A DNA stretch of 44,586 bases. Origin: a bacterium (lineage in GTDB: Bacteria; B130-G9). Within the stretch, counting starts at the first letter, position 1. Each line of letters opens with the position of its first letter. Of this stretch, positions 1 to 44,586 are shown in pieces. The stretch is taken from NCBI GenBank assembly GCA_021160245.1, contig JAGHCW010000167.1, forward strand, positions 1-44,586. Direction: 5' to 3'. The notes below the pieces were generated by a model, which worked only from the letters and a program-made list of their open reading frames with translations, ran no database searches and was not told where the DNA came from. The translations under genes were made by a program, and so were the position numbers.

Positions 1-660
1 AAATGGCCCCTCGCCTAGAAGCGCGTTGTTCATATCGACTATCCGTCCACCCAGCAAGGAGACGACAGATATTCCGCCACCCAGATGGCAGACCACAAAG
101 CTCGTGTCCTCAATGCTCTTGCCAAGCTGCCTTGCTCCCTCTCTACCTGTCGCCTTGAGATTAAGAGCGTGTGTCGTGGAAATTCGCTCTATCGGTGCAA
201 AGCCCGAGACCCTCGCTATGTCCCACAGCTCGTCCGTCATCACCGAATCCACAATATAGGCCGGAACTTTGAGCGGCCTCGCAATGGCATCTGCAAGCGG
301 AGCGCCGAGATTGCTCGGATGATTCCCGTAGCGCGATATCTTGAGGTCCTCGATCATGTCATTATTAACGAGATACGTCCCCCCGGGCAACGGGTGCAAA
401 AGCCCGCCTCGTCCAACAACCCCTCGTGTTCGCTCTTTCCAACCCGGAAACTTGTCTAAAAGCTCGAGAATCATGCCCATCCGCCATTCAAGCTGATCAT
501 AAGCTAGCTTGAACGAGGCCACCTTCTCCCTATCATGAGGCACGGTTTCACGCAGAAGAAATTCTTCATTTGCGCAGAGCCCGACCTTGGTTGAGGTTGA
601 CCCCGGATTGATGACTACGATTAGGTCCTTTCCCAATTTCACCTCATTTCTGCCGACCAT
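1..660 (-). CDS. buk: Butyrate kinase, N-terminal part (runs off left edge)
   Basis: The reverse strand is open from an ATG at 660 to the window edge and gives 220 residues of the acetate/butyrate kinase (ASKHA) family. Visible family motifs are INPGSTSTK near residue 16, GRGGLLHPLPGGTYLVN near 83-99, HPSNLGAPLADA near 115-126, and the start of the second phosphate-binding motif HLGGGIS near 192-198. The family is about 355-375 residues long, so roughly 140 are missing past the edge. The enzyme interconverts butyrate plus ATP with butyryl phosphate, and is usually paired with phosphotransbutyrylase (ptb), which is not in view. The ribosome site at the ATG is poor; a TTG about 24 bases downstream, preceded by GAGGTG, is an alternative start. 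The identification is firm; the start is not. Confidence 0.93.
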   Translation of the reverse strand, partial: MVGRNEVKLGKDLIVVINPGSTSTKVGLCANEEFLLRETVPHDREKVASFKLAYDQLEWRMGMILELLDKFPGWKERTRGVVGRGGLLHPLPGGTYLVNNDMIEDLKISRYGNHPSNLGAPLADAIARPLKVPAYIVDSVMTDELWDIARVSGFAPIERISTTHALNLKATGREGARQLGKSIEDTSFVVCHLGGGISVVSLLGGRIVDMNNALLGEGPF

Positions 661-1022
661 TCACACATCAAGCCGGCTTCTTTTGTGAATTTTGATTGAT
701 CTAATGCCCTGCATTATCACCAAAAGCCCGCCGTCATTCAAGCTTAAAACGAAAGGGAAGGTCAAAGGCGTCATACTATATGGATTAGCTACCGTCTTTC
801 GCTGACACCAGGTGTTGCATGAGCAGGCTGGTCCTCTGGCAAGCAGCATGAGGCAGCTGGATACATCCGAAGCCTGAGCAAAACAGACTTGTGGGGCACT
901 ATACATCCGAAGAAAGAGATTGAATTGTGATCCGGTGACCGGCTATACTTAACCCAATTAAGAATGAGAACATGGCGACACGGGTAAAAGTGCAGGTTGA
1001 TTTCACGGTTGGAGGAGAGAAT
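661..1022. other. Gene-poor stretch upstream of butyrate kinase
   Basis: No convincing protein gene lies here on either strand. It separates the divergent butyrate kinase gene from the small Cys-rich gene at 1023. It contains a 12-base direct repeat, ATACATCCGAAG, at 861-872 and 901-912 (exactly 40 bases apart), and a sigma70-like promoter on the + strand at 920-949. A short reverse-strand reading frame ends at 661, abutting the butyrate kinase ATG, but its translation resembles nothing known. Confidence 0.4.
920..949 (+). promoter_or_regulatory. Candidate sigma70 promoter for the small Cys-rich gene
   Basis: A TTGAAT box at 920-925 and a TATACT box at 944-949 are separated by 18 bases and lie about 75 bases upstream of the ATG at 1023. 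Both boxes match the consensus at most positions. This is inferred from sequence only. Confidence 0.45.
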
Positions 1023-1239
1023 ATGCGAAAAACGAGAATCTTACTTCTTGTTGTGGGCATTGCGGTTATAGGGGCCGGAGTTCTCTGCATTTCATACTGT
1101 GACATCAGATGACTGCTGCGGCTATTTCTACGTCACGCCGCACTTCGTCCTTGACAACGGGGAGACATACCAATACCAATTCGAGTGTTCTGAAGAAGGC
1201 TGCGCATGCGGCGTCCTGGAGATCGATGCGGACTGCTGA
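1023..1239 (+). pseudogene. Small Cys-rich secreted protein, split by a frameshift
   Basis: The ATG at 1023 has a strong ribosome site (GGAGGAGAG at 1012-1020) and begins a typical signal peptide: charged MRKTR, then a hydrophobic run. This frame stops at 1110-1112 after 29 residues. The +1 frame continues without a break to a stop at 1237-1239 and encodes a Cys-rich tail with CC, CSEEGCAC and a C-terminal DADC (six cysteines in about 45 residues). Dropping one G from the GGGG run at 1071-1074 would join the two into one exported protein of about 71 residues. The break could be real gene decay or an assembly error at the homopolymer. No family was recognised; disulfides or metal binding outside the cytoplasm are possible from the cysteines. 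Confidence 0.5.
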
Positions 1240-1366
1240 AGATTGCGCTAAGCTCTAAAAGAGCGATCATCAAGCACTTAGCCCGTTGTCCCACGCGTTC
1301 TGCCGCTTGATATAGGAACTTGGCTCATTGTAGAGCGCAAAAGAAGCTGAAAGAGGAGAAGCTGAT

Positions 1367-2072
1367 ATGAAGAATGCAGGAACACACATCGCGTTGTGCA
1401 TTCTGGGAACACTCATACTGCTCGCGGGCGGGTCAGTGTTTGGGGATGAGTGGCATAACTACACGGCCCCGGGCTGGGCAGCAGTATCGATCGTGAAGAT
1501 GGGCCCGGATGGCGCGCTGTGGTTGCATGGCGGAAGCAGCTCAATGAGCGGTCTCCTTCGGGCAACAGCCCGCGATGGCCTGCTGAACTTCCAGCACTTC
1601 TCGCCATACAACAGCCTGTGTATCCCGAATGCTATCTGTGACATACAGCCCAGTCTTGACGGCCTGTGGCTAGCAACTGCTGAGAGTTTGCATCTTTACA
1701 GGGGCATATATTCAATAACGCACACTCCAGACAACAGCCCATTGCCCGTTAATACCGTCAGGAAGCTCTGCGCCGGCCCCGACGGCGGACTCAGGGCCGG
1801 GAGGACGAGGCGATGTGCTTGTTCAATGACGGGCTCTGGGTAAGCTTCACGACAAAAAGCACGATATTGCCCGGCGATGCTCGTCTACTGACATGGCGTT
1901 CGACGAATCTAACGGAATCCTCGCATGTATTATCACAGAGCATTTGTCCACATGGTGTTTTACTGTCAAACTACGCCCCTTAATGCCCCAAGTCAACGCA
2001 ACGGATATTCCATGTTCTTTCCCCCCCTTGTCCTTTTTCCGTCGCTTAGAATCTCCATGCGAGCGCAATTGA
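1367..2072 (+). pseudogene. Remnant of a secreted beta-propeller (two-component-regulator-propeller type) protein
   Basis: An ATG with an AGGAG site just upstream opens a signal peptide (residues 1-26) followed by propeller-like repeats: MGPDGALWLHGG, then QPSLDGLWLATAESL, then CAGPDGGL. The first frame ends at 1843. The homology carries on in the next frame from 1801 (DEAMCLFNDGLWVSF) and then in the third frame from about 1878 (DMAFDESNGIL), which stops at 2070-2072. At least two frameshifts and loss of most blades (a full propeller needs about 6-8) show that this gene is dead. Intact relatives are periplasmic sensor or adhesin-like domains built on repeats ending in LWxGT. The last 35 or so codons before 2072 have no propeller character and may be unrelated sequence. 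Confidence 0.6.
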
Positions 2073-2140
2073 CATCGCGTTGCCGTTAGGTTATCTTTTT
2101 ACTGATAGCTTGTGCTCCGTGGCGACTTGCTTTTTAGGGT

Positions 2141-2161
2141 GCCCGGTGCTCTTCTCCGGGC
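2141..2161. other. GC-rich hairpin upstream of the kinase gene
   Basis: GCCCGG at 2141-2146 pairs with CCGGGC at 2156-2161 around a 9-base loop. There is no U-run on either side, so it is not a standard terminator. It sits in the 155-base gap before the kinase and could be part of its leader. Confidence 0.35.
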
Positions 2162-2227
2162 GGCCAGTAAGGTGTTCTGGGGCCGACGGAAGGGTACTGT
2201 GATAATCATTCTGTTTAAGGAAAGCAG

Positions 2228-4171
2228 ATGATTGGCAAAAAAGTAGGCTCATACGAGATCAAGGGGCTTATTGGCGAGAGCCCGGGTTCGATAGTGTATC
2301 GGGCCACACAGCCGAGTCTTGGGCGGCCAGTGGCGGTAATGATGCTTAAGCTAGCTCAGGCCTCTGATCCAGCAGTCAGAGAGCGGTTCAGACTTGAGGC
2401 GCTCAAGCTGTCGAAGCTGAATCACCCGAATATCGTTGTGATTTACGACTTCATAAGACAGTACGGCAGTTTCTTCATTATAATGGAGCTCTTGAGAGGT
2501 CGCCCGCTTGGCGATGTTATAGAGCAGAAAGGCGCTATACCCCCGGACAAGTTGGTGCCGATGTTCACTCAGATGCTCGAGGCAATCAGATACGCCCACA
2601 GGAAAGAAATCCTGCATGGCGACATTCGCCCGAGCAACGTTTTTGTGGATGAACAGGGAACGGTCAAGATCACCGATTTTGGGAAGTCGAGAATAGCCGC
2701 CTCGGCCACGGTTGACTCTCGATCATCGATTCAAGAGCGAGTCAAGTACATCTCACCGGAGGGCATCAAGCGCGAGCCTTATGACGAGCGGTCAGAGGTT
2801 TACTCACTCGGATGCTTGCTTTACAAGATGGCCACCGGTCGCTCTCCCTTTTCCGGAAAAAGCGCGTATGAGATAATGGAGCACCATATCCGTGAGACGC
2901 CGGTTCCACCCAGAGAGGTCGCGCCTGATGTGCCCAAGATAGTCGCGGATACTATTGAGAAAGCGATGCAGAAATCTCCGGATAAGCGATTTCAGAGCTT
3001 AAAAGAGATGGAGGCGTTCTTCAAAGGCGATACTACGCACGCCGAGGTTGCCCGGCTGAACAAGCAGGCATTCAAGCTCTATGGTCACCGCAATTATCCC
3101 TCCGCAATGGGAATTTGGGAGCAGGTTCTCAAGCTCGATCCCGGGAACGCGAAAGCCTTGGGCGGTCTTGCCCGCGTGCGTGAGAAGATCGGCACGGAGC
3201 CTGAAGAAGGGCTCTTTGAGATAGCTGCGAAGCCATCGAAGCAGGAAAAGGCTGGACGAGGCGAGCCTGGCGGGTCGAAACGAACCGCTCGCCCGACGAC
3301 GATTGGGGGGGCGGTGGCGGTCTTAGCTCGGGCGATCTCCTCTCCTAGAAAACTCAATCGAGAGCCGGCGTTGATGTTTCTGATATTTATTATGCTGGGA
3401 GTAGTCCTTCTGGCTGGTTTCCTGATAATTAACATTACAAAATCTCCATCCGGCAGGGGCATAACACTGGCTGTTCCGGTTCCGAATGAGTTTTCTGAAC
3501 CTAAACCTATAGCTTCTGTCCCTGTCAAAGCGAGGTCGCGTGATGTTAGAAGAGACCGGGAGGACTTGGCCTTGGATGCCAGCCGACGGGCCAAAAAACT
3601 TTGTGAAAATGGGCAGAGGCGGAAGGCGCTTGTCATGTACCAGAAAGCCCTTGACCTCTCAGAGCATGATTCGCGTGAGGTGGCCAGAGACTATGCTAGT
3701 TGCTGTGTTTTGCTTGGCTTGGATCTGATGAAAACGGCGCCGGATACGGCTCTTCAGTTTTTTCAGAAAGCCTCTAAGATAGACCCGTCCTCATCTGAAG
3801 CTCATCTGCAAATTGGCCGGGTTCTCGGCAGTCGCCGTGATTATCAGCGGGCCATTGCTTCCTACCAGAAAGCGCTTTCAATAGACCCCGATCTTGCGCT
3901 TGCGCGGTTCAATCTCGGGCACGCCTATATGTCGCTTAAGAAGTTCTCAAAAGCGACAAAGGAGTTCAGCGCAGTCGTAGCGTCCGACTCTGCCCTTATC
4001 TGCGACGCGTACGTCAATCTGGGAGTTGCATATTACAGAATGGGGAACCTGAAAAAGGCCGCCGACGTCTTCTCAAAAGGCGTTTCCGCCTGCCCCAAGA
4101 ACCGAGACCTCAGAACAAAGAGGGACAGTGTCATGAAGAAGCTCAAGAATGCGCCGAAGCGCAAGCGCTAG
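2228..4171 (+). CDS. Hanks-type Ser/Thr kinase-like protein with C-terminal TPRs; catalytic lysine replaced
   Basis: This 647-residue protein has a kinase fold at about residues 9-265, one TPR-like helix pair near 280-320, a single membrane span at 382-404 and about four TPR motifs from 440 to 630 on the far side of the membrane. Kinase landmarks are present but degenerate. The ATP-binding beta-3 lysine of VAVK is methionine (M38 in VAVMML), the catalytic loop reads H130-G131-D132 instead of HRD, and the Gly loop is GESPGS. The DFG motif (150-152) and APE-like SPEG are kept. ATP hydrolysis may therefore be weak or absent, and the protein could be a pseudokinase scaffold; a nearby K41 might substitute. 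PknB-type architecture implies sensing envelope signals. It starts at ATG 2228 behind AAGGAAAG and overlaps the next lipoprotein gene by 23 bases, suggesting coupling. Confidence 0.88.
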   Translation: MIGKKVGSYEIKGLIGESPGSIVYRATQPSLGRPVAVMMLKLAQASDPAVRERFRLEALKLSKLNHPNIVVIYDFIRQYGSFFIIMELLRGRPLGDVIEQKGAIPPDKLVPMFTQMLEAIRYAHRKEILHGDIRPSNVFVDEQGTVKITDFGKSRIAASATVDSRSSIQERVKYISPEGIKREPYDERSEVYSLGCLLYKMATGRSPFSGKSAYEIMEHHIRETPVPPREVAPDVPKIVADTIEKAMQKSPDKRFQSLKEMEAFFKGDTTHAEVARLNKQAFKLYGHRNYPSAMGIWEQVLKLDPGNAKALGGLARVREKIGTEPEEGLFEIAAKPSKQEKAGRGEPGGSKRTARPTTIGGAVAVLARAISSPRKLNREPALMFLIFIMLGVVLLAGFLIINITKSPSGRGITLAVPVPNEFSEPKPIASVPVKARSRDVRRDREDLALDASRRAKKLCENGQRRKALVMYQKALDLSEHDSREVARDYASCCVLLGLDLMKTAPDTALQFFQKASKIDPSSSEAHLQIGRVLGSRRDYQRAIASYQKALSIDPDLALARFNLGHAYMSLKKFSKATKEFSAVVASDSALICDAYVNLGVAYYRMGNLKKAADVFSKGVSACPKNRDLRTKRDSVMKKLKNAPKRKR

Positions 4172-5342
4172 ACCCCGGGGTAACCCCGGCATAATCGATC
4201 ACCGCAGCGCCGTTCGTGCCGCTCTTGTTCTCTGCCTCGTCGTCTGGCTTACCGGATGCTCGAGCATATCGCCCACGATTGGAGGCGCTCAGGGGAAGGT
4301 AACAAATGGAAAGTATGTCTGCGACACCTACGAATTTGAGTTTTTAATTCCGAGAGGATGGCAGGTCTCCAATGAACAGTGGCCTCTGCGCTCTGCCCTT
4401 GTGACGCTTGAGGGCAAGGACAACGCCACATCTGGTAGAATCATTGCCTTCGATTTCGACCCGGAAGAGAATCTGAGCACTGCAGAGAAGGAGGCGAAGA
4501 TGATTGCCTCAGTCACACGTCGTCCCTTCTCGCTCCCTGCCATGAAGCTCCGTCCTGCGAAGAAGCCCCGCCGGCTGAAAACCGCATGGGGCTCGGTTCT
4601 CGAGACCGTCTATAACTGCAAGGAGGGAGACCTGATGCAGGTCTATCGCATCTGGTTCATCTCAAAGGATAAATTCGGCCTCGCCTTCGTCTGCAAAACG
4701 TCCGAACTGCTGTACGATCTTGTGAAGCCGGAGATGGAGTACATGTTGACGAGCCTAAAATTCTCAAGTTCCGTCGCTTCTTATGAGCCCAGGGTCATTC
4801 CTGCTTTCGATGCAGACAACCTGGCAAAGACAATCGCCCATCTCGACAAGCAGTATGCAAGCGCCTCCCTCGCGGTCTCGCAGGCGCTTGGGGGAGATGC
4901 TCGCAAGAACAGTCTCAAGGATTTGAGAAGCGAGCTGCAAGACAGAGAGAGAGAGCTTCTGAGGGTGAAGCGTCTGCTGGAGTTAAGTGAGCTTGAGGGT
5001 TGCGCCAGAGAGTCTGCGGAGCTGAGCGCGAAACTGAAGTCGCTGAGCGCAAGAGCTTTGAGACTGGGTTATGTAATGCATGATGTGAAATACAAGGGTG
5101 AGACACTTTTTCAGATTGCTAAGTGGTACACGGGCGAGCCGGAGAACTGGCCCAGCATTGCCGAGTTCAATGGCATCTCGCCTGAAGAGGTGAAAATCGG
5201 TTCGACGATAAGGATACCACTTTCCCTTGGCCTGAAGACGCGAAAGCCGATGCCGCCGCCCAGAAAACAAAGAACTCGAAAAAAACGGGTGAGGCAGAAG
5301 CCGAAAGAAACTGATGATATGGAACCTGTGGGTCCTCAATAG
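4149..5342 (+). CDS. LysM-domain lipoprotein
   Basis: Predicted lipoprotein of 397 residues. A long basic start is followed by a hydrophobic run and the lipobox LTGC, with the lipidated Cys at residue 37. ATG 4149 is the only standard start in frame before the lipobox, so the gene must overlap the kinase gene. Residues about 55-200 have a sandwich-like domain (YEFEFLIPRGWQV near the front) resembling PsbP/DUF1795 proteins; this is a loose match. Residues about 255-300 look like a coiled coil. A clear LysM peptidoglycan-binding domain follows at about 314-362 (GETLFQIAKWYTG to GSTIRIP). The tail is Lys/Arg/Pro rich. Position and overlap suggest it works with the kinase-like protein at the cell wall, but this is inference. 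Confidence 0.82.
   Translation: MRRSASARPRGNPGIIDHRSAVRAALVLCLVVWLTGCSSISPTIGGAQGKVTNGKYVCDTYEFEFLIPRGWQVSNEQWPLRSALVTLEGKDNATSGRIIAFDFDPEENLSTAEKEAKMIASVTRRPFSLPAMKLRPAKKPRRLKTAWGSVLETVYNCKEGDLMQVYRIWFISKDKFGLAFVCKTSELLYDLVKPEMEYMLTSLKFSSSVASYEPRVIPAFDADNLAKTIAHLDKQYASASLAVSQALGGDARKNSLKDLRSELQDRERELLRVKRLLELSELEGCARESAELSAKLKSLSARALRLGYVMHDVKYKGETLFQIAKWYTGEPENWPSIAEFNGISPEEVKIGSTIRIPLSLGLKTRKPMPPPRKQRTRKKRVRQKPKETDDMEPVGPQ
4175..4189. other. Strong GC hairpin at the kinase/lipoprotein junction
   Basis: CCGGGG (4175-4180), TAA, CCCCGG (4184-4189) forms a very stable small hairpin three bases after the kinase stop codon and inside the first codons of the lipoprotein gene. It could slow ribosomes or trim mRNA at the junction. 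There is no U-run, so it is not an intrinsic terminator. Confidence 0.4.
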
Positions 5343-5390
5343 GTTAATCTAGACTAGGGGAAGGCTGCGCAATTTCACGACTGAGAACGA

Positions 5391-5412
5391 AGAGGCTTTG
5401 CTTCGAGCCTCT
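5391..5412. other. Hairpin in the gap after the LysM lipoprotein gene
   Basis: AGAGGCT (5391-5397) pairs with AGCCTCT (5406-5412) with an 8-base loop. It lies 48 bases after the lipoprotein stop codon. It lacks a U-run on both strands, so at most it protects the 3' end of the mRNA. The rest of the 291-base gap to the next gene shows only a TTGACA at 5522-5527 without a well-spaced -10 box. Confidence 0.35.
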
Positions 5413-5633
5413 GACTGAGAGAAGAAAGGCGAAGCAATTCTGTATTCATCAATCTCATCATTGTCTTCTCTCTCCGCGATCTGAGCTTGCCGGCCCTCTA
5501 TATGAAGTGTCGCACGGGAGGTTGACAGTCTCTTCTGGAACTCTCTCTTCAATTAAAAGGAGAGCAATCGCCAAGGCGGGATTGCAGTGCGCACCATGGA
5601 ATGAAGTAAATTAATATGAGGAGGCATATCGTA

Positions 5634-6716
5634 ATGAAGCAGGCAGCCAGGATCATATACCCCGCGCTCTGCCTTTTTACCGGTTTTTTTCTGGGCCGGG
5701 CGCTTGGCGGGACGCTCCGATCATACTTGGCCGGAATAGGAATAGGCGCGTTTGTGTGGATAGTGACATTCAGCATAGAACGGTATTTCGAGAGGAAGCC
5801 GCTGAGGAAATTACTGGGAGGAATACTTGGTCTATGTATCTCCCTTTCTGTAACGTGGTGGCTCTATTCACTATTTAGCAAACTCGTGCTAACCGCATAC
5901 GGTCCGGGGGCTTTGACAGTCATACTAGGAGCGACACCGTTCAAGGCACTCGTCGTGCTTGGGGCCGTCTATACGGGCATCAGGATTGGCGCCCAGAAGC
6001 TGGGAGAGATCAGTATTGCAGGCATTCGCGGGCTATTTAAGACGAAGACCGTAGTTGAGGGAAACAAACTGCTGGACACAAGTGTCATCATCGACGGCCG
6101 CATCGCCGACGTCTGCGAGACCGGATTCGTCGAGGGAACGCTTATTGTGCCACAGTTCGTGCTCAGAGAGCTTCAGCATATAGCCGATTCCGGCGACTCG
6201 CTGAAGCGCAAGCGAGGCAGAAGAGGATTGGACATACTGCACAAATTGCAGAAGAAGAGCGACGTCGAAGTGGTCATCACAGATCGTGATTTCCCCTCCA
6301 CGAAAGAAGTTGATGACAAGCTGGTTCTGCTGGCAAAAAACATGAACGCCAAAGTAGTAACTAACGATTTCAACCTCAACAAGGTCGCTCGGCTCCAGGA
6401 CGTGGCCGTGCTCAACGTCAATGAGCTCGCAAATGCTGTGAAGCCCGTTGTGCTGCCAGGGGAGACTGTGAACGTCTGCGTAGTAAAGGAAGGCAAGGAG
6501 AACAACCAGGGCGTCGCCTATCTGGACGACGGCACCATGGTCGTTATCGAGGAGGCAAGACGCTACAAGGGCAAGATAGTTGAATCAGAGGTAACGAGCA
6601 TCCTTCAAACCACCGCCGGCAGGATGATATTCGCAAAAATGAAGGAGCCTCAAAGAGATTCGAGGCAGGGCGGCAAGGGACAGACGTCCAGAGTCTCAAG
6701 ATCTCGGGCAAATTAG
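5634..6716 (+). CDS. Membrane PIN-TRAM domain protein, YacL-like putative RNase
   Basis: 360 residues from ATG 5634. I prefer this start over ATG 5616 because the strong site GAGGAGG (5618-5624) sits 9 bases before it and would otherwise be coding. Three or four membrane spans occupy about residues 1-125. The PIN nuclease domain follows from LLDTS (acidic D148) through VLRELQ, a DDKL segment and TNDFNL, giving the usual Asp/Glu cluster for metal-dependent RNA cleavage. A TRAM RNA-binding domain covers about residues 265-330, and the tail is basic. This is the layout of Bacillus YacL. As in many genomes, it lies directly before ispD, 88 bases upstream. The cellular substrate of the family is unsettled; RNA processing at the membrane is inference. 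Confidence 0.9.
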
Positions 6717-6804
6717 AACGCGGCATCCTCACCGCGCAGTGTTAGAGTCGCTCAAAGGATGCGTCCAGAACCACTATGTTCTCAACTCTCATTTGGTATT
6801 GCTG

Positions 6805-7512
6805 ATGCTGCTTTCCTCAGTAGTTGTGGCGGGCGGAGTTTCGGAGAGGATGGGCCGTGGCATTTCAAAGCCATTTGCCGAAATCGCCGGCGTCCCAATG
6901 CTTTACTACTCGCTAATGGCCCTTGAGAGAAGCCCGAGCGTGTCACAGGTCATCGTCGTAACGAGAGCGGAAGGCAGGGATAGACTCTGCGGCTGTGCCT
7001 ATGCCGACCGCTTCACAAAGCTGAAAAAGACCGTCCTGGGAGGACCACTTCGCCAGGACTCCGTCCTAAACGGGCTGATGGCCGTTGATCCCAACGCTGA
7101 TGCCATCCTGATTCACGATGCCGCAAGACCTATGCTGCATGACGAGTGGGTAGAGATAGCAATAGACGCCCTGACGGACTGCGCCGGCGTGATATTCGCT
7201 ATGCCGCTTACAGACACACTTAAGCGAGCAGATAAAGACGGCCTTATCAAAGAGACCGTCAATAGAGAAGGGCTCTTCACTGTCCAAACGCCTCAAGTCT
7301 TCAAAACAGAATGGATAATGAAAGCGCACGAGCACAGAAAGGCCGAGCGCCTCGTTGCGACGGACGATGCCTCGCTCGTGGAATCGATTGGAGGCAAAGT
7401 CAAGATGCTCCCCGGCTATCGCAGCAACATCAAAGTTACGTACCCAGAAGACCTGATGATCTTAGAACGCCTCATGTCTGGGAGGGCACGCGAGTGGTTC
7501 GGTTCGGAATAG
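6805..7512 (+). CDS. ispD: 2-C-methyl-D-erythritol 4-phosphate cytidylyltransferase
   Basis: Third step of the MEP isoprenoid pathway: transfers CMP from CTP to methylerythritol phosphate. The nucleotide-binding start VVVAGGVSERMG followed by KPFAEIAGVPML matches the family, although the usual KQ is KP here. Further on, HDAARP, KETVNREGLFTVQTPQVF and TDDASLVE (the Asp/Glu region before the C-terminal GYRSNIKVTYPEDL) are all typical. The frame is open upstream to a GTG at 6739, but the family begins only a few residues before the AGG motif, so ATG 6805 (235 residues) is chosen. Neither start has a good ribosome site. Its last 19 bases overlap ispF, giving coupled translation of the two pathway enzymes. 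Confidence 0.93.
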   Translation: MLLSSVVVAGGVSERMGRGISKPFAEIAGVPMLYYSLMALERSPSVSQVIVVTRAEGRDRLCGCAYADRFTKLKKTVLGGPLRQDSVLNGLMAVDPNADAILIHDAARPMLHDEWVEIAIDALTDCAGVIFAMPLTDTLKRADKDGLIKETVNREGLFTVQTPQVFKTEWIMKAHEHRKAERLVATDDASLVESIGGKVKMLPGYRSNIKVTYPEDLMILERLMSGRAREWFGSE

Positions 7513-7979
7513 GCTTTGACTGTCATCGCCTCGTCGGTGGCCGCAAATTGATGCTAGGCGGAGTCGAGATACCGCACGATCAGGGCCTACTAGGTCACTC
7601 GGACGGAGACAGCCTCTGCCATTCTATCGCGGACGCGCTACTCGGGGCCGCTCATCTCCCTGATATCGGCCACCAATTCCCCGACACGGATGAGCAGTTC
7701 TTGGGCGCCTACAGCATCGATCTTCTGAAGGAGGTCGGCAGATTGGTGGGTGAGGCCGGGTTTGATATCGACTACATAGACAGCGTGGTGATTGCCGAGG
7801 CGCCGAAGCTCGGGCCGCATTACAGTGCGATGCAATCGGCTATTGCAGACGCTCTATCGATCTCGGAGCAGTGTGTGTGCGTCAAAGCCTCGACAACGGA
7901 GGGCCTCGGTTTCCTCGGGGCAAAAGAGGGTATCGCGGCAATGGCCGTCGCAACACTGTCAAACATAGAGCGAAAGTGA
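7494..7979 (+). CDS. ispF: 2-C-methyl-D-erythritol 2,4-cyclodiphosphate synthase
   Basis: Cyclises CDP-methylerythritol 2-phosphate to the 2,4-cyclodiphosphate, two steps after IspD. Start GTG 7494 is decided by the ribosome site GGGAGGG just upstream and by the family start RFGIGFDCHRL. The metal ligands D9 and H11 are present, as are GHSDGD, GHQFPDTDEQF, the long helix with DYIDSVVIAEAPKLGPH, and the C-terminal TTEGLGFLGAKEGIAAMAVA. The length of 161 residues is normal (family about 156-160). Open frame extends far upstream inside ispD but that part is antiphase noise. IspE, the step in between, is not in the window. Confidence 0.95.
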   Translation: MVRFGIGFDCHRLVGGRKLMLGGVEIPHDQGLLGHSDGDSLCHSIADALLGAAHLPDIGHQFPDTDEQFLGAYSIDLLKEVGRLVGEAGFDIDYIDSVVIAEAPKLGPHYSAMQSAIADALSISEQCVCVKASTTEGLGFLGAKEGIAAMAVATLSNIERK

Positions 7980-8048
7980 GCGCATTGCGGCGCATTTTGC
8001 CAAATGCGGTTGGCGGTTGGTAGTTTAAGGACGAAGGGAACGTTAAGG

Positions 8049-8954
8049 ATGTGGACTAAGAAGATGGCGCTGCTATTGCTTGTTCTCGCCTTCACCACGG
8101 CTTGCGCAACGTCTGATAAGCGGGTCTCCGAGCTAATTGAGAAAGCGAGAGAGAGGTTCAAGGCGGAAGCTCCTGAGATCGCTGATTTCACAATAGACAT
8201 GGAAGTGACCAATTTGTGGAAAACGGATCGATCAACATTGTCTTTTCAGATGATGGTGAAAGAGGCCAAGTCGAGAACAGACACGAGGTGTCTTGAATCT
8301 GAGTTTCCCGAGCCCCCGGAGAGTGGGTTCATGATTTACTATCAATCGGAGCCAAACTCCATCGTCTTCGACGGCGGGTCTTTGTGGTATGTCTCAGCCA
8401 CAGACTTCAAGAAGGTCTATCCAGCAACCGGGGCGGGCAACAGAATCAAGCCGGAAGAGGCGCCACAGGAGAGAAGCTCACCCCTTCATTCGCTCATGTC
8501 TTTTCTTTCGATTTCCAGACCGCAAGGCGCCGAGACAGATACTAGATGGGTCACCGGGCTCTGGCCGGAATGGCTCGAGCGGGATAGCAAATTTCTCGGC
8601 ATTGAGGAAGTATCTGGCAGGCCATGCTATGTTTTGGGAATGCCTTCCACCACAAAGACGCCCTGCGAGAAAGTCTGGATTGACGTCGAGACGCTGCATC
8701 TCGCAAAGGTGGGATTAGCCAGCGCAGGCTCTATGTCTTATGGCGTGACCTTCGGGGATTGGCGGGAAGTTGCTCCGGGGATTTGGCTACCCTTCAACGA
8801 GGTGATGATTGGCACGCGTGATGGGAAAGAAGAGCTCGTGAATAAGCAGAGAATCAAATCGGTTCAGGTTAACAACAACCTTTCGGACGACCTCTTCAAC
8901 CCGCAGAAGATAAAGGTCCCCGACGAAGTAGATCGATCCGAATCATCTGAGTAA
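8049..8954 (+). CDS. LolA-like outer-membrane lipoprotein
   Basis: The signal peptide ends in a lipobox-like TTAC, and the 301-residue product resembles the LolA / outer-membrane lipoprotein-sorting fold. The order is an amphipathic helix after the Cys, a beta segment (TIDMEVTNLWKTDRS), FDGGSLWYVSATDFKKVYP, then the closing pattern KSVQVNNNLSDDLFNP. Such domains bind acyl chains in a half-barrel, and free-standing lipoproteins of this type are common outside Proteobacteria. Start ATG 8049 has AAGGGA 9 bases upstream; ATG 8064 is a possible later start. It begins 69 bases after ispF. Function beyond lipid or lipoprotein handling is not inferable. Confidence 0.7.
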   Translation: MWTKKMALLLLVLAFTTACATSDKRVSELIEKARERFKAEAPEIADFTIDMEVTNLWKTDRSTLSFQMMVKEAKSRTDTRCLESEFPEPPESGFMIYYQSEPNSIVFDGGSLWYVSATDFKKVYPATGAGNRIKPEEAPQERSSPLHSLMSFLSISRPQGAETDTRWVTGLWPEWLERDSKFLGIEEVSGRPCYVLGMPSTTKTPCEKVWIDVETLHLAKVGLASAGSMSYGVTFGDWREVAPGIWLPFNEVMIGTRDGKEELVNKQRIKSVQVNNNLSDDLFNPQKIKVPDEVDRSESSE

Positions 8955-9029
8955 TCACTTGGCGATCCGGTCCCCGTTTAGGAAATCGAAGAGATGCAGA
9001 TCACTTATTTGCGACCCGAATGGACTCCA

Positions 9030-9058
9030 TTGAACATATTGTCGCATGAATCTATATT
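9030..9058 (+). promoter_or_regulatory. Sigma70-type promoter for purM
   Basis: TTGAAC (9030-9035), a 17-base spacer, and TATATT (9053-9058): close to consensus with optimal spacing. It lies 69 bases before the purM start, in the largest gap of this gene run, and implies that purM and following genes are transcribed separately from the isoprenoid genes. Confidence 0.6.
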
Positions 9059-9086
9059 GCACGGCATAGTGCTCTTGATGATCAGT

Positions 9087-9101
9087 CCCTTTGTGAAAGG
9101 G
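9087..9101. other. Small hairpin in the purM leader
   Basis: CCCTTT (9087-9092) pairs with AAAGGG (9096-9101) around GTG. It lies between the predicted promoter and the ribosome site GAGGAG. It is not a recognisable purine riboswitch, as no conserved three-way-junction sequence is visible. Confidence 0.3.
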
Positions 9102-9127
9102 CGAAACGTGACGAGGAGTTCGGTAAA

Positions 9128-10234
9128 TTGAGCGAAGAGAAAAGTCTATATGGCGCGGCAGGGGTAAGAACGCAGATGGTTCATGACGGCGTTGCCCGCT
9201 TGCGAAATGTGCTTGCGGGCACATTTCAGTTTAATGACCGGGCAAGGCCGGCAACGGGCCTCTCGTTCTTCGCGGGGCTCCTAGACGTCGGCTACCACGA
9301 GTATATGGCCGTCTCGACCGACAGCGTTGGCACGAAACTGCTGGTGGCCCAGATGATGGATAAATACGACACCATTGGCATCGATTGCATCGCGATGAAC
9401 GTCAACGACGTGATATGCGTCGGCGCGACCCCCGTCAGCGTTGTTGATTACATAGCCGTTCAGGAGCCTGATCCGGATTTTCTGGAGCAGATAGCAAAGG
9501 GGCTTTACGTCGGGGCCGAGCAATCTCGCGTGCCGATTTCTGGGGGCGAGGTGGCCCAAGTAGGGGAGATCATCAAGGGGATTAGGCCCAACCGGGGCTT
9601 CGATCTAGCCGCGACGTGCGTCGGACTTGTGCCCAAAGACAAGGTTGTTGTCGGCAAGGAAGTTGTGCCGGGCGATGTCATTCTGGGCCTCTCGAGCTCG
9701 GGCCTCCACTGCAACGGCTATTCGCTCGCCCGCAAGATCGCATTCGACAAGATGAACTTCCCAGTAGATAAGTATATCGCCGACCTGAAGCGCACGGTTG
9801 GAGAGGAGCTGCTGACCCCGACGCACATCTACGTGCAGGAAGTTTTAGAGATGCTCTCGGACATTGAGACAACGAAGATCAAGGCCCTGGTCAACATAAC
9901 CGGAGACGGCCTTCTGAACCTCAATCGAATTGCCGCGGAAAGCGTGGGCTTCAGGGTCGATACATTGCCAGAACCACAGCCCATCTTCCACCTATTGAAG
10001 GAGTGGGGCAACGTCTCGGACGAGGAGCTCTACCGCGTTTTCAACATGGGAATCGGCTTCTGCGTGATCGTGCCGGACGATAGCGCCTCAATCGCTCGCG
10101 TTGCGGATATAGCCGGAGAGTTTGGCGTGAGCTGCCAGCGCATCGGAACGATCATCGCTGATGAGGCGAAGCGTGTCTTTGTGACCGAAAAGGGCCTCGT
10201 CCAGGATGAACTATTCTTCAAAAAGCAGACCTAA
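9128..10234 (+). CDS. purM: Phosphoribosylformylglycinamidine cyclo-ligase (AIR synthetase)
   Basis: Fifth step of purine synthesis: ATP-dependent closure of the imidazole ring to AIR, in the cytoplasm. Family marks are YGAAGVRTQ at the start, STDSVGTKL near residue 60, DCIAMNVNDVICVGATP near 83-99, GGEVAQ, SSSGLHCNGYSLAR and ITGDGLLNLNRI. TTG 9128 is chosen because GAGGAG sits about 9 bases upstream and the family begins near there. At 368 residues it is slightly longer than the usual 345 or so, with a stretched C-terminal region. No other pur genes are nearby. Confidence 0.93.
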   Translation: MSEEKSLYGAAGVRTQMVHDGVARLRNVLAGTFQFNDRARPATGLSFFAGLLDVGYHEYMAVSTDSVGTKLLVAQMMDKYDTIGIDCIAMNVNDVICVGATPVSVVDYIAVQEPDPDFLEQIAKGLYVGAEQSRVPISGGEVAQVGEIIKGIRPNRGFDLAATCVGLVPKDKVVVGKEVVPGDVILGLSSSGLHCNGYSLARKIAFDKMNFPVDKYIADLKRTVGEELLTPTHIYVQEVLEMLSDIETTKIKALVNITGDGLLNLNRIAAESVGFRVDTLPEPQPIFHLLKEWGNVSDEELYRVFNMGIGFCVIVPDDSASIARVADIAGEFGVSCQRIGTIIADEAKRVFVTEKGLVQDELFFKKQT

Positions 10235-10272
10235 TCTCAAATGTGAGTTTTCAGAATCAGGAGAGGGCATCC

Positions 10273-10671
10273 ATGAAAGTCGCGGACGACAACTACTGTT
10301 TTGCTTGTGGGGAAGATAATCCGCATGGTCTGCGTCTGTCCTTTGAGTACGCGGATGACGGCCAGCAGGCATGGACTCATTTCACCCCGAAGAAAGTTCA
10401 TCAGGGCTGGACAGGCATCGTCCATGGTGGCGTCACGGCCGTTGTGATGGACGAGGTATGTGCTAAACTCGTTAACAACCTGGGAACCAACGCCGTTACG
10501 GGGCGCCTCGATATGCGCTACGTCAAGCCGGCCAATGTGGGCGAGACGCTGGAGTTTCGGGCGAGGCTCGTCCGAGAGAGAGGGCGCGTGCTCGAGGTCA
10601 AGGCGGAGGCGAGGCGCGAAGACGGAACTCTGGTGGCGACTGCAACAGCCGTGATGTATCGGGTTGATTAG
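10273..10671 (+). CDS. PaaI-type hotdog thioesterase
   Basis: A compact 132-residue hotdog-fold protein. CFACGEDNPHGL at the front followed by GIVHGGVTAVVMDEV is the family pattern, with the HGG turn and acidic residue that position the thioester. RLDMRYVKPANVG and the closing strands (VKAEARREDGTLVATATAVM) are also typical. Such enzymes hydrolyse acyl-CoA or similar thioesters; the substrate is unknown. ATG 10273 is chosen over GTG 10243 because AGGAGAGG ends about 6 bases before it. The gene lies 38 bases after purM, with no functional link visible. Confidence 0.85.
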   Translation: MKVADDNYCFACGEDNPHGLRLSFEYADDGQQAWTHFTPKKVHQGWTGIVHGGVTAVVMDEVCAKLVNNLGTNAVTGRLDMRYVKPANVGETLEFRARLVRERGRVLEVKAEARREDGTLVATATAVMYRVD

Positions 10672-10705
10672 AACTTACCGTCCCCTCAACCGGAGTTTTA
10701 CAGGG

Positions 10706-13219
10706 ATGCTCTCGCAGAAGAACCTTGCCCCGATAATTCTTCTTTTAGTATCTGCCCTGACCTTTCATATCTACCTATACACCCTATCCCCGACAGTGCA
10801 CACCGGCGACAGCGGCGAGCTAATCGCGGCCGGCTACTCCTTGGGCGTGGCTCATAACCCGGGTTACCCGCTTTACTCGATGATCGGGAAGGCCTTCTGC
10901 CTGATGGGCTTTGGCAACATAGCCTTCAGCATGAACCTCATGTCGGCTGTCTGCGCGGTTCTTGCCTCGTGTTTCCTCTTTTGGACCGTTTACAGAATCA
11001 CTGGCCGAATCCTGCCATCTACATTCGGCGCACTCCTACTCGCAACATCGACAACGGTATGGTGGCAGGCTGTGGTGGCCGAGGTCTATACGCTGCACCT
11101 TCTTAGCCTCTCGATTCTTGGGTATGGTCTGACGAGGTTCTTGACCGATAAGGACGGCCGATGGCTTTATCTATGCGCATTTATATTCGGGCTCTCATTT
11201 GGCAATCATCTCTCGCTGATCATGATGGTCCCGGCGCTCTTCTGCCTCTTGTGGGGCAACAGGCTGGTCCGTGACTTAAGAAGCGTGCTCGTCTGCGCTC
11301 TGCTAATCACGCTTGGGCTTTCGATTTACATCTATCTGCCGCTCCGAGCCGCCACCAGTCCCGCCATGAATTGGAGCAACCCCAAAACTCTCAGCGCCTT
11401 CGTCTATCATGTTGGTTCCAAGGAGCATCAAAGCAAAGCCTCCGCCACTTCCGTCACTGAGCACGCGCAAGAGCGACTCGCAGAAATCCTGTCGCTGCTT
11501 GCCAAACAGCACTCAGCAGCGGCTCCGCTCTTCATCTTCCTCGTCCTATTCGGCTTATTTCATCTAAGGCATCACCCTCGCCTCGGCGCCGCCGCAATAC
11601 TCGCCATCCTTTTTGACATTGTCTATGTCCTATATATAAACCCGGTCCCCCTGACCGTGACGGGCTTCGGCTACCAATCCTATCTTGTGATGACCATGCT
11701 TTTTGCGTTCGGTCTTTGGCGACTCATCCAGAGAATGCCTCGCATGGCGGCCGCATTGGCCCTTTGCACACTCGTCCTCTCGATCGTTGGCAACTACTAC
11801 GAAAACGACAGGTCACGCGATTGCATCGCATACAGGTTCGCTCGAAACTCACTCCTTCACATTGCGCGCGATGCCGCTTTCCTAGCAAAGGGGGACAACC
11901 AGCTATTCACATCGTTCTATCTGCACGCAGTCGAGGGGCAAAGGCCCGACGTCTCGCTCTTTGATGCTTACGGCGATCTTGCGCTATCAACCGAGCCGTT
12001 CCAGGGCTTCCGCAACGCCAATATGCAGAGAGCGGCCGTGGAGATAAGGGAATCCCATAAGGCCTTTATATTCGGCTTTCGCCCCGATCCGCGCCTCATG
12101 CCTTGGGCAAAGGGCGCAGTCCCTCGGGGCCTTGGCTACAGCCTATCGGCTAGCGACGCGGCGATGGATTCATCAGGGCTTTGGGCGATATATGACCTGG
12201 ATAAAATCGACGATCCGAGTATCCACAAAAGGCTCTTGGCTCAGGAGATTGCGGCAAAATACCACCTCAGCAAGGCGAGACACGAAAAGTCGCTGGGAAG
12301 GATGAACCTGTGGCGGAAGGAGCTGGCCCTCGCCTCGTTAGCGGGCCCCCTCGTCGAGCATGTGCGCGTGGCAATAGCCGAAGAATACGCTGAGGAGGGG
12401 AGCATTGAGGATGCAATCCGGGAATACGAGGCGGTCGAGAAGATCGCGCTTTACGATCCGAGTGTCCCAAACCAGCTGGGGCTTCTTTACAGAAAGCTGG
12501 GCAAGAATGAGAAGGCGGCAGAGAAGTTCGAAGCCGCAATTCGGCTGAATCCCCGTCAGGAAGGCGCGGCCTACAACCTCGGTAATGCCCTGCGCGCATT
12601 GGGGAGAATCGACGAGGCGATTAGCCTCTATCAGGAGGCGTTGCTGCTATCTCCCAATTCCGCGGACATTCTCAATAATATGGGTCAAGCTTACAAAGCG
12701 AAGGGGGAGTTTGAGAAGGCGTTGGATTTCTTCAGAAGGTCGTCCGAGCGTGATCCGAAGTATCTTGCGAATATCGGGCTTACGTATTCTGCGATGGGCA
12801 AGTATCATCTTGCGATTTCAGAATACAAGGCAGCGCTTAAGACCACGCCCGACTCGAAGGTCCTGCACAATAATCTCGGGACGGCCTACCGTCGAACGGG
12901 TCAGATAAACGAGGCGATAGTCCATTTCGAGAAGGCTACACGGCTCGATCCTGAGTTTCTGGCCCCGAGGGTGAACCTAGGGGGCATTTTCACTCAGACC
13001 AAGAGCTATCATCGCGCGATTGCCAATTACGAGGCGGTTCTTAGGATTAATCCTGGTTACGCAAGCGCCTATCTCGGTCTTGGACAGGCCTGCATTCTCG
13101 CCGGAAACGCGTCAAATGCAGCGCGAGCTTGGGCGAAGTTCCTTGCGCTTGCGCCCAACGATCCGAAGGCGGCCGGGGTCAGAAAAGCCCTCGAGCGCCT
13201 CAAGCGCCGCGGCAATTAG
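10706..13219 (+). CDS. DUF2723 polytopic membrane protein with C-terminal TPR array
   Basis: 837 residues from ATG 10706 (GGAG about 10 bases upstream; the frame is open to a TTG at 10664 inside the previous gene). The first half has about ten membrane spans and the DUF2723 signature at residues 28-52: a luminal acidic loop (TGDSGEL) followed by AHNPGYPLY. DUF2723 proteins resemble GT-C glycosyltransferases; the animal relative TMEM260 is a protein O-mannosyltransferase. From about residue 520 there are seven to eight TPR repeats (for example AAYNLGNALRALGRIDEAI), one of them a few residues short. The likely role is lipid-linked sugar transfer onto periplasmic or surface targets that the TPRs help to bind; this is inference. 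Confidence 0.85.
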   Translation: MLSQKNLAPIILLLVSALTFHIYLYTLSPTVHTGDSGELIAAGYSLGVAHNPGYPLYSMIGKAFCLMGFGNIAFSMNLMSAVCAVLASCFLFWTVYRITGRILPSTFGALLLATSTTVWWQAVVAEVYTLHLLSLSILGYGLTRFLTDKDGRWLYLCAFIFGLSFGNHLSLIMMVPALFCLLWGNRLVRDLRSVLVCALLITLGLSIYIYLPLRAATSPAMNWSNPKTLSAFVYHVGSKEHQSKASATSVTEHAQERLAEILSLLAKQHSAAAPLFIFLVLFGLFHLRHHPRLGAAAILAILFDIVYVLYINPVPLTVTGFGYQSYLVMTMLFAFGLWRLIQRMPRMAAALALCTLVLSIVGNYYENDRSRDCIAYRFARNSLLHIARDAAFLAKGDNQLFTSFYLHAVEGQRPDVSLFDAYGDLALSTEPFQGFRNANMQRAAVEIRESHKAFIFGFRPDPRLMPWAKGAVPRGLGYSLSASDAAMDSSGLWAIYDLDKIDDPSIHKRLLAQEIAAKYHLSKARHEKSLGRMNLWRKELALASLAGPLVEHVRVAIAEEYAEEGSIEDAIREYEAVEKIALYDPSVPNQLGLLYRKLGKNEKAAEKFEAAIRLNPRQEGAAYNLGNALRALGRIDEAISLYQEALLLSPNSADILNNMGQAYKAKGEFEKALDFFRRSSERDPKYLANIGLTYSAMGKYHLAISEYKAALKTTPDSKVLHNNLGTAYRRTGQINEAIVHFEKATRLDPEFLAPRVNLGGIFTQTKSYHRAIANYEAVLRINPGYASAYLGLGQACILAGNASNAARAWAKFLALAPNDPKAAGVRKALERLKRRGN

Positions 13220-13332
13220 CTCACCATTGATATAGCAATATCGGCAGTGTAGTATTCCGCTCAATTATTATCTCGGTTTCTCCGATAAAAGGACTATGGA
13301 CAGCAGACAAAACAATCTACGAGGTGGTTTTC

Positions 13333-14625
13333 GTGCATAGAGGCCGTTTGAGCGGGTCCTTATCCGCGCTGCTATTTTTTGTCATCATATTAACTATGTC
13401 GGTCGGAGTTGGACTCTGTCGGACGCCCGCTCCTAATAGTGAGTTTAGCCAGGTTGCGATTCAGCTGGTGCATGTCAATGGCCAAGAGTTCTTGGACTTG
13501 GCCGTCCTTGCGAACTCTCTCGGCGTGGAGAAGGTCTGGAACGCTCTGGGCCGAAAGGTTGTTCTACGAAGCGGCGACAAGTTTGTGGTCATGTTTGTCG
13601 GTAGCAATCGGGTCGCGGTCGAGGATGAGATCGTGAGGCTCAAGGCCTCCCCCTTCATAGTCAATAGCGCGATCTTGGTGCCACTGGACTTCGTGACGCT
13701 TGCCTTAGACCGCATACTAAGCTCTCCGCTCTCGCTTGAGATCCGCGGCGAAAAGGTCTTTATATTCGACCGCCGGATAGGGCTGAAAACAGAAAGAGAA
13801 ACTGCCCCAATCAAGCTCTCCGAGATGAAACATCTGACGAATGACATGGTTTCTGAAACTAACGGGGAGGAGGCTCCAAATGGCGTCTCAGAGAATGAGA
13901 AACCCCTAAGATTCGGAGACAAGGTCTTTGACGTTGTAGTCATTGATGCTGGCCACGGCGGCAGCGACACAGGAGCATCAGGCCCGACGGGCCTCTTGGA
14001 AAAGGAAGTTAGCCTGAAGCTCGCAATGCGCATCCAGAAACTCTTGAAGCGGCGCCTCGGTCTGCGTGTTGTCCTGACCAGGCAAGGAGACATCTCCGTC
14101 TCGCTCGAGCAGAGAACCGCCACCGCCAATAGCGAAAAGGCCGATCTCTTCATCAGCCTGCACGCCAATGGCTCATTCGACAGGGACAAGAGCGGCTTGA
14201 CGGCACACCTAGCAAGCGCTGAACCCTCTGACGCTGAAGTATCAAAAACCGTCACCGCTGAAAACAAGGTCATCTCGGATGAGCTGGGGAACGAGGCGCA
14301 AGACCCCGATGAGTATGCAAGAATGCTATGGGAGCTTTCTCAGAACGAGTTCTTCCGCGAGGCAACCGCTCTCGCAGGATGTGTCCTAGAGGCCTGCCAA
14401 AAAAACGAAGTGCGTGTTGCCTCTGGTGAACCGAAGCAAGGCCCGTTCATTGTTCTGATGGGCGCCTCGATGCCGGCAGTGCTTCTTGAAATCGGATACC
14501 TCACCAATCCAGCGGATGAGCAACTTCTGAAGCAAGACAAGTATCTGGACCTTCTGGCGGACGCTATCTCCAATGCTGTGGCCGAGATTAAGGCCCGAAG
14601 CCGTCGGAGCAAGACCAGGTCATAA
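13333..14625 (+). CDS. N-acetylmuramoyl-L-alanine amidase (Amidase_3) with N-terminal stalk domain
   Basis: A secreted cell-wall hydrolase that cuts the bond between muramic acid and the stem peptide. A signal peptide (about 1-32) precedes a copper-amine-oxidase-N-like domain (about 45-150, GQEFLDLAVLANSLG to LVPLDFV), a flexible linker, then Amidase_3. Zinc ligands are visible at H208 (IDAGHGG), E223 (GLLEKE) and H277 (SLHANGS), with catalytic E386 (LLEIGYL). There is an insert of about 40 residues between the third ligand and the catalytic half, a place where related enzymes have a regulatory helix. GTG 13333 is preferred over GTG 13324 because GAGGTGG (13321-13327) then serves as ribosome site. 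The stop overlaps the murI ATG (TAATG), tying cell-wall turnover to precursor synthesis. Confidence 0.9.
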   Translation: MHRGRLSGSLSALLFFVIILTMSVGVGLCRTPAPNSEFSQVAIQLVHVNGQEFLDLAVLANSLGVEKVWNALGRKVVLRSGDKFVVMFVGSNRVAVEDEIVRLKASPFIVNSAILVPLDFVTLALDRILSSPLSLEIRGEKVFIFDRRIGLKTERETAPIKLSEMKHLTNDMVSETNGEEAPNGVSENEKPLRFGDKVFDVVVIDAGHGGSDTGASGPTGLLEKEVSLKLAMRIQKLLKRRLGLRVVLTRQGDISVSLEQRTATANSEKADLFISLHANGSFDRDKSGLTAHLASAEPSDAEVSKTVTAENKVISDELGNEAQDPDEYARMLWELSQNEFFREATALAGCVLEACQKNEVRVASGEPKQGPFIVLMGASMPAVLLEIGYLTNPADEQLLKQDKYLDLLADAISNAVAEIKARSRRSKTRS

Positions 14626-15461
14626 TGGCTCTTATGATGACTGATCGGCTTTCCAACAGAAGCAGCGCGCGCCCGATAGGTGTATTCGATTCTGGCATTG
14701 GCGGTCTCTCGGTAATAAGAGCACTGATAGAGAGACTGCCGTCCGAAAACATCGTGTATCTCGGAGATACGGCGCGCGTCCCCTATGGTATCAAGACAAA
14801 GAGTACAATCACACGCTTCTCATTCCAGAATACCGACTTCCTGCTCTCAAAAGACGTCAAAATGATTGTCGTGGCGTGTAATTCGGCGTCCGCCATGGCG
14901 CTGGACGCTCTTCGCGCACATTTCGAGATACCAATAATCGGCGTGATTGAGCCGGGCGCCCGGGCGGCCGTTGCAGCATCGAAATCCGATGTGATTGGCG
15001 TCATCGGAACCGAGGCGACGGTCCGCAGCGAATGTTACCACCGCGAGATACTGAAGCTCCGGCCCGAAGCGAAGGTCGTGGCAAGACCGTGCCCGCTTTT
15101 TGTGCAGCTGGTGGAGGAGGGCTGGCTTCACGATCCGATTACATATCAGGTGGCCCAGCGCTATCTTGCCGTGTTCAAGGAAGAGAACATAGACACTCTG
15201 ATCTTGGGCTGCACGCATTATCCCCTCCTGGCTCCGCTGATTGGCGAGGTCATGGGAGAGGACACCGAGATCATCGATTCTGCCTCAAGCGTCTCCACCG
15301 CCATCCAGCGACTGCTCATCGAGATGGAGCTCACGAATAGAAGCGACTCGCCCGGTTCCCGTGAATTCTTTGTTACCGATCTGCCCGCGAAAGTGAGCCA
15401 GATAGGCAAGATGTTCCTAGGGATGGATGATCTGAAGATAGAGCTCGCCCAGCTGGGGTGA
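14625..15461 (+). CDS. murI: Glutamate racemase
   Basis: Makes D-glutamate for peptidoglycan. The 278-residue product has the family start IGVFDSGIGGLSV, YLGDTARVPYG, the first catalytic cysteine C85 in VVACNSASA, and the second, C196, in LGCTHYPLL. Both active-site cysteines are intact. The ATG overlaps the amidase stop by one base. Its stop is followed by a 14-base perfect palindrome (GAGTCTGCAGACTC, 15463-15476), and the next gene converges from the other strand 61 bases away. Confidence 0.95.
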   Translation: MALMMTDRLSNRSSARPIGVFDSGIGGLSVIRALIERLPSENIVYLGDTARVPYGIKTKSTITRFSFQNTDFLLSKDVKMIVVACNSASAMALDALRAHFEIPIIGVIEPGARAAVAASKSDVIGVIGTEATVRSECYHREILKLRPEAKVVARPCPLFVQLVEEGWLHDPITYQVAQRYLAVFKEENIDTLILGCTHYPLLAPLIGEVMGEDTEIIDSASSVSTAIQRLLIEMELTNRSDSPGSREFFVTDLPAKVSQIGKMFLGMDDLKIELAQLG

Positions 15462-15522
15462 GGAGTCTGCAGACTCGCTCTTAAGTCGATTTGACCAGCT
15501 GGCGAAGCCCATCACGAAAGAC

Positions 15523-16134
15523 CTAAAAGCTCTTGGAGACGTTGGCCTCGACGTTCATTTCAGGCGCAATGTCCTTTGCCCAAACACGCTTTTGCGCCAG
15601 GCAAAATGGTCTGCCCTTCCTTTGCATGGCCTTAAGGCCGCCAGGATAGACGGCATCCGCGAGAAGCTCCCACGTTCCGCAAATGCTGTCCTGTTCGTAG
15701 GATTCGATAAGGTTCGATTTTGCCTTTGGATATGCTCTCAAAAACGCTTGCTCATCACCTAAGAACCAAGCCTCAAGCTCCTCGATTGCGATTCGGATCA
15801 GGCATTCTGGTTTGGGATCACAGAGGTTCAGGATTTCCATAAGGCAGTTCTTGAGGATTTTACAGTTTTTCGTGTCGAGGTCAACCAGAACAACCACCGC
15901 GCTATCTGCATCAAGACTCATCCCGTAAGCCCGGATAGAAGCTGGGAGATTGTGCAGCAATGTTCGGTTTTTTCTGTCTGGTTTCCTGTTTGAGTCATCA
16001 GGAAGTTCTCCGATGCCCTGGTGTTTGAAGATGCGCCATGTATGAGGCTCTCGATAGGGACCGAGTATCTTCACAAGTATCGGTTCTAGCGCTGTGCGGT
16101 CTGATTGACCCTCTACGAGGATCTCAAGGTGCAT
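15523..16134 (-). CDS. DUF4276 family protein, TOPRIM-like partner of the upstream ATPase
   Basis: 203 residues. The start LVEGQSD (E8, D12) and the later VVVLVDLDTK (D85, D87) give the Glu ... Asp-x-Asp layout of a TOPRIM nuclease/primase fold. IAIEELEAWFLGD and SICGTWELLADAVYPGG are further DUF4276 marks. ATG 16134 is chosen because it gives the exact family start and lies 5 bases after the ATPase stop; upstream in-frame codons fall inside the ATPase gene. ATPase plus TOPRIM-type pairs recall OLD/PARIS-like defence modules, and many such pairs act against phage, but a defence role here is inference. The reading frame is intact although its ATPase partner is interrupted. Confidence 0.78.
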   Translation of the reverse strand: MHLEILVEGQSDRTALEPILVKILGPYREPHTWRIFKHQGIGELPDDSNRKPDRKNRTLLHNLPASIRAYGMSLDADSAVVVLVDLDTKNCKILKNCLMEILNLCDPKPECLIRIAIEELEAWFLGDEQAFLRAYPKAKSNLIESYEQDSICGTWELLADAVYPGGLKAMQRKGRPFCLAQKRVWAKDIAPEMNVEANVSKSF

Positions 16135-16139
16135 TTGAG

Positions 16140-17363
16140 CTACTTCGCGTCGAGATAATCGCTGTACCAAAGGCTACCCAGAGGGCGACCTTCATCCACC
16201 ATGGCTTTCACGATCGGGTCGTCGCTTGCTCTCCGTATGGTCGCAAACCCATCATCGCCCTTCTCGAGCACCCACGTCTCCTCCGGCCCCAACGCATCAA
16301 CGAAATACGGCTGGTGCGTGGTCACGAATATCTGCGTCTTCTTCGTCTGAGCGTGCTCCCGGAATTCCTCCGCCAGCGTCTCCAGAAGCTTGTGATAAAG
16401 CCCATTCTCAGGCTCCTCAATGCAGATGAACGGCGGAGGGTCGGGGTCTTCAAGAAGCAACAAGTAGGCGAAGACTTTCAGAGTGCCGTCCGACATTTGC
16501 TGCGCGAAGAACGGGTCCTTAAAGCCCCTGTCATTGAACTGAAGCAAAAGACGACCATCGAGCGACTTCTCTGTTCCAATTCCCTCGATCCCCGGGATCT
16601 TCTCTGCAATCCTTCCCAAGACATCGTGAAAGCGGTCCGGATATTCGCGCTGCATGAATTGAACGACATTGCCAACATTATCACCGTGGATACTCAAATG
16701 CCTTTGTGGGCCAGCAAGGGGAAGGCTGCGCGCAGCGGCCGGAGTGAAGTACGATAGATACCAGTTCTACATGAAATCTCTGAATTTCCTCACTCGTGGA
16801 TGCTCTCCCAGAGAACCGTATGTTGCTATGCTCAATCGACGGTTGTCGCTGAGCTCCTGCTCCACCTTCTCTGAAGGTTCCTCGCCAGTGCTCTCGCCTT
16901 TCCACACCTCCGCTCTTCCATTCTCCACTCTCAGGAACGAAAAAGGCTGGCCGTGCCGTTGGTTCTTTCGGCGCTGGCGCAAACGTCCGGACTTCACATA
17001 AGGACGCCATTTCCCATCAAGAGCCACACTCAATTCGTAGGTTATGGGCCTCTCTTTGGGCGCCTGCCTGTAATAAATCTCAAAGTCAATCGACTCTCCA
17101 TTGGCGCCAGACATCAGCTTGTCGAAACCGCCGCGTCCTTTCATGTCGCAGGCCTCCTCAACACCGGCGGAAAGACAATCAGCCAAAAAGCCAAACGCAT
17201 CGAATAGCGTGCTCTTTCCGGTCCCGTTCTTACCTATAACGGTAACAAGCTGAGTCAGTGGCTGGGTTTTCTGCGCTTTCTGTTGAGCGCTCAGCTTGCC
17301 GAGCGTGATATCCCTTAGGACTCGATAGTTCTGAACATGGAAGCCTTCTATCTGTGACACCAT
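16140..17363 (-). pseudogene. AAA (RecF/OLD-like, AAA_21) ATPase interrupted by an in-frame amber codon
   Basis: From ATG 17363 (ribosome site GGGAGGTG) the frame runs 198 codons, hits TAG at 16769-16767, and continues in the same frame for 208 more codons to the stop at 16140. Homology crosses the stop without a gap: before it RVRKFRDFM, after it NWYLSYFTPAAARSLPLAG. Walker A is GKNGTGKS (K50). After the stop come an ABC-like signature (QQMSDGTLK), Walker B (FICIEEPENG) and the H-loop (VTTHQPYF). Without the stop it would be a normal 407-residue SMC/ABC-type ATPase. A point mutation of a TGG, CAG, AAG or GAG codon, or a sequencing error, would explain it. TAG ends many neighbouring genes, so recoding is unlikely. 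It forms an operon with the DUF4276 gene 5 bases downstream. Confidence 0.8.
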
Positions 17364-17524
17364 TCACCTCCCGAATAAATCCATCATCCACAATGTGGCA
17401 CTCTGCCCGAAGGAATCAAGTTGTAGGCCGTAACCTGCATTGCCCGACAATGCAAGGGCTATCGGCCACGTGGGAAGATAATGTGGTCTGCCTCATACAA
17501 ATTGGCAATCGGGAGCAGACCTAT

Positions 17525-17560
17525 GGGATAAAAGAGAAAAGGGCGGGTAACTCCCCGCCC
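17525..17560 (-). terminator. Rho-independent terminator of the pilus operon
   Basis: Read on the reverse strand, a GC stem (17560-17554 pairing with 17547-17541, arms GGGCGGG and CCCGCCC) is followed at once by TTTTCTCTTTTAT. It lies 37 bases after the secretin stop codon, as expected for the end of the operon. Confidence 0.85.
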
Positions 17561-17597
17561 AATCTATTTCGTGCTTCGGATAGTCCTAGAATAAAGG

Positions 17598-19085
17598 CTA
17601 CTTGGCGAAGTCCGGCAGCCCAACAGGCTTCGACATCATGTAACGCGAATTGAGGCGCTCGGCCTCTGCGAAATCCGTCATGTTCTCGTCTGTCAGGATA
17701 TGAGGCGTGACAAACATCACCAGCTCTCTTTTGCTCTTAGAGCGCCTAGTCATGCGAAAGAGCTCGCCAAGATATGGGATATCGCCCAGAAGAGGGACCT
17801 TGAAAACCGTCTCCTCCACATCGTCGAACATAAAGCCGCCAATCACAACTGTCCGACCGTCCCGAGCCCTCGCGTAGAGATCGCCTTCCCGGCGGTTTGT
17901 CTGTGGCTGACCACCTACGGTTCCGATGAGAGTCTCGATGTCGGGCTTAATCGCCATAGTGACATAGCCATCAGACGATATCTCGGGTCGAATCTCCAAC
18001 CTAGTTCCAACCTCGCGCCACGCAACCGTCGGCCTATATTCAGTATAGGCCACACCCAGGGGATTGACGTCAGTGGTCTTCACGTATTCGGTGTAAGGAA
18101 TATTGTTGTTGAACTCCATCCGAGCAGTCGTGCGGTCCAGAGCAACTATTTTCGGGGCGGAGACCATATAGAGATCGCCCTGTTGTTCGAGTGCGCGGAG
18201 AATCATGTCCACATGATCGTTTCCGAGCCCAGCATATAGCACCTGGCCCTCCATGGTGCCGCTCAAAAAGGTCATTGCCGCGCCGCCAAGTCCGGACCAT
18301 CCACCCAAATCAATGTCCTTGAAAGACCAGTCTACGCCCAATTGATGATCGCTATCGAGCTTCACCTCACACAACTCAACCTCAATCAATACCTGAGGTC
18401 GTCTGATATCAACAGCCCGAACATACTCCTCTATGTACCTCGCAACGGTCGGATCGCAGTTCAGGAGAGTAAGAGTTCTCGAGGCGGTATCCGATATCAC
18501 CTCACCTCTACCAGCCAATATCTTCTCTATCTGAACTCTAATATCAACCAGCGGCGCCTGCTTCACGCGGAGAACCTTGATCGGCTCGCCCCTTATAATG
18601 ATCAGAAACTTGTTATCAATACGCCATGAGTAACCGAAACTCCGAAGAACTACGTCGAATATCTCCTCAAGCGTGACATTCGAGACGTCAAGGGTTATCT
18701 CGCCCTCAAGCCGCTTCGGGATTATGACATTCAACCCCTTGCCCTTTACTAGGGTCTGGATGACATCATGAAGCTGTGCATCCCGAACCTTGATGTCAAA
18801 TCGCTGCTGCAGTATCGAAGGAACCGGCGACTCGGGCATCCCACTGAGCGCCAAGGACTCGGCTATGTCGATATCCGCAAGATCATCTGGAACCGTTACA
18901 TCGTCGAGACCCGCGAATGCCATCTCATCCTGTAGCAATCCCGGCTCAGCCTCGAACTCTGGCTCCGGCGCTGCCGGCTCGGGCACAGGCGCCCTTACAG
19001 TAGCACATCCCGAAAACAACAGCCCAACTAAGACAAGAGAAAGTATTGCTAGACTATACGTCCCTTTGTTCCATCCGTTCTTCAC
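17598..19085 (-). CDS. Secretin lipoprotein (PilQ/GspD/MshL type)
   Basis: The outer-membrane channel of the pilus or secretion machine. A signal peptide with lipobox LFSGC lipidates C27; an acidic, Pro-rich linker follows. Residues about 95-170 form an STN/N-domain (FDIKVRDAQLHDVI ... ITLDVSNVTLEEI), then a second N domain (PLVDIRVQIEKIL ... TLTLLNCDPTVARYIEEYV), then the secretin core with VEVELCEVKLD, VSAPKIVALDRTTARM, GTRLEIRPEIS and VPLLGDIPYLGELF. 495 residues is short for PilQ and closer to MshL. GTG 19085 is chosen because GGGAGG lies 5 bases upstream and gives a compact signal peptide; a TTG at 19109 is possible. Last gene of the operon. Confidence 0.92.
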   Translation of the reverse strand: MKNGWNKGTYSLAILSLVLVGLLFSGCATVRAPVPEPAAPEPEFEAEPGLLQDEMAFAGLDDVTVPDDLADIDIAESLALSGMPESPVPSILQQRFDIKVRDAQLHDVIQTLVKGKGLNVIIPKRLEGEITLDVSNVTLEEIFDVVLRSFGYSWRIDNKFLIIIRGEPIKVLRVKQAPLVDIRVQIEKILAGRGEVISDTASRTLTLLNCDPTVARYIEEYVRAVDIRRPQVLIEVELCEVKLDSDHQLGVDWSFKDIDLGGWSGLGGAAMTFLSGTMEGQVLYAGLGNDHVDMILRALEQQGDLYMVSAPKIVALDRTTARMEFNNNIPYTEYVKTTDVNPLGVAYTEYRPTVAWREVGTRLEIRPEISSDGYVTMAIKPDIETLIGTVGGQPQTNRREGDLYARARDGRTVVIGGFMFDDVEETVFKVPLLGDIPYLGELFRMTRRSKSKRELVMFVTPHILTDENMTDFAEAERLNSRYMMSKPVGLPDFAK

Positions 19086-19229
19086 TTCTGCCTCCCGTAT
19101 TAAGGACAATGTCCTAATCTACTTGATGCTTCCTAATCCTTATCTTGCCCCAATTACGGGGTCTTCCTCGGCATCCCTAACCAATGAAATAATAAAATGT
19201 CTAAATAAAAATCGCCTCTCCGCGGACAA

Positions 19230-20126
19230 TCATGATTTCTCAGAAATGCCGGCCTCGCTAAGCGATCTCCACGGTGAACCAACGCCATAGCTATAATCAA
19301 GGTTGATAAGTAAGTTACGGACGGTAACAGACTCCGGCGATATCTTGACAATCTTGATCTTTTCTCTTACTTCCGTGGAGTCATCATCTCCACCGACCTC
19401 AATCTCATCCCCCTCCTTGACCACCCATTTCCTACCTGCGGATGGCGGCCACTGCTGGACAACTGCCCATGACTGCGATTCGTTGAACATGATCATGCAG
19501 ATTGTGATCTTGGGCTGGCCCTGAATGTATAACAAATCTCTATGAGCTTCACGCACTCCCGCAGCGGGCTTCCTACGCAGCGCAACGTTTACCGTTGCAA
19601 TCTGCTCAAAATCCGCGAGCCCCTCTGGCACGACCAGATCCGTTATATAAGGCTCATAGCCTTCTTTTCTCAACTCCAACAAATAGGTACCCGCCGGAAA
19701 ACTCACCGGAATCAACCAGTCGGTGGCCCTCGGCATTCTCATACCATTTATATATATTGCCGCGCCGCTTGGTCTCGATCGAATGAAGACTTTCCCAAGC
19801 CCCTCGTTCTTTCGCTGAAACGGCGAACGGCTGGTATCACGGTTCGCGCTGGCAAATGCGGTCACCCAACTTTTGGCGTCCATTGGGGCCTCCGAGACTC
19901 CAACAGCCCCGCGCTCGCGTGCCGCCGGTCTGGCCGCTGGCACACCCGCCGGGACGCCCGTCTCCAGCGCTGCAAGCTCCGGAGCCGTCTCGGCTGGGAC
20001 CGCGCGCCTCGCGCCGCGCGACCCCCCTTTGGATGCACGCTGAATAACCCAGGGGACGAAAACGGTACCGATTACGACCGCCGCCAGAACGAGAACACCT
20101 ATCATTACCCACTTATTCTTAAGCAC
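19230..20126 (-). CDS. PEGA-domain membrane protein in the PilP position
   Basis: 298 residues. One membrane span (6-27) anchors the protein, followed by an Ala/Pro/Arg-rich linker to about 85. A PEGA domain spans about 110-170 (FIRSRPSGAAIYINGMRM ... GTYLLELRKEGYEPY). The C-terminal part (VVKEGDEIEVG ... KIKIVKISPESVTVRN) resembles the beta domain of PilP/GspC that contacts the secretin. Normal PilP is a lipoprotein without a PEGA module. GTG 20126 is chosen because GGAGG is 8 bases upstream. It sits between pilO and the secretin, exactly where pilP belongs, so a bridging role between inner-membrane PilNO and the secretin is likely but inferred. PEGA domains are thought to bind cell-wall or surface structures. 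Confidence 0.75.
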   Translation of the reverse strand: MLKNKWVMIGVLVLAAVVIGTVFVPWVIQRASKGGSRGARRAVPAETAPELAALETGVPAGVPAARPAARERGAVGVSEAPMDAKSWVTAFASANRDTSRSPFQRKNEGLGKVFIRSRPSGAAIYINGMRMPRATDWLIPVSFPAGTYLLELRKEGYEPYITDLVVPEGLADFEQIATVNVALRRKPAAGVREAHRDLLYIQGQPKITICMIMFNESQSWAVVQQWPPSAGRKWVVKEGDEIEVGGDDDSTEVREKIKIVKISPESVTVRNLLINLDYSYGVGSPWRSLSEAGISEKS

Positions 20127-20199
20127 TATCTATACCTCCGCAATTCTGAGGTCCCTGATCGCAGCAGGGCCTCCCAGAAAAAGCATAAAATCAATTTGA

Positions 20200-20847
20200 T
20201 CAAAAGCCCGCGCTTCTATCGCGCGCCCCGGACTCAAGTAGCGGCGCAGCGATCGCCTCTAGTTGATATGTCTCAATCTCGAGGTTTACCTTTATCCCGG
20301 GCACATCGATCTCGCCCATTTGCTCCTCAATGTCCAATCTTCGGCACTCAAGTCTCTTGATATTGACAAGTCTATCCAAATGGCCGAATCCCTCAAGAAA
20401 GCGAACCAAATCCTTGAATCTACACTCTAGATTCCGTATTGAAATCGGCACAACATAAAATGTAAGATCGCTGCCCGGCAACGTGTTCGGATAGCTATCT
20501 AATTGCTTGAGCGGTATCTGATTTATGCTAGCTCGTTGGGCCGTGGAAGCCAACTGCTCCAATAGCGTCGGTATGTTATAGATGTTCGGAACCTTCAGCA
20601 TCAGAACTTGGGCCTCTTCCCTCATCTTCACCAAGAGTATCCTCTTCTCCGGCAAATGTGATATTAGCTCCTTCGCTCTTACGATTTTGCTTCTCTCGTT
20701 CTTAGTTTTCTGCTCATACTCGCTCGTCTTATTCAATATCGGATTGAATACAGCGAAGTACACTATAACAAGAAAGACTACCGCAGCGCCCGCGATTATG
20801 CCGACTCTTGCCCCAGCTGGAAGCTCGTTGAACCGTCCTAAATTCAT
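20200..20847 (-). CDS. pilO: Type IV pilus alignment protein PilO
   Basis: 215 residues: short cytoplasmic start, one membrane span (about 15-34), a coiled coil (about 38-75, rich in Lys/Glu) and a ferredoxin-like periplasmic domain. IPTLLEQLASTAQRASI and VPISIRNLECRFKDLVRFLEGFGHLDRLVNIK match the PilO core. PilO dimerises with PilN to form the periplasmic alignment frame. It begins 37 bases after the PilM-PilN fusion stop; the ribosome site is weak, suggesting translational coupling. Confidence 0.88.
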   Translation of the reverse strand: MNLGRFNELPAGARVGIIAGAAVVFLVIVYFAVFNPILNKTSEYEQKTKNERSKIVRAKELISHLPEKRILLVKMREEAQVLMLKVPNIYNIPTLLEQLASTAQRASINQIPLKQLDSYPNTLPGSDLTFYVVPISIRNLECRFKDLVRFLEGFGHLDRLVNIKRLECRRLDIEEQMGEIDVPGIKVNLEIETYQLEAIAAPLLESGARDRSAGF

Positions 20848-20884
20848 ATCATAATTACCCCATTATATACTAATGCTGCCCGGT

Positions 20885-22663
20885 CTAGCCCCGTCGCCTA
20901 ACTGCCTCCCAGAACTGCTGGCCTTCAAGCTTGCAGATTATCCGGAATTCCTTCTTGTATGTGCCCGGGACTATGTCCGAGTAAATTGTGGTTAGCGCAT
21001 TCAGCAACCGCTCTTCCCCACCTTTTGACGCTCCCACGTATGGGCGTGATGCCTCTACGCGCGTTATCGGCTCCTTGTCAGGCTGTAAATAGACGCTATC
21101 AAAAAAAGGCGATTCATCTAGCCGCCTCTGAAATCTACTTATTCGCTCCTGCAATGCGACCTGGGAATCATCGTAGGCATAGCCCTCAAACTCCACCTCC
21201 CACCTAGCTTCGCTAATACTCATCTGCCGGGCGCCTCTATTCCGCCCTCTTCCGCGCCGGGATGACGGGCCCTCGCCCTCGCGCCGGACATCAATGCTCT
21301 GGATGTACATATTATCGGAAATCTGCGAGCCCAGGTTGGCAAAGACGTCCGCCCATAGAGGCTCCGTCTTTGTCAACTTCGCAAGAAGGTCAGAATAACT
21401 CTGGTATCTTCCAATCTCAGTGTTCACGGCCTTGAGTTCATTCAAATCGGGCTTGAGCCCATCGTAAATGACGACTTCCCTCTCATAGAGATTCTTTGCA
21501 TCCTTGAGCTTATCATTCATCCACCAGTACGCCAGGGTGATAAGGCCTAATACTAGAACAACAATCGCGGCATAGACGACCCGTTTGATCGCCATGTACT
21601 GCTGCGCCTTTATCTCCGATGGCAGCAGGTTTATCCTCGCCTCCTTCGGAGGCGTGATTGCCATGCCGATGCAGCCGGAGAATCTTGGACCAAGCGTCTC
21701 CAGCTCAGCCGCCGTCGCCCCAAGCGCGTCAAGATTCACCCCCTCAAGGGGATTGAAGTACTTTATTTCTACGTCCTCAAGCCCCTCAGCAAGGAACTCG
21801 TCAATACGCGGAAGCCTGACTCCCTCGCCACAGACATAGACATTCTTAATTATATTGCCCCTGAACTGCTGCTTGTAATAGAGAAAAGACCTCTTGAGCT
21901 CCGTGGCAACACGCTGCAGAGCAGGAATCTCCTCAATCGAACTCGGACCGCCCACAACGCCCGGCCCAAAGTCCATCTCGCCCTCTTCCTCGCCTTCCTC
22001 GAAGGCCTTCTTCATGTCCACGTAGCCGGTAAATATCTCTCTTTGGAAATAGAGCGTCTCATTCCCCAGAATAAATAGCGTGCTTATCGTCGCTCCGATC
22101 TCAATCAGACCAACAGCCTCGGGAATCCGCCACAAAGAGTTTCTCTCCAACAGCGAATAAAGCGAACCGGAAAGCGTTGCAATCGCGGCCGGGACTATGC
22201 CGAACGTCCTCAGAACGCCGATCTTCTCGTAAACCATGTCCCGGTTCACGTTTACAATCATCACCTGCTGCTTATCCTGCCCACGCTCCTGAAGCATCCG
22301 CAACATCGAGAAATCATAAGTCAGGTCTTCCATCGGGACGGCAGCATCCTTGCGAACCTCTCGCTCCACAACCGCCGCAATCTCCTTACGAGGCATCGGA
22401 GGTAATGACAGAACCCGCGTCCGAACCTCTCGACCAGAAACCGACACAACGACATTCTCAAACTTCTTGCGAGGCGGAAGGCTGGCGATGGCCTCCGAGA
22501 GCGCCTCAGTCTGCTTGGCAATCAATTCATCCGGGGAAGGCGTCTCCTTGAAATCCATGTTGGAGACCCCAAAGGCCTTGACGTTTAGTTCTTTCCCACC
22601 CTCGATCTCGATAATCTTGACCGAACTCGGGTTAATATCTAGTCCAATTACTGTCTTCGCCAT
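20885..22663 (-). CDS. PilM-PilN fusion protein of the pilus alignment complex
   Basis: A 592-residue protein that joins two normally separate proteins. Residues 1-340 are PilM, an actin-like (FtsA-fold) cytoplasmic protein: GLDINPSSVKIIEIEGG, VVVSVSGREVRTRVLSLPPM, LIEIGATISTLFIL and the VYVCGEGVRLPRIDEFL region. Residues 344-348 are INLLP, the conserved N-terminal peptide by which free PilN docks into PilM, then a membrane span (about 362-382), a coiled coil, and the periplasmic PilN domain interrupted by an Arg/Gly/Ser-rich loop (about 462-478). There is no stop, start codon with ribosome site, or frame change at the joint. ATG 22663 has GAGGT upstream. Fusion keeps the pair at 1:1 and tethers ligand to receptor. 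Confidence 0.88.
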   Translation of the reverse strand: MAKTVIGLDINPSSVKIIEIEGGKELNVKAFGVSNMDFKETPSPDELIAKQTEALSEAIASLPPRKKFENVVVSVSGREVRTRVLSLPPMPRKEIAAVVEREVRKDAAVPMEDLTYDFSMLRMLQERGQDKQQVMIVNVNRDMVYEKIGVLRTFGIVPAAIATLSGSLYSLLERNSLWRIPEAVGLIEIGATISTLFILGNETLYFQREIFTGYVDMKKAFEEGEEEGEMDFGPGVVGGPSSIEEIPALQRVATELKRSFLYYKQQFRGNIIKNVYVCGEGVRLPRIDEFLAEGLEDVEIKYFNPLEGVNLDALGATAAELETLGPRFSGCIGMAITPPKEARINLLPSEIKAQQYMAIKRVVYAAIVVLVLGLITLAYWWMNDKLKDAKNLYEREVVIYDGLKPDLNELKAVNTEIGRYQSYSDLLAKLTKTEPLWADVFANLGSQISDNMYIQSIDVRREGEGPSSRRGRGRNRGARQMSISEARWEVEFEGYAYDDSQVALQERISRFQRRLDESPFFDSVYLQPDKEPITRVEASRPYVGASKGGEERLLNALTTIYSDIVPGTYKKEFRIICKLEGQQFWEAVRRRG

Positions 22664-22712
22664 ATCGAATGACCTCGGTTATTACCCAACCTGGGTCCTC
22701 TTTCAGATTAGT

Positions 22713-23447
22713 CTATTTATATGGATCGGTTCCCGCCAGCGGAAACCACCAATCCTTCTGATAGTCAGTTCCACCTATCATCAGAACAATGTCGTCTATA
22801 TTCTCAGGATAAAGATCATCATTAGTCTTTACCGACGGGCGCCCCGACGACATCACGTCTGTGTGGGCGCCATCACGTCCCGGACTCGCAATGAAGACCC
22901 TTGCCGGCTGAACAGGTACCGCCTCATATCCCTCGTCATACCTAGGGCTTCCGGTGCCCGGCAAAGATGCTCCCTCGCCAACATCCAGTCGCACTGCATA
23001 ATAATCCGGGGCCGCAACGAATGAGTATTTATGGTCCCAAGCATCGTAATAGTAGCCTGTGTCGTCACCGCTCTCCGCGATATATGGACCGTTCCAGCCA
23101 ACCCCATAGGCTGGATCATAAGGCTCGAAGTGCCGAACATGGGAATAAGCCTTGCCACTCGAATCCGACGGATACAAATACCCGTGTTCAGTCATCGTCG
23201 CCGCAAGAACCTTAAGGCCCGTATATACATTCCGGCCATCCGAGACCCAAGTTGGAGGCCACTGATTCATGTGCTCATAATAGCGCAAGATCGCCGTACG
23301 CATGTTCGCCATCTCTTCTCTAGTGGCCGCCTCGTTAGCGTCGTCAAGTACATTAAATATCAATGGTGTCAGCACGCCCGCGAGAAGGGCGATTATCGCA
23401 ATGACAACCACCATCTCAATCAACGTAAAACCCTGGTCTCTAGTCAT
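22713..23447 (-). CDS. Prepilin-type pseudopilin, GspG-like
   Basis: A 244-residue prepilin with a short basic leader cut after Gly (MTRDQG / FTLIEMVVV), the conserved Glu at +5 and a 20-residue hydrophobic helix. The globular part has the GspG-type element GWNGPYI ... DDTGYYYDAWDHKYSF, where GspG binds calcium. The start is moved to ATG 23447 because the ribosome site AGGAG lies 5 bases upstream; an open frame reaching 23462 would add five residues before the leader. It is larger than a usual GspG (about 140), with an extended C-terminal domain. Likely a minor pilin or tip subunit of this operon's fibre. Confidence 0.88.
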   Translation of the reverse strand: MTRDQGFTLIEMVVVIAIIALLAGVLTPLIFNVLDDANEAATREEMANMRTAILRYYEHMNQWPPTWVSDGRNVYTGLKVLAATMTEHGYLYPSDSSGKAYSHVRHFEPYDPAYGVGWNGPYIAESGDDTGYYYDAWDHKYSFVAAPDYYAVRLDVGEGASLPGTGSPRYDEGYEAVPVQPARVFIASPGRDGAHTDVMSSGRPSVKTNDDLYPENIDDIVLMIGGTDYQKDWWFPLAGTDPYK

Positions 23448-23543
23448 CCTCGCTCCTGTCATTACACCGCGTCTCCACTTTCACCTGTGAATCTTGCCTA
23501 TGAGTCTGCGGTGCCCGACAATCCTAAAACAGATAAATAACTG

Positions 23544-24755
23544 CTATTTCTTAATAAACGATATCATGCCGTAGAGTGGCAGAAAGACCGACATCGCAAC
23601 GGTGCCAACAATCATCCCCATTGAGACGATCATCAGCGGCTCAACAATTGCAAAAATGCGCCTGATGGTGTATGGCACTTCCCGGTCGTAGTACTCGCTG
23701 ACCTTCTCTAAAGTCATGTCTAGCTCGCCCGTCTCATCTCCAATTGCAACCATCCGAAGGACAAGCGAGGGAAACTCGCCGCTCTCTGCTAGAGCTTCTG
23801 GCATGGAGCCACCAGCCCGGATCCTATCGTGCGCCTCTCTTATGACTCTGCCGAGAATAACGTTACCAATTACCTGCTCGACAATCCTGAGGCACTCGGT
23901 AATCTCGACACCTGCTCGATATAGCGAGGACATGGTGTGCGCAAAACGAGAAAGCGCAACCTTTCTTATTAGGGGACCGAAGAGTGGCATTTTCAACTTC
24001 ATGCCGTCCCAAATCCGCCTAGCTGCCTTCGACCTCTTCACTAGCACCTTAGAGACGATGAAGAGCACTATCAGGAGGCCCAGCGCATAAAATCCGTAAT
24101 GGAGCATGAACTCACTAATACCGATTACAATCCTAGTCGGTAGAGGCAATTCCATGTCATATTTCTTGAAAATCTTTGCAAATCGAGGAATAGGAAAAAC
24201 AAACAGGAAGACAATAACACCGGAGATTACGGTCATAACAACCGCGGGGTAGGCTATCGCTTCGCGAATACTGGCCTTCAACTGCTCCTGCCACTCCATA
24301 TAAGGAACGAGTCTCTCCATAACCTCATCCACACGACCTGTCGCCTCACCAGCCCTAACCATACTCACATAGAGCTGACTGAAAATTGCGGGATGGCTAG
24401 CCATGGCATCGGCGATCGTAGCGCCATTCTCAACCTGAGAGGTGATATCCGCTATGACCTTTCTAAACCCAGGTTTCTCAGTCTCCCTAGTTAAGTCCTG
24501 AAGGCCTGTCAGAAGCGGAACGCCGGCGGATAATACCGTGCCAAGATGGATTGTGAACGTAATCAGCTCGCGCGGCTTGACCTTTACTCGACTTTTCTTG
24601 GGCTTGCCCTTTGCGCCTCGCGAGCGTGTAACTTTCGTGACCACATAACCCAGCTCACCAAGCCGCTCGACTAGTACGCCGGAGTTCTCAGCCTCCAGCA
24701 CGCCGTCGGTCATGCGCCCGCTTGCATCTCTCGCTTTGTAAGCAAAGACTGGCAA
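23544..24755 (-). CDS. Inner-membrane platform protein PilC/GspF
   Basis: 403 residues with two T2SSF domains, each ending in membrane spans (about 170-190, 220-240, 375-395). Start FAYKARDASGRMTDGVLEAEN, FTIHLGTVLSAGVPLLTGL, MVRAGEATGRVDEVMERL and the repeat copy MVAIGDETGELDMTLEKVSEYYD are typical. It couples the ATPase to pilin insertion and extraction. A TTG at 24755 starts the gene, with GGAG a few bases upstream; it matches the family start MPVFAYKA. It lies 35 bases after the ATPase gene. Confidence 0.93.
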   Translation of the reverse strand: MPVFAYKARDASGRMTDGVLEAENSGVLVERLGELGYVVTKVTRSRGAKGKPKKSRVKVKPRELITFTIHLGTVLSAGVPLLTGLQDLTRETEKPGFRKVIADITSQVENGATIADAMASHPAIFSQLYVSMVRAGEATGRVDEVMERLVPYMEWQEQLKASIREAIAYPAVVMTVISGVIVFLFVFPIPRFAKIFKKYDMELPLPTRIVIGISEFMLHYGFYALGLLIVLFIVSKVLVKRSKAARRIWDGMKLKMPLFGPLIRKVALSRFAHTMSSLYRAGVEITECLRIVEQVIGNVILGRVIREAHDRIRAGGSMPEALAESGEFPSLVLRMVAIGDETGELDMTLEKVSEYYDREVPYTIRRIFAIVEPLMIVSMGMIVGTVAMSVFLPLYGMISFIKK

Positions 24756-24790
24756 AGCTACTCCCTCGTCCTAACTCGATCTCATCATAA

Positions 24791-26569
24791 TCAGATCTCG
24801 ACCTCAGCTGATAGCAGCGTCACTCGACGCACCTCATCGATCGTTGATACGCCCGCCAAAACCTTGCTCATGCCATCGTTAAACATTGATAACATGCCCA
24901 TCTTTCGAGCTAGCCGCCTGATATCCTCAATAGACGTGCCCTTTTTCTCCGCCAGGGACTGCAGCTTCCTGTTCATCACAATGAGCTCAAATATCGCGAC
25001 TCGGCCCTTGTAACCCGTTTGATTGCAATATGAGCAACCCTTGCCCTTGTAGAGAGTCAGCACCTCGTCCTTCCGCTGAATCGACTCCTTGTCCTGGACA
25101 ATCGACTCCAGCGCATCCAGGCCAAGCGTCCCCTCCATAGCCTCCCTATGCATCTCGAGGATTCTCGCGTCATCGGCAGTCGGCTCATACGCCTCCTTGC
25201 AGTTGGGGCAAATAACTCGAACCAGCCTTTGAGCCATAATCCCCAAAATAGATGATGCCACAAGGAACGGCTCAATACCCATATCCATAAGACGAGGTAG
25301 GGCGCCCGCGGCATCGTTCGTATGGAGCGTGGACAACACCAAATGCCCTGTAAGCGCGGCCCTTACCGCAAGCTCCGCAGTCTCCGGGTCTCTAATCTCT
25401 CCGACAAGAATAACGTCCGGATCCTGCCGGAGCATCGAACGCAACCCCAGGGCAAATGTGAACCCGGCTTTTTCGTTTATCTCTGATTGCTGGATTATCG
25501 GCAACTGGTACTCGACAGGGTCCTCAAGAGTACATACTTTTCTCGCTAGCGTATTTACATGAGAAATCGCCGAATACAATGTCGTTGTCTTACCACTACC
25601 AGTAGGACCAGTTACTAGAATAATCCCATAAGGCATATCAAGCAGCTTCTCAAACTCGTCCCTCTCCTTCACGGGAAAACCGAGCTTTGTTAGATCGAGC
25701 TGCAACGAGGCGCGATCGAGCAACCTGAGTACCGCGTTCTCCCCAGTAACCGTCGGGAAGACCGACACGCGAATATCTATGCGGCGCCTGCCGGCGCTAA
25801 ACTCGATCTTACCGTCCTGGGGGATACGACGTTCGGCGATATTCAAGGCCGCCATGATTTTGATTCTTGATATGATTGGTTCTCTGAGGTCCAAAGGCAC
25901 GGTCTTCCGCTGATGCAGCATGCCGTCAATCCTGAACCTCACTCTCATCAGCTTCTCGTCTGGCTCAAAATGGATGTCCGTCGTCCGCTCGTGGATCGCC
26001 TGGACAATTATCCTGTCCACAAGCTTGATAATCGGCGCTTGCGCTGCTGCTTCCTCTATGTCACCCAGACCGGCGCCTGCGCGCTTCTTCTGGGTTTCCT
26101 CAGCCATCCGCATTCCTTCGTCGATTATATCCTCAACGTCCTCGTCTGAGCCGTAAAACTTCTCTAACGCCTTCTCCATCTCGGCATCAGTGACACTCAA
26201 GGGGCGTATCTGCAGACCTGTCCGGCGCTCTAACGCGTCAACCACGTTGACGTCGTAAGCGTTAACCATAGCGACTGTTAAGGTAAATTCTTCTTTCTGA
26301 AGAGGTAAAACGCTCTTCTCACGACAGAAGTCGCTGGGGATAAGCTTCAGCACATCGTCCTCAATATCAGCCTCTTCTAAGTCCACCTCTGACTGCGAGC
26401 CCTCGCGGCCGGATAATGCATTCACCAAATCGCCCTCGGATATAAACCCGAGGTCAAAGAGTATCTGGCCCAAAAGCTCGCCGGTTCGCCTCTGCTCGCT
26501 CAAGGCAAGATCGAGCTGCTGCTCGTCTATGAGCCCGATCTCTTTTAGCTTCTCACCTAATAACGCCAT
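24791..26569 (-). CDS. Assembly ATPase PilB/GspE
   Basis: 592 residues. The N-terminal MshEN-like repeats (LGEKLKEIGLIDEQQLDLAL and LGQILFDLGFISEGDL) correspond to the module that binds cyclic di-GMP in MshE, but the leading Arg of each RLG motif is not kept (ALLG, ELLG). The motor domain has Walker A GPTGSGKTT (K327), the Asp box, Walker B region LRQDPDVILVGEIRD and the His box TGHLVLSTLHTND. A four-cysteine zinc site (CPNC ... CSYC) near 460-520 is typical of extension ATPases. No retraction ATPase (PilT) is encoded in the window, as in type II secretion. Starts at ATG 26569 after a 212-base gap. Confidence 0.94.
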   Translation of the reverse strand: MALLGEKLKEIGLIDEQQLDLALSEQRRTGELLGQILFDLGFISEGDLVNALSGREGSQSEVDLEEADIEDDVLKLIPSDFCREKSVLPLQKEEFTLTVAMVNAYDVNVVDALERRTGLQIRPLSVTDAEMEKALEKFYGSDEDVEDIIDEGMRMAEETQKKRAGAGLGDIEEAAAQAPIIKLVDRIIVQAIHERTTDIHFEPDEKLMRVRFRIDGMLHQRKTVPLDLREPIISRIKIMAALNIAERRIPQDGKIEFSAGRRRIDIRVSVFPTVTGENAVLRLLDRASLQLDLTKLGFPVKERDEFEKLLDMPYGIILVTGPTGSGKTTTLYSAISHVNTLARKVCTLEDPVEYQLPIIQQSEINEKAGFTFALGLRSMLRQDPDVILVGEIRDPETAELAVRAALTGHLVLSTLHTNDAAGALPRLMDMGIEPFLVASSILGIMAQRLVRVICPNCKEAYEPTADDARILEMHREAMEGTLGLDALESIVQDKESIQRKDEVLTLYKGKGCSYCNQTGYKGRVAIFELIVMNRKLQSLAEKKGTSIEDIRRLARKMGMLSMFNDGMSKVLAGVSTIDEVRRVTLLSAEVEI

Positions 26570-26702
26570 TTGCTGAACACCCTTCGTTTCAAGCTCTAAA
26601 TTGCCGCGACCCCACTTGCCAAATCACTGACCACAACTTAAGGTTATCAGAACCACACTGCCTATTGTCCAATTATAAAATCCAATAAAAAATATGAGTC
26701 CA

Positions 26703-26749
26703 GCCGGCGCCCGAGCTACGTCCAAGCATCGCAACCCAAGAGCGCCGGC
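26703..26749. promoter_or_regulatory. Hairpin and possible internal promoter between pilin and ATPase genes
   Basis: GCCGGCGC (26703-26710) and GCGCCGGC (26742-26749) form a perfect 8-bp inverted repeat with a 31-base loop, 33 bases after the first pilin gene. In the transcribed (reverse) direction a T-rich stretch follows within 12 bases, then a TATAAT (26677-26672) that could be the -10 of an internal promoter for the ATPase gene; no good -35 box is visible. A leaky terminator or stabilising 3' hairpin here would let pilin mRNA exceed that of the machine genes. Confidence 0.45.
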
Positions 26750-26781
26750 AATATGCGCCTTCTATAGTATCTTGCGCGTTC

Positions 26782-27402
26782 CTACTTGGTTCGATAACCT
26801 ATATCGTCGAAGTGTGGCTCAGTTGCCCAGACCGGGGTGTCAAGCTCAAAACCCGGACCTGCACTCAGGCACCAAACATGATAGTTCGGACCCTGGTTTA
26901 CGCCATAGTCGAAACAGCCCACCGACACAACATACTTGTACGCCCACGGATCATCGGTAACATACGGCAGATACGGTCCCTTCCAGCCATGCGCCAGAAC
27001 ACCCATCATGACACGGTCAGACCCAGTCCCAGCACGCACTCTCGGCGTCCTATAGTAGGTCGGATTCGCATCCTCACCATTCGTTACTAAATGGAAGTAC
27101 ATATCGCTTGCCTTAGAACCCCAGCAACTGGCAGCCTCGCTTTTAAAGTCTGGCAGGTCGCCCATATTACCGTAGATATAGTCGAAATACGCTTTCCGCG
27201 TCTCGTTGCAGTAGGGCCACGTTCCTGTATCCTTGTGGAACAGCAGCAAAGCGGTGGAAATGTTACGGCAATCGCCGAGTGCCCTGGTCTCATTCGCCTC
27301 ATCGATATACTTGAAAATCAATGGGGTTAGGATACCAGCCAACAAAGCAATAATGGCGACAACCACAACCACCTCAATCAACGTAAATCCTTTTTTGCTC
27401 AT
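26782..27402 (-). CDS. Prepilin-type pilin/pseudopilin, GspG-like (first gene of operon)
   Basis: 206 residues: leader MSKKG, cleavage before FTLIEVVVVVAIIALL, Glu at +5, a long hydrophobic helix, then a globular domain with HGWKGPYLPYVTDDPWAYKY, the GspG calcium-loop pattern. Four cysteines occur after the helix (RNCR-like C, WPYC, SCWG, VGCF; one more near WCLS), so disulfides are possible. The start is decided by GGAGG (27410-27414): ATG 27402 is 7 bases from it, ATG 27405 only 4. Being first, with its own 3' hairpin, it is the best candidate for the major subunit of the fibre. The first 60 residues closely match the second pilin at 22713-23447. Confidence 0.88.
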   Translation of the reverse strand: MSKKGFTLIEVVVVVAIIALLAGILTPLIFKYIDEANETRALGDCRNISTALLLFHKDTGTWPYCNETRKAYFDYIYGNMGDLPDFKSEAASCWGSKASDMYFHLVTNGEDANPTYYRTPRVRAGTGSDRVMMGVLAHGWKGPYLPYVTDDPWAYKYVVSVGCFDYGVNQGPNYHVWCLSAGPGFELDTPVWATEPHFDDIGYRTK

Positions 27403-27430
27403 CATTTCACCTCCCTTACTCTGCATTTGG

Positions 27431-27472
27431 TGTCACTCTCTCGCCACGCTTGGCCTAGCTCTTCGAGTGACA
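27431..27472. promoter_or_regulatory. Inverted repeat in the pilin leader region
   Basis: TGTCACTC (27431-27438) and GAGTGACA (27465-27472) are perfect 8-base arms separated by 26 bases, lying between the pilin start and its predicted promoter. It may be a leader stem or a repressor site. Only the symmetry is seen. Confidence 0.35.
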
Positions 27473-27535
27473 GTTCCAATAATGTTCGAATATTCCAACT
27501 CCCCAAAAATGTAATCATGTCAGGTTGTAGCAAAG

Positions 27536-27563
27536 GCTATAACAGACTCTTCACTTGAGTCAA
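27536..27563 (-). promoter_or_regulatory. Candidate promoter of the pilus operon
   Basis: On the reverse strand TTGACT (27563-27558), a 16-base spacer, and TATAGC (27541-27536), about 130 bases before the first pilin ATG. No sigma54 -24/-12 element of the kind used by many pilin genes is convincing here. The remaining part of the 370-base gap holds a + strand candidate at 27676-27705. Confidence 0.45.
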
Positions 27564-27675
27564 CTCTTTTTTCATAACCTATTTCCACCAAAAGCATACC
27601 CCGAGGCGGATATATTGGCAACTCAGATTGCGCACCGCCAGATATTCAACCCTCATCTCGAATCTGCCCTATATA

Positions 27676-27705
27676 TTGACACTCGCCTCATTCGATCACA
27701 ATATA
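27676..27705 (+). promoter_or_regulatory. Possible promoter of the isochorismatase-family gene
   Basis: A consensus TTGACA (27676-27681) is followed after 18 bases by AATATA in an AT-rich stretch, about 68 bases before the GTG start. The -10 box is weak. Confidence 0.35.
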
Positions 27706-27772
27706 TGTAATCTAACACACTACAGCCGCTACTCAAACTGCTAATTTTTCACCTGCAAGACGGAGACAGAAT

Positions 27773-28342
27773 GTGAATCTCATCGCAGAGCCAACCCACA
27801 ATGCCCTTCCCAAAGCCCTTATTATGCTTATAGACCTTCAGCATAAACTGCTGCCACACATCGCAAATAGCCAGGCGCTCTTAGAGAATGTGGTGAAATT
27901 GACCAGATTCTGCGAGATCGCCTCGTTACCAATCCTCGTTACTGAGCAATACCCAGAAGGCCTCGGCCCAACCGTCGGCGAGATAAAAGCCGAGCTCAAG
28001 ACGGGCACACCCATTATCACGAAGACGACCTTCTCGTGCCTCAAAGACAGCGAGATTGCCGAATTCATCGCCAACTCAAACCACTCGAACATCATCGTCG
28101 CAGGAATAGAATCGCACATCTGCGTCAGCCAAACGGTCTGTGACCTTCGCGCCGCGTCCCACGTCGTTCACGTCCTCGCAGACTGCATCGGCTCAAGGTC
28201 TGAGATAGACCACACAATCGCGATTCAAAAAATGCGCACTGCCGGCGCCGTTATCACAACGCTCGAGGCGTTCATGTATGAGACGCTCACATCCAGCAAG
28301 CATCCTGCTTTCAAGCGTTTCATGGCCGAGATCATGAAATAG
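27773..28342 (+). CDS. Isochorismatase-family cysteine hydrolase
   Basis: A 189-residue cytoplasmic enzyme of the isochorismatase/nicotinamidase superfamily, here nearest the YcaC-like group. The catalytic triad is complete: D21 (MLIDLQ), K84 (ITKTTFSC) and C117 (ESHICVSQT), with the preceding cis-peptide region GIESH. VTEQYPEGLGPTV is also typical. Substrate unknown; family members cleave amides, ureas or vinyl ethers. GTG 27773 has GGAG 8 bases upstream. It stands alone between a divergent pilus operon and a DUF433 gene. Confidence 0.88.
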   Translation: MNLIAEPTHNALPKALIMLIDLQHKLLPHIANSQALLENVVKLTRFCEIASLPILVTEQYPEGLGPTVGEIKAELKTGTPIITKTTFSCLKDSEIAEFIANSNHSNIIVAGIESHICVSQTVCDLRAASHVVHVLADCIGSRSEIDHTIAIQKMRTAGAVITTLEAFMYETLTSSKHPAFKRFMAEIMK

Positions 28343-28693
28343 GGGCAAGAGCTTCACGACAAGGTCCTGAGCAAGTCGCAGCCGGTGAGCAAGAAACCCT
28401 TAATCAGATATGACGCCCGATATTTCACTTGACGTGTTGTTGTGTTTTGAGCAATTCTCAAAGAGCCTCCCCCGGCGCCACATATAGTAGCGGGTATTCT
28501 CTAGTCGCCGAAGACGAGAGACTGCACAATGCGCCAAACTGCAGGAGGAGCCATGTCTAGCAATCAAATGGCATCTTGACTCACGATCATCTTCGGGGAG
28601 ATAGAGGCTAACGTCTTTCTTGACTTTGTGAGTTGACTCCATCGTAATCCCAAAGTGAAGATATAGCCTGCTCGTAAGCAGGAGGAGTAAATT
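28343..28693. other. Gap between the isochorismatase and DUF433 genes
   Basis: 351 bases without a convincing gene. A reverse-strand frame at 28642-28400 (80 codons, starting MESTHKVKKDVSLYLPEDD) is open but has no ribosome site and no family resemblance I can name. I looked here for a PIN-like DUF5615 toxin to match the DUF433 gene and found none. GGAGGAG at 28681-28687 is the ribosome site of the DUF433 gene. Confidence 0.35.
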
Positions 28694-28930
28694 ATGTTTG
28701 AGAGAATTGAGTGCAAAGAAGGGGTATTGGGCGGAAAACCCGTCATCAAGGGTTCGAGGATGAGCGTCGAGATCATAATGGAGCTACTCGCTTCGGGGAT
28801 GAGCATTGATGAGATTCTGGATGACTATAAGCACCTTCAAAGGGAGGGCATCCTCGAGGCAATCCGTTACGCCGGACACGCCACCTCAAGAGCAGCCCAT
28901 CTGCACAAAGGAACTCCTTCCAAAGCCTGA
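28694..28930 (+). CDS. DUF433 (VapB-like antitoxin) protein, unpaired
   Basis: 78 residues. The pattern IECKEGVLGGKPVIKGSRMSVE, then IIMELLASGMSIDEILDDYKHL and REGILEAIRYA is the whole DUF433 domain, a small winged-helix fold. These proteins usually precede a DUF5615 PIN-like toxin gene and act as its antitoxin and repressor. Here the next gene converges from the other strand with only two bases between stops, so no partner follows. A strong site GGAGGAG precedes ATG 28694. Possibly a remnant of a toxin-antitoxin pair, or a solitary regulator. Confidence 0.82.
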   Translation: MFERIECKEGVLGGKPVIKGSRMSVEIIMELLASGMSIDEILDDYKHLQREGILEAIRYAGHATSRAAHLHKGTPSKA

Positions 28931-28932
28931 TC

Positions 28933-30360
28933 TCAGCGCCTCTTCTCAAAAAGCAGGTATTTGAAAAAGCCATAAGCGGTTGAGGCGTAGTATTTGAGGG
29001 CCTGGGGGCTTTTTATGCGTTTAAGCGTTGCGAGGATGAAGCTGGGCGATAGGGAATAGCGAAGGTAGAACCAACGCTGGAGCTTGACCAGGTCGTCGGC
29101 CGAGAAGTGCTCGGTGTGCCATGAGGGCTGCGTATGTGTGCAGTCGAACTTCTCCCAATCGATCTCATCTGGCATATAGCCACCAGCCTGCATCATCTCG
29201 TTCAGCTCTGTTCCCGGGAAGGGCGTTACGACGTTGACCACGATGAAATCGGGCGCGATGCGCCTCGCCAGTTTCAGCGTCATCTTCACCTCTTCGAGCG
29301 TCTCGGTCGGGTGGCTCCCAATGATGAAGAAGGCCTGAGTAACGAGGCCGACGCGTTTGGCAGCGTCAAACGCCGTGACGATTTCCTCCTGCGTGGTTCT
29401 CTTCTTGATCAGTCTGCGAACTCGCTCGCTTCCCGATTCGACGCCGAACGCGACCTTCTTGCAGCCGGCGGCCTTCATCCGGACAAGCATTTTCTCATCG
29501 ACGGCGTTGACCCGCGTGTCGCAGTCCCAGCTAACGCCGAGTGATGAGAAGCCATCGAGTATCTCATAGAGTCGCTTCTTGTTGAGCGTGAACGTGTCGT
29601 CGTCGATCGTAAAATGGTCGAATCCATGGCGCTCTTTGCATTCTTTGACCTCGGCCAAAACGTGCTCTGCGGAACGGAAGCGGAGCTTGCGGGAGAACGT
29701 GATCTTTGAGGCGCAGAAAGTGCAGTCTTCGGCGCAGCCTCTTGATGTGAATAGGACGGTTGAGTTGCTTGCGGAATCCCCTACACCTGGCGTTGTGCCA
29801 CCCTTGTATAGTTCGAGGTCAAGAAGATGCCTCGCGGGCTGCGGCATGGTATCGAGGTCCCTGATTAGCGGACGCCTGGGCTCGACTATCGTCTCGGAGC
29901 CGTTTCGATATGCAATGCCGAGAATGCCGTCGAGTTTTGGTTTTGCGCTCTCTGATCGCCGCTCGCAGACCTCAAGCAGAGTCACCTCACCCTCCCCCAG
30001 AACGGCGATATCGAACGCCCTAAACTCATCAAGCGAACGCTCTGGCAGAGCGCTGATGTGGGGTCCGCCAGCAACGGTCGTCGCCTCCGGCAACTGTTCT
30101 TTCACGATTTTGGCGAGGCGGTTTGCGGCCACGACGGTCGGCGAGAGGCAAGTGAATCCGACGAGATCGGGACTATAATCGATGAGCCTTTCTGCGAAAT
30201 CCTCATCGGAGAGATGCTCGACCTCAAAGTCGATTATTCGCGTCTCGATGCCGACTTGGAGCAGATAAGCAGCTAGGCTTGCGATATTTATAGGATGCTG
30301 AACCGAGCTCTTCTCAAGTCCACCCATTATTCTGGGCGGCCTCACTATGAGCACCTTCAA
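28933..30360 (-). CDS. B12-binding-domain radical SAM protein
   Basis: 475 residues. A Rossmann-like cobalamin-binding domain occupies about 1-135 (KVLIVRPPR, GFTCLSPTVVAANRLAKIV, VAGGPHISALPE, LGEGE). The radical SAM core from about 195 has the [4Fe-4S] motif C209-x3-C213-x2-C216 (CAEDCTFC), GFDHFTIDDDTFTL, VAFGVESGSERVRRLIKK and the SAM-binding FFIIGSHPTET. The base-off cobalamin motif DxHxxG is not visible, as in many members. The C-terminal 100 residues are basic and aromatic. Relatives methylate or rearrange unactivated carbons. A TTG at 30360 gives the family start MKVLIVRPP. Downstream of the NusG-II and carbamoyltransferase genes, probably in one operon. Substrate unknown. Confidence 0.88.
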   Translation of the reverse strand: MKVLIVRPPRIMGGLEKSSVQHPINIASLAAYLLQVGIETRIIDFEVEHLSDEDFAERLIDYSPDLVGFTCLSPTVVAANRLAKIVKEQLPEATTVAGGPHISALPERSLDEFRAFDIAVLGEGEVTLLEVCERRSESAKPKLDGILGIAYRNGSETIVEPRRPLIRDLDTMPQPARHLLDLELYKGGTTPGVGDSASNSTVLFTSRGCAEDCTFCASKITFSRKLRFRSAEHVLAEVKECKERHGFDHFTIDDDTFTLNKKRLYEILDGFSSLGVSWDCDTRVNAVDEKMLVRMKAAGCKKVAFGVESGSERVRRLIKKRTTQEEIVTAFDAAKRVGLVTQAFFIIGSHPTETLEEVKMTLKLARRIAPDFIVVNVVTPFPGTELNEMMQAGGYMPDEIDWEKFDCTHTQPSWHTEHFSADDLVKLQRWFYLRYSLSPSFILATLKRIKSPQALKYYASTAYGFFKYLLFEKRR

Positions 30361-30394
30361 TCAAATGCCCTCGTGCTTACAAAGACAAGCTGAC

Positions 30395-30793
30395 TCACAT
30401 TGACACAGCGTCTAATTCGCCTGCGCCAACGATTCTCACAACGATCTGGTTGGGAACGCAAACGATGATCTGACCACAAGTTGACGCCTTGCCCATCTTC
30501 ACGCAGGTCTTGTTTGGGCAGCAGGACTCCGACACAAAAACGCTGCCATCCTGACAGACAACAGTGGTCGGGCCAAGAGGGCCAATTGCCTCGAACGTGA
30601 AGTCCTTACTTAAGGGCGCACGATAGGCGCACTCCCCGGCGGCGATTATCTCAACGTCCATGGTCGTGCAGGGTCTGCTTGAACCCGCCCAGATCATGGA
30701 TAATGCGGACGCGCCAAGCACTAGAAATATCACCACATCCCCGACCCGGAGCATCTTTGACAGTCTTCTCACCGGCCCCGCGCGCGTCATCAA
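30395..30793 (-). CDS. NusG domain II (NusG_II) protein, Cys-rich and membrane-anchored
   Basis: 132 residues: a basic start, a membrane span (about 17-37) and an external NusG-domain-II fold. The family mark is the Cys-containing turn SESCCPNKTCVKMGK followed by IIVCVPNQIVVRI. Eight cysteines in a small exported domain suggest disulfides or metal binding. NusG_II proteins are common near electron-transfer and cofactor-export genes in anaerobes, but their role is not settled. The frame opens near ATG 30793; GTG 30772 or ATG 30754 are alternatives and would shorten the leader. It lies 34 bases before the radical SAM gene and 110 bases after the carbamoyltransferase gene. Confidence 0.72.
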   Translation of the reverse strand: MMTRAGPVRRLSKMLRVGDVVIFLVLGASALSMIWAGSSRPCTTMDVEIIAAGECAYRAPLSKDFTFEAIGPLGPTTVVCQDGSVFVSESCCPNKTCVKMGKASTCGQIIVCVPNQIVVRIVGAGELDAVSM

Positions 30794-30903
30794 CGGCTAC
30801 TCGCGGTAGTCCGAACATGATCGCGGGCTTCATTGGGAACAACCCCCCCTTCAAGCGCGCGACGCGAGAAGTAATTACATATCACCGCGTAACACAATTG
30901 CCC

Positions 30904-32595
30904 CTACACCTCTTTCTTGACGACCATAAAATTGCCAATCGCAAGGTATTTGAGAGCCGTGTTCCTGAAGGTTGACAGCGCGTTCTTTGGCGCACAGGCG
31001 ATCGGAACGCCTCGCTCGTTAAACGACGTGTTCATAAGGATTGGGACACCGGTGATCTTCTCAAACTCCAGCAGCAATCGTCTGTAGCGTTTTGCCCTTG
31101 AATTCGGGGCAACGGACTGAACCCTCGCGCTGGCATCGGCATGAACGACAGATGGGACCTTATTCCTCATCTCATCCTTAAATTGCAGATTCAGCGTCAT
31201 AAATGGCGTTGGGTAAGGATTAACAAACCAGTCGGCCATCCGCTCCTCAAGGATTACCGGCGCCAATGGTCGCCATCGCTCCCGGGCCTTGATGTCGTTG
31301 ACGATGTCTTTCATGTCGTCGTTTATTGGGCTGGCAAGGATGCTCCGTGCGCCAAGTGCCCTGGGGCCAAACTCCATCCGGCCCTGGAACCATCCTACGG
31401 GCTTGTTCGCGGCTAGAAGCTCAGCGGTCGGCTTCTCAATGTTATCATGAAACGTGAACTCGATGTTCGGCTCATCATCGAGGGTCATCTTGATCTCCCC
31501 GTTCGAGTATTCCGGCCCGAGGAATGCGTCCTCCATGACGCCCGGTGGTGGCTGGCCTCTCTTATGGGCTACCCATAGGGCAGCGCCGAGGGCAGCGCCC
31601 ATGTCCATTGCGGCCGGCTGGACGAAGATGTCATCCACGAACTCTGAGTTCAAAAGATGCGAGTTCATCACGCAGTTAAGCGAGACTCCTCCGCCGAGGC
31701 AGAGATTCGGACAGCCGGTCTTTGCGTGCATGAACTTGGTCAGTTCAAGTGCTGTGGACTCGAGCCTTTCCTGAAGTGTGGCGGCAATGTCCTTGTGGAT
31801 ATCCATGATCGGCTGGGTATCTCTTGCAAATTTCCAGAGCTTTCTCAGCTCTTTGAAGTCAACGTCATAAGAATATGGATACGATTTGAGGTACTTCCCG
31901 AGCTCCTCCCGAGGAGTGCCGTAAGCAGATAAGCCCATCGTTTTGCCCGCGTCAAAATAGACAAAGCCGCATATCTGCGACACAGTGCGATAGAGCGTGC
32001 CCAGGGACTGATGGGGGTGCCATTGCTTGATGGGAATCAGCTCGCCATCCTTGCCATAAAACAGCGATGTGGGCGACTCGTCGCCGACGCCATCGGTAAC
32101 AAAGACATTCGCTCTGCCAAACCCCGAGCAGTAATAGGCGCTCGCCGCATGGGCGATGTGATGCTTGACGAAGACAACCTCCCCAAAACGCTTCGCAAGA
32201 TTGGCAAGATACCTCCGCCGCTTCCAGAAATACCCATACGTTGCCCCCGGTATGATGTTCATGCCGGGGTCGTTCTTCGATTTCTGTGCAAAGGCGCTTT
32301 TGACCGACATCTTCTGGCTCGCCTCGGAGAAAATGTCGAAGAGCATCTTCATCATCCTGGCAGGCGAAACGTCAAAACTGATTGCCACGGCGTCTATCTC
32401 ACGCTCTTGAATGCCGAAATAGTCGAGACACCAGTTTATTGAATAGTCGGGCGGTTTGCCCATGAGGCACAGTCCCAGGGCGTGCTTCTCGCCAGAAAGC
32501 CGCTCCTCCTCGACTGCGCCCAGTATCTTGCCATCCTTCACCAGGACGGCTGATGTGTCGTGCAGTAGTTCGTTTATTCCAAGAATGTAACCCAC
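30904..32595 (-). CDS. NodU/CmcH-type carbamoyltransferase
   Basis: 563 residues. The N-terminal Kae1-like domain holds VKHHIAHAASAYYCSGF (metal and active-site histidines), TDGVGDESPTSLFYG and the nucleotide loop NLCLGGGVSLNC; the C-terminal YrdC-like part has EFGPRALGARSIL and RWRPLAPVILEE. These enzymes make carbamoyl-AMP from carbamoyl phosphate and ATP and move the carbamoyl group to a hydroxyl of a sugar or natural product. GTG 32595 is chosen because AGGAGAG lies just upstream; the frame is open to a TTG at 32610. Heading a set with NusG-II and radical SAM proteins, it may modify a lipid, glycan or secondary metabolite; the acceptor is unknown. Confidence 0.9.
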   Translation of the reverse strand: MGYILGINELLHDTSAVLVKDGKILGAVEEERLSGEKHALGLCLMGKPPDYSINWCLDYFGIQEREIDAVAISFDVSPARMMKMLFDIFSEASQKMSVKSAFAQKSKNDPGMNIIPGATYGYFWKRRRYLANLAKRFGEVVFVKHHIAHAASAYYCSGFGRANVFVTDGVGDESPTSLFYGKDGELIPIKQWHPHQSLGTLYRTVSQICGFVYFDAGKTMGLSAYGTPREELGKYLKSYPYSYDVDFKELRKLWKFARDTQPIMDIHKDIAATLQERLESTALELTKFMHAKTGCPNLCLGGGVSLNCVMNSHLLNSEFVDDIFVQPAAMDMGAALGAALWVAHKRGQPPPGVMEDAFLGPEYSNGEIKMTLDDEPNIEFTFHDNIEKPTAELLAANKPVGWFQGRMEFGPRALGARSILASPINDDMKDIVNDIKARERWRPLAPVILEERMADWFVNPYPTPFMTLNLQFKDEMRNKVPSVVHADASARVQSVAPNSRAKRYRRLLLEFEKITGVPILMNTSFNERGVPIACAPKNALSTFRNTALKYLAIGNFMVVKKEV

Positions 32596-32736
32596 TTCTC
32601 TCCTACCCAATCAGAACTAAAGGCCCGAGCCTCGCAATCGCTCGTTAGCCCTGTCGAATCTCAGACAGTCCATTGCGGCAATGACTTATCGTATCAAATG
32701 GCCAGACGTTCCCTCCTCCTCGGAAGCCCCTTCCCG

Positions 32737-33699
32737 TTAGGCATCTTGCCGGTGTAATAGATTTGCGAATTGTCCGTCAATATATCGCATTATCTGCTCA
32801 TGTAGCAAGCTGTTCTGCGCGGCGATGCAGGAGAGCCTAGTCTCCGGGCCCGAGCCCAGCAACGGCCTCTCGTCTAGCGACCGGCCATATCCGTCAGTCA
32901 TCGTTAGGCCGAACTCCTGGGCGATGATATAGGCTGCCGCGATGTCGTAAGGGAAAAGCCCAAGAACCTGCAGCTGTCCTGCCTCAATCAGACCGGCGAC
33001 TGAGCCGGGTAGTTCTTCAACAATCCGAACGCCCACATCAATGAAGGCATTCAAGTTGCCCAGGACGATTCTCGTCAGGGCAAAGGTCGTGCTGTTGAAG
33101 AGAAAGCAACCTCCTCGAACGGCTGAGCCGTTGATCAGATCGCCGAGCACCTCAAAGAGCTCCTTCGCCGGCCTTGCGCAGACCTCAAACGCCCATGCCA
33201 TGTCCTTGAGCTCAGGCATAGGCGCCGGCTGGGGCTGAATGGCGCGGCCAGCCATCGTTATTTCGACGCCCTGCCCCGCCCTTGCGGCAAAGACGGCGTC
33301 GCCCTTGACCTCCCACAGGTAGCCCTCAACGATGTCCGAGAATCTCGTCTCCGCCTTCCCATTAAACCTCGCGACCGCGATGGAGACGCAGCATGTCTCA
33401 AGCCCAGCCCTGAAGGCTCGAGAGCCATCAAGTGGGTCAACGACCAGAACATATTCGGGGTTCTCGTACTCGGACACAAAGCCCAAGTCCTCAGTATAGG
33501 CCGCGAGCCGCATTGGACTATCTTCAAGCCACATCTGGACGATCCGCTCGGCCATAAGATCAACGTTGAACGAGGCATCGCCGCTATCTGTTAGGCCAGA
33601 AACCTCGCGCATGGCCGCATCGCTCTGTGATTCGAGTATGACGCTTCTGACCGATTGGCCAAGCTCTAAAATCCCGGGAACGGCGCCCTTTATCTGCAA
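32737..33699 (-). CDS. Inositol-monophosphatase-superfamily protein
   Basis: 320 residues. The metal-binding set is recognisable: TEDLG (Glu), VVDPLDGSRAF (two Asp), and the late PYDIAAAYIIAQEFG. An added segment around residues 140-165 (QGVEITMAGRAIQ) departs from typical IMPases, and the overall resemblance is closest to the less studied members, so substrate (inositol phosphate, fructose bisphosphate, PAP or another) cannot be set. TTG 33699 overlaps the last 10 bases of the dehydrogenase gene, with GAGGTT upstream, so the two are translationally coupled. A later ATG at about 33612 would remove 29 residues. Confidence 0.78.
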   Translation of the reverse strand: MQIKGAVPGILELGQSVRSVILESQSDAAMREVSGLTDSGDASFNVDLMAERIVQMWLEDSPMRLAAYTEDLGFVSEYENPEYVLVVDPLDGSRAFRAGLETCCVSIAVARFNGKAETRFSDIVEGYLWEVKGDAVFAARAGQGVEITMAGRAIQPQPAPMPELKDMAWAFEVCARPAKELFEVLGDLINGSAVRGGCFLFNSTTFALTRIVLGNLNAFIDVGVRIVEELPGSVAGLIEAGQLQVLGLFPYDIAAAYIIAQEFGLTMTDGYGRSLDERPLLGSGPETRLSCIAAQNSLLHEQIMRYIDGQFANLLHRQDA

Positions 33700-34811
33700 A
33701 ACCTGGCAACCTCATCCGCAACGTCCGTGGTCTTGTCGCTGCCACCCATATCGTAAGTGCGAACCTTGCCGTCTGCAATCACTCGGGCTACGGCCGCCTC
33801 AAGCGTCTTGGCCATGGTATCCTCTCCCAGATACTCAAGCATCAGCTTCGCGCTCATAAGCGCCGCCATCGGATTGACCTTGTTCATGCCCACATACTTC
33901 GGCGCAGAGCCGTGTGTTGGCTCAAAAAGCGCATAGTCGTCGCCGATATTCGCGCTCGATGCAAAGCCGAGGCCACCAACGAGCTGCGCCGCGAGGTCCG
34001 AGATGATGTCCCCGAACATATTGCCCGCGCACAGCACACTATAAATCTGAGGGTTCTTCACCAGCCACATGCACATCGCGTCGATGTTCGTCTCCCAAAG
34101 CTCGATTCCGGGATAGTTCGCCGCGATTTTCCGCGCCTCGCCGACGAGCAGGCCGCCCGTCTCCCGCAGCACGTTCGGTTTCTCAACAACCGTAACGCTC
34201 TTAAGGTTGTGCTTCTTGGCGTATTCAAAAGACTGCGTCACGATCGAGCGGCAGGCCTTTCTCGTATATAGTCGAACCGTTACGGCGAGGTCATCGGATG
34301 GGACACTCGCAAAGCGTTTGGACTTTGGCTCGTGCTTCACGAAAGCGTCCATCACATCCTTTGGCACGGGATGAAACTCCACGCCGCTATATAGGCCCTC
34401 AGTATTCTCGCGGAATACTACAATATCGACGTCATCACGAAAGTTGAGCGGATTGCCCGCAAAAGCCCTGCACGGCCTCATGTTCGTGTGCAAATTGAAG
34501 AGCTGGCGCAGCTTGACGATCGGGCTGAAATAGACAAAGCCCTTGTCCCTGAGCTCCGGAGCAAGTTCCATCGCCGCCTCGTCTCTCGGCTTGGACGTTA
34601 TCGCGCCAAATAGGCAGCAATCGGTCCGTTTGAGCAGTTCGATAGTTCTATCTGGAAGTGGATTGCCCTCCTTGCGCCAAAACTCCCAGCCGACATCACC
34701 ATGAATGTACTCAGCATCCAGCCCGAGCGCATCCAGGGAAACCCTCGCCGCATTAAGAACGTCCTTACCAATGCCGTCGCCCGGAAGCCAGGCGATTTTA
34801 TGCTTAGCCAT
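33690..34811 (-). CDS. Isocitrate/isopropylmalate-family dehydrogenase
   Basis: 373 residues, NAD(P)-dependent beta-decarboxylating dehydrogenase fold. WLPGDGIGKDV at the start, NMRPCRAF, FRENTEGLYSGVE, VEKPNVLRETGG, the metal-binding NMFGDIISDLAAQLVGGLGFASSANIG and FEPTHGSAPKY are diagnostic. Substrate in this family (isocitrate, 3-isopropylmalate, homoisocitrate, tartrate) depends on a few loop residues. No leu or TCA genes are nearby; the NTEGLYSGVE form is common in NAD-isocitrate and homoisocitrate enzymes. ATG 34811 has an excellent site, GGAGGAG. It heads the gene run 34811-28933 and overlaps the IMPase-like gene. Confidence 0.85.
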   Translation of the reverse strand: MAKHKIAWLPGDGIGKDVLNAARVSLDALGLDAEYIHGDVGWEFWRKEGNPLPDRTIELLKRTDCCLFGAITSKPRDEAAMELAPELRDKGFVYFSPIVKLRQLFNLHTNMRPCRAFAGNPLNFRDDVDIVVFRENTEGLYSGVEFHPVPKDVMDAFVKHEPKSKRFASVPSDDLAVTVRLYTRKACRSIVTQSFEYAKKHNLKSVTVVEKPNVLRETGGLLVGEARKIAANYPGIELWETNIDAMCMWLVKNPQIYSVLCAGNMFGDIISDLAAQLVGGLGFASSANIGDDYALFEPTHGSAPKYVGMNKVNPMAALMSAKLMLEYLGEDTMAKTLEAAVARVIADGKVRTYDMGGSDKTTDVADEVARFCR

Positions 34812-34990
34812 AATTCTCCTCCGAAATCAGTTGGCAGGCCCAGCCTACGGCCACGCAACGCGACACGACAACTTTACATTCACCACTAAATTCAATGCTC
34901 ATCAACGAGCGAAATAACAAGGGGGAAGCCTGACATCAAACAGTTGCCGGGTCAATCGCCGGTCTTGAGGAGGGCGCCGGCACGACACAT

Positions 34991-35012
34991 ACCCCCGAAT
35001 GAATTCGGGGGT
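34991..35012. repeat. REP-like hairpin 1
   Basis: A perfect 9-bp stem, ACCCCCGAA / TTCGGGGGT, with loop TGAA (35000-35003). There is no U-run after it on either strand. The C-run stem with a TGAA loop looks like the palindromic units moved by RAYT/IS200-type transposases. See the second hairpin 21 bases on. Confidence 0.6.
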
Positions 35013-35033
35013 TATGACAATATGAGCCTTTTG

Positions 35034-35060
35034 CATCGCCTCGACTGAAGTCGGGCGATG
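35034..35060. repeat. REP-like hairpin 2
   Basis: CATCGCC (35034-35040), a bulged T, CGAC, loop TGAA (35046-35049), GTCG, GGCGATG (35054-35060): an 11-bp stem with one bulge and the same TGAA loop as hairpin 1. The outer stem sequence differs. Two same-loop hairpins in tandem suggest a shared origin. Confidence 0.6.
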
Positions 35061-35207
35061 AGGTAGATTCAAGGGCTGAGTTTTTGCTCATCGGAAACTC
35101 ATCATCCAGGAATAAATTGCGGAAGCGACACGCAACCATATATGTTATGCGGTAGCGATGACAGATAGGGCGCTATCACAAAGATCAATAATGCGGAAGT
35201 TAGCGAG

Positions 35208-36014
35208 ATGATCGGGCAAATCGGCAAAGAGATGGGCATACATGGAGCCCGCTGGCACGCTCTGCATGGCTGCTACTTCTCAGACCCATCGATCGCGAGT
35301 TTCCTCCTTGAAAGGGTCGCCGAGGTCGCAATAACATCGCGGCCTGACATACTCATTGATCTTGGTGGTGGGACTGGTTTCCTGCTTGCTGAGCTGGTTA
35401 ATCGAGGCTTTGTGGACGCCGGTCTCCGGCTCGTAAACCTCGATTGCTCCGAGAGGCAACTCGCCGTGGCTAACGACAAGGGGATATGCTGTCTTCGCGG
35501 CGCTATAACCGACATTTGGCGCGATCTCGTGGACCAAGAGCAAATGCGGTTCCTCTTCATGATGCGTTCTGTACTCCATTACTTTGGACGCGATGGTCTA
35601 ATGCCCTTACTACGTCATCTCCGCGCTCAGGCGAGGGTTGGCGAGTTCTTCATTCATCAGGCGGCCTGCTTTGAGAGCAAGAGAGAGGCCGACTGTATGA
35701 ATATGCTCTACGAGAGGATGAAAACTGACAAGTGGTATCCCACGCTAGATGAGCTGGGCGATTGCATAGCAGCCGCCGGATGGCGCACAAGGTCAATCTC
35801 CCGGGCGCCGACACTCACTCTAACCTCGGAGGACCTGGCATGTCGCTATGGTCTTGATGAGAATGACATCGCTTGCATCCGGGAGGAGATAGCTCGACAA
35901 TTCCCGGATATGATGAACGTATTCAAACCTATGCAGCGCGGTTTCTGCGCCTTCTTGTCATATCGAGTCTATGCGTGCATTGCCGCGGACCACGAATCAT
36001 CCCAAAATCAATAG
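35208..36014 (+). CDS. Class I SAM-dependent methyltransferase
   Basis: 268 residues. Motif I is DLGGGTGF (D51 onward), followed by the acidic end of strand 2 (RLVNLDCSERQL) and a motif IV-like MMRSVLHYFG. The pattern, with a conserved HY after the catalytic strand, is seen in small-molecule methyltransferases of the UbiE/O-methyltransferase type. The acceptor is unknown. It is alone on this strand: upstream is the hairpin region, and its last 7 bases overlap the end of pyrG on the other strand. ATG 35208 has only a modest site (GGAAG). Confidence 0.72.
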   Translation: MIGQIGKEMGIHGARWHALHGCYFSDPSIASFLLERVAEVAITSRPDILIDLGGGTGFLLAELVNRGFVDAGLRLVNLDCSERQLAVANDKGICCLRGAITDIWRDLVDQEQMRFLFMMRSVLHYFGRDGLMPLLRHLRAQARVGEFFIHQAACFESKREADCMNMLYERMKTDKWYPTLDELGDCIAAAGWRTRSISRAPTLTLTSEDLACRYGLDENDIACIREEIARQFPDMMNVFKPMQRGFCAFLSYRVYACIAADHESSQNQ

Positions 36015-37639
36015 CTGCCTGATTGTCTGCTTGCCCGGTAATGTATCATCGCCTCCACAAATGAGGCGAAGAGAGGATGCGGCTCCATCGGCTTTGAGCG
36101 CCACTCCGGGTGGAACTGCGTGGCGAGAAACCAGGGATGCTCTGGCAGCTCAATGATCTCAACCAGTTTCTTCTTCGTGAATAGGCCCGAGAAAGACATC
36201 CCATTCTTCCGGAAGATGTCAGTGTAGCGCGAGTTAAATTCGCATCGATGGCGGTGTCGTTCCCTGATAACATCAGAACCATAGACTTTCCGAGCGAGCG
36301 AGCCCTCAAGCAGGTCGCACCCAAGCCCACCCAATCTCATCGTCGCTCCGCGCCTCCTCAAATTGCGTTGCTTTAACATGTAGTATATGACCGGATGCGG
36401 CGTCTCTTGGTTGAACTCCGTGCTGTCAGCTCCCTCGAGGCCACATACAGACCTTGCGAACTCTATCACTGCGCACTGGAGGCCGAGGCAGATGCCGAAG
36501 AACGGAAGATTCGCGGTCCGGGCATAATGTACGGCGGCAACCATCCCCTCAATGCCCCGCATGCCGAATCCCCCTGGCACCATGAGGCCATCCACATCGC
36601 GGAGAGCTTCCTCTGGGCCCTTTTCCAAAACCTCCTCCGCATCAATCAACTTCAGACGGACTCTGCAGTCGTTTGCATAGCCTCCGTGAGCAAACGCCTC
36701 GAGCAAGCTCTTGTACGAATCGTTGAGCGCGACATATTTGCCAACAACGCCAACAGTGGGCCCAAATTCAGCCGACTTCATAACCGACACCATTGCGCCC
36801 CACTCCGAGAGGTCGGGCTTCCGCTTCGGCAGACCAAGATGCGAGATTATCGCGTTGCCCAATCCCTCTTTCTCAAAGACTAACGGCACCTCGTAGATAG
36901 ACTCAACATCCTTGGCCGTTATCACGTGTTTTTCAGAGACATTGCAAAACAGCGCTATTTTGCTCTTAAGCTCCTTGGGCAAAAACGTCTCAGTCCGGCA
37001 GAGAATGATGTCAGGTTGTATCCCGATTTGGCTAAGAGCCTTCACGCTGTGCTGTGTGGGCTTGGTCTTCAACTCCCCCGACGCCGCGATATAGGGCACG
37101 AGCGTCAGGTGGACATAGAGCACGTTCTCGCCGCTGAGCTTGAACTTCAATTGGCGAGCCGCCTCCAGAAATGGCAAGCTCTCGATATCGCCCACTGTGC
37201 CACCAATCTCGACGATGACAACATCATGCCCACGAGCAAGAGCGCATATCCTCGACTGGATCTCGTCCGTTATGTGAGGAATAACCTGAATCGTCCCACC
37301 CAGATACTCGCCCTTACGCTCCTTGCCTATAACAGTGTTGTAAATCTGCCCAGCGGTCGCGTTGTTCTTTCTTGTGAATCTGGCGTTCGTAAAGCGGGTA
37401 TAGTGCCCAAGATCGAGATCGGTCTCCGCACCGTCGTCGGTTACATAAACCTCGCCGTGTTGAAATGGGTTCATCGTCCCAGGATCAACGTTGATATAGG
37501 GATCGAGTTTGATGATAGTGACTCTCAAGCCCCGCGCCTCGAGTATCCTCCCGATGGATGCTGAGGCAAGCCCTTTTCCTAAGGACGAAATCACTCCGCC
37601 CGTGATAACAATGTACTTAGTCTGTATTTTCCGAACCAT
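36008..37639 (-). CDS. pyrG: CTP synthase
   Basis: 543 residues, full length. It aminates UTP to CTP using glutamine and ATP. The synthetase half starts KYIVITGGVISSLGKGLASASIG with DPYINVDPGTMNPFQHGEV and EIGGTVGDIES; the glutaminase half has the nucleophile Cys in FFGICLGLQCAV and the His-Glu of QFHPEW. It lies two bases after kdsB, an enzyme that uses CTP, and ends seven bases inside the convergent methyltransferase gene. Confidence 0.97.
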   Translation of the reverse strand: MVRKIQTKYIVITGGVISSLGKGLASASIGRILEARGLRVTIIKLDPYINVDPGTMNPFQHGEVYVTDDGAETDLDLGHYTRFTNARFTRKNNATAGQIYNTVIGKERKGEYLGGTIQVIPHITDEIQSRICALARGHDVVIVEIGGTVGDIESLPFLEAARQLKFKLSGENVLYVHLTLVPYIAASGELKTKPTQHSVKALSQIGIQPDIILCRTETFLPKELKSKIALFCNVSEKHVITAKDVESIYEVPLVFEKEGLGNAIISHLGLPKRKPDLSEWGAMVSVMKSAEFGPTVGVVGKYVALNDSYKSLLEAFAHGGYANDCRVRLKLIDAEEVLEKGPEEALRDVDGLMVPGGFGMRGIEGMVAAVHYARTANLPFFGICLGLQCAVIEFARSVCGLEGADSTEFNQETPHPVIYYMLKQRNLRRRGATMRLGGLGCDLLEGSLARKVYGSDVIRERHRHRCEFNSRYTDIFRKNGMSFSGLFTKKKLVEIIELPEHPWFLATQFHPEWRSKPMEPHPLFASFVEAMIHYRASRQSGSY

Positions 37640-37641
37640 TC

Positions 37642-38445
37642 TTATTGCCTCGGCCTTAGGCCACTAAAGTGAAGCTCCTCAAGCAATCTCTCAACCTCCG
37701 GAACGTCCTCCGGAACGTCCACATTCTTCAAAATCGCGTCAGTCTTAATCGCCTTGATTGGATAGCCATTCTCCAGAATCCGAAGCTGCTCCAGCCGCTC
37801 AATGCCCTGAAGAGGGGTCGAATCCATCTGAGAGAAGCGTATCAGAAAGTCCTTCCTATAGATGTAAACGCCCACATGTTTTTTGAATTGCACATCGCTT
37901 CTGTCAAACTGCTCCTGAGTCAACGTGCCATCCCGTTCAGCATCCATGATCTCCTTCGAATAGGGAATGGGAGAGCGAGAAAAATAGAGCGCGTAATCGT
38001 CGAGGGATGAGATGAGTTTGACGGTATTCGGGTCGAACAACTCGGACACTTTGCGAATTGGCGCCGAAAGAGTGACAACCTCTTGACCAGGGTCCTGCAA
38101 AAGCTCCTGAATGCAACGGTCAACCGCCTCAGGATCGAGCATTGGCTCGTCGCCCTGAACGTTCACAACAATATCGCAATCCAAGCTGAGCGCCGCCTCG
38201 GCAATCCGATCCGAGCCGCTCTGGTGGTGCTCAGATGTCATCAACGCCCGTCCACCAAAGTCTTTGACGGCGTTAAAAACGTTCAAATTGTCCGTCGCAA
38301 CAATCACATCGTCAGCAAGAGAAATCAGGCCCGCCCGCTCGTAAACCCACATTATCATCGGCTTACCGAGTATCTCATGAAGGACCTTCCCGGGGAACCT
38401 ACTTGAAGAATATCTAGCTGGAATTATCACAACCGTTCTCGGCAT
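37642..38445 (-). CDS. kdsB: 3-deoxy-manno-octulosonate cytidylyltransferase (CMP-Kdo synthetase)
   Basis: 267 residues. It activates Kdo with CTP for lipid A/LPS core synthesis. IIPARYSSSRFPGKVLHEI, VYERA, VATDN, EHHQSGSDRIAEAA, VVNVQGDEPMLDPE, YFSRSPIPY and HVGVYIYRKDFL are the family pattern. Its presence argues for a Kdo-containing LPS and hence an outer membrane. It sits between the heptose kinase gene (23 bases upstream) and pyrG (2 bases downstream), placing CTP supply and use side by side. Confidence 0.96.
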   Translation of the reverse strand: MPRTVVIIPARYSSSRFPGKVLHEILGKPMIMWVYERAGLISLADDVIVATDNLNVFNAVKDFGGRALMTSEHHQSGSDRIAEAALSLDCDIVVNVQGDEPMLDPEAVDRCIQELLQDPGQEVVTLSAPIRKVSELFDPNTVKLISSLDDYALYFSRSPIPYSKEIMDAERDGTLTQEQFDRSDVQFKKHVGVYIYRKDFLIRFSQMDSTPLQGIERLEQLRILENGYPIKAIKTDAILKNVDVPEDVPEVERLLEELHFSGLRPRQ

Positions 38446-38468
38446 CTATGCCTCCCTTGCAGATCAAA

Positions 38469-39476
38469 TCATCCTGATAGGTTATCGCGGATAGACGCCT
38501 TGAGCTCATCCACAGAAACCGTCGCCGCGCCAATCTCAGTCACGACAATCCCGGCAGCCATGTTCGATAGGCGAGCTGAACGCTCCATCGAGGCGCCGGC
38601 AGAGAGCGCGAGTGTCATTAGAGCGATCACCGTGTCACCTGCGCCCGTGACGTCATAGACATCCTTTGCGACCGTGTCGATGTTGATTGGGGCGCCTTCC
38701 CCCATTAGAAGGAGCATCCCGTGCTCGCCACGAGTGGCGAGTATTGCCTTGGAACGAGTCTCATCCCGCAGCTTGCGAGTGGCCGTGATCAGCTCATCGA
38801 GCGTCTCGATACGCTTTCCCAAAAACGTCGCCACCTCATGCTGATTCGGCGTCATAACGGTAACGTCTTTGTATAGCAGGAAGTTCTCGTCCTTGGGGTC
38901 CACTGTGATTATCTTTCCGCGACTGCGGGCAATCTTGAGAACCTCCCTTGTAACGTCAGGGCAGATAACGCCCTTTCCATAGTCCTCTATCGCAATACCG
39001 TCAACTTCATCTATATGCTTTTCAACAAACTCAATAACCTGCTCACGCGGTCCCTTGCTGAGCTCTTCCGTGCTCTCCTCATCGCATCGAACGATCTGCT
39101 GGCCGCGAGCAATCACTCTCGTCTTGGTCGTCGTGGCTCTATCGGCATCGTGAATCAGGCCATCGGTCGAGATGCCTCGCTCGTTAAGCATCCCGCGAAG
39201 AACACCAGCACGATAATCGTCGCCAACAACGCCAACTAACAAGGCCCTAGCGCCCACCGCCGCGATGTTCGTCGCCACGTTGCATGCCCCGCCAAGCCGA
39301 AAACTGCGCTTGCCTATCGCCACAATCGGCACCGGCGCCTCTTGTGAGACTCGCGACACCTCGCCCCACATATACTCGTCAACCATTAGATCGCCAACGA
39401 CCATTATGCTGAGCTCCGAAAAGCGATCGACGAGTCTATTGTATTCCTCAATCATCTCCTTTTCCGTATCGGTCAT
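38469..39476 (-). CDS. hldA: D-glycero-beta-D-manno-heptose-7-phosphate 1-kinase (HldA / RfaE domain I)
   Basis: 335 residues of PfkB-type kinase only: MVVGDLMVDEYMWGEVSRVSQEAPVPIV, GGACNVATNIAAVGA, TTTKTRVIARGQQIVRCDEE, VDPKDENF, MTPNQHEVA and the catalytic DVTGAGDTVIAL. It phosphorylates heptose-7-phosphate at C1 for LPS inner core. The cytidylyl/adenylyltransferase half of the bifunctional HldE is absent here, so a separate HldC is expected elsewhere. The ATG overlaps the scpB stop (ATGA). Confidence 0.92.
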   Translation of the reverse strand: MTDTEKEMIEEYNRLVDRFSELSIMVVGDLMVDEYMWGEVSRVSQEAPVPIVAIGKRSFRLGGACNVATNIAAVGARALLVGVVGDDYRAGVLRGMLNERGISTDGLIHDADRATTTKTRVIARGQQIVRCDEESTEELSKGPREQVIEFVEKHIDEVDGIAIEDYGKGVICPDVTREVLKIARSRGKIITVDPKDENFLLYKDVTVMTPNQHEVATFLGKRIETLDELITATRKLRDETRSKAILATRGEHGMLLLMGEGAPINIDTVAKDVYDVTGAGDTVIALMTLALSAGASMERSARLSNMAAGIVVTEIGAATVSVDELKASIRDNLSG

Positions 39477-40066
39477 GCCCCGCCTTCATCCTCCTCTGCC
39501 GGAAACCCTTTCAGAATCGCTCGCTCATCTATCTCGTCGGGCCTCACAAGACTCTCCAAACCGTCAAGACCAAAACGGTCCAAGAACTTGTCCGTTGTTA
39601 CATAGAGTAGCGGCCTACCGGGGGTCTTCTTGCGCCCCTTCACCGCAATCATACCTCGCTTCAAGAGACCTCGCGCAACGCCGGCGGAATCCACACCACG
39701 AACGTGATCGATCTCCGCAATTGTCGTCGGCTGGTGGTAAGCGATGAGCGACAAGACCTCAAGACTGGCCTTTGAAAGCGAGACCTTGCGGCGCTTGGTG
39801 AAGAATTTCTCAATCCAACTCGAATACTGGCCCCGCGTCGTCATCTTGAAGCCGCCGCCAATTTTCACTATCTGAAGCGAGCTCTGCATCTTCTCATAAT
39901 GCTCCCAGAGCATCGATAACGACTCCTGTATCTCTTCCTCCGAGACATTTGCCCCGAAAAGACCAACTAGCTGCTCAGCGGAGACAGGCTCCGTTGCGGC
40001 AAACAAGACCGCCTCGATCACCATCCGAATGGTCTGTGGGTCAATCGGGTTTTCGGGGGCGCTCAA
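39473..40066 (-). CDS. scpB: Segregation and condensation protein B
   Basis: 197 residues with two winged helices. IEAVLFAATEPVSAEQLVGLFG, LEVLSLIAYHQPTTIAEIDHVRGVDSAGVARGLLKRGMI and GRPLLYVTTDKFLDRFGL are typical. It binds ScpA and regulates the SMC condensin. TTG 40066 starts within the scpA stop (TTGA) behind GAGGAG, and its own stop overlaps hldA: a chain of coupled genes. Confidence 0.94.
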   Translation of the reverse strand: MSAPENPIDPQTIRMVIEAVLFAATEPVSAEQLVGLFGANVSEEEIQESLSMLWEHYEKMQSSLQIVKIGGGFKMTTRGQYSSWIEKFFTKRRKVSLSKASLEVLSLIAYHQPTTIAEIDHVRGVDSAGVARGLLKRGMIAVKGRKKTPGRPLLYVTTDKFLDRFGLDGLESLVRPDEIDERAILKGFPAEEDEGGA

Positions 40067-40893
40067 CGCATCTCCTCACCTTGAGAATCCGGCGACGTTC
40101 CGCCATCCGCCTCAAGGCCCATCTCCGCTCTAAGTCTGAGCAAGTCCACATCATGAACCAGCTTGAGCTTGATATTGAACGAATCCCTCCGCTGAAAAAC
40201 GACGACATGAGAGAACTTAACAAGCTCCAAAAGCGCGAGAAAGAAGACCAGCTTCTCCCGCAAGCTCTGAGCGTGTGAGAAGACGTCGCTCATTGAGGCG
40301 GGCGATTTCTGCTTTAGAACTCCAGCCATCCTCACAACCGCGTCGCCAATAGGATACTTCTCCCGCTCGATGCACTGAACCTGCGCCATCTCATCGCTGC
40401 TTAAAAGCCCAACAAATGCCAGCGCAAGGTCAACGACGCTCGCGCCGACTATCTCCTGCTCCTCCTTCTCGGCATAGCCCTCAGAATCGCCAGAAAACCA
40501 GAGAGACCGCCGCATCTGCTCCTTCTCCCGCAGACTCTCGGCCATCGCTCTTGCCCTCTCATATTCCAGAATGCGCTGAACTAAAACGGCAGCCGGCTGA
40601 GCCATCCCGTCATCATCCTCATCATCCAGAAGAGGAATCGGCAATAGCATCCGCGACTTGAGAAACAAAAGCTCCGCGCTCAAGAGGACCGCCTCACCAG
40701 CAGCGTCAAGATCGGAGCCGGCGCCTTCAGCTAGAAACCTCGCCAGGCTCTTTACGATCTTCAACACCGAGACGCCAAGCAAATCCTGCTCCTCCTGCTT
40801 GACTAGATACACAAAGAGGTCTAGCGGGCCCGAGTAATCATCAAGCTGGACCTCAAAGCCCGAGCTTGCTCGCGCGTCGGCTCTATCTACCAT
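40063..40893 (-). CDS. scpA: Segregation and condensation protein A (kleisin)
   Basis: 276 residues. FEVQLDDYSGPLDLFVYLVKQEEQDLLGVSVLKIV is the diagnostic ScpA start. A conserved helix AVLLSAELLFLKSRMLLP follows, then an acidic linker with about seven Asp/Glu, and a C-terminal winged helix (SLREKLVFFLALLELVKFSHVVVFQRRDSFNIKL). It bridges the two SMC heads. It overlaps the end of trpS by 7 bases. Confidence 0.93.
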   Translation of the reverse strand: MVDRADARASSGFEVQLDDYSGPLDLFVYLVKQEEQDLLGVSVLKIVKSLARFLAEGAGSDLDAAGEAVLLSAELLFLKSRMLLPIPLLDDEDDDGMAQPAAVLVQRILEYERARAMAESLREKEQMRRSLWFSGDSEGYAEKEEQEIVGASVVDLALAFVGLLSSDEMAQVQCIEREKYPIGDAVVRMAGVLKQKSPASMSDVFSHAQSLREKLVFFLALLELVKFSHVVVFQRRDSFNIKLKLVHDVDLLRLRAEMGLEADGGTSPDSQGEEMR

Positions 40894-41867
40894 AAACCCA
40901 AGGCCTTCCTAACATTGCTCATCGTCATATCAGCAGCCGCGCTGGCCCCCTCACGACCCTTACGCAGCACATCATCAAGATAACCGGGATCGCCCTCTAT
41001 TCTCCGCCTCATCTCCTGCGGGCCCGAAAGCGCCTCAACAAGATTCTCAAGCAATATCCTCTTGCACTCAACGCAGCCGATCGAGGCGTCTTTACACTTG
41101 GCCTTTATCCTCGCCAAGGTCTCATCGTCCGTGAATGCCTTGTGGAAAGCGTAAACGTTGCACTTCTCGGCGTCACCGGGGTCAGACCGCCGCTTGCGTT
41201 CTGGATTCGAGAACATCGTCGCTATCTTTTTGCGAAGAGTATCCGGCCCGTCGGATATGTAAATGCAGTTGCCATAAGACTTGCTCATCTTGCGCCCGTC
41301 GGTTCCGGGGAGATTCGGCGTTTTGTTCAGGAGCACGTCCGGCACTGGGAAGACATCGCCATATAGTCGATTGAAATCACGCGCCACCTCGCGCGTCAGC
41401 TCAACGTGCGAGACCTGATCTAGCCCAACAGGAACATAATTTGCCCGATACATCAGAATATCCGCCGCCTGGAGCACGGGATACCCTAGAAAACCGAGCG
41501 TTACGAGAGAATGAGTCTCATCTTCCCTCAGCCGCTCTTTGTAAGTCGGCACACGATAGAGCCGACCGAGCTTTGTGAACATCGAGAAGAGAACAAAAAG
41601 CTCCGAGTGCGCCGGAACGTGCGACTGTACAAAAAGATGACTCTTCTTGGGGTCAAGGCCAACGCTCAACCAGTCTATGAATATGTCGCGGCTATATTCT
41701 GCAACCTTGCCTGTGTCCTGATACTCTGTAGTAAGAGCATGAAGGTCGGCGATGAAGAAGTAGCAATCATATTCGTCCTGCAATGATGCCCAATGCTCCA
41801 GAAGCTTCAGATGACCAATGTGCAGCCTTCCCGATGCCCGATTTCCACTAGCAATAATTTTTTTCAA
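40887..41867 (-). CDS. trpS: Tryptophanyl-tRNA synthetase
   Basis: 326 residues of class I aminoacyl-tRNA synthetase. SGRLHIGHL is the HIGH-type motif, DGRKMSKSYGN the KMSKS motif, and LGYPVLQAADILMYRANYVPVGLDQVSHVELTREV the TrpRS-specific segment in between. CVECK near residue 267 is common in the C-terminal helix region. A TTG at 41867 starts the gene with a weak site; the sequence then follows the family start (IIASGNRASGRLHIGHL). First gene of the operon through pyrG. Confidence 0.96.
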   Translation of the reverse strand: MKKIIASGNRASGRLHIGHLKLLEHWASLQDEYDCYFFIADLHALTTEYQDTGKVAEYSRDIFIDWLSVGLDPKKSHLFVQSHVPAHSELFVLFSMFTKLGRLYRVPTYKERLREDETHSLVTLGFLGYPVLQAADILMYRANYVPVGLDQVSHVELTREVARDFNRLYGDVFPVPDVLLNKTPNLPGTDGRKMSKSYGNCIYISDGPDTLRKKIATMFSNPERKRRSDPGDAEKCNVYAFHKAFTDDETLARIKAKCKDASIGCVECKRILLENLVEALSGPQEMRRRIEGDPGYLDDVLRKGREGASAAADMTMSNVRKALGLW

Positions 41868-41996
41868 TCAACTTGTCCCCTATAAATCCTCATTCCGACG
41901 CGCCGATTGGACGACTGCCAAATGGCGAATCCTTACGGCAAAGGGCTGTTTATGAATCCGAAAGCCAGCAATGGACGAATCTGCGAACCCGACTAC

Positions 41997-42025
41997 ATTC
42001 TAATCATCTCAATATGCAAGGTAAA
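41997..42025 (-). promoter_or_regulatory. Candidate promoter of the trpS-pyrG operon
   Basis: On the reverse strand TTTACC (42025-42020), a 17-base spacer and TAGAAT (42002-41997), about 130 bases before trpS. The rest of the 189-base gap shows no T-box leader sequence that I can identify, though the T-box family could have been expected for trpS in some Firmicutes. Confidence 0.4.
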
Positions 42026-42056
42026 GTCAGTAATCGCTTGGTCCGGACGATCACGC

Positions 42057-42839
42057 TCATCTGTCTCTTAGCTCCGCAAACCGGGCGTCGATCTCCTCTC
42101 TGAGCTCGTTGCCAGCGTGCTCAAACACGTCCAACAGCTCGTCATATACGTCACCCGAAGCTACGAAGTTCCAAAAGCCGGCGCCAACCATTACCTCTTT
42201 ACTGTCGAGATCGAATAGCCCCCTAAGCGTCCATCTCTCGTAGGGCTCCGGATGATATGGATTATACGGGATCCCTATCCTGGTGAACACTTCGGCATCT
42301 GTGCCTTGGCTCAATCTCAGAGCCGTCCATCGCAATAGCTTGAGCTTCAGCGCTACGAATTCCTTCTTGTTTGGCTTTGCGCTCGTGATGTCGAAATAGT
42401 TCTCTTGCCTCCCAATCCGAACCATCACATCAACCCTCGAATCAGGGTCATTTAGCTCCCTGCCTTCCGCGATTGCATTCCTGATTTGCTCGGTCTCGCC
42501 GGACTTAGAAGGGGCAATCTCCGCCTTCCGCAAGCCGTAGTACATATCCTGAATCATCTCTTCTGTTGCAGAATCAACCTCGCCCATCAACGTGAATTGA
42601 CTTTCGGCATGATTCCCAGCTCCCTGCGCAAGGAGAACTGCGACCTGCTCCCAGACGCTAATGCCAAAAGTCGTGTTCATGGATTGCATGAACGAGAACA
42701 TGGCATATCTATCTCTTCCAAGAAGCCTGAAGTGGAAAGGCATGTGTTTCGTCTCGGGATTGTATTTCTTCAGTTTTCCTCTCACAACTCTTGTCAACAA
42801 GTTGTGAATACTCGCTGCCGTGCCCTCTGATATCGTCAT
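42057..42839 (-). CDS. Type II restriction endonuclease, TdeIII-like
   Basis: 260 residues. The N-terminal pattern PFHFRLLGRDRYAMFSFMQS followed by MNTTFGISVWEQVAVLLA and the later catalytic-type segment DSRVDVMVRIGRQ ... FDITSAKPNKKEF resemble the TdeIII/MjaII group of PD-(D/E)xK enzymes; known members of that group cut GGNCC. I rely on recall of the family pattern, so the specificity is only suggested. It begins 8 bases after the methyltransferase stop, in the same direction, with AGGTG before ATG 42839, so methyltransferase comes first and protects the host. The frame is intact. Confidence 0.72.
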   Translation of the reverse strand: MTISEGTAASIHNLLTRVVRGKLKKYNPETKHMPFHFRLLGRDRYAMFSFMQSMNTTFGISVWEQVAVLLAQGAGNHAESQFTLMGEVDSATEEMIQDMYYGLRKAEIAPSKSGETEQIRNAIAEGRELNDPDSRVDVMVRIGRQENYFDITSAKPNKKEFVALKLKLLRWTALRLSQGTDAEVFTRIGIPYNPYHPEPYERWTLRGLFDLDSKEVMVGAGFWNFVASGDVYDELLDVFEHAGNELREEIDARFAELRDR

Positions 42840-42846
42840 AATGCAC

Positions 42847-44067
42847 CTACACTTTCATAAAGCAGAAGATGGACTCGAAGTACTTGTTTGAATCGCGCTC
42901 GGTTCTCATTAGAACGGGCCTCTGGAAAACGTCTATTTGATGAAGCCCGCTCAGTTCTGCAATCTTCGGGTATAAGTTGAATCTGTCATTTGCCACTACG
43001 AAGACAAGCCCCGCCCTTCTGACCTGACGGAAAGAATTCCGGAAAACCCCGGCGATGCCATCAACGTATTCGTTCTTTCTGTTCCGGCTCTGACCGTTTT
43101 TCGCGGGGCCAATCTCATGTTTGTCAAGTCGCGGAAAGCCAAACAGTTCGTAGGCATATTTGTGTTGCTCATGATAATCGATAATGCCCACGTAAGGAGG
43201 AGAGGTAAAAACGCCATCTATCACCATGTCCTCCGGCAGCTGCACATTTCTCCCATCTCCTTGACAAATCTTGATGGTCGCGTCCGTCCGAAGGGATGCG
43301 AACTGCTTTATTCGCTTCACAGTGTCAAGGCTATATCGGTTGATGAACTTCAGCGCCTCGTCGATCGGCTGACAGTATCTCTTGTGTTTGATGCACCAGT
43401 ACCTCTCTCTAACCGGCTTCTTAGGACGAGCTAGGTCGTAATGTGGAATCAGCCTCGCGGACCGAGCGGACCGGGACAGGATGACTCTCAGGACATCACT
43501 GTTTTCATAGTTGTCGATGATGCTCCGGTAGAACAGCATCTCCTGCAGAGCCCGAGCCGCAAACCAAGTCTTGAGATAATCACTGCTTGTTTCAAACCGC
43601 TCTCTGCCCTCCGGCAGCAAAGAGCATGAGCCGTTCGTTAGTTCTCTACTGAAAGATCGGACTCTTGTTAGCGCATCTCTGACCTCGGCCTCCAACTTCG
43701 GAATGTCATATTCTTGGGTCTTAACCTTCTGGATCAAAACGTTGAAGGGCGATAGCTCCACACCCACCGAGTTCATCCCCAGGACGTTCGCCTCGACTAG
43801 CATCGTTCCGGAACCGGCGAACGGGTCCAATATCGTCTGACCTTTTCTGAAGTATTTCTTCAGGAAGACATGAACGAGTTGAGGAATGAACTTGCCAAGA
43901 TAGGGGTGGAGGCGATGAACGTGCTTGGTTCTCTCCGACTCCCGAATGTCAAGGAAGGTTAGGTCGTTCCCCAGAACACGAATGTTCTTTTCGGTATTCG
44001 CCTTTGTCTCAATGAATTGAGCGTCCAGGCCAAATTTGCTGGCGGCAGCCTTAGTGGATTCAAGCAT
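42847..44067 (-). CDS. DNA methyltransferase of the restriction-modification pair (amino-MTase)
   Basis: 406 residues from ATG 44067 (a GTG three bases earlier is also possible). The SAM-binding motif I is DPFAGSGT (D81 onward) and catalytic motif IV is TSPPY (288-292). SPPY favours N4-cytosine methylation, with N6-adenine not excluded. Motif I precedes motif IV by about 200 residues, which leaves a large middle region as the likely target-recognition domain (order as in alpha-class enzymes). RLHPYLGKFIPQLV ahead of motif I is typical. A zinc-like cluster of WCIKHKRYC near residue 220 is notable. Upstream of the endonuclease gene by 8 bases. Confidence 0.85.
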   Translation of the reverse strand: MLESTKAAASKFGLDAQFIETKANTEKNIRVLGNDLTFLDIRESERTKHVHRLHPYLGKFIPQLVHVFLKKYFRKGQTILDPFAGSGTMLVEANVLGMNSVGVELSPFNVLIQKVKTQEYDIPKLEAEVRDALTRVRSFSRELTNGSCSLLPEGRERFETSSDYLKTWFAARALQEMLFYRSIIDNYENSDVLRVILSRSARSARLIPHYDLARPKKPVRERYWCIKHKRYCQPIDEALKFINRYSLDTVKRIKQFASLRTDATIKICQGDGRNVQLPEDMVIDGVFTSPPYVGIIDYHEQHKYAYELFGFPRLDKHEIGPAKNGQSRNRKNEYVDGIAGVFRNSFRQVRRAGLVFVVANDRFNLYPKIAELSGLHQIDVFQRPVLMRTERDSNKYFESIFCFMKV

Positions 44068-44232
44068 CACGGTGCATCCATTGAATTTCGATCAAATCAA
44101 ACTTCCATTCGCAGTCTCTACTGCGAGACATCTGCCCAGAATCATTGCTGGTTCCGCGCGGATATCAGGCATTTGCGGACGTCAAGTGCGAGCCCCTGAG
44201 TGCAACAATCCGGCTATTTACTAAGCGCGACC

Positions 44233-44586
44233 TCACGCCATGAGATGCTTCAGCGCCTCGACTAGCCTCTCGTTCTGCTCCCTCGTCCCAATCGTGACTC
44301 GAAGCTTTGTATTGTAGCCCCAGGCGGCCATCGGCCGGACAATAACCCCCATCTTTAAGAGCTCGTCGTATATCTCTGTGCTGCCCTGCTCAACGTCGAA
44401 CAGGATGAAGTTGGCGCTCGTTGGCACGTAACCAAGACCCATCTCCATGAATGCTCCATAGAGATACTTCTTGCCGGCCTCGTTGATCTCCTGGCTCTTG
44501 TGAACGTGCTCCTCGTCCTCAAGAGCAGCAAGCGCCGCAACCTGCGCGAGCGAATTGACGTGAAACGGCCGCCTTATCCGGTCAAC
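44233..44586 (-). CDS. hisC: Histidinol-phosphate aminotransferase, C-terminal end (runs off right edge)
   Basis: 117 residues ending at the stop 44233. RIRRPFHVNSLAQVAALAAL with DEEHVHKSQ just after it is the HisC segment following the PLP lysine region; SANFILFDVEQ, LLKMGVIVRPMAAWGYNTKLRVTIGTREQNERLVEAL is the typical end with the substrate-binding Arg in LRVTIGT. The PLP domain lies past the edge. It transaminates imidazole acetol phosphate in histidine synthesis. Confidence 0.9.
   Translation of the reverse strand, partial: VDRIRRPFHVNSLAQVAALAALEDEEHVHKSQEINEAGKKYLYGAFMEMGLGYVPTSANFILFDVEQGSTEIYDELLKMGVIVRPMAAWGYNTKLRVTIGTREQNERLVEALKHLMA

Follow-up and report, generated by a model that had tools for sequence, protein, structure and literature searches.

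A probable GspL-type stator protein joining PilM and PilN in a type IV filament gene cluster of Candidatus Coatesbacteria

We identify a 592-residue protein, encoded in a 44,586-nucleotide stretch of a Coatesbacteria genome (hereafter the window), as a fused PilM–PilN (GspL-type) stator protein of a type IV filament machine that probably works in a GspL-like manner (estimated probability 0.88), and report its domain order, conservation, gene context and periplasmic fold. The PilM–PilN join is real, yet ordinary and widespread, and is known from type II secretion systems (T2SS; GspL) and several pilus systems. The minus strand of positions 22,663–20,885 forms one uninterrupted open reading frame (ORF), and the plus strand of the same interval contains many stops. 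As the initial annotation had proposed, this frame holds PilM and PilN in one polypeptide, with both domains present, and its translation places INLLP at residues 344–348 right after the PilM fold, separated from it by a linker of eight residues (336–343). The further proposal that the receptor PilM and its ligand INLLP are covalently linked, with their stoichiometry locked, is borne out by the single ORF: the two are covalently joined and therefore present at 1:1.

The N-terminal part of the protein belongs with PilM. PilM_2 (PF11104) matches residues 7–335 at 54.3 bits, above the Pfam cut-off of 27, and the fusion is far closer to PilM models than to the GspL model, with 91.2 bits for TIGR01175 (PilM; curated cut-off 133) against 12.2 bits for TIGR01709 (GspL; curated cut-off 65), both below their cut-offs. 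PDB sequence matches of the fusion include the PilM structures 3jc8, 2ych and 5eou. The Amuc_1101 family of PilM-like proteins (NF045709, 608 positions) has a similar length and gives a partial match (E 4e-35), but membership in that family is ruled out by a score of 121.7 bits where the curated cut-off is 650.

Evidence for PilN in the C-terminal half comes from several comparisons. The HMM scan suggested in the initial annotation finds both domains, with Pfam PilN (PF05137) matching residues 440–527 at 20.4 bits, just below the cut-off of 22.8, and reaching 25.9 bits, above the cut-off, in a genome search that adds neighbouring stretches in the frame. When a profile built from the PilN half and its two kin was compared with a set of 13 free-standing PilN proteins, it matched them at 98% probability (E 6e-14), and in this alignment the N-terminal (K/R)INLLP of free PilN falls on RINLLP of the fusion; a control comparison with the neighbouring PilO family gave 28% probability. 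Searched by sequence against the PDB, the PilN half returned nothing relevant. A structure model of residues 343–592 (pLDDT 60) finds its best fold matches in GspL proteins, namely XcpY (Z 8.2, 72 residues, 2.1 Å) and EpsL (Z 7.8), followed by Thermus PilN 4bhq (Z 7.4, 79 residues, 4.0 Å) and PilO (Z 7.0), with unrelated ferredoxin-like proteins reaching Z 7.5; Z values of 7–8 are weak taken alone and, with the sequence evidence, fit a PilN/GspL fold. Within one chain, a single transmembrane helix precedes the ferredoxin-like domain of PilN/GspL type (Table 1). The Arg/Gly-rich loop noted earlier in the PilN half is real, and its R/G bias is common to both kin even as the residue letters differ; it is a low-confidence part of the structure model.

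Table 1. Positions in the window of the fused ORF, its parts and the neighbouring filament genes
Feature	Positions	Strand	Basis or remark
PilM–PilN fusion ORF, 592 aa	20885..22663	-	sequence, Pfam, kin comparison
PilM actin-like cytoplasmic domain, residues 7-335	21659..22645	-	PF11104, TIGR01175, PDB sequence matches
Internal AAGGAGG	21640..21646	-	5 nt before ATA codon of I344
INLLP peptide, residues 344-348, counterpart of PilN N-terminus	21620..21634	-	sequence; alignment with free PilN; kin
Single transmembrane helix, about residues 362-380	21524..21580	-	hydropathy maximum 2.42 at 362-380
Arg/Gly-rich loop, about residues 469-479	21227..21259	-	insertion in PilN fold vs free PilN
PilN/GspL ferredoxin-like periplasmic domain, about residues 441-579	20927..21343	-	PF05137, profile match, fold matches
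Type IV pilin-like protein, GspG-type N-terminus	26782..27426	-	profile matches
Assembly ATPase PilB/GspE with MshEN domain	24791..26569	-	PF00437 442 bits, PF05157 64 bits
Platform protein PilC/GspF	23544..24755	-	PF00482 194 bits
Type IV pilin-like protein	22713..23462	-	N_methyl
PilO	20200..20847	-	PF04350 42 bits
Transmembrane and PEGA-domain protein, PilP/GspC position	19230..20126	-	PF08308 34 bits; sequence
Secretin, PilQ/GspD type	17598..19109	-	PF00263 137 bits; TIGR02517 186, TIGR02515 183 bits

The same ORF occurs in two kin genomes of the same family (G001 and G002), with 68% identity over all 592 residues, INLLP or INLVP at the peptide site and an identical gene order as far as the kin contigs extend. 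A scan of genomic contigs with the single protein returned only one relative, in a Candidatus Coatesbacteria MAG that is one of these two. Across the join, pN/pS values of 0.31–0.62 indicate coding sequence, with the linker and transmembrane helix higher than PilM. With a draft genome of 244 contigs as the source, one might suspect an assembly or sequencing error that deleted a stop codon or altered the reading frame between two genes. This explanation, to which we give practically no credence, is refuted by the kin: because the ORF, its gene order included, recurs without stops in two separate genomes, the join is not a sequencing error. The initial annotation was correct that no stop interrupts it, and the kin show no frameshift either.

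The initial annotation had also stated that no ribosome site lies at the join. Taken strictly this is inaccurate, since an AAGGAGG sits 5 nt ahead of the INLLP codons ATA AAC CTG CTG and might allow translation of a separate PilN to begin at or close to them, giving both fused and free PilN. Such an internal start is nonetheless very improbable: no ATG, GTG or TTG is suitably spaced behind the motif, neither of the kin has it, and AAGGAGG occurs ten times in the window, several copies lying within genes.

The gene neighbourhood is that of a filament machine. In order of transcription, all on the minus strand, genes for a pilin-like protein, PilB/GspE with an MshEN domain, PilC/GspF and a second pilin-like protein lead to the PilM–PilN gene, followed by PilO, the transmembrane and PEGA-domain protein and the secretin, so that ATPase, platform, PilO/GspM and secretin genes all lie beside the fusion. 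HMM scores do not decide between a type IV pilus (T4P) and a T2SS for this cluster: T2SS and T4P models give almost the same scores for the ATPase and for the secretin, and GspF is somewhat favoured for the platform protein. Among the eight genes scanned in the cluster, neither PilT nor PilP turned up; in the PEGA protein, which has an N-terminal transmembrane segment, the C-terminal portion may by impression be an HR-like region of PilP/GspC. Upstream of the filament genes lie a B12-binding radical SAM protein (28,933–30,360, minus strand; best match HpnJ-like, below cut-off) and a NodU-type carbamoyltransferase (30,904–32,610, minus strand).

Elsewhere in the genome, two PilT-family matches, of the kind expected for a retracting type IVa pilus, exceed the curated cut-off, on contigs C157 and C125 away from the cluster, within a total of four PilT-like ATPase matches (the others on C165 and C86). 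Only two PilN domains were found in the genome and both lie in fused frames, one in the window and one on contig C4, which carries a full T2SS cluster with GspE, GspM and GspD over cut-off together with GspI-like and GspK-like proteins. The protein in the GspL position of that T2SS (L034:7494-9368, 624 aa) is also fused and keeps INLLP before its transmembrane helix; its counterpart in kin genome G002 (L103) has ANLLP. A lone PilM-like protein of 375 aa on contig C108 (L035:3434-4561) has no PilN beside it and lies between a transporter-like gene and other genes that look unrelated.

Published cases show that the arrangement is already known, T4P included. GspL/PulL is described as a natural fusion of PilM and PilN, in contact with the ATPase and stimulating it (PMC10191384, PMC6325625); in Thermus, PilN-bound PilM stimulates the ATPase, as GspL stimulates GspE (PMC6325625). 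Like the Coatesbacteria protein, GspL, PulL, EpsL and XcpY combine a PilM-like cytoplasmic domain, one transmembrane helix and a PilN-like ferredoxin domain in one chain, and their genes adjoin those for the ATPase, platform, GspM/PilO-type protein and secretin; unlike them, the fusion scores far higher with PilM models than with the GspL model and keeps INLLP. A single gene also encodes PilM and PilN in T4P-type clusters of Clostridioides difficile (PMC6916266) and in most T4P clusters of Campylobacterota (PMC11870540); these are distant lineages, and for monoderms an interaction motif unlike that of diderms is reported (PMC6916266). A search of the papers available returned none on type IV pili in Coatesbacteria.

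The rarity of the fusion implied by the initial annotation is not borne out by these precedents or by a survey of 241 genomes. PilN matches occurred in 169 of these, and among the matches listed, 45 of 150 PilN-domain places lay in frames of at least 450 aa. We fetched 40 of the 45 long frames together with fused relatives, giving 48 proteins, in which Pfam found PilN in 44 and PilM_2 in 36 and NCBIfam found the PilM model in 38 and GspL in 11; one frame counted among the fused (L114) is matched by no PilM model in NCBIfam and may represent read-through. With the window's kin left out, 20 of 38 distant fused proteins with a clear transmembrane helix carry an INLLP-like motif 15–25 residues (median 19) before that helix, compared to a mean of 0.9 and a maximum of 5 in shuffled segments and to 2 of 173 other segments of the same fused proteins; in 13 free PilN proteins the motif lies 14–28 residues from the helix. 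About half of the fused proteins thus retain the peptide at its position. In a quick tree built from 62 PilM parts, which has weak deep forks and long branches and rows chosen by different searches, almost all separate PilMs fall apart from the fused ones with 3 label changes (17.7 in shuffles), and this split tells against T4aP genes having been joined recently.

From the combined evidence, we infer that the protein most likely works as a GspL-like stator arm that links the PilB/GspE ATPase with the PilO layer of the periplasm, through ATPase contact, cis docking, PilO pairing and force transmission. The actin-like PilM domain would lie in the cytoplasm around the PilB/GspE ATPase, and the short linker would lead to INLLP. 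The peptide most likely inserts into the PilM groove of its own chain and, once docked, would hold that PilM domain against the membrane. The transmembrane helix would then pass into a coiled-coil and the ferredoxin-like PilN domain, which would pair in the periplasm with PilO, encoded by the next gene. With the fusion setting PilM and PilN at 1:1, ATPase-driven movement would cross the membrane to PilO and onward, as proposed here by likeness to GspL.

Whether the peptide docks in cis or in trans bears on this arrangement. The linker of only eight residues means that cis docking may be strained, and in T4P machines PilM and PilN are arranged as rings (PMC6916266), so INLLP might instead dock into the PilM of a neighbouring protomer, the fusion tying the cytoplasmic ring together. 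The engineered Pseudomonas aeruginosa PilM–PilN chimera in PDB 5eou argues against this: it likewise carries PilM, a linker and ARINLLP in one chain and aligns with the fusion through ARINLLP, with a linker only three residues longer, although it contains the peptide without a transmembrane or periplasmic part. Because this chimera has nearly the same linker, cis docking of INLLP on its own PilM is favoured and docking in trans appears unlikely; more doubtful still is a version in which INLLP on its eight-residue linker docks in the neighbour and the resulting chain of swapped peptides closes a stator ring that is permanently PilN-bound. A full-length AlphaFold2 model from a two-row alignment (mean pLDDT 41) was too poor to place INLLP or to bear on the earlier suggestion that the covalent link may alter the on-off binding of PilM and PilN.

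The protein adds Candidatus Coatesbacteria to the lineages in which fused PilM–PilN proteins are known. In many fused proteins the PilN peptide lies at about the membrane distance of free PilN, which suggests that docking between PilM and the peptide still matters after fusion, and natural fusions of this kind can serve to test models of PilM switching by PilN binding.
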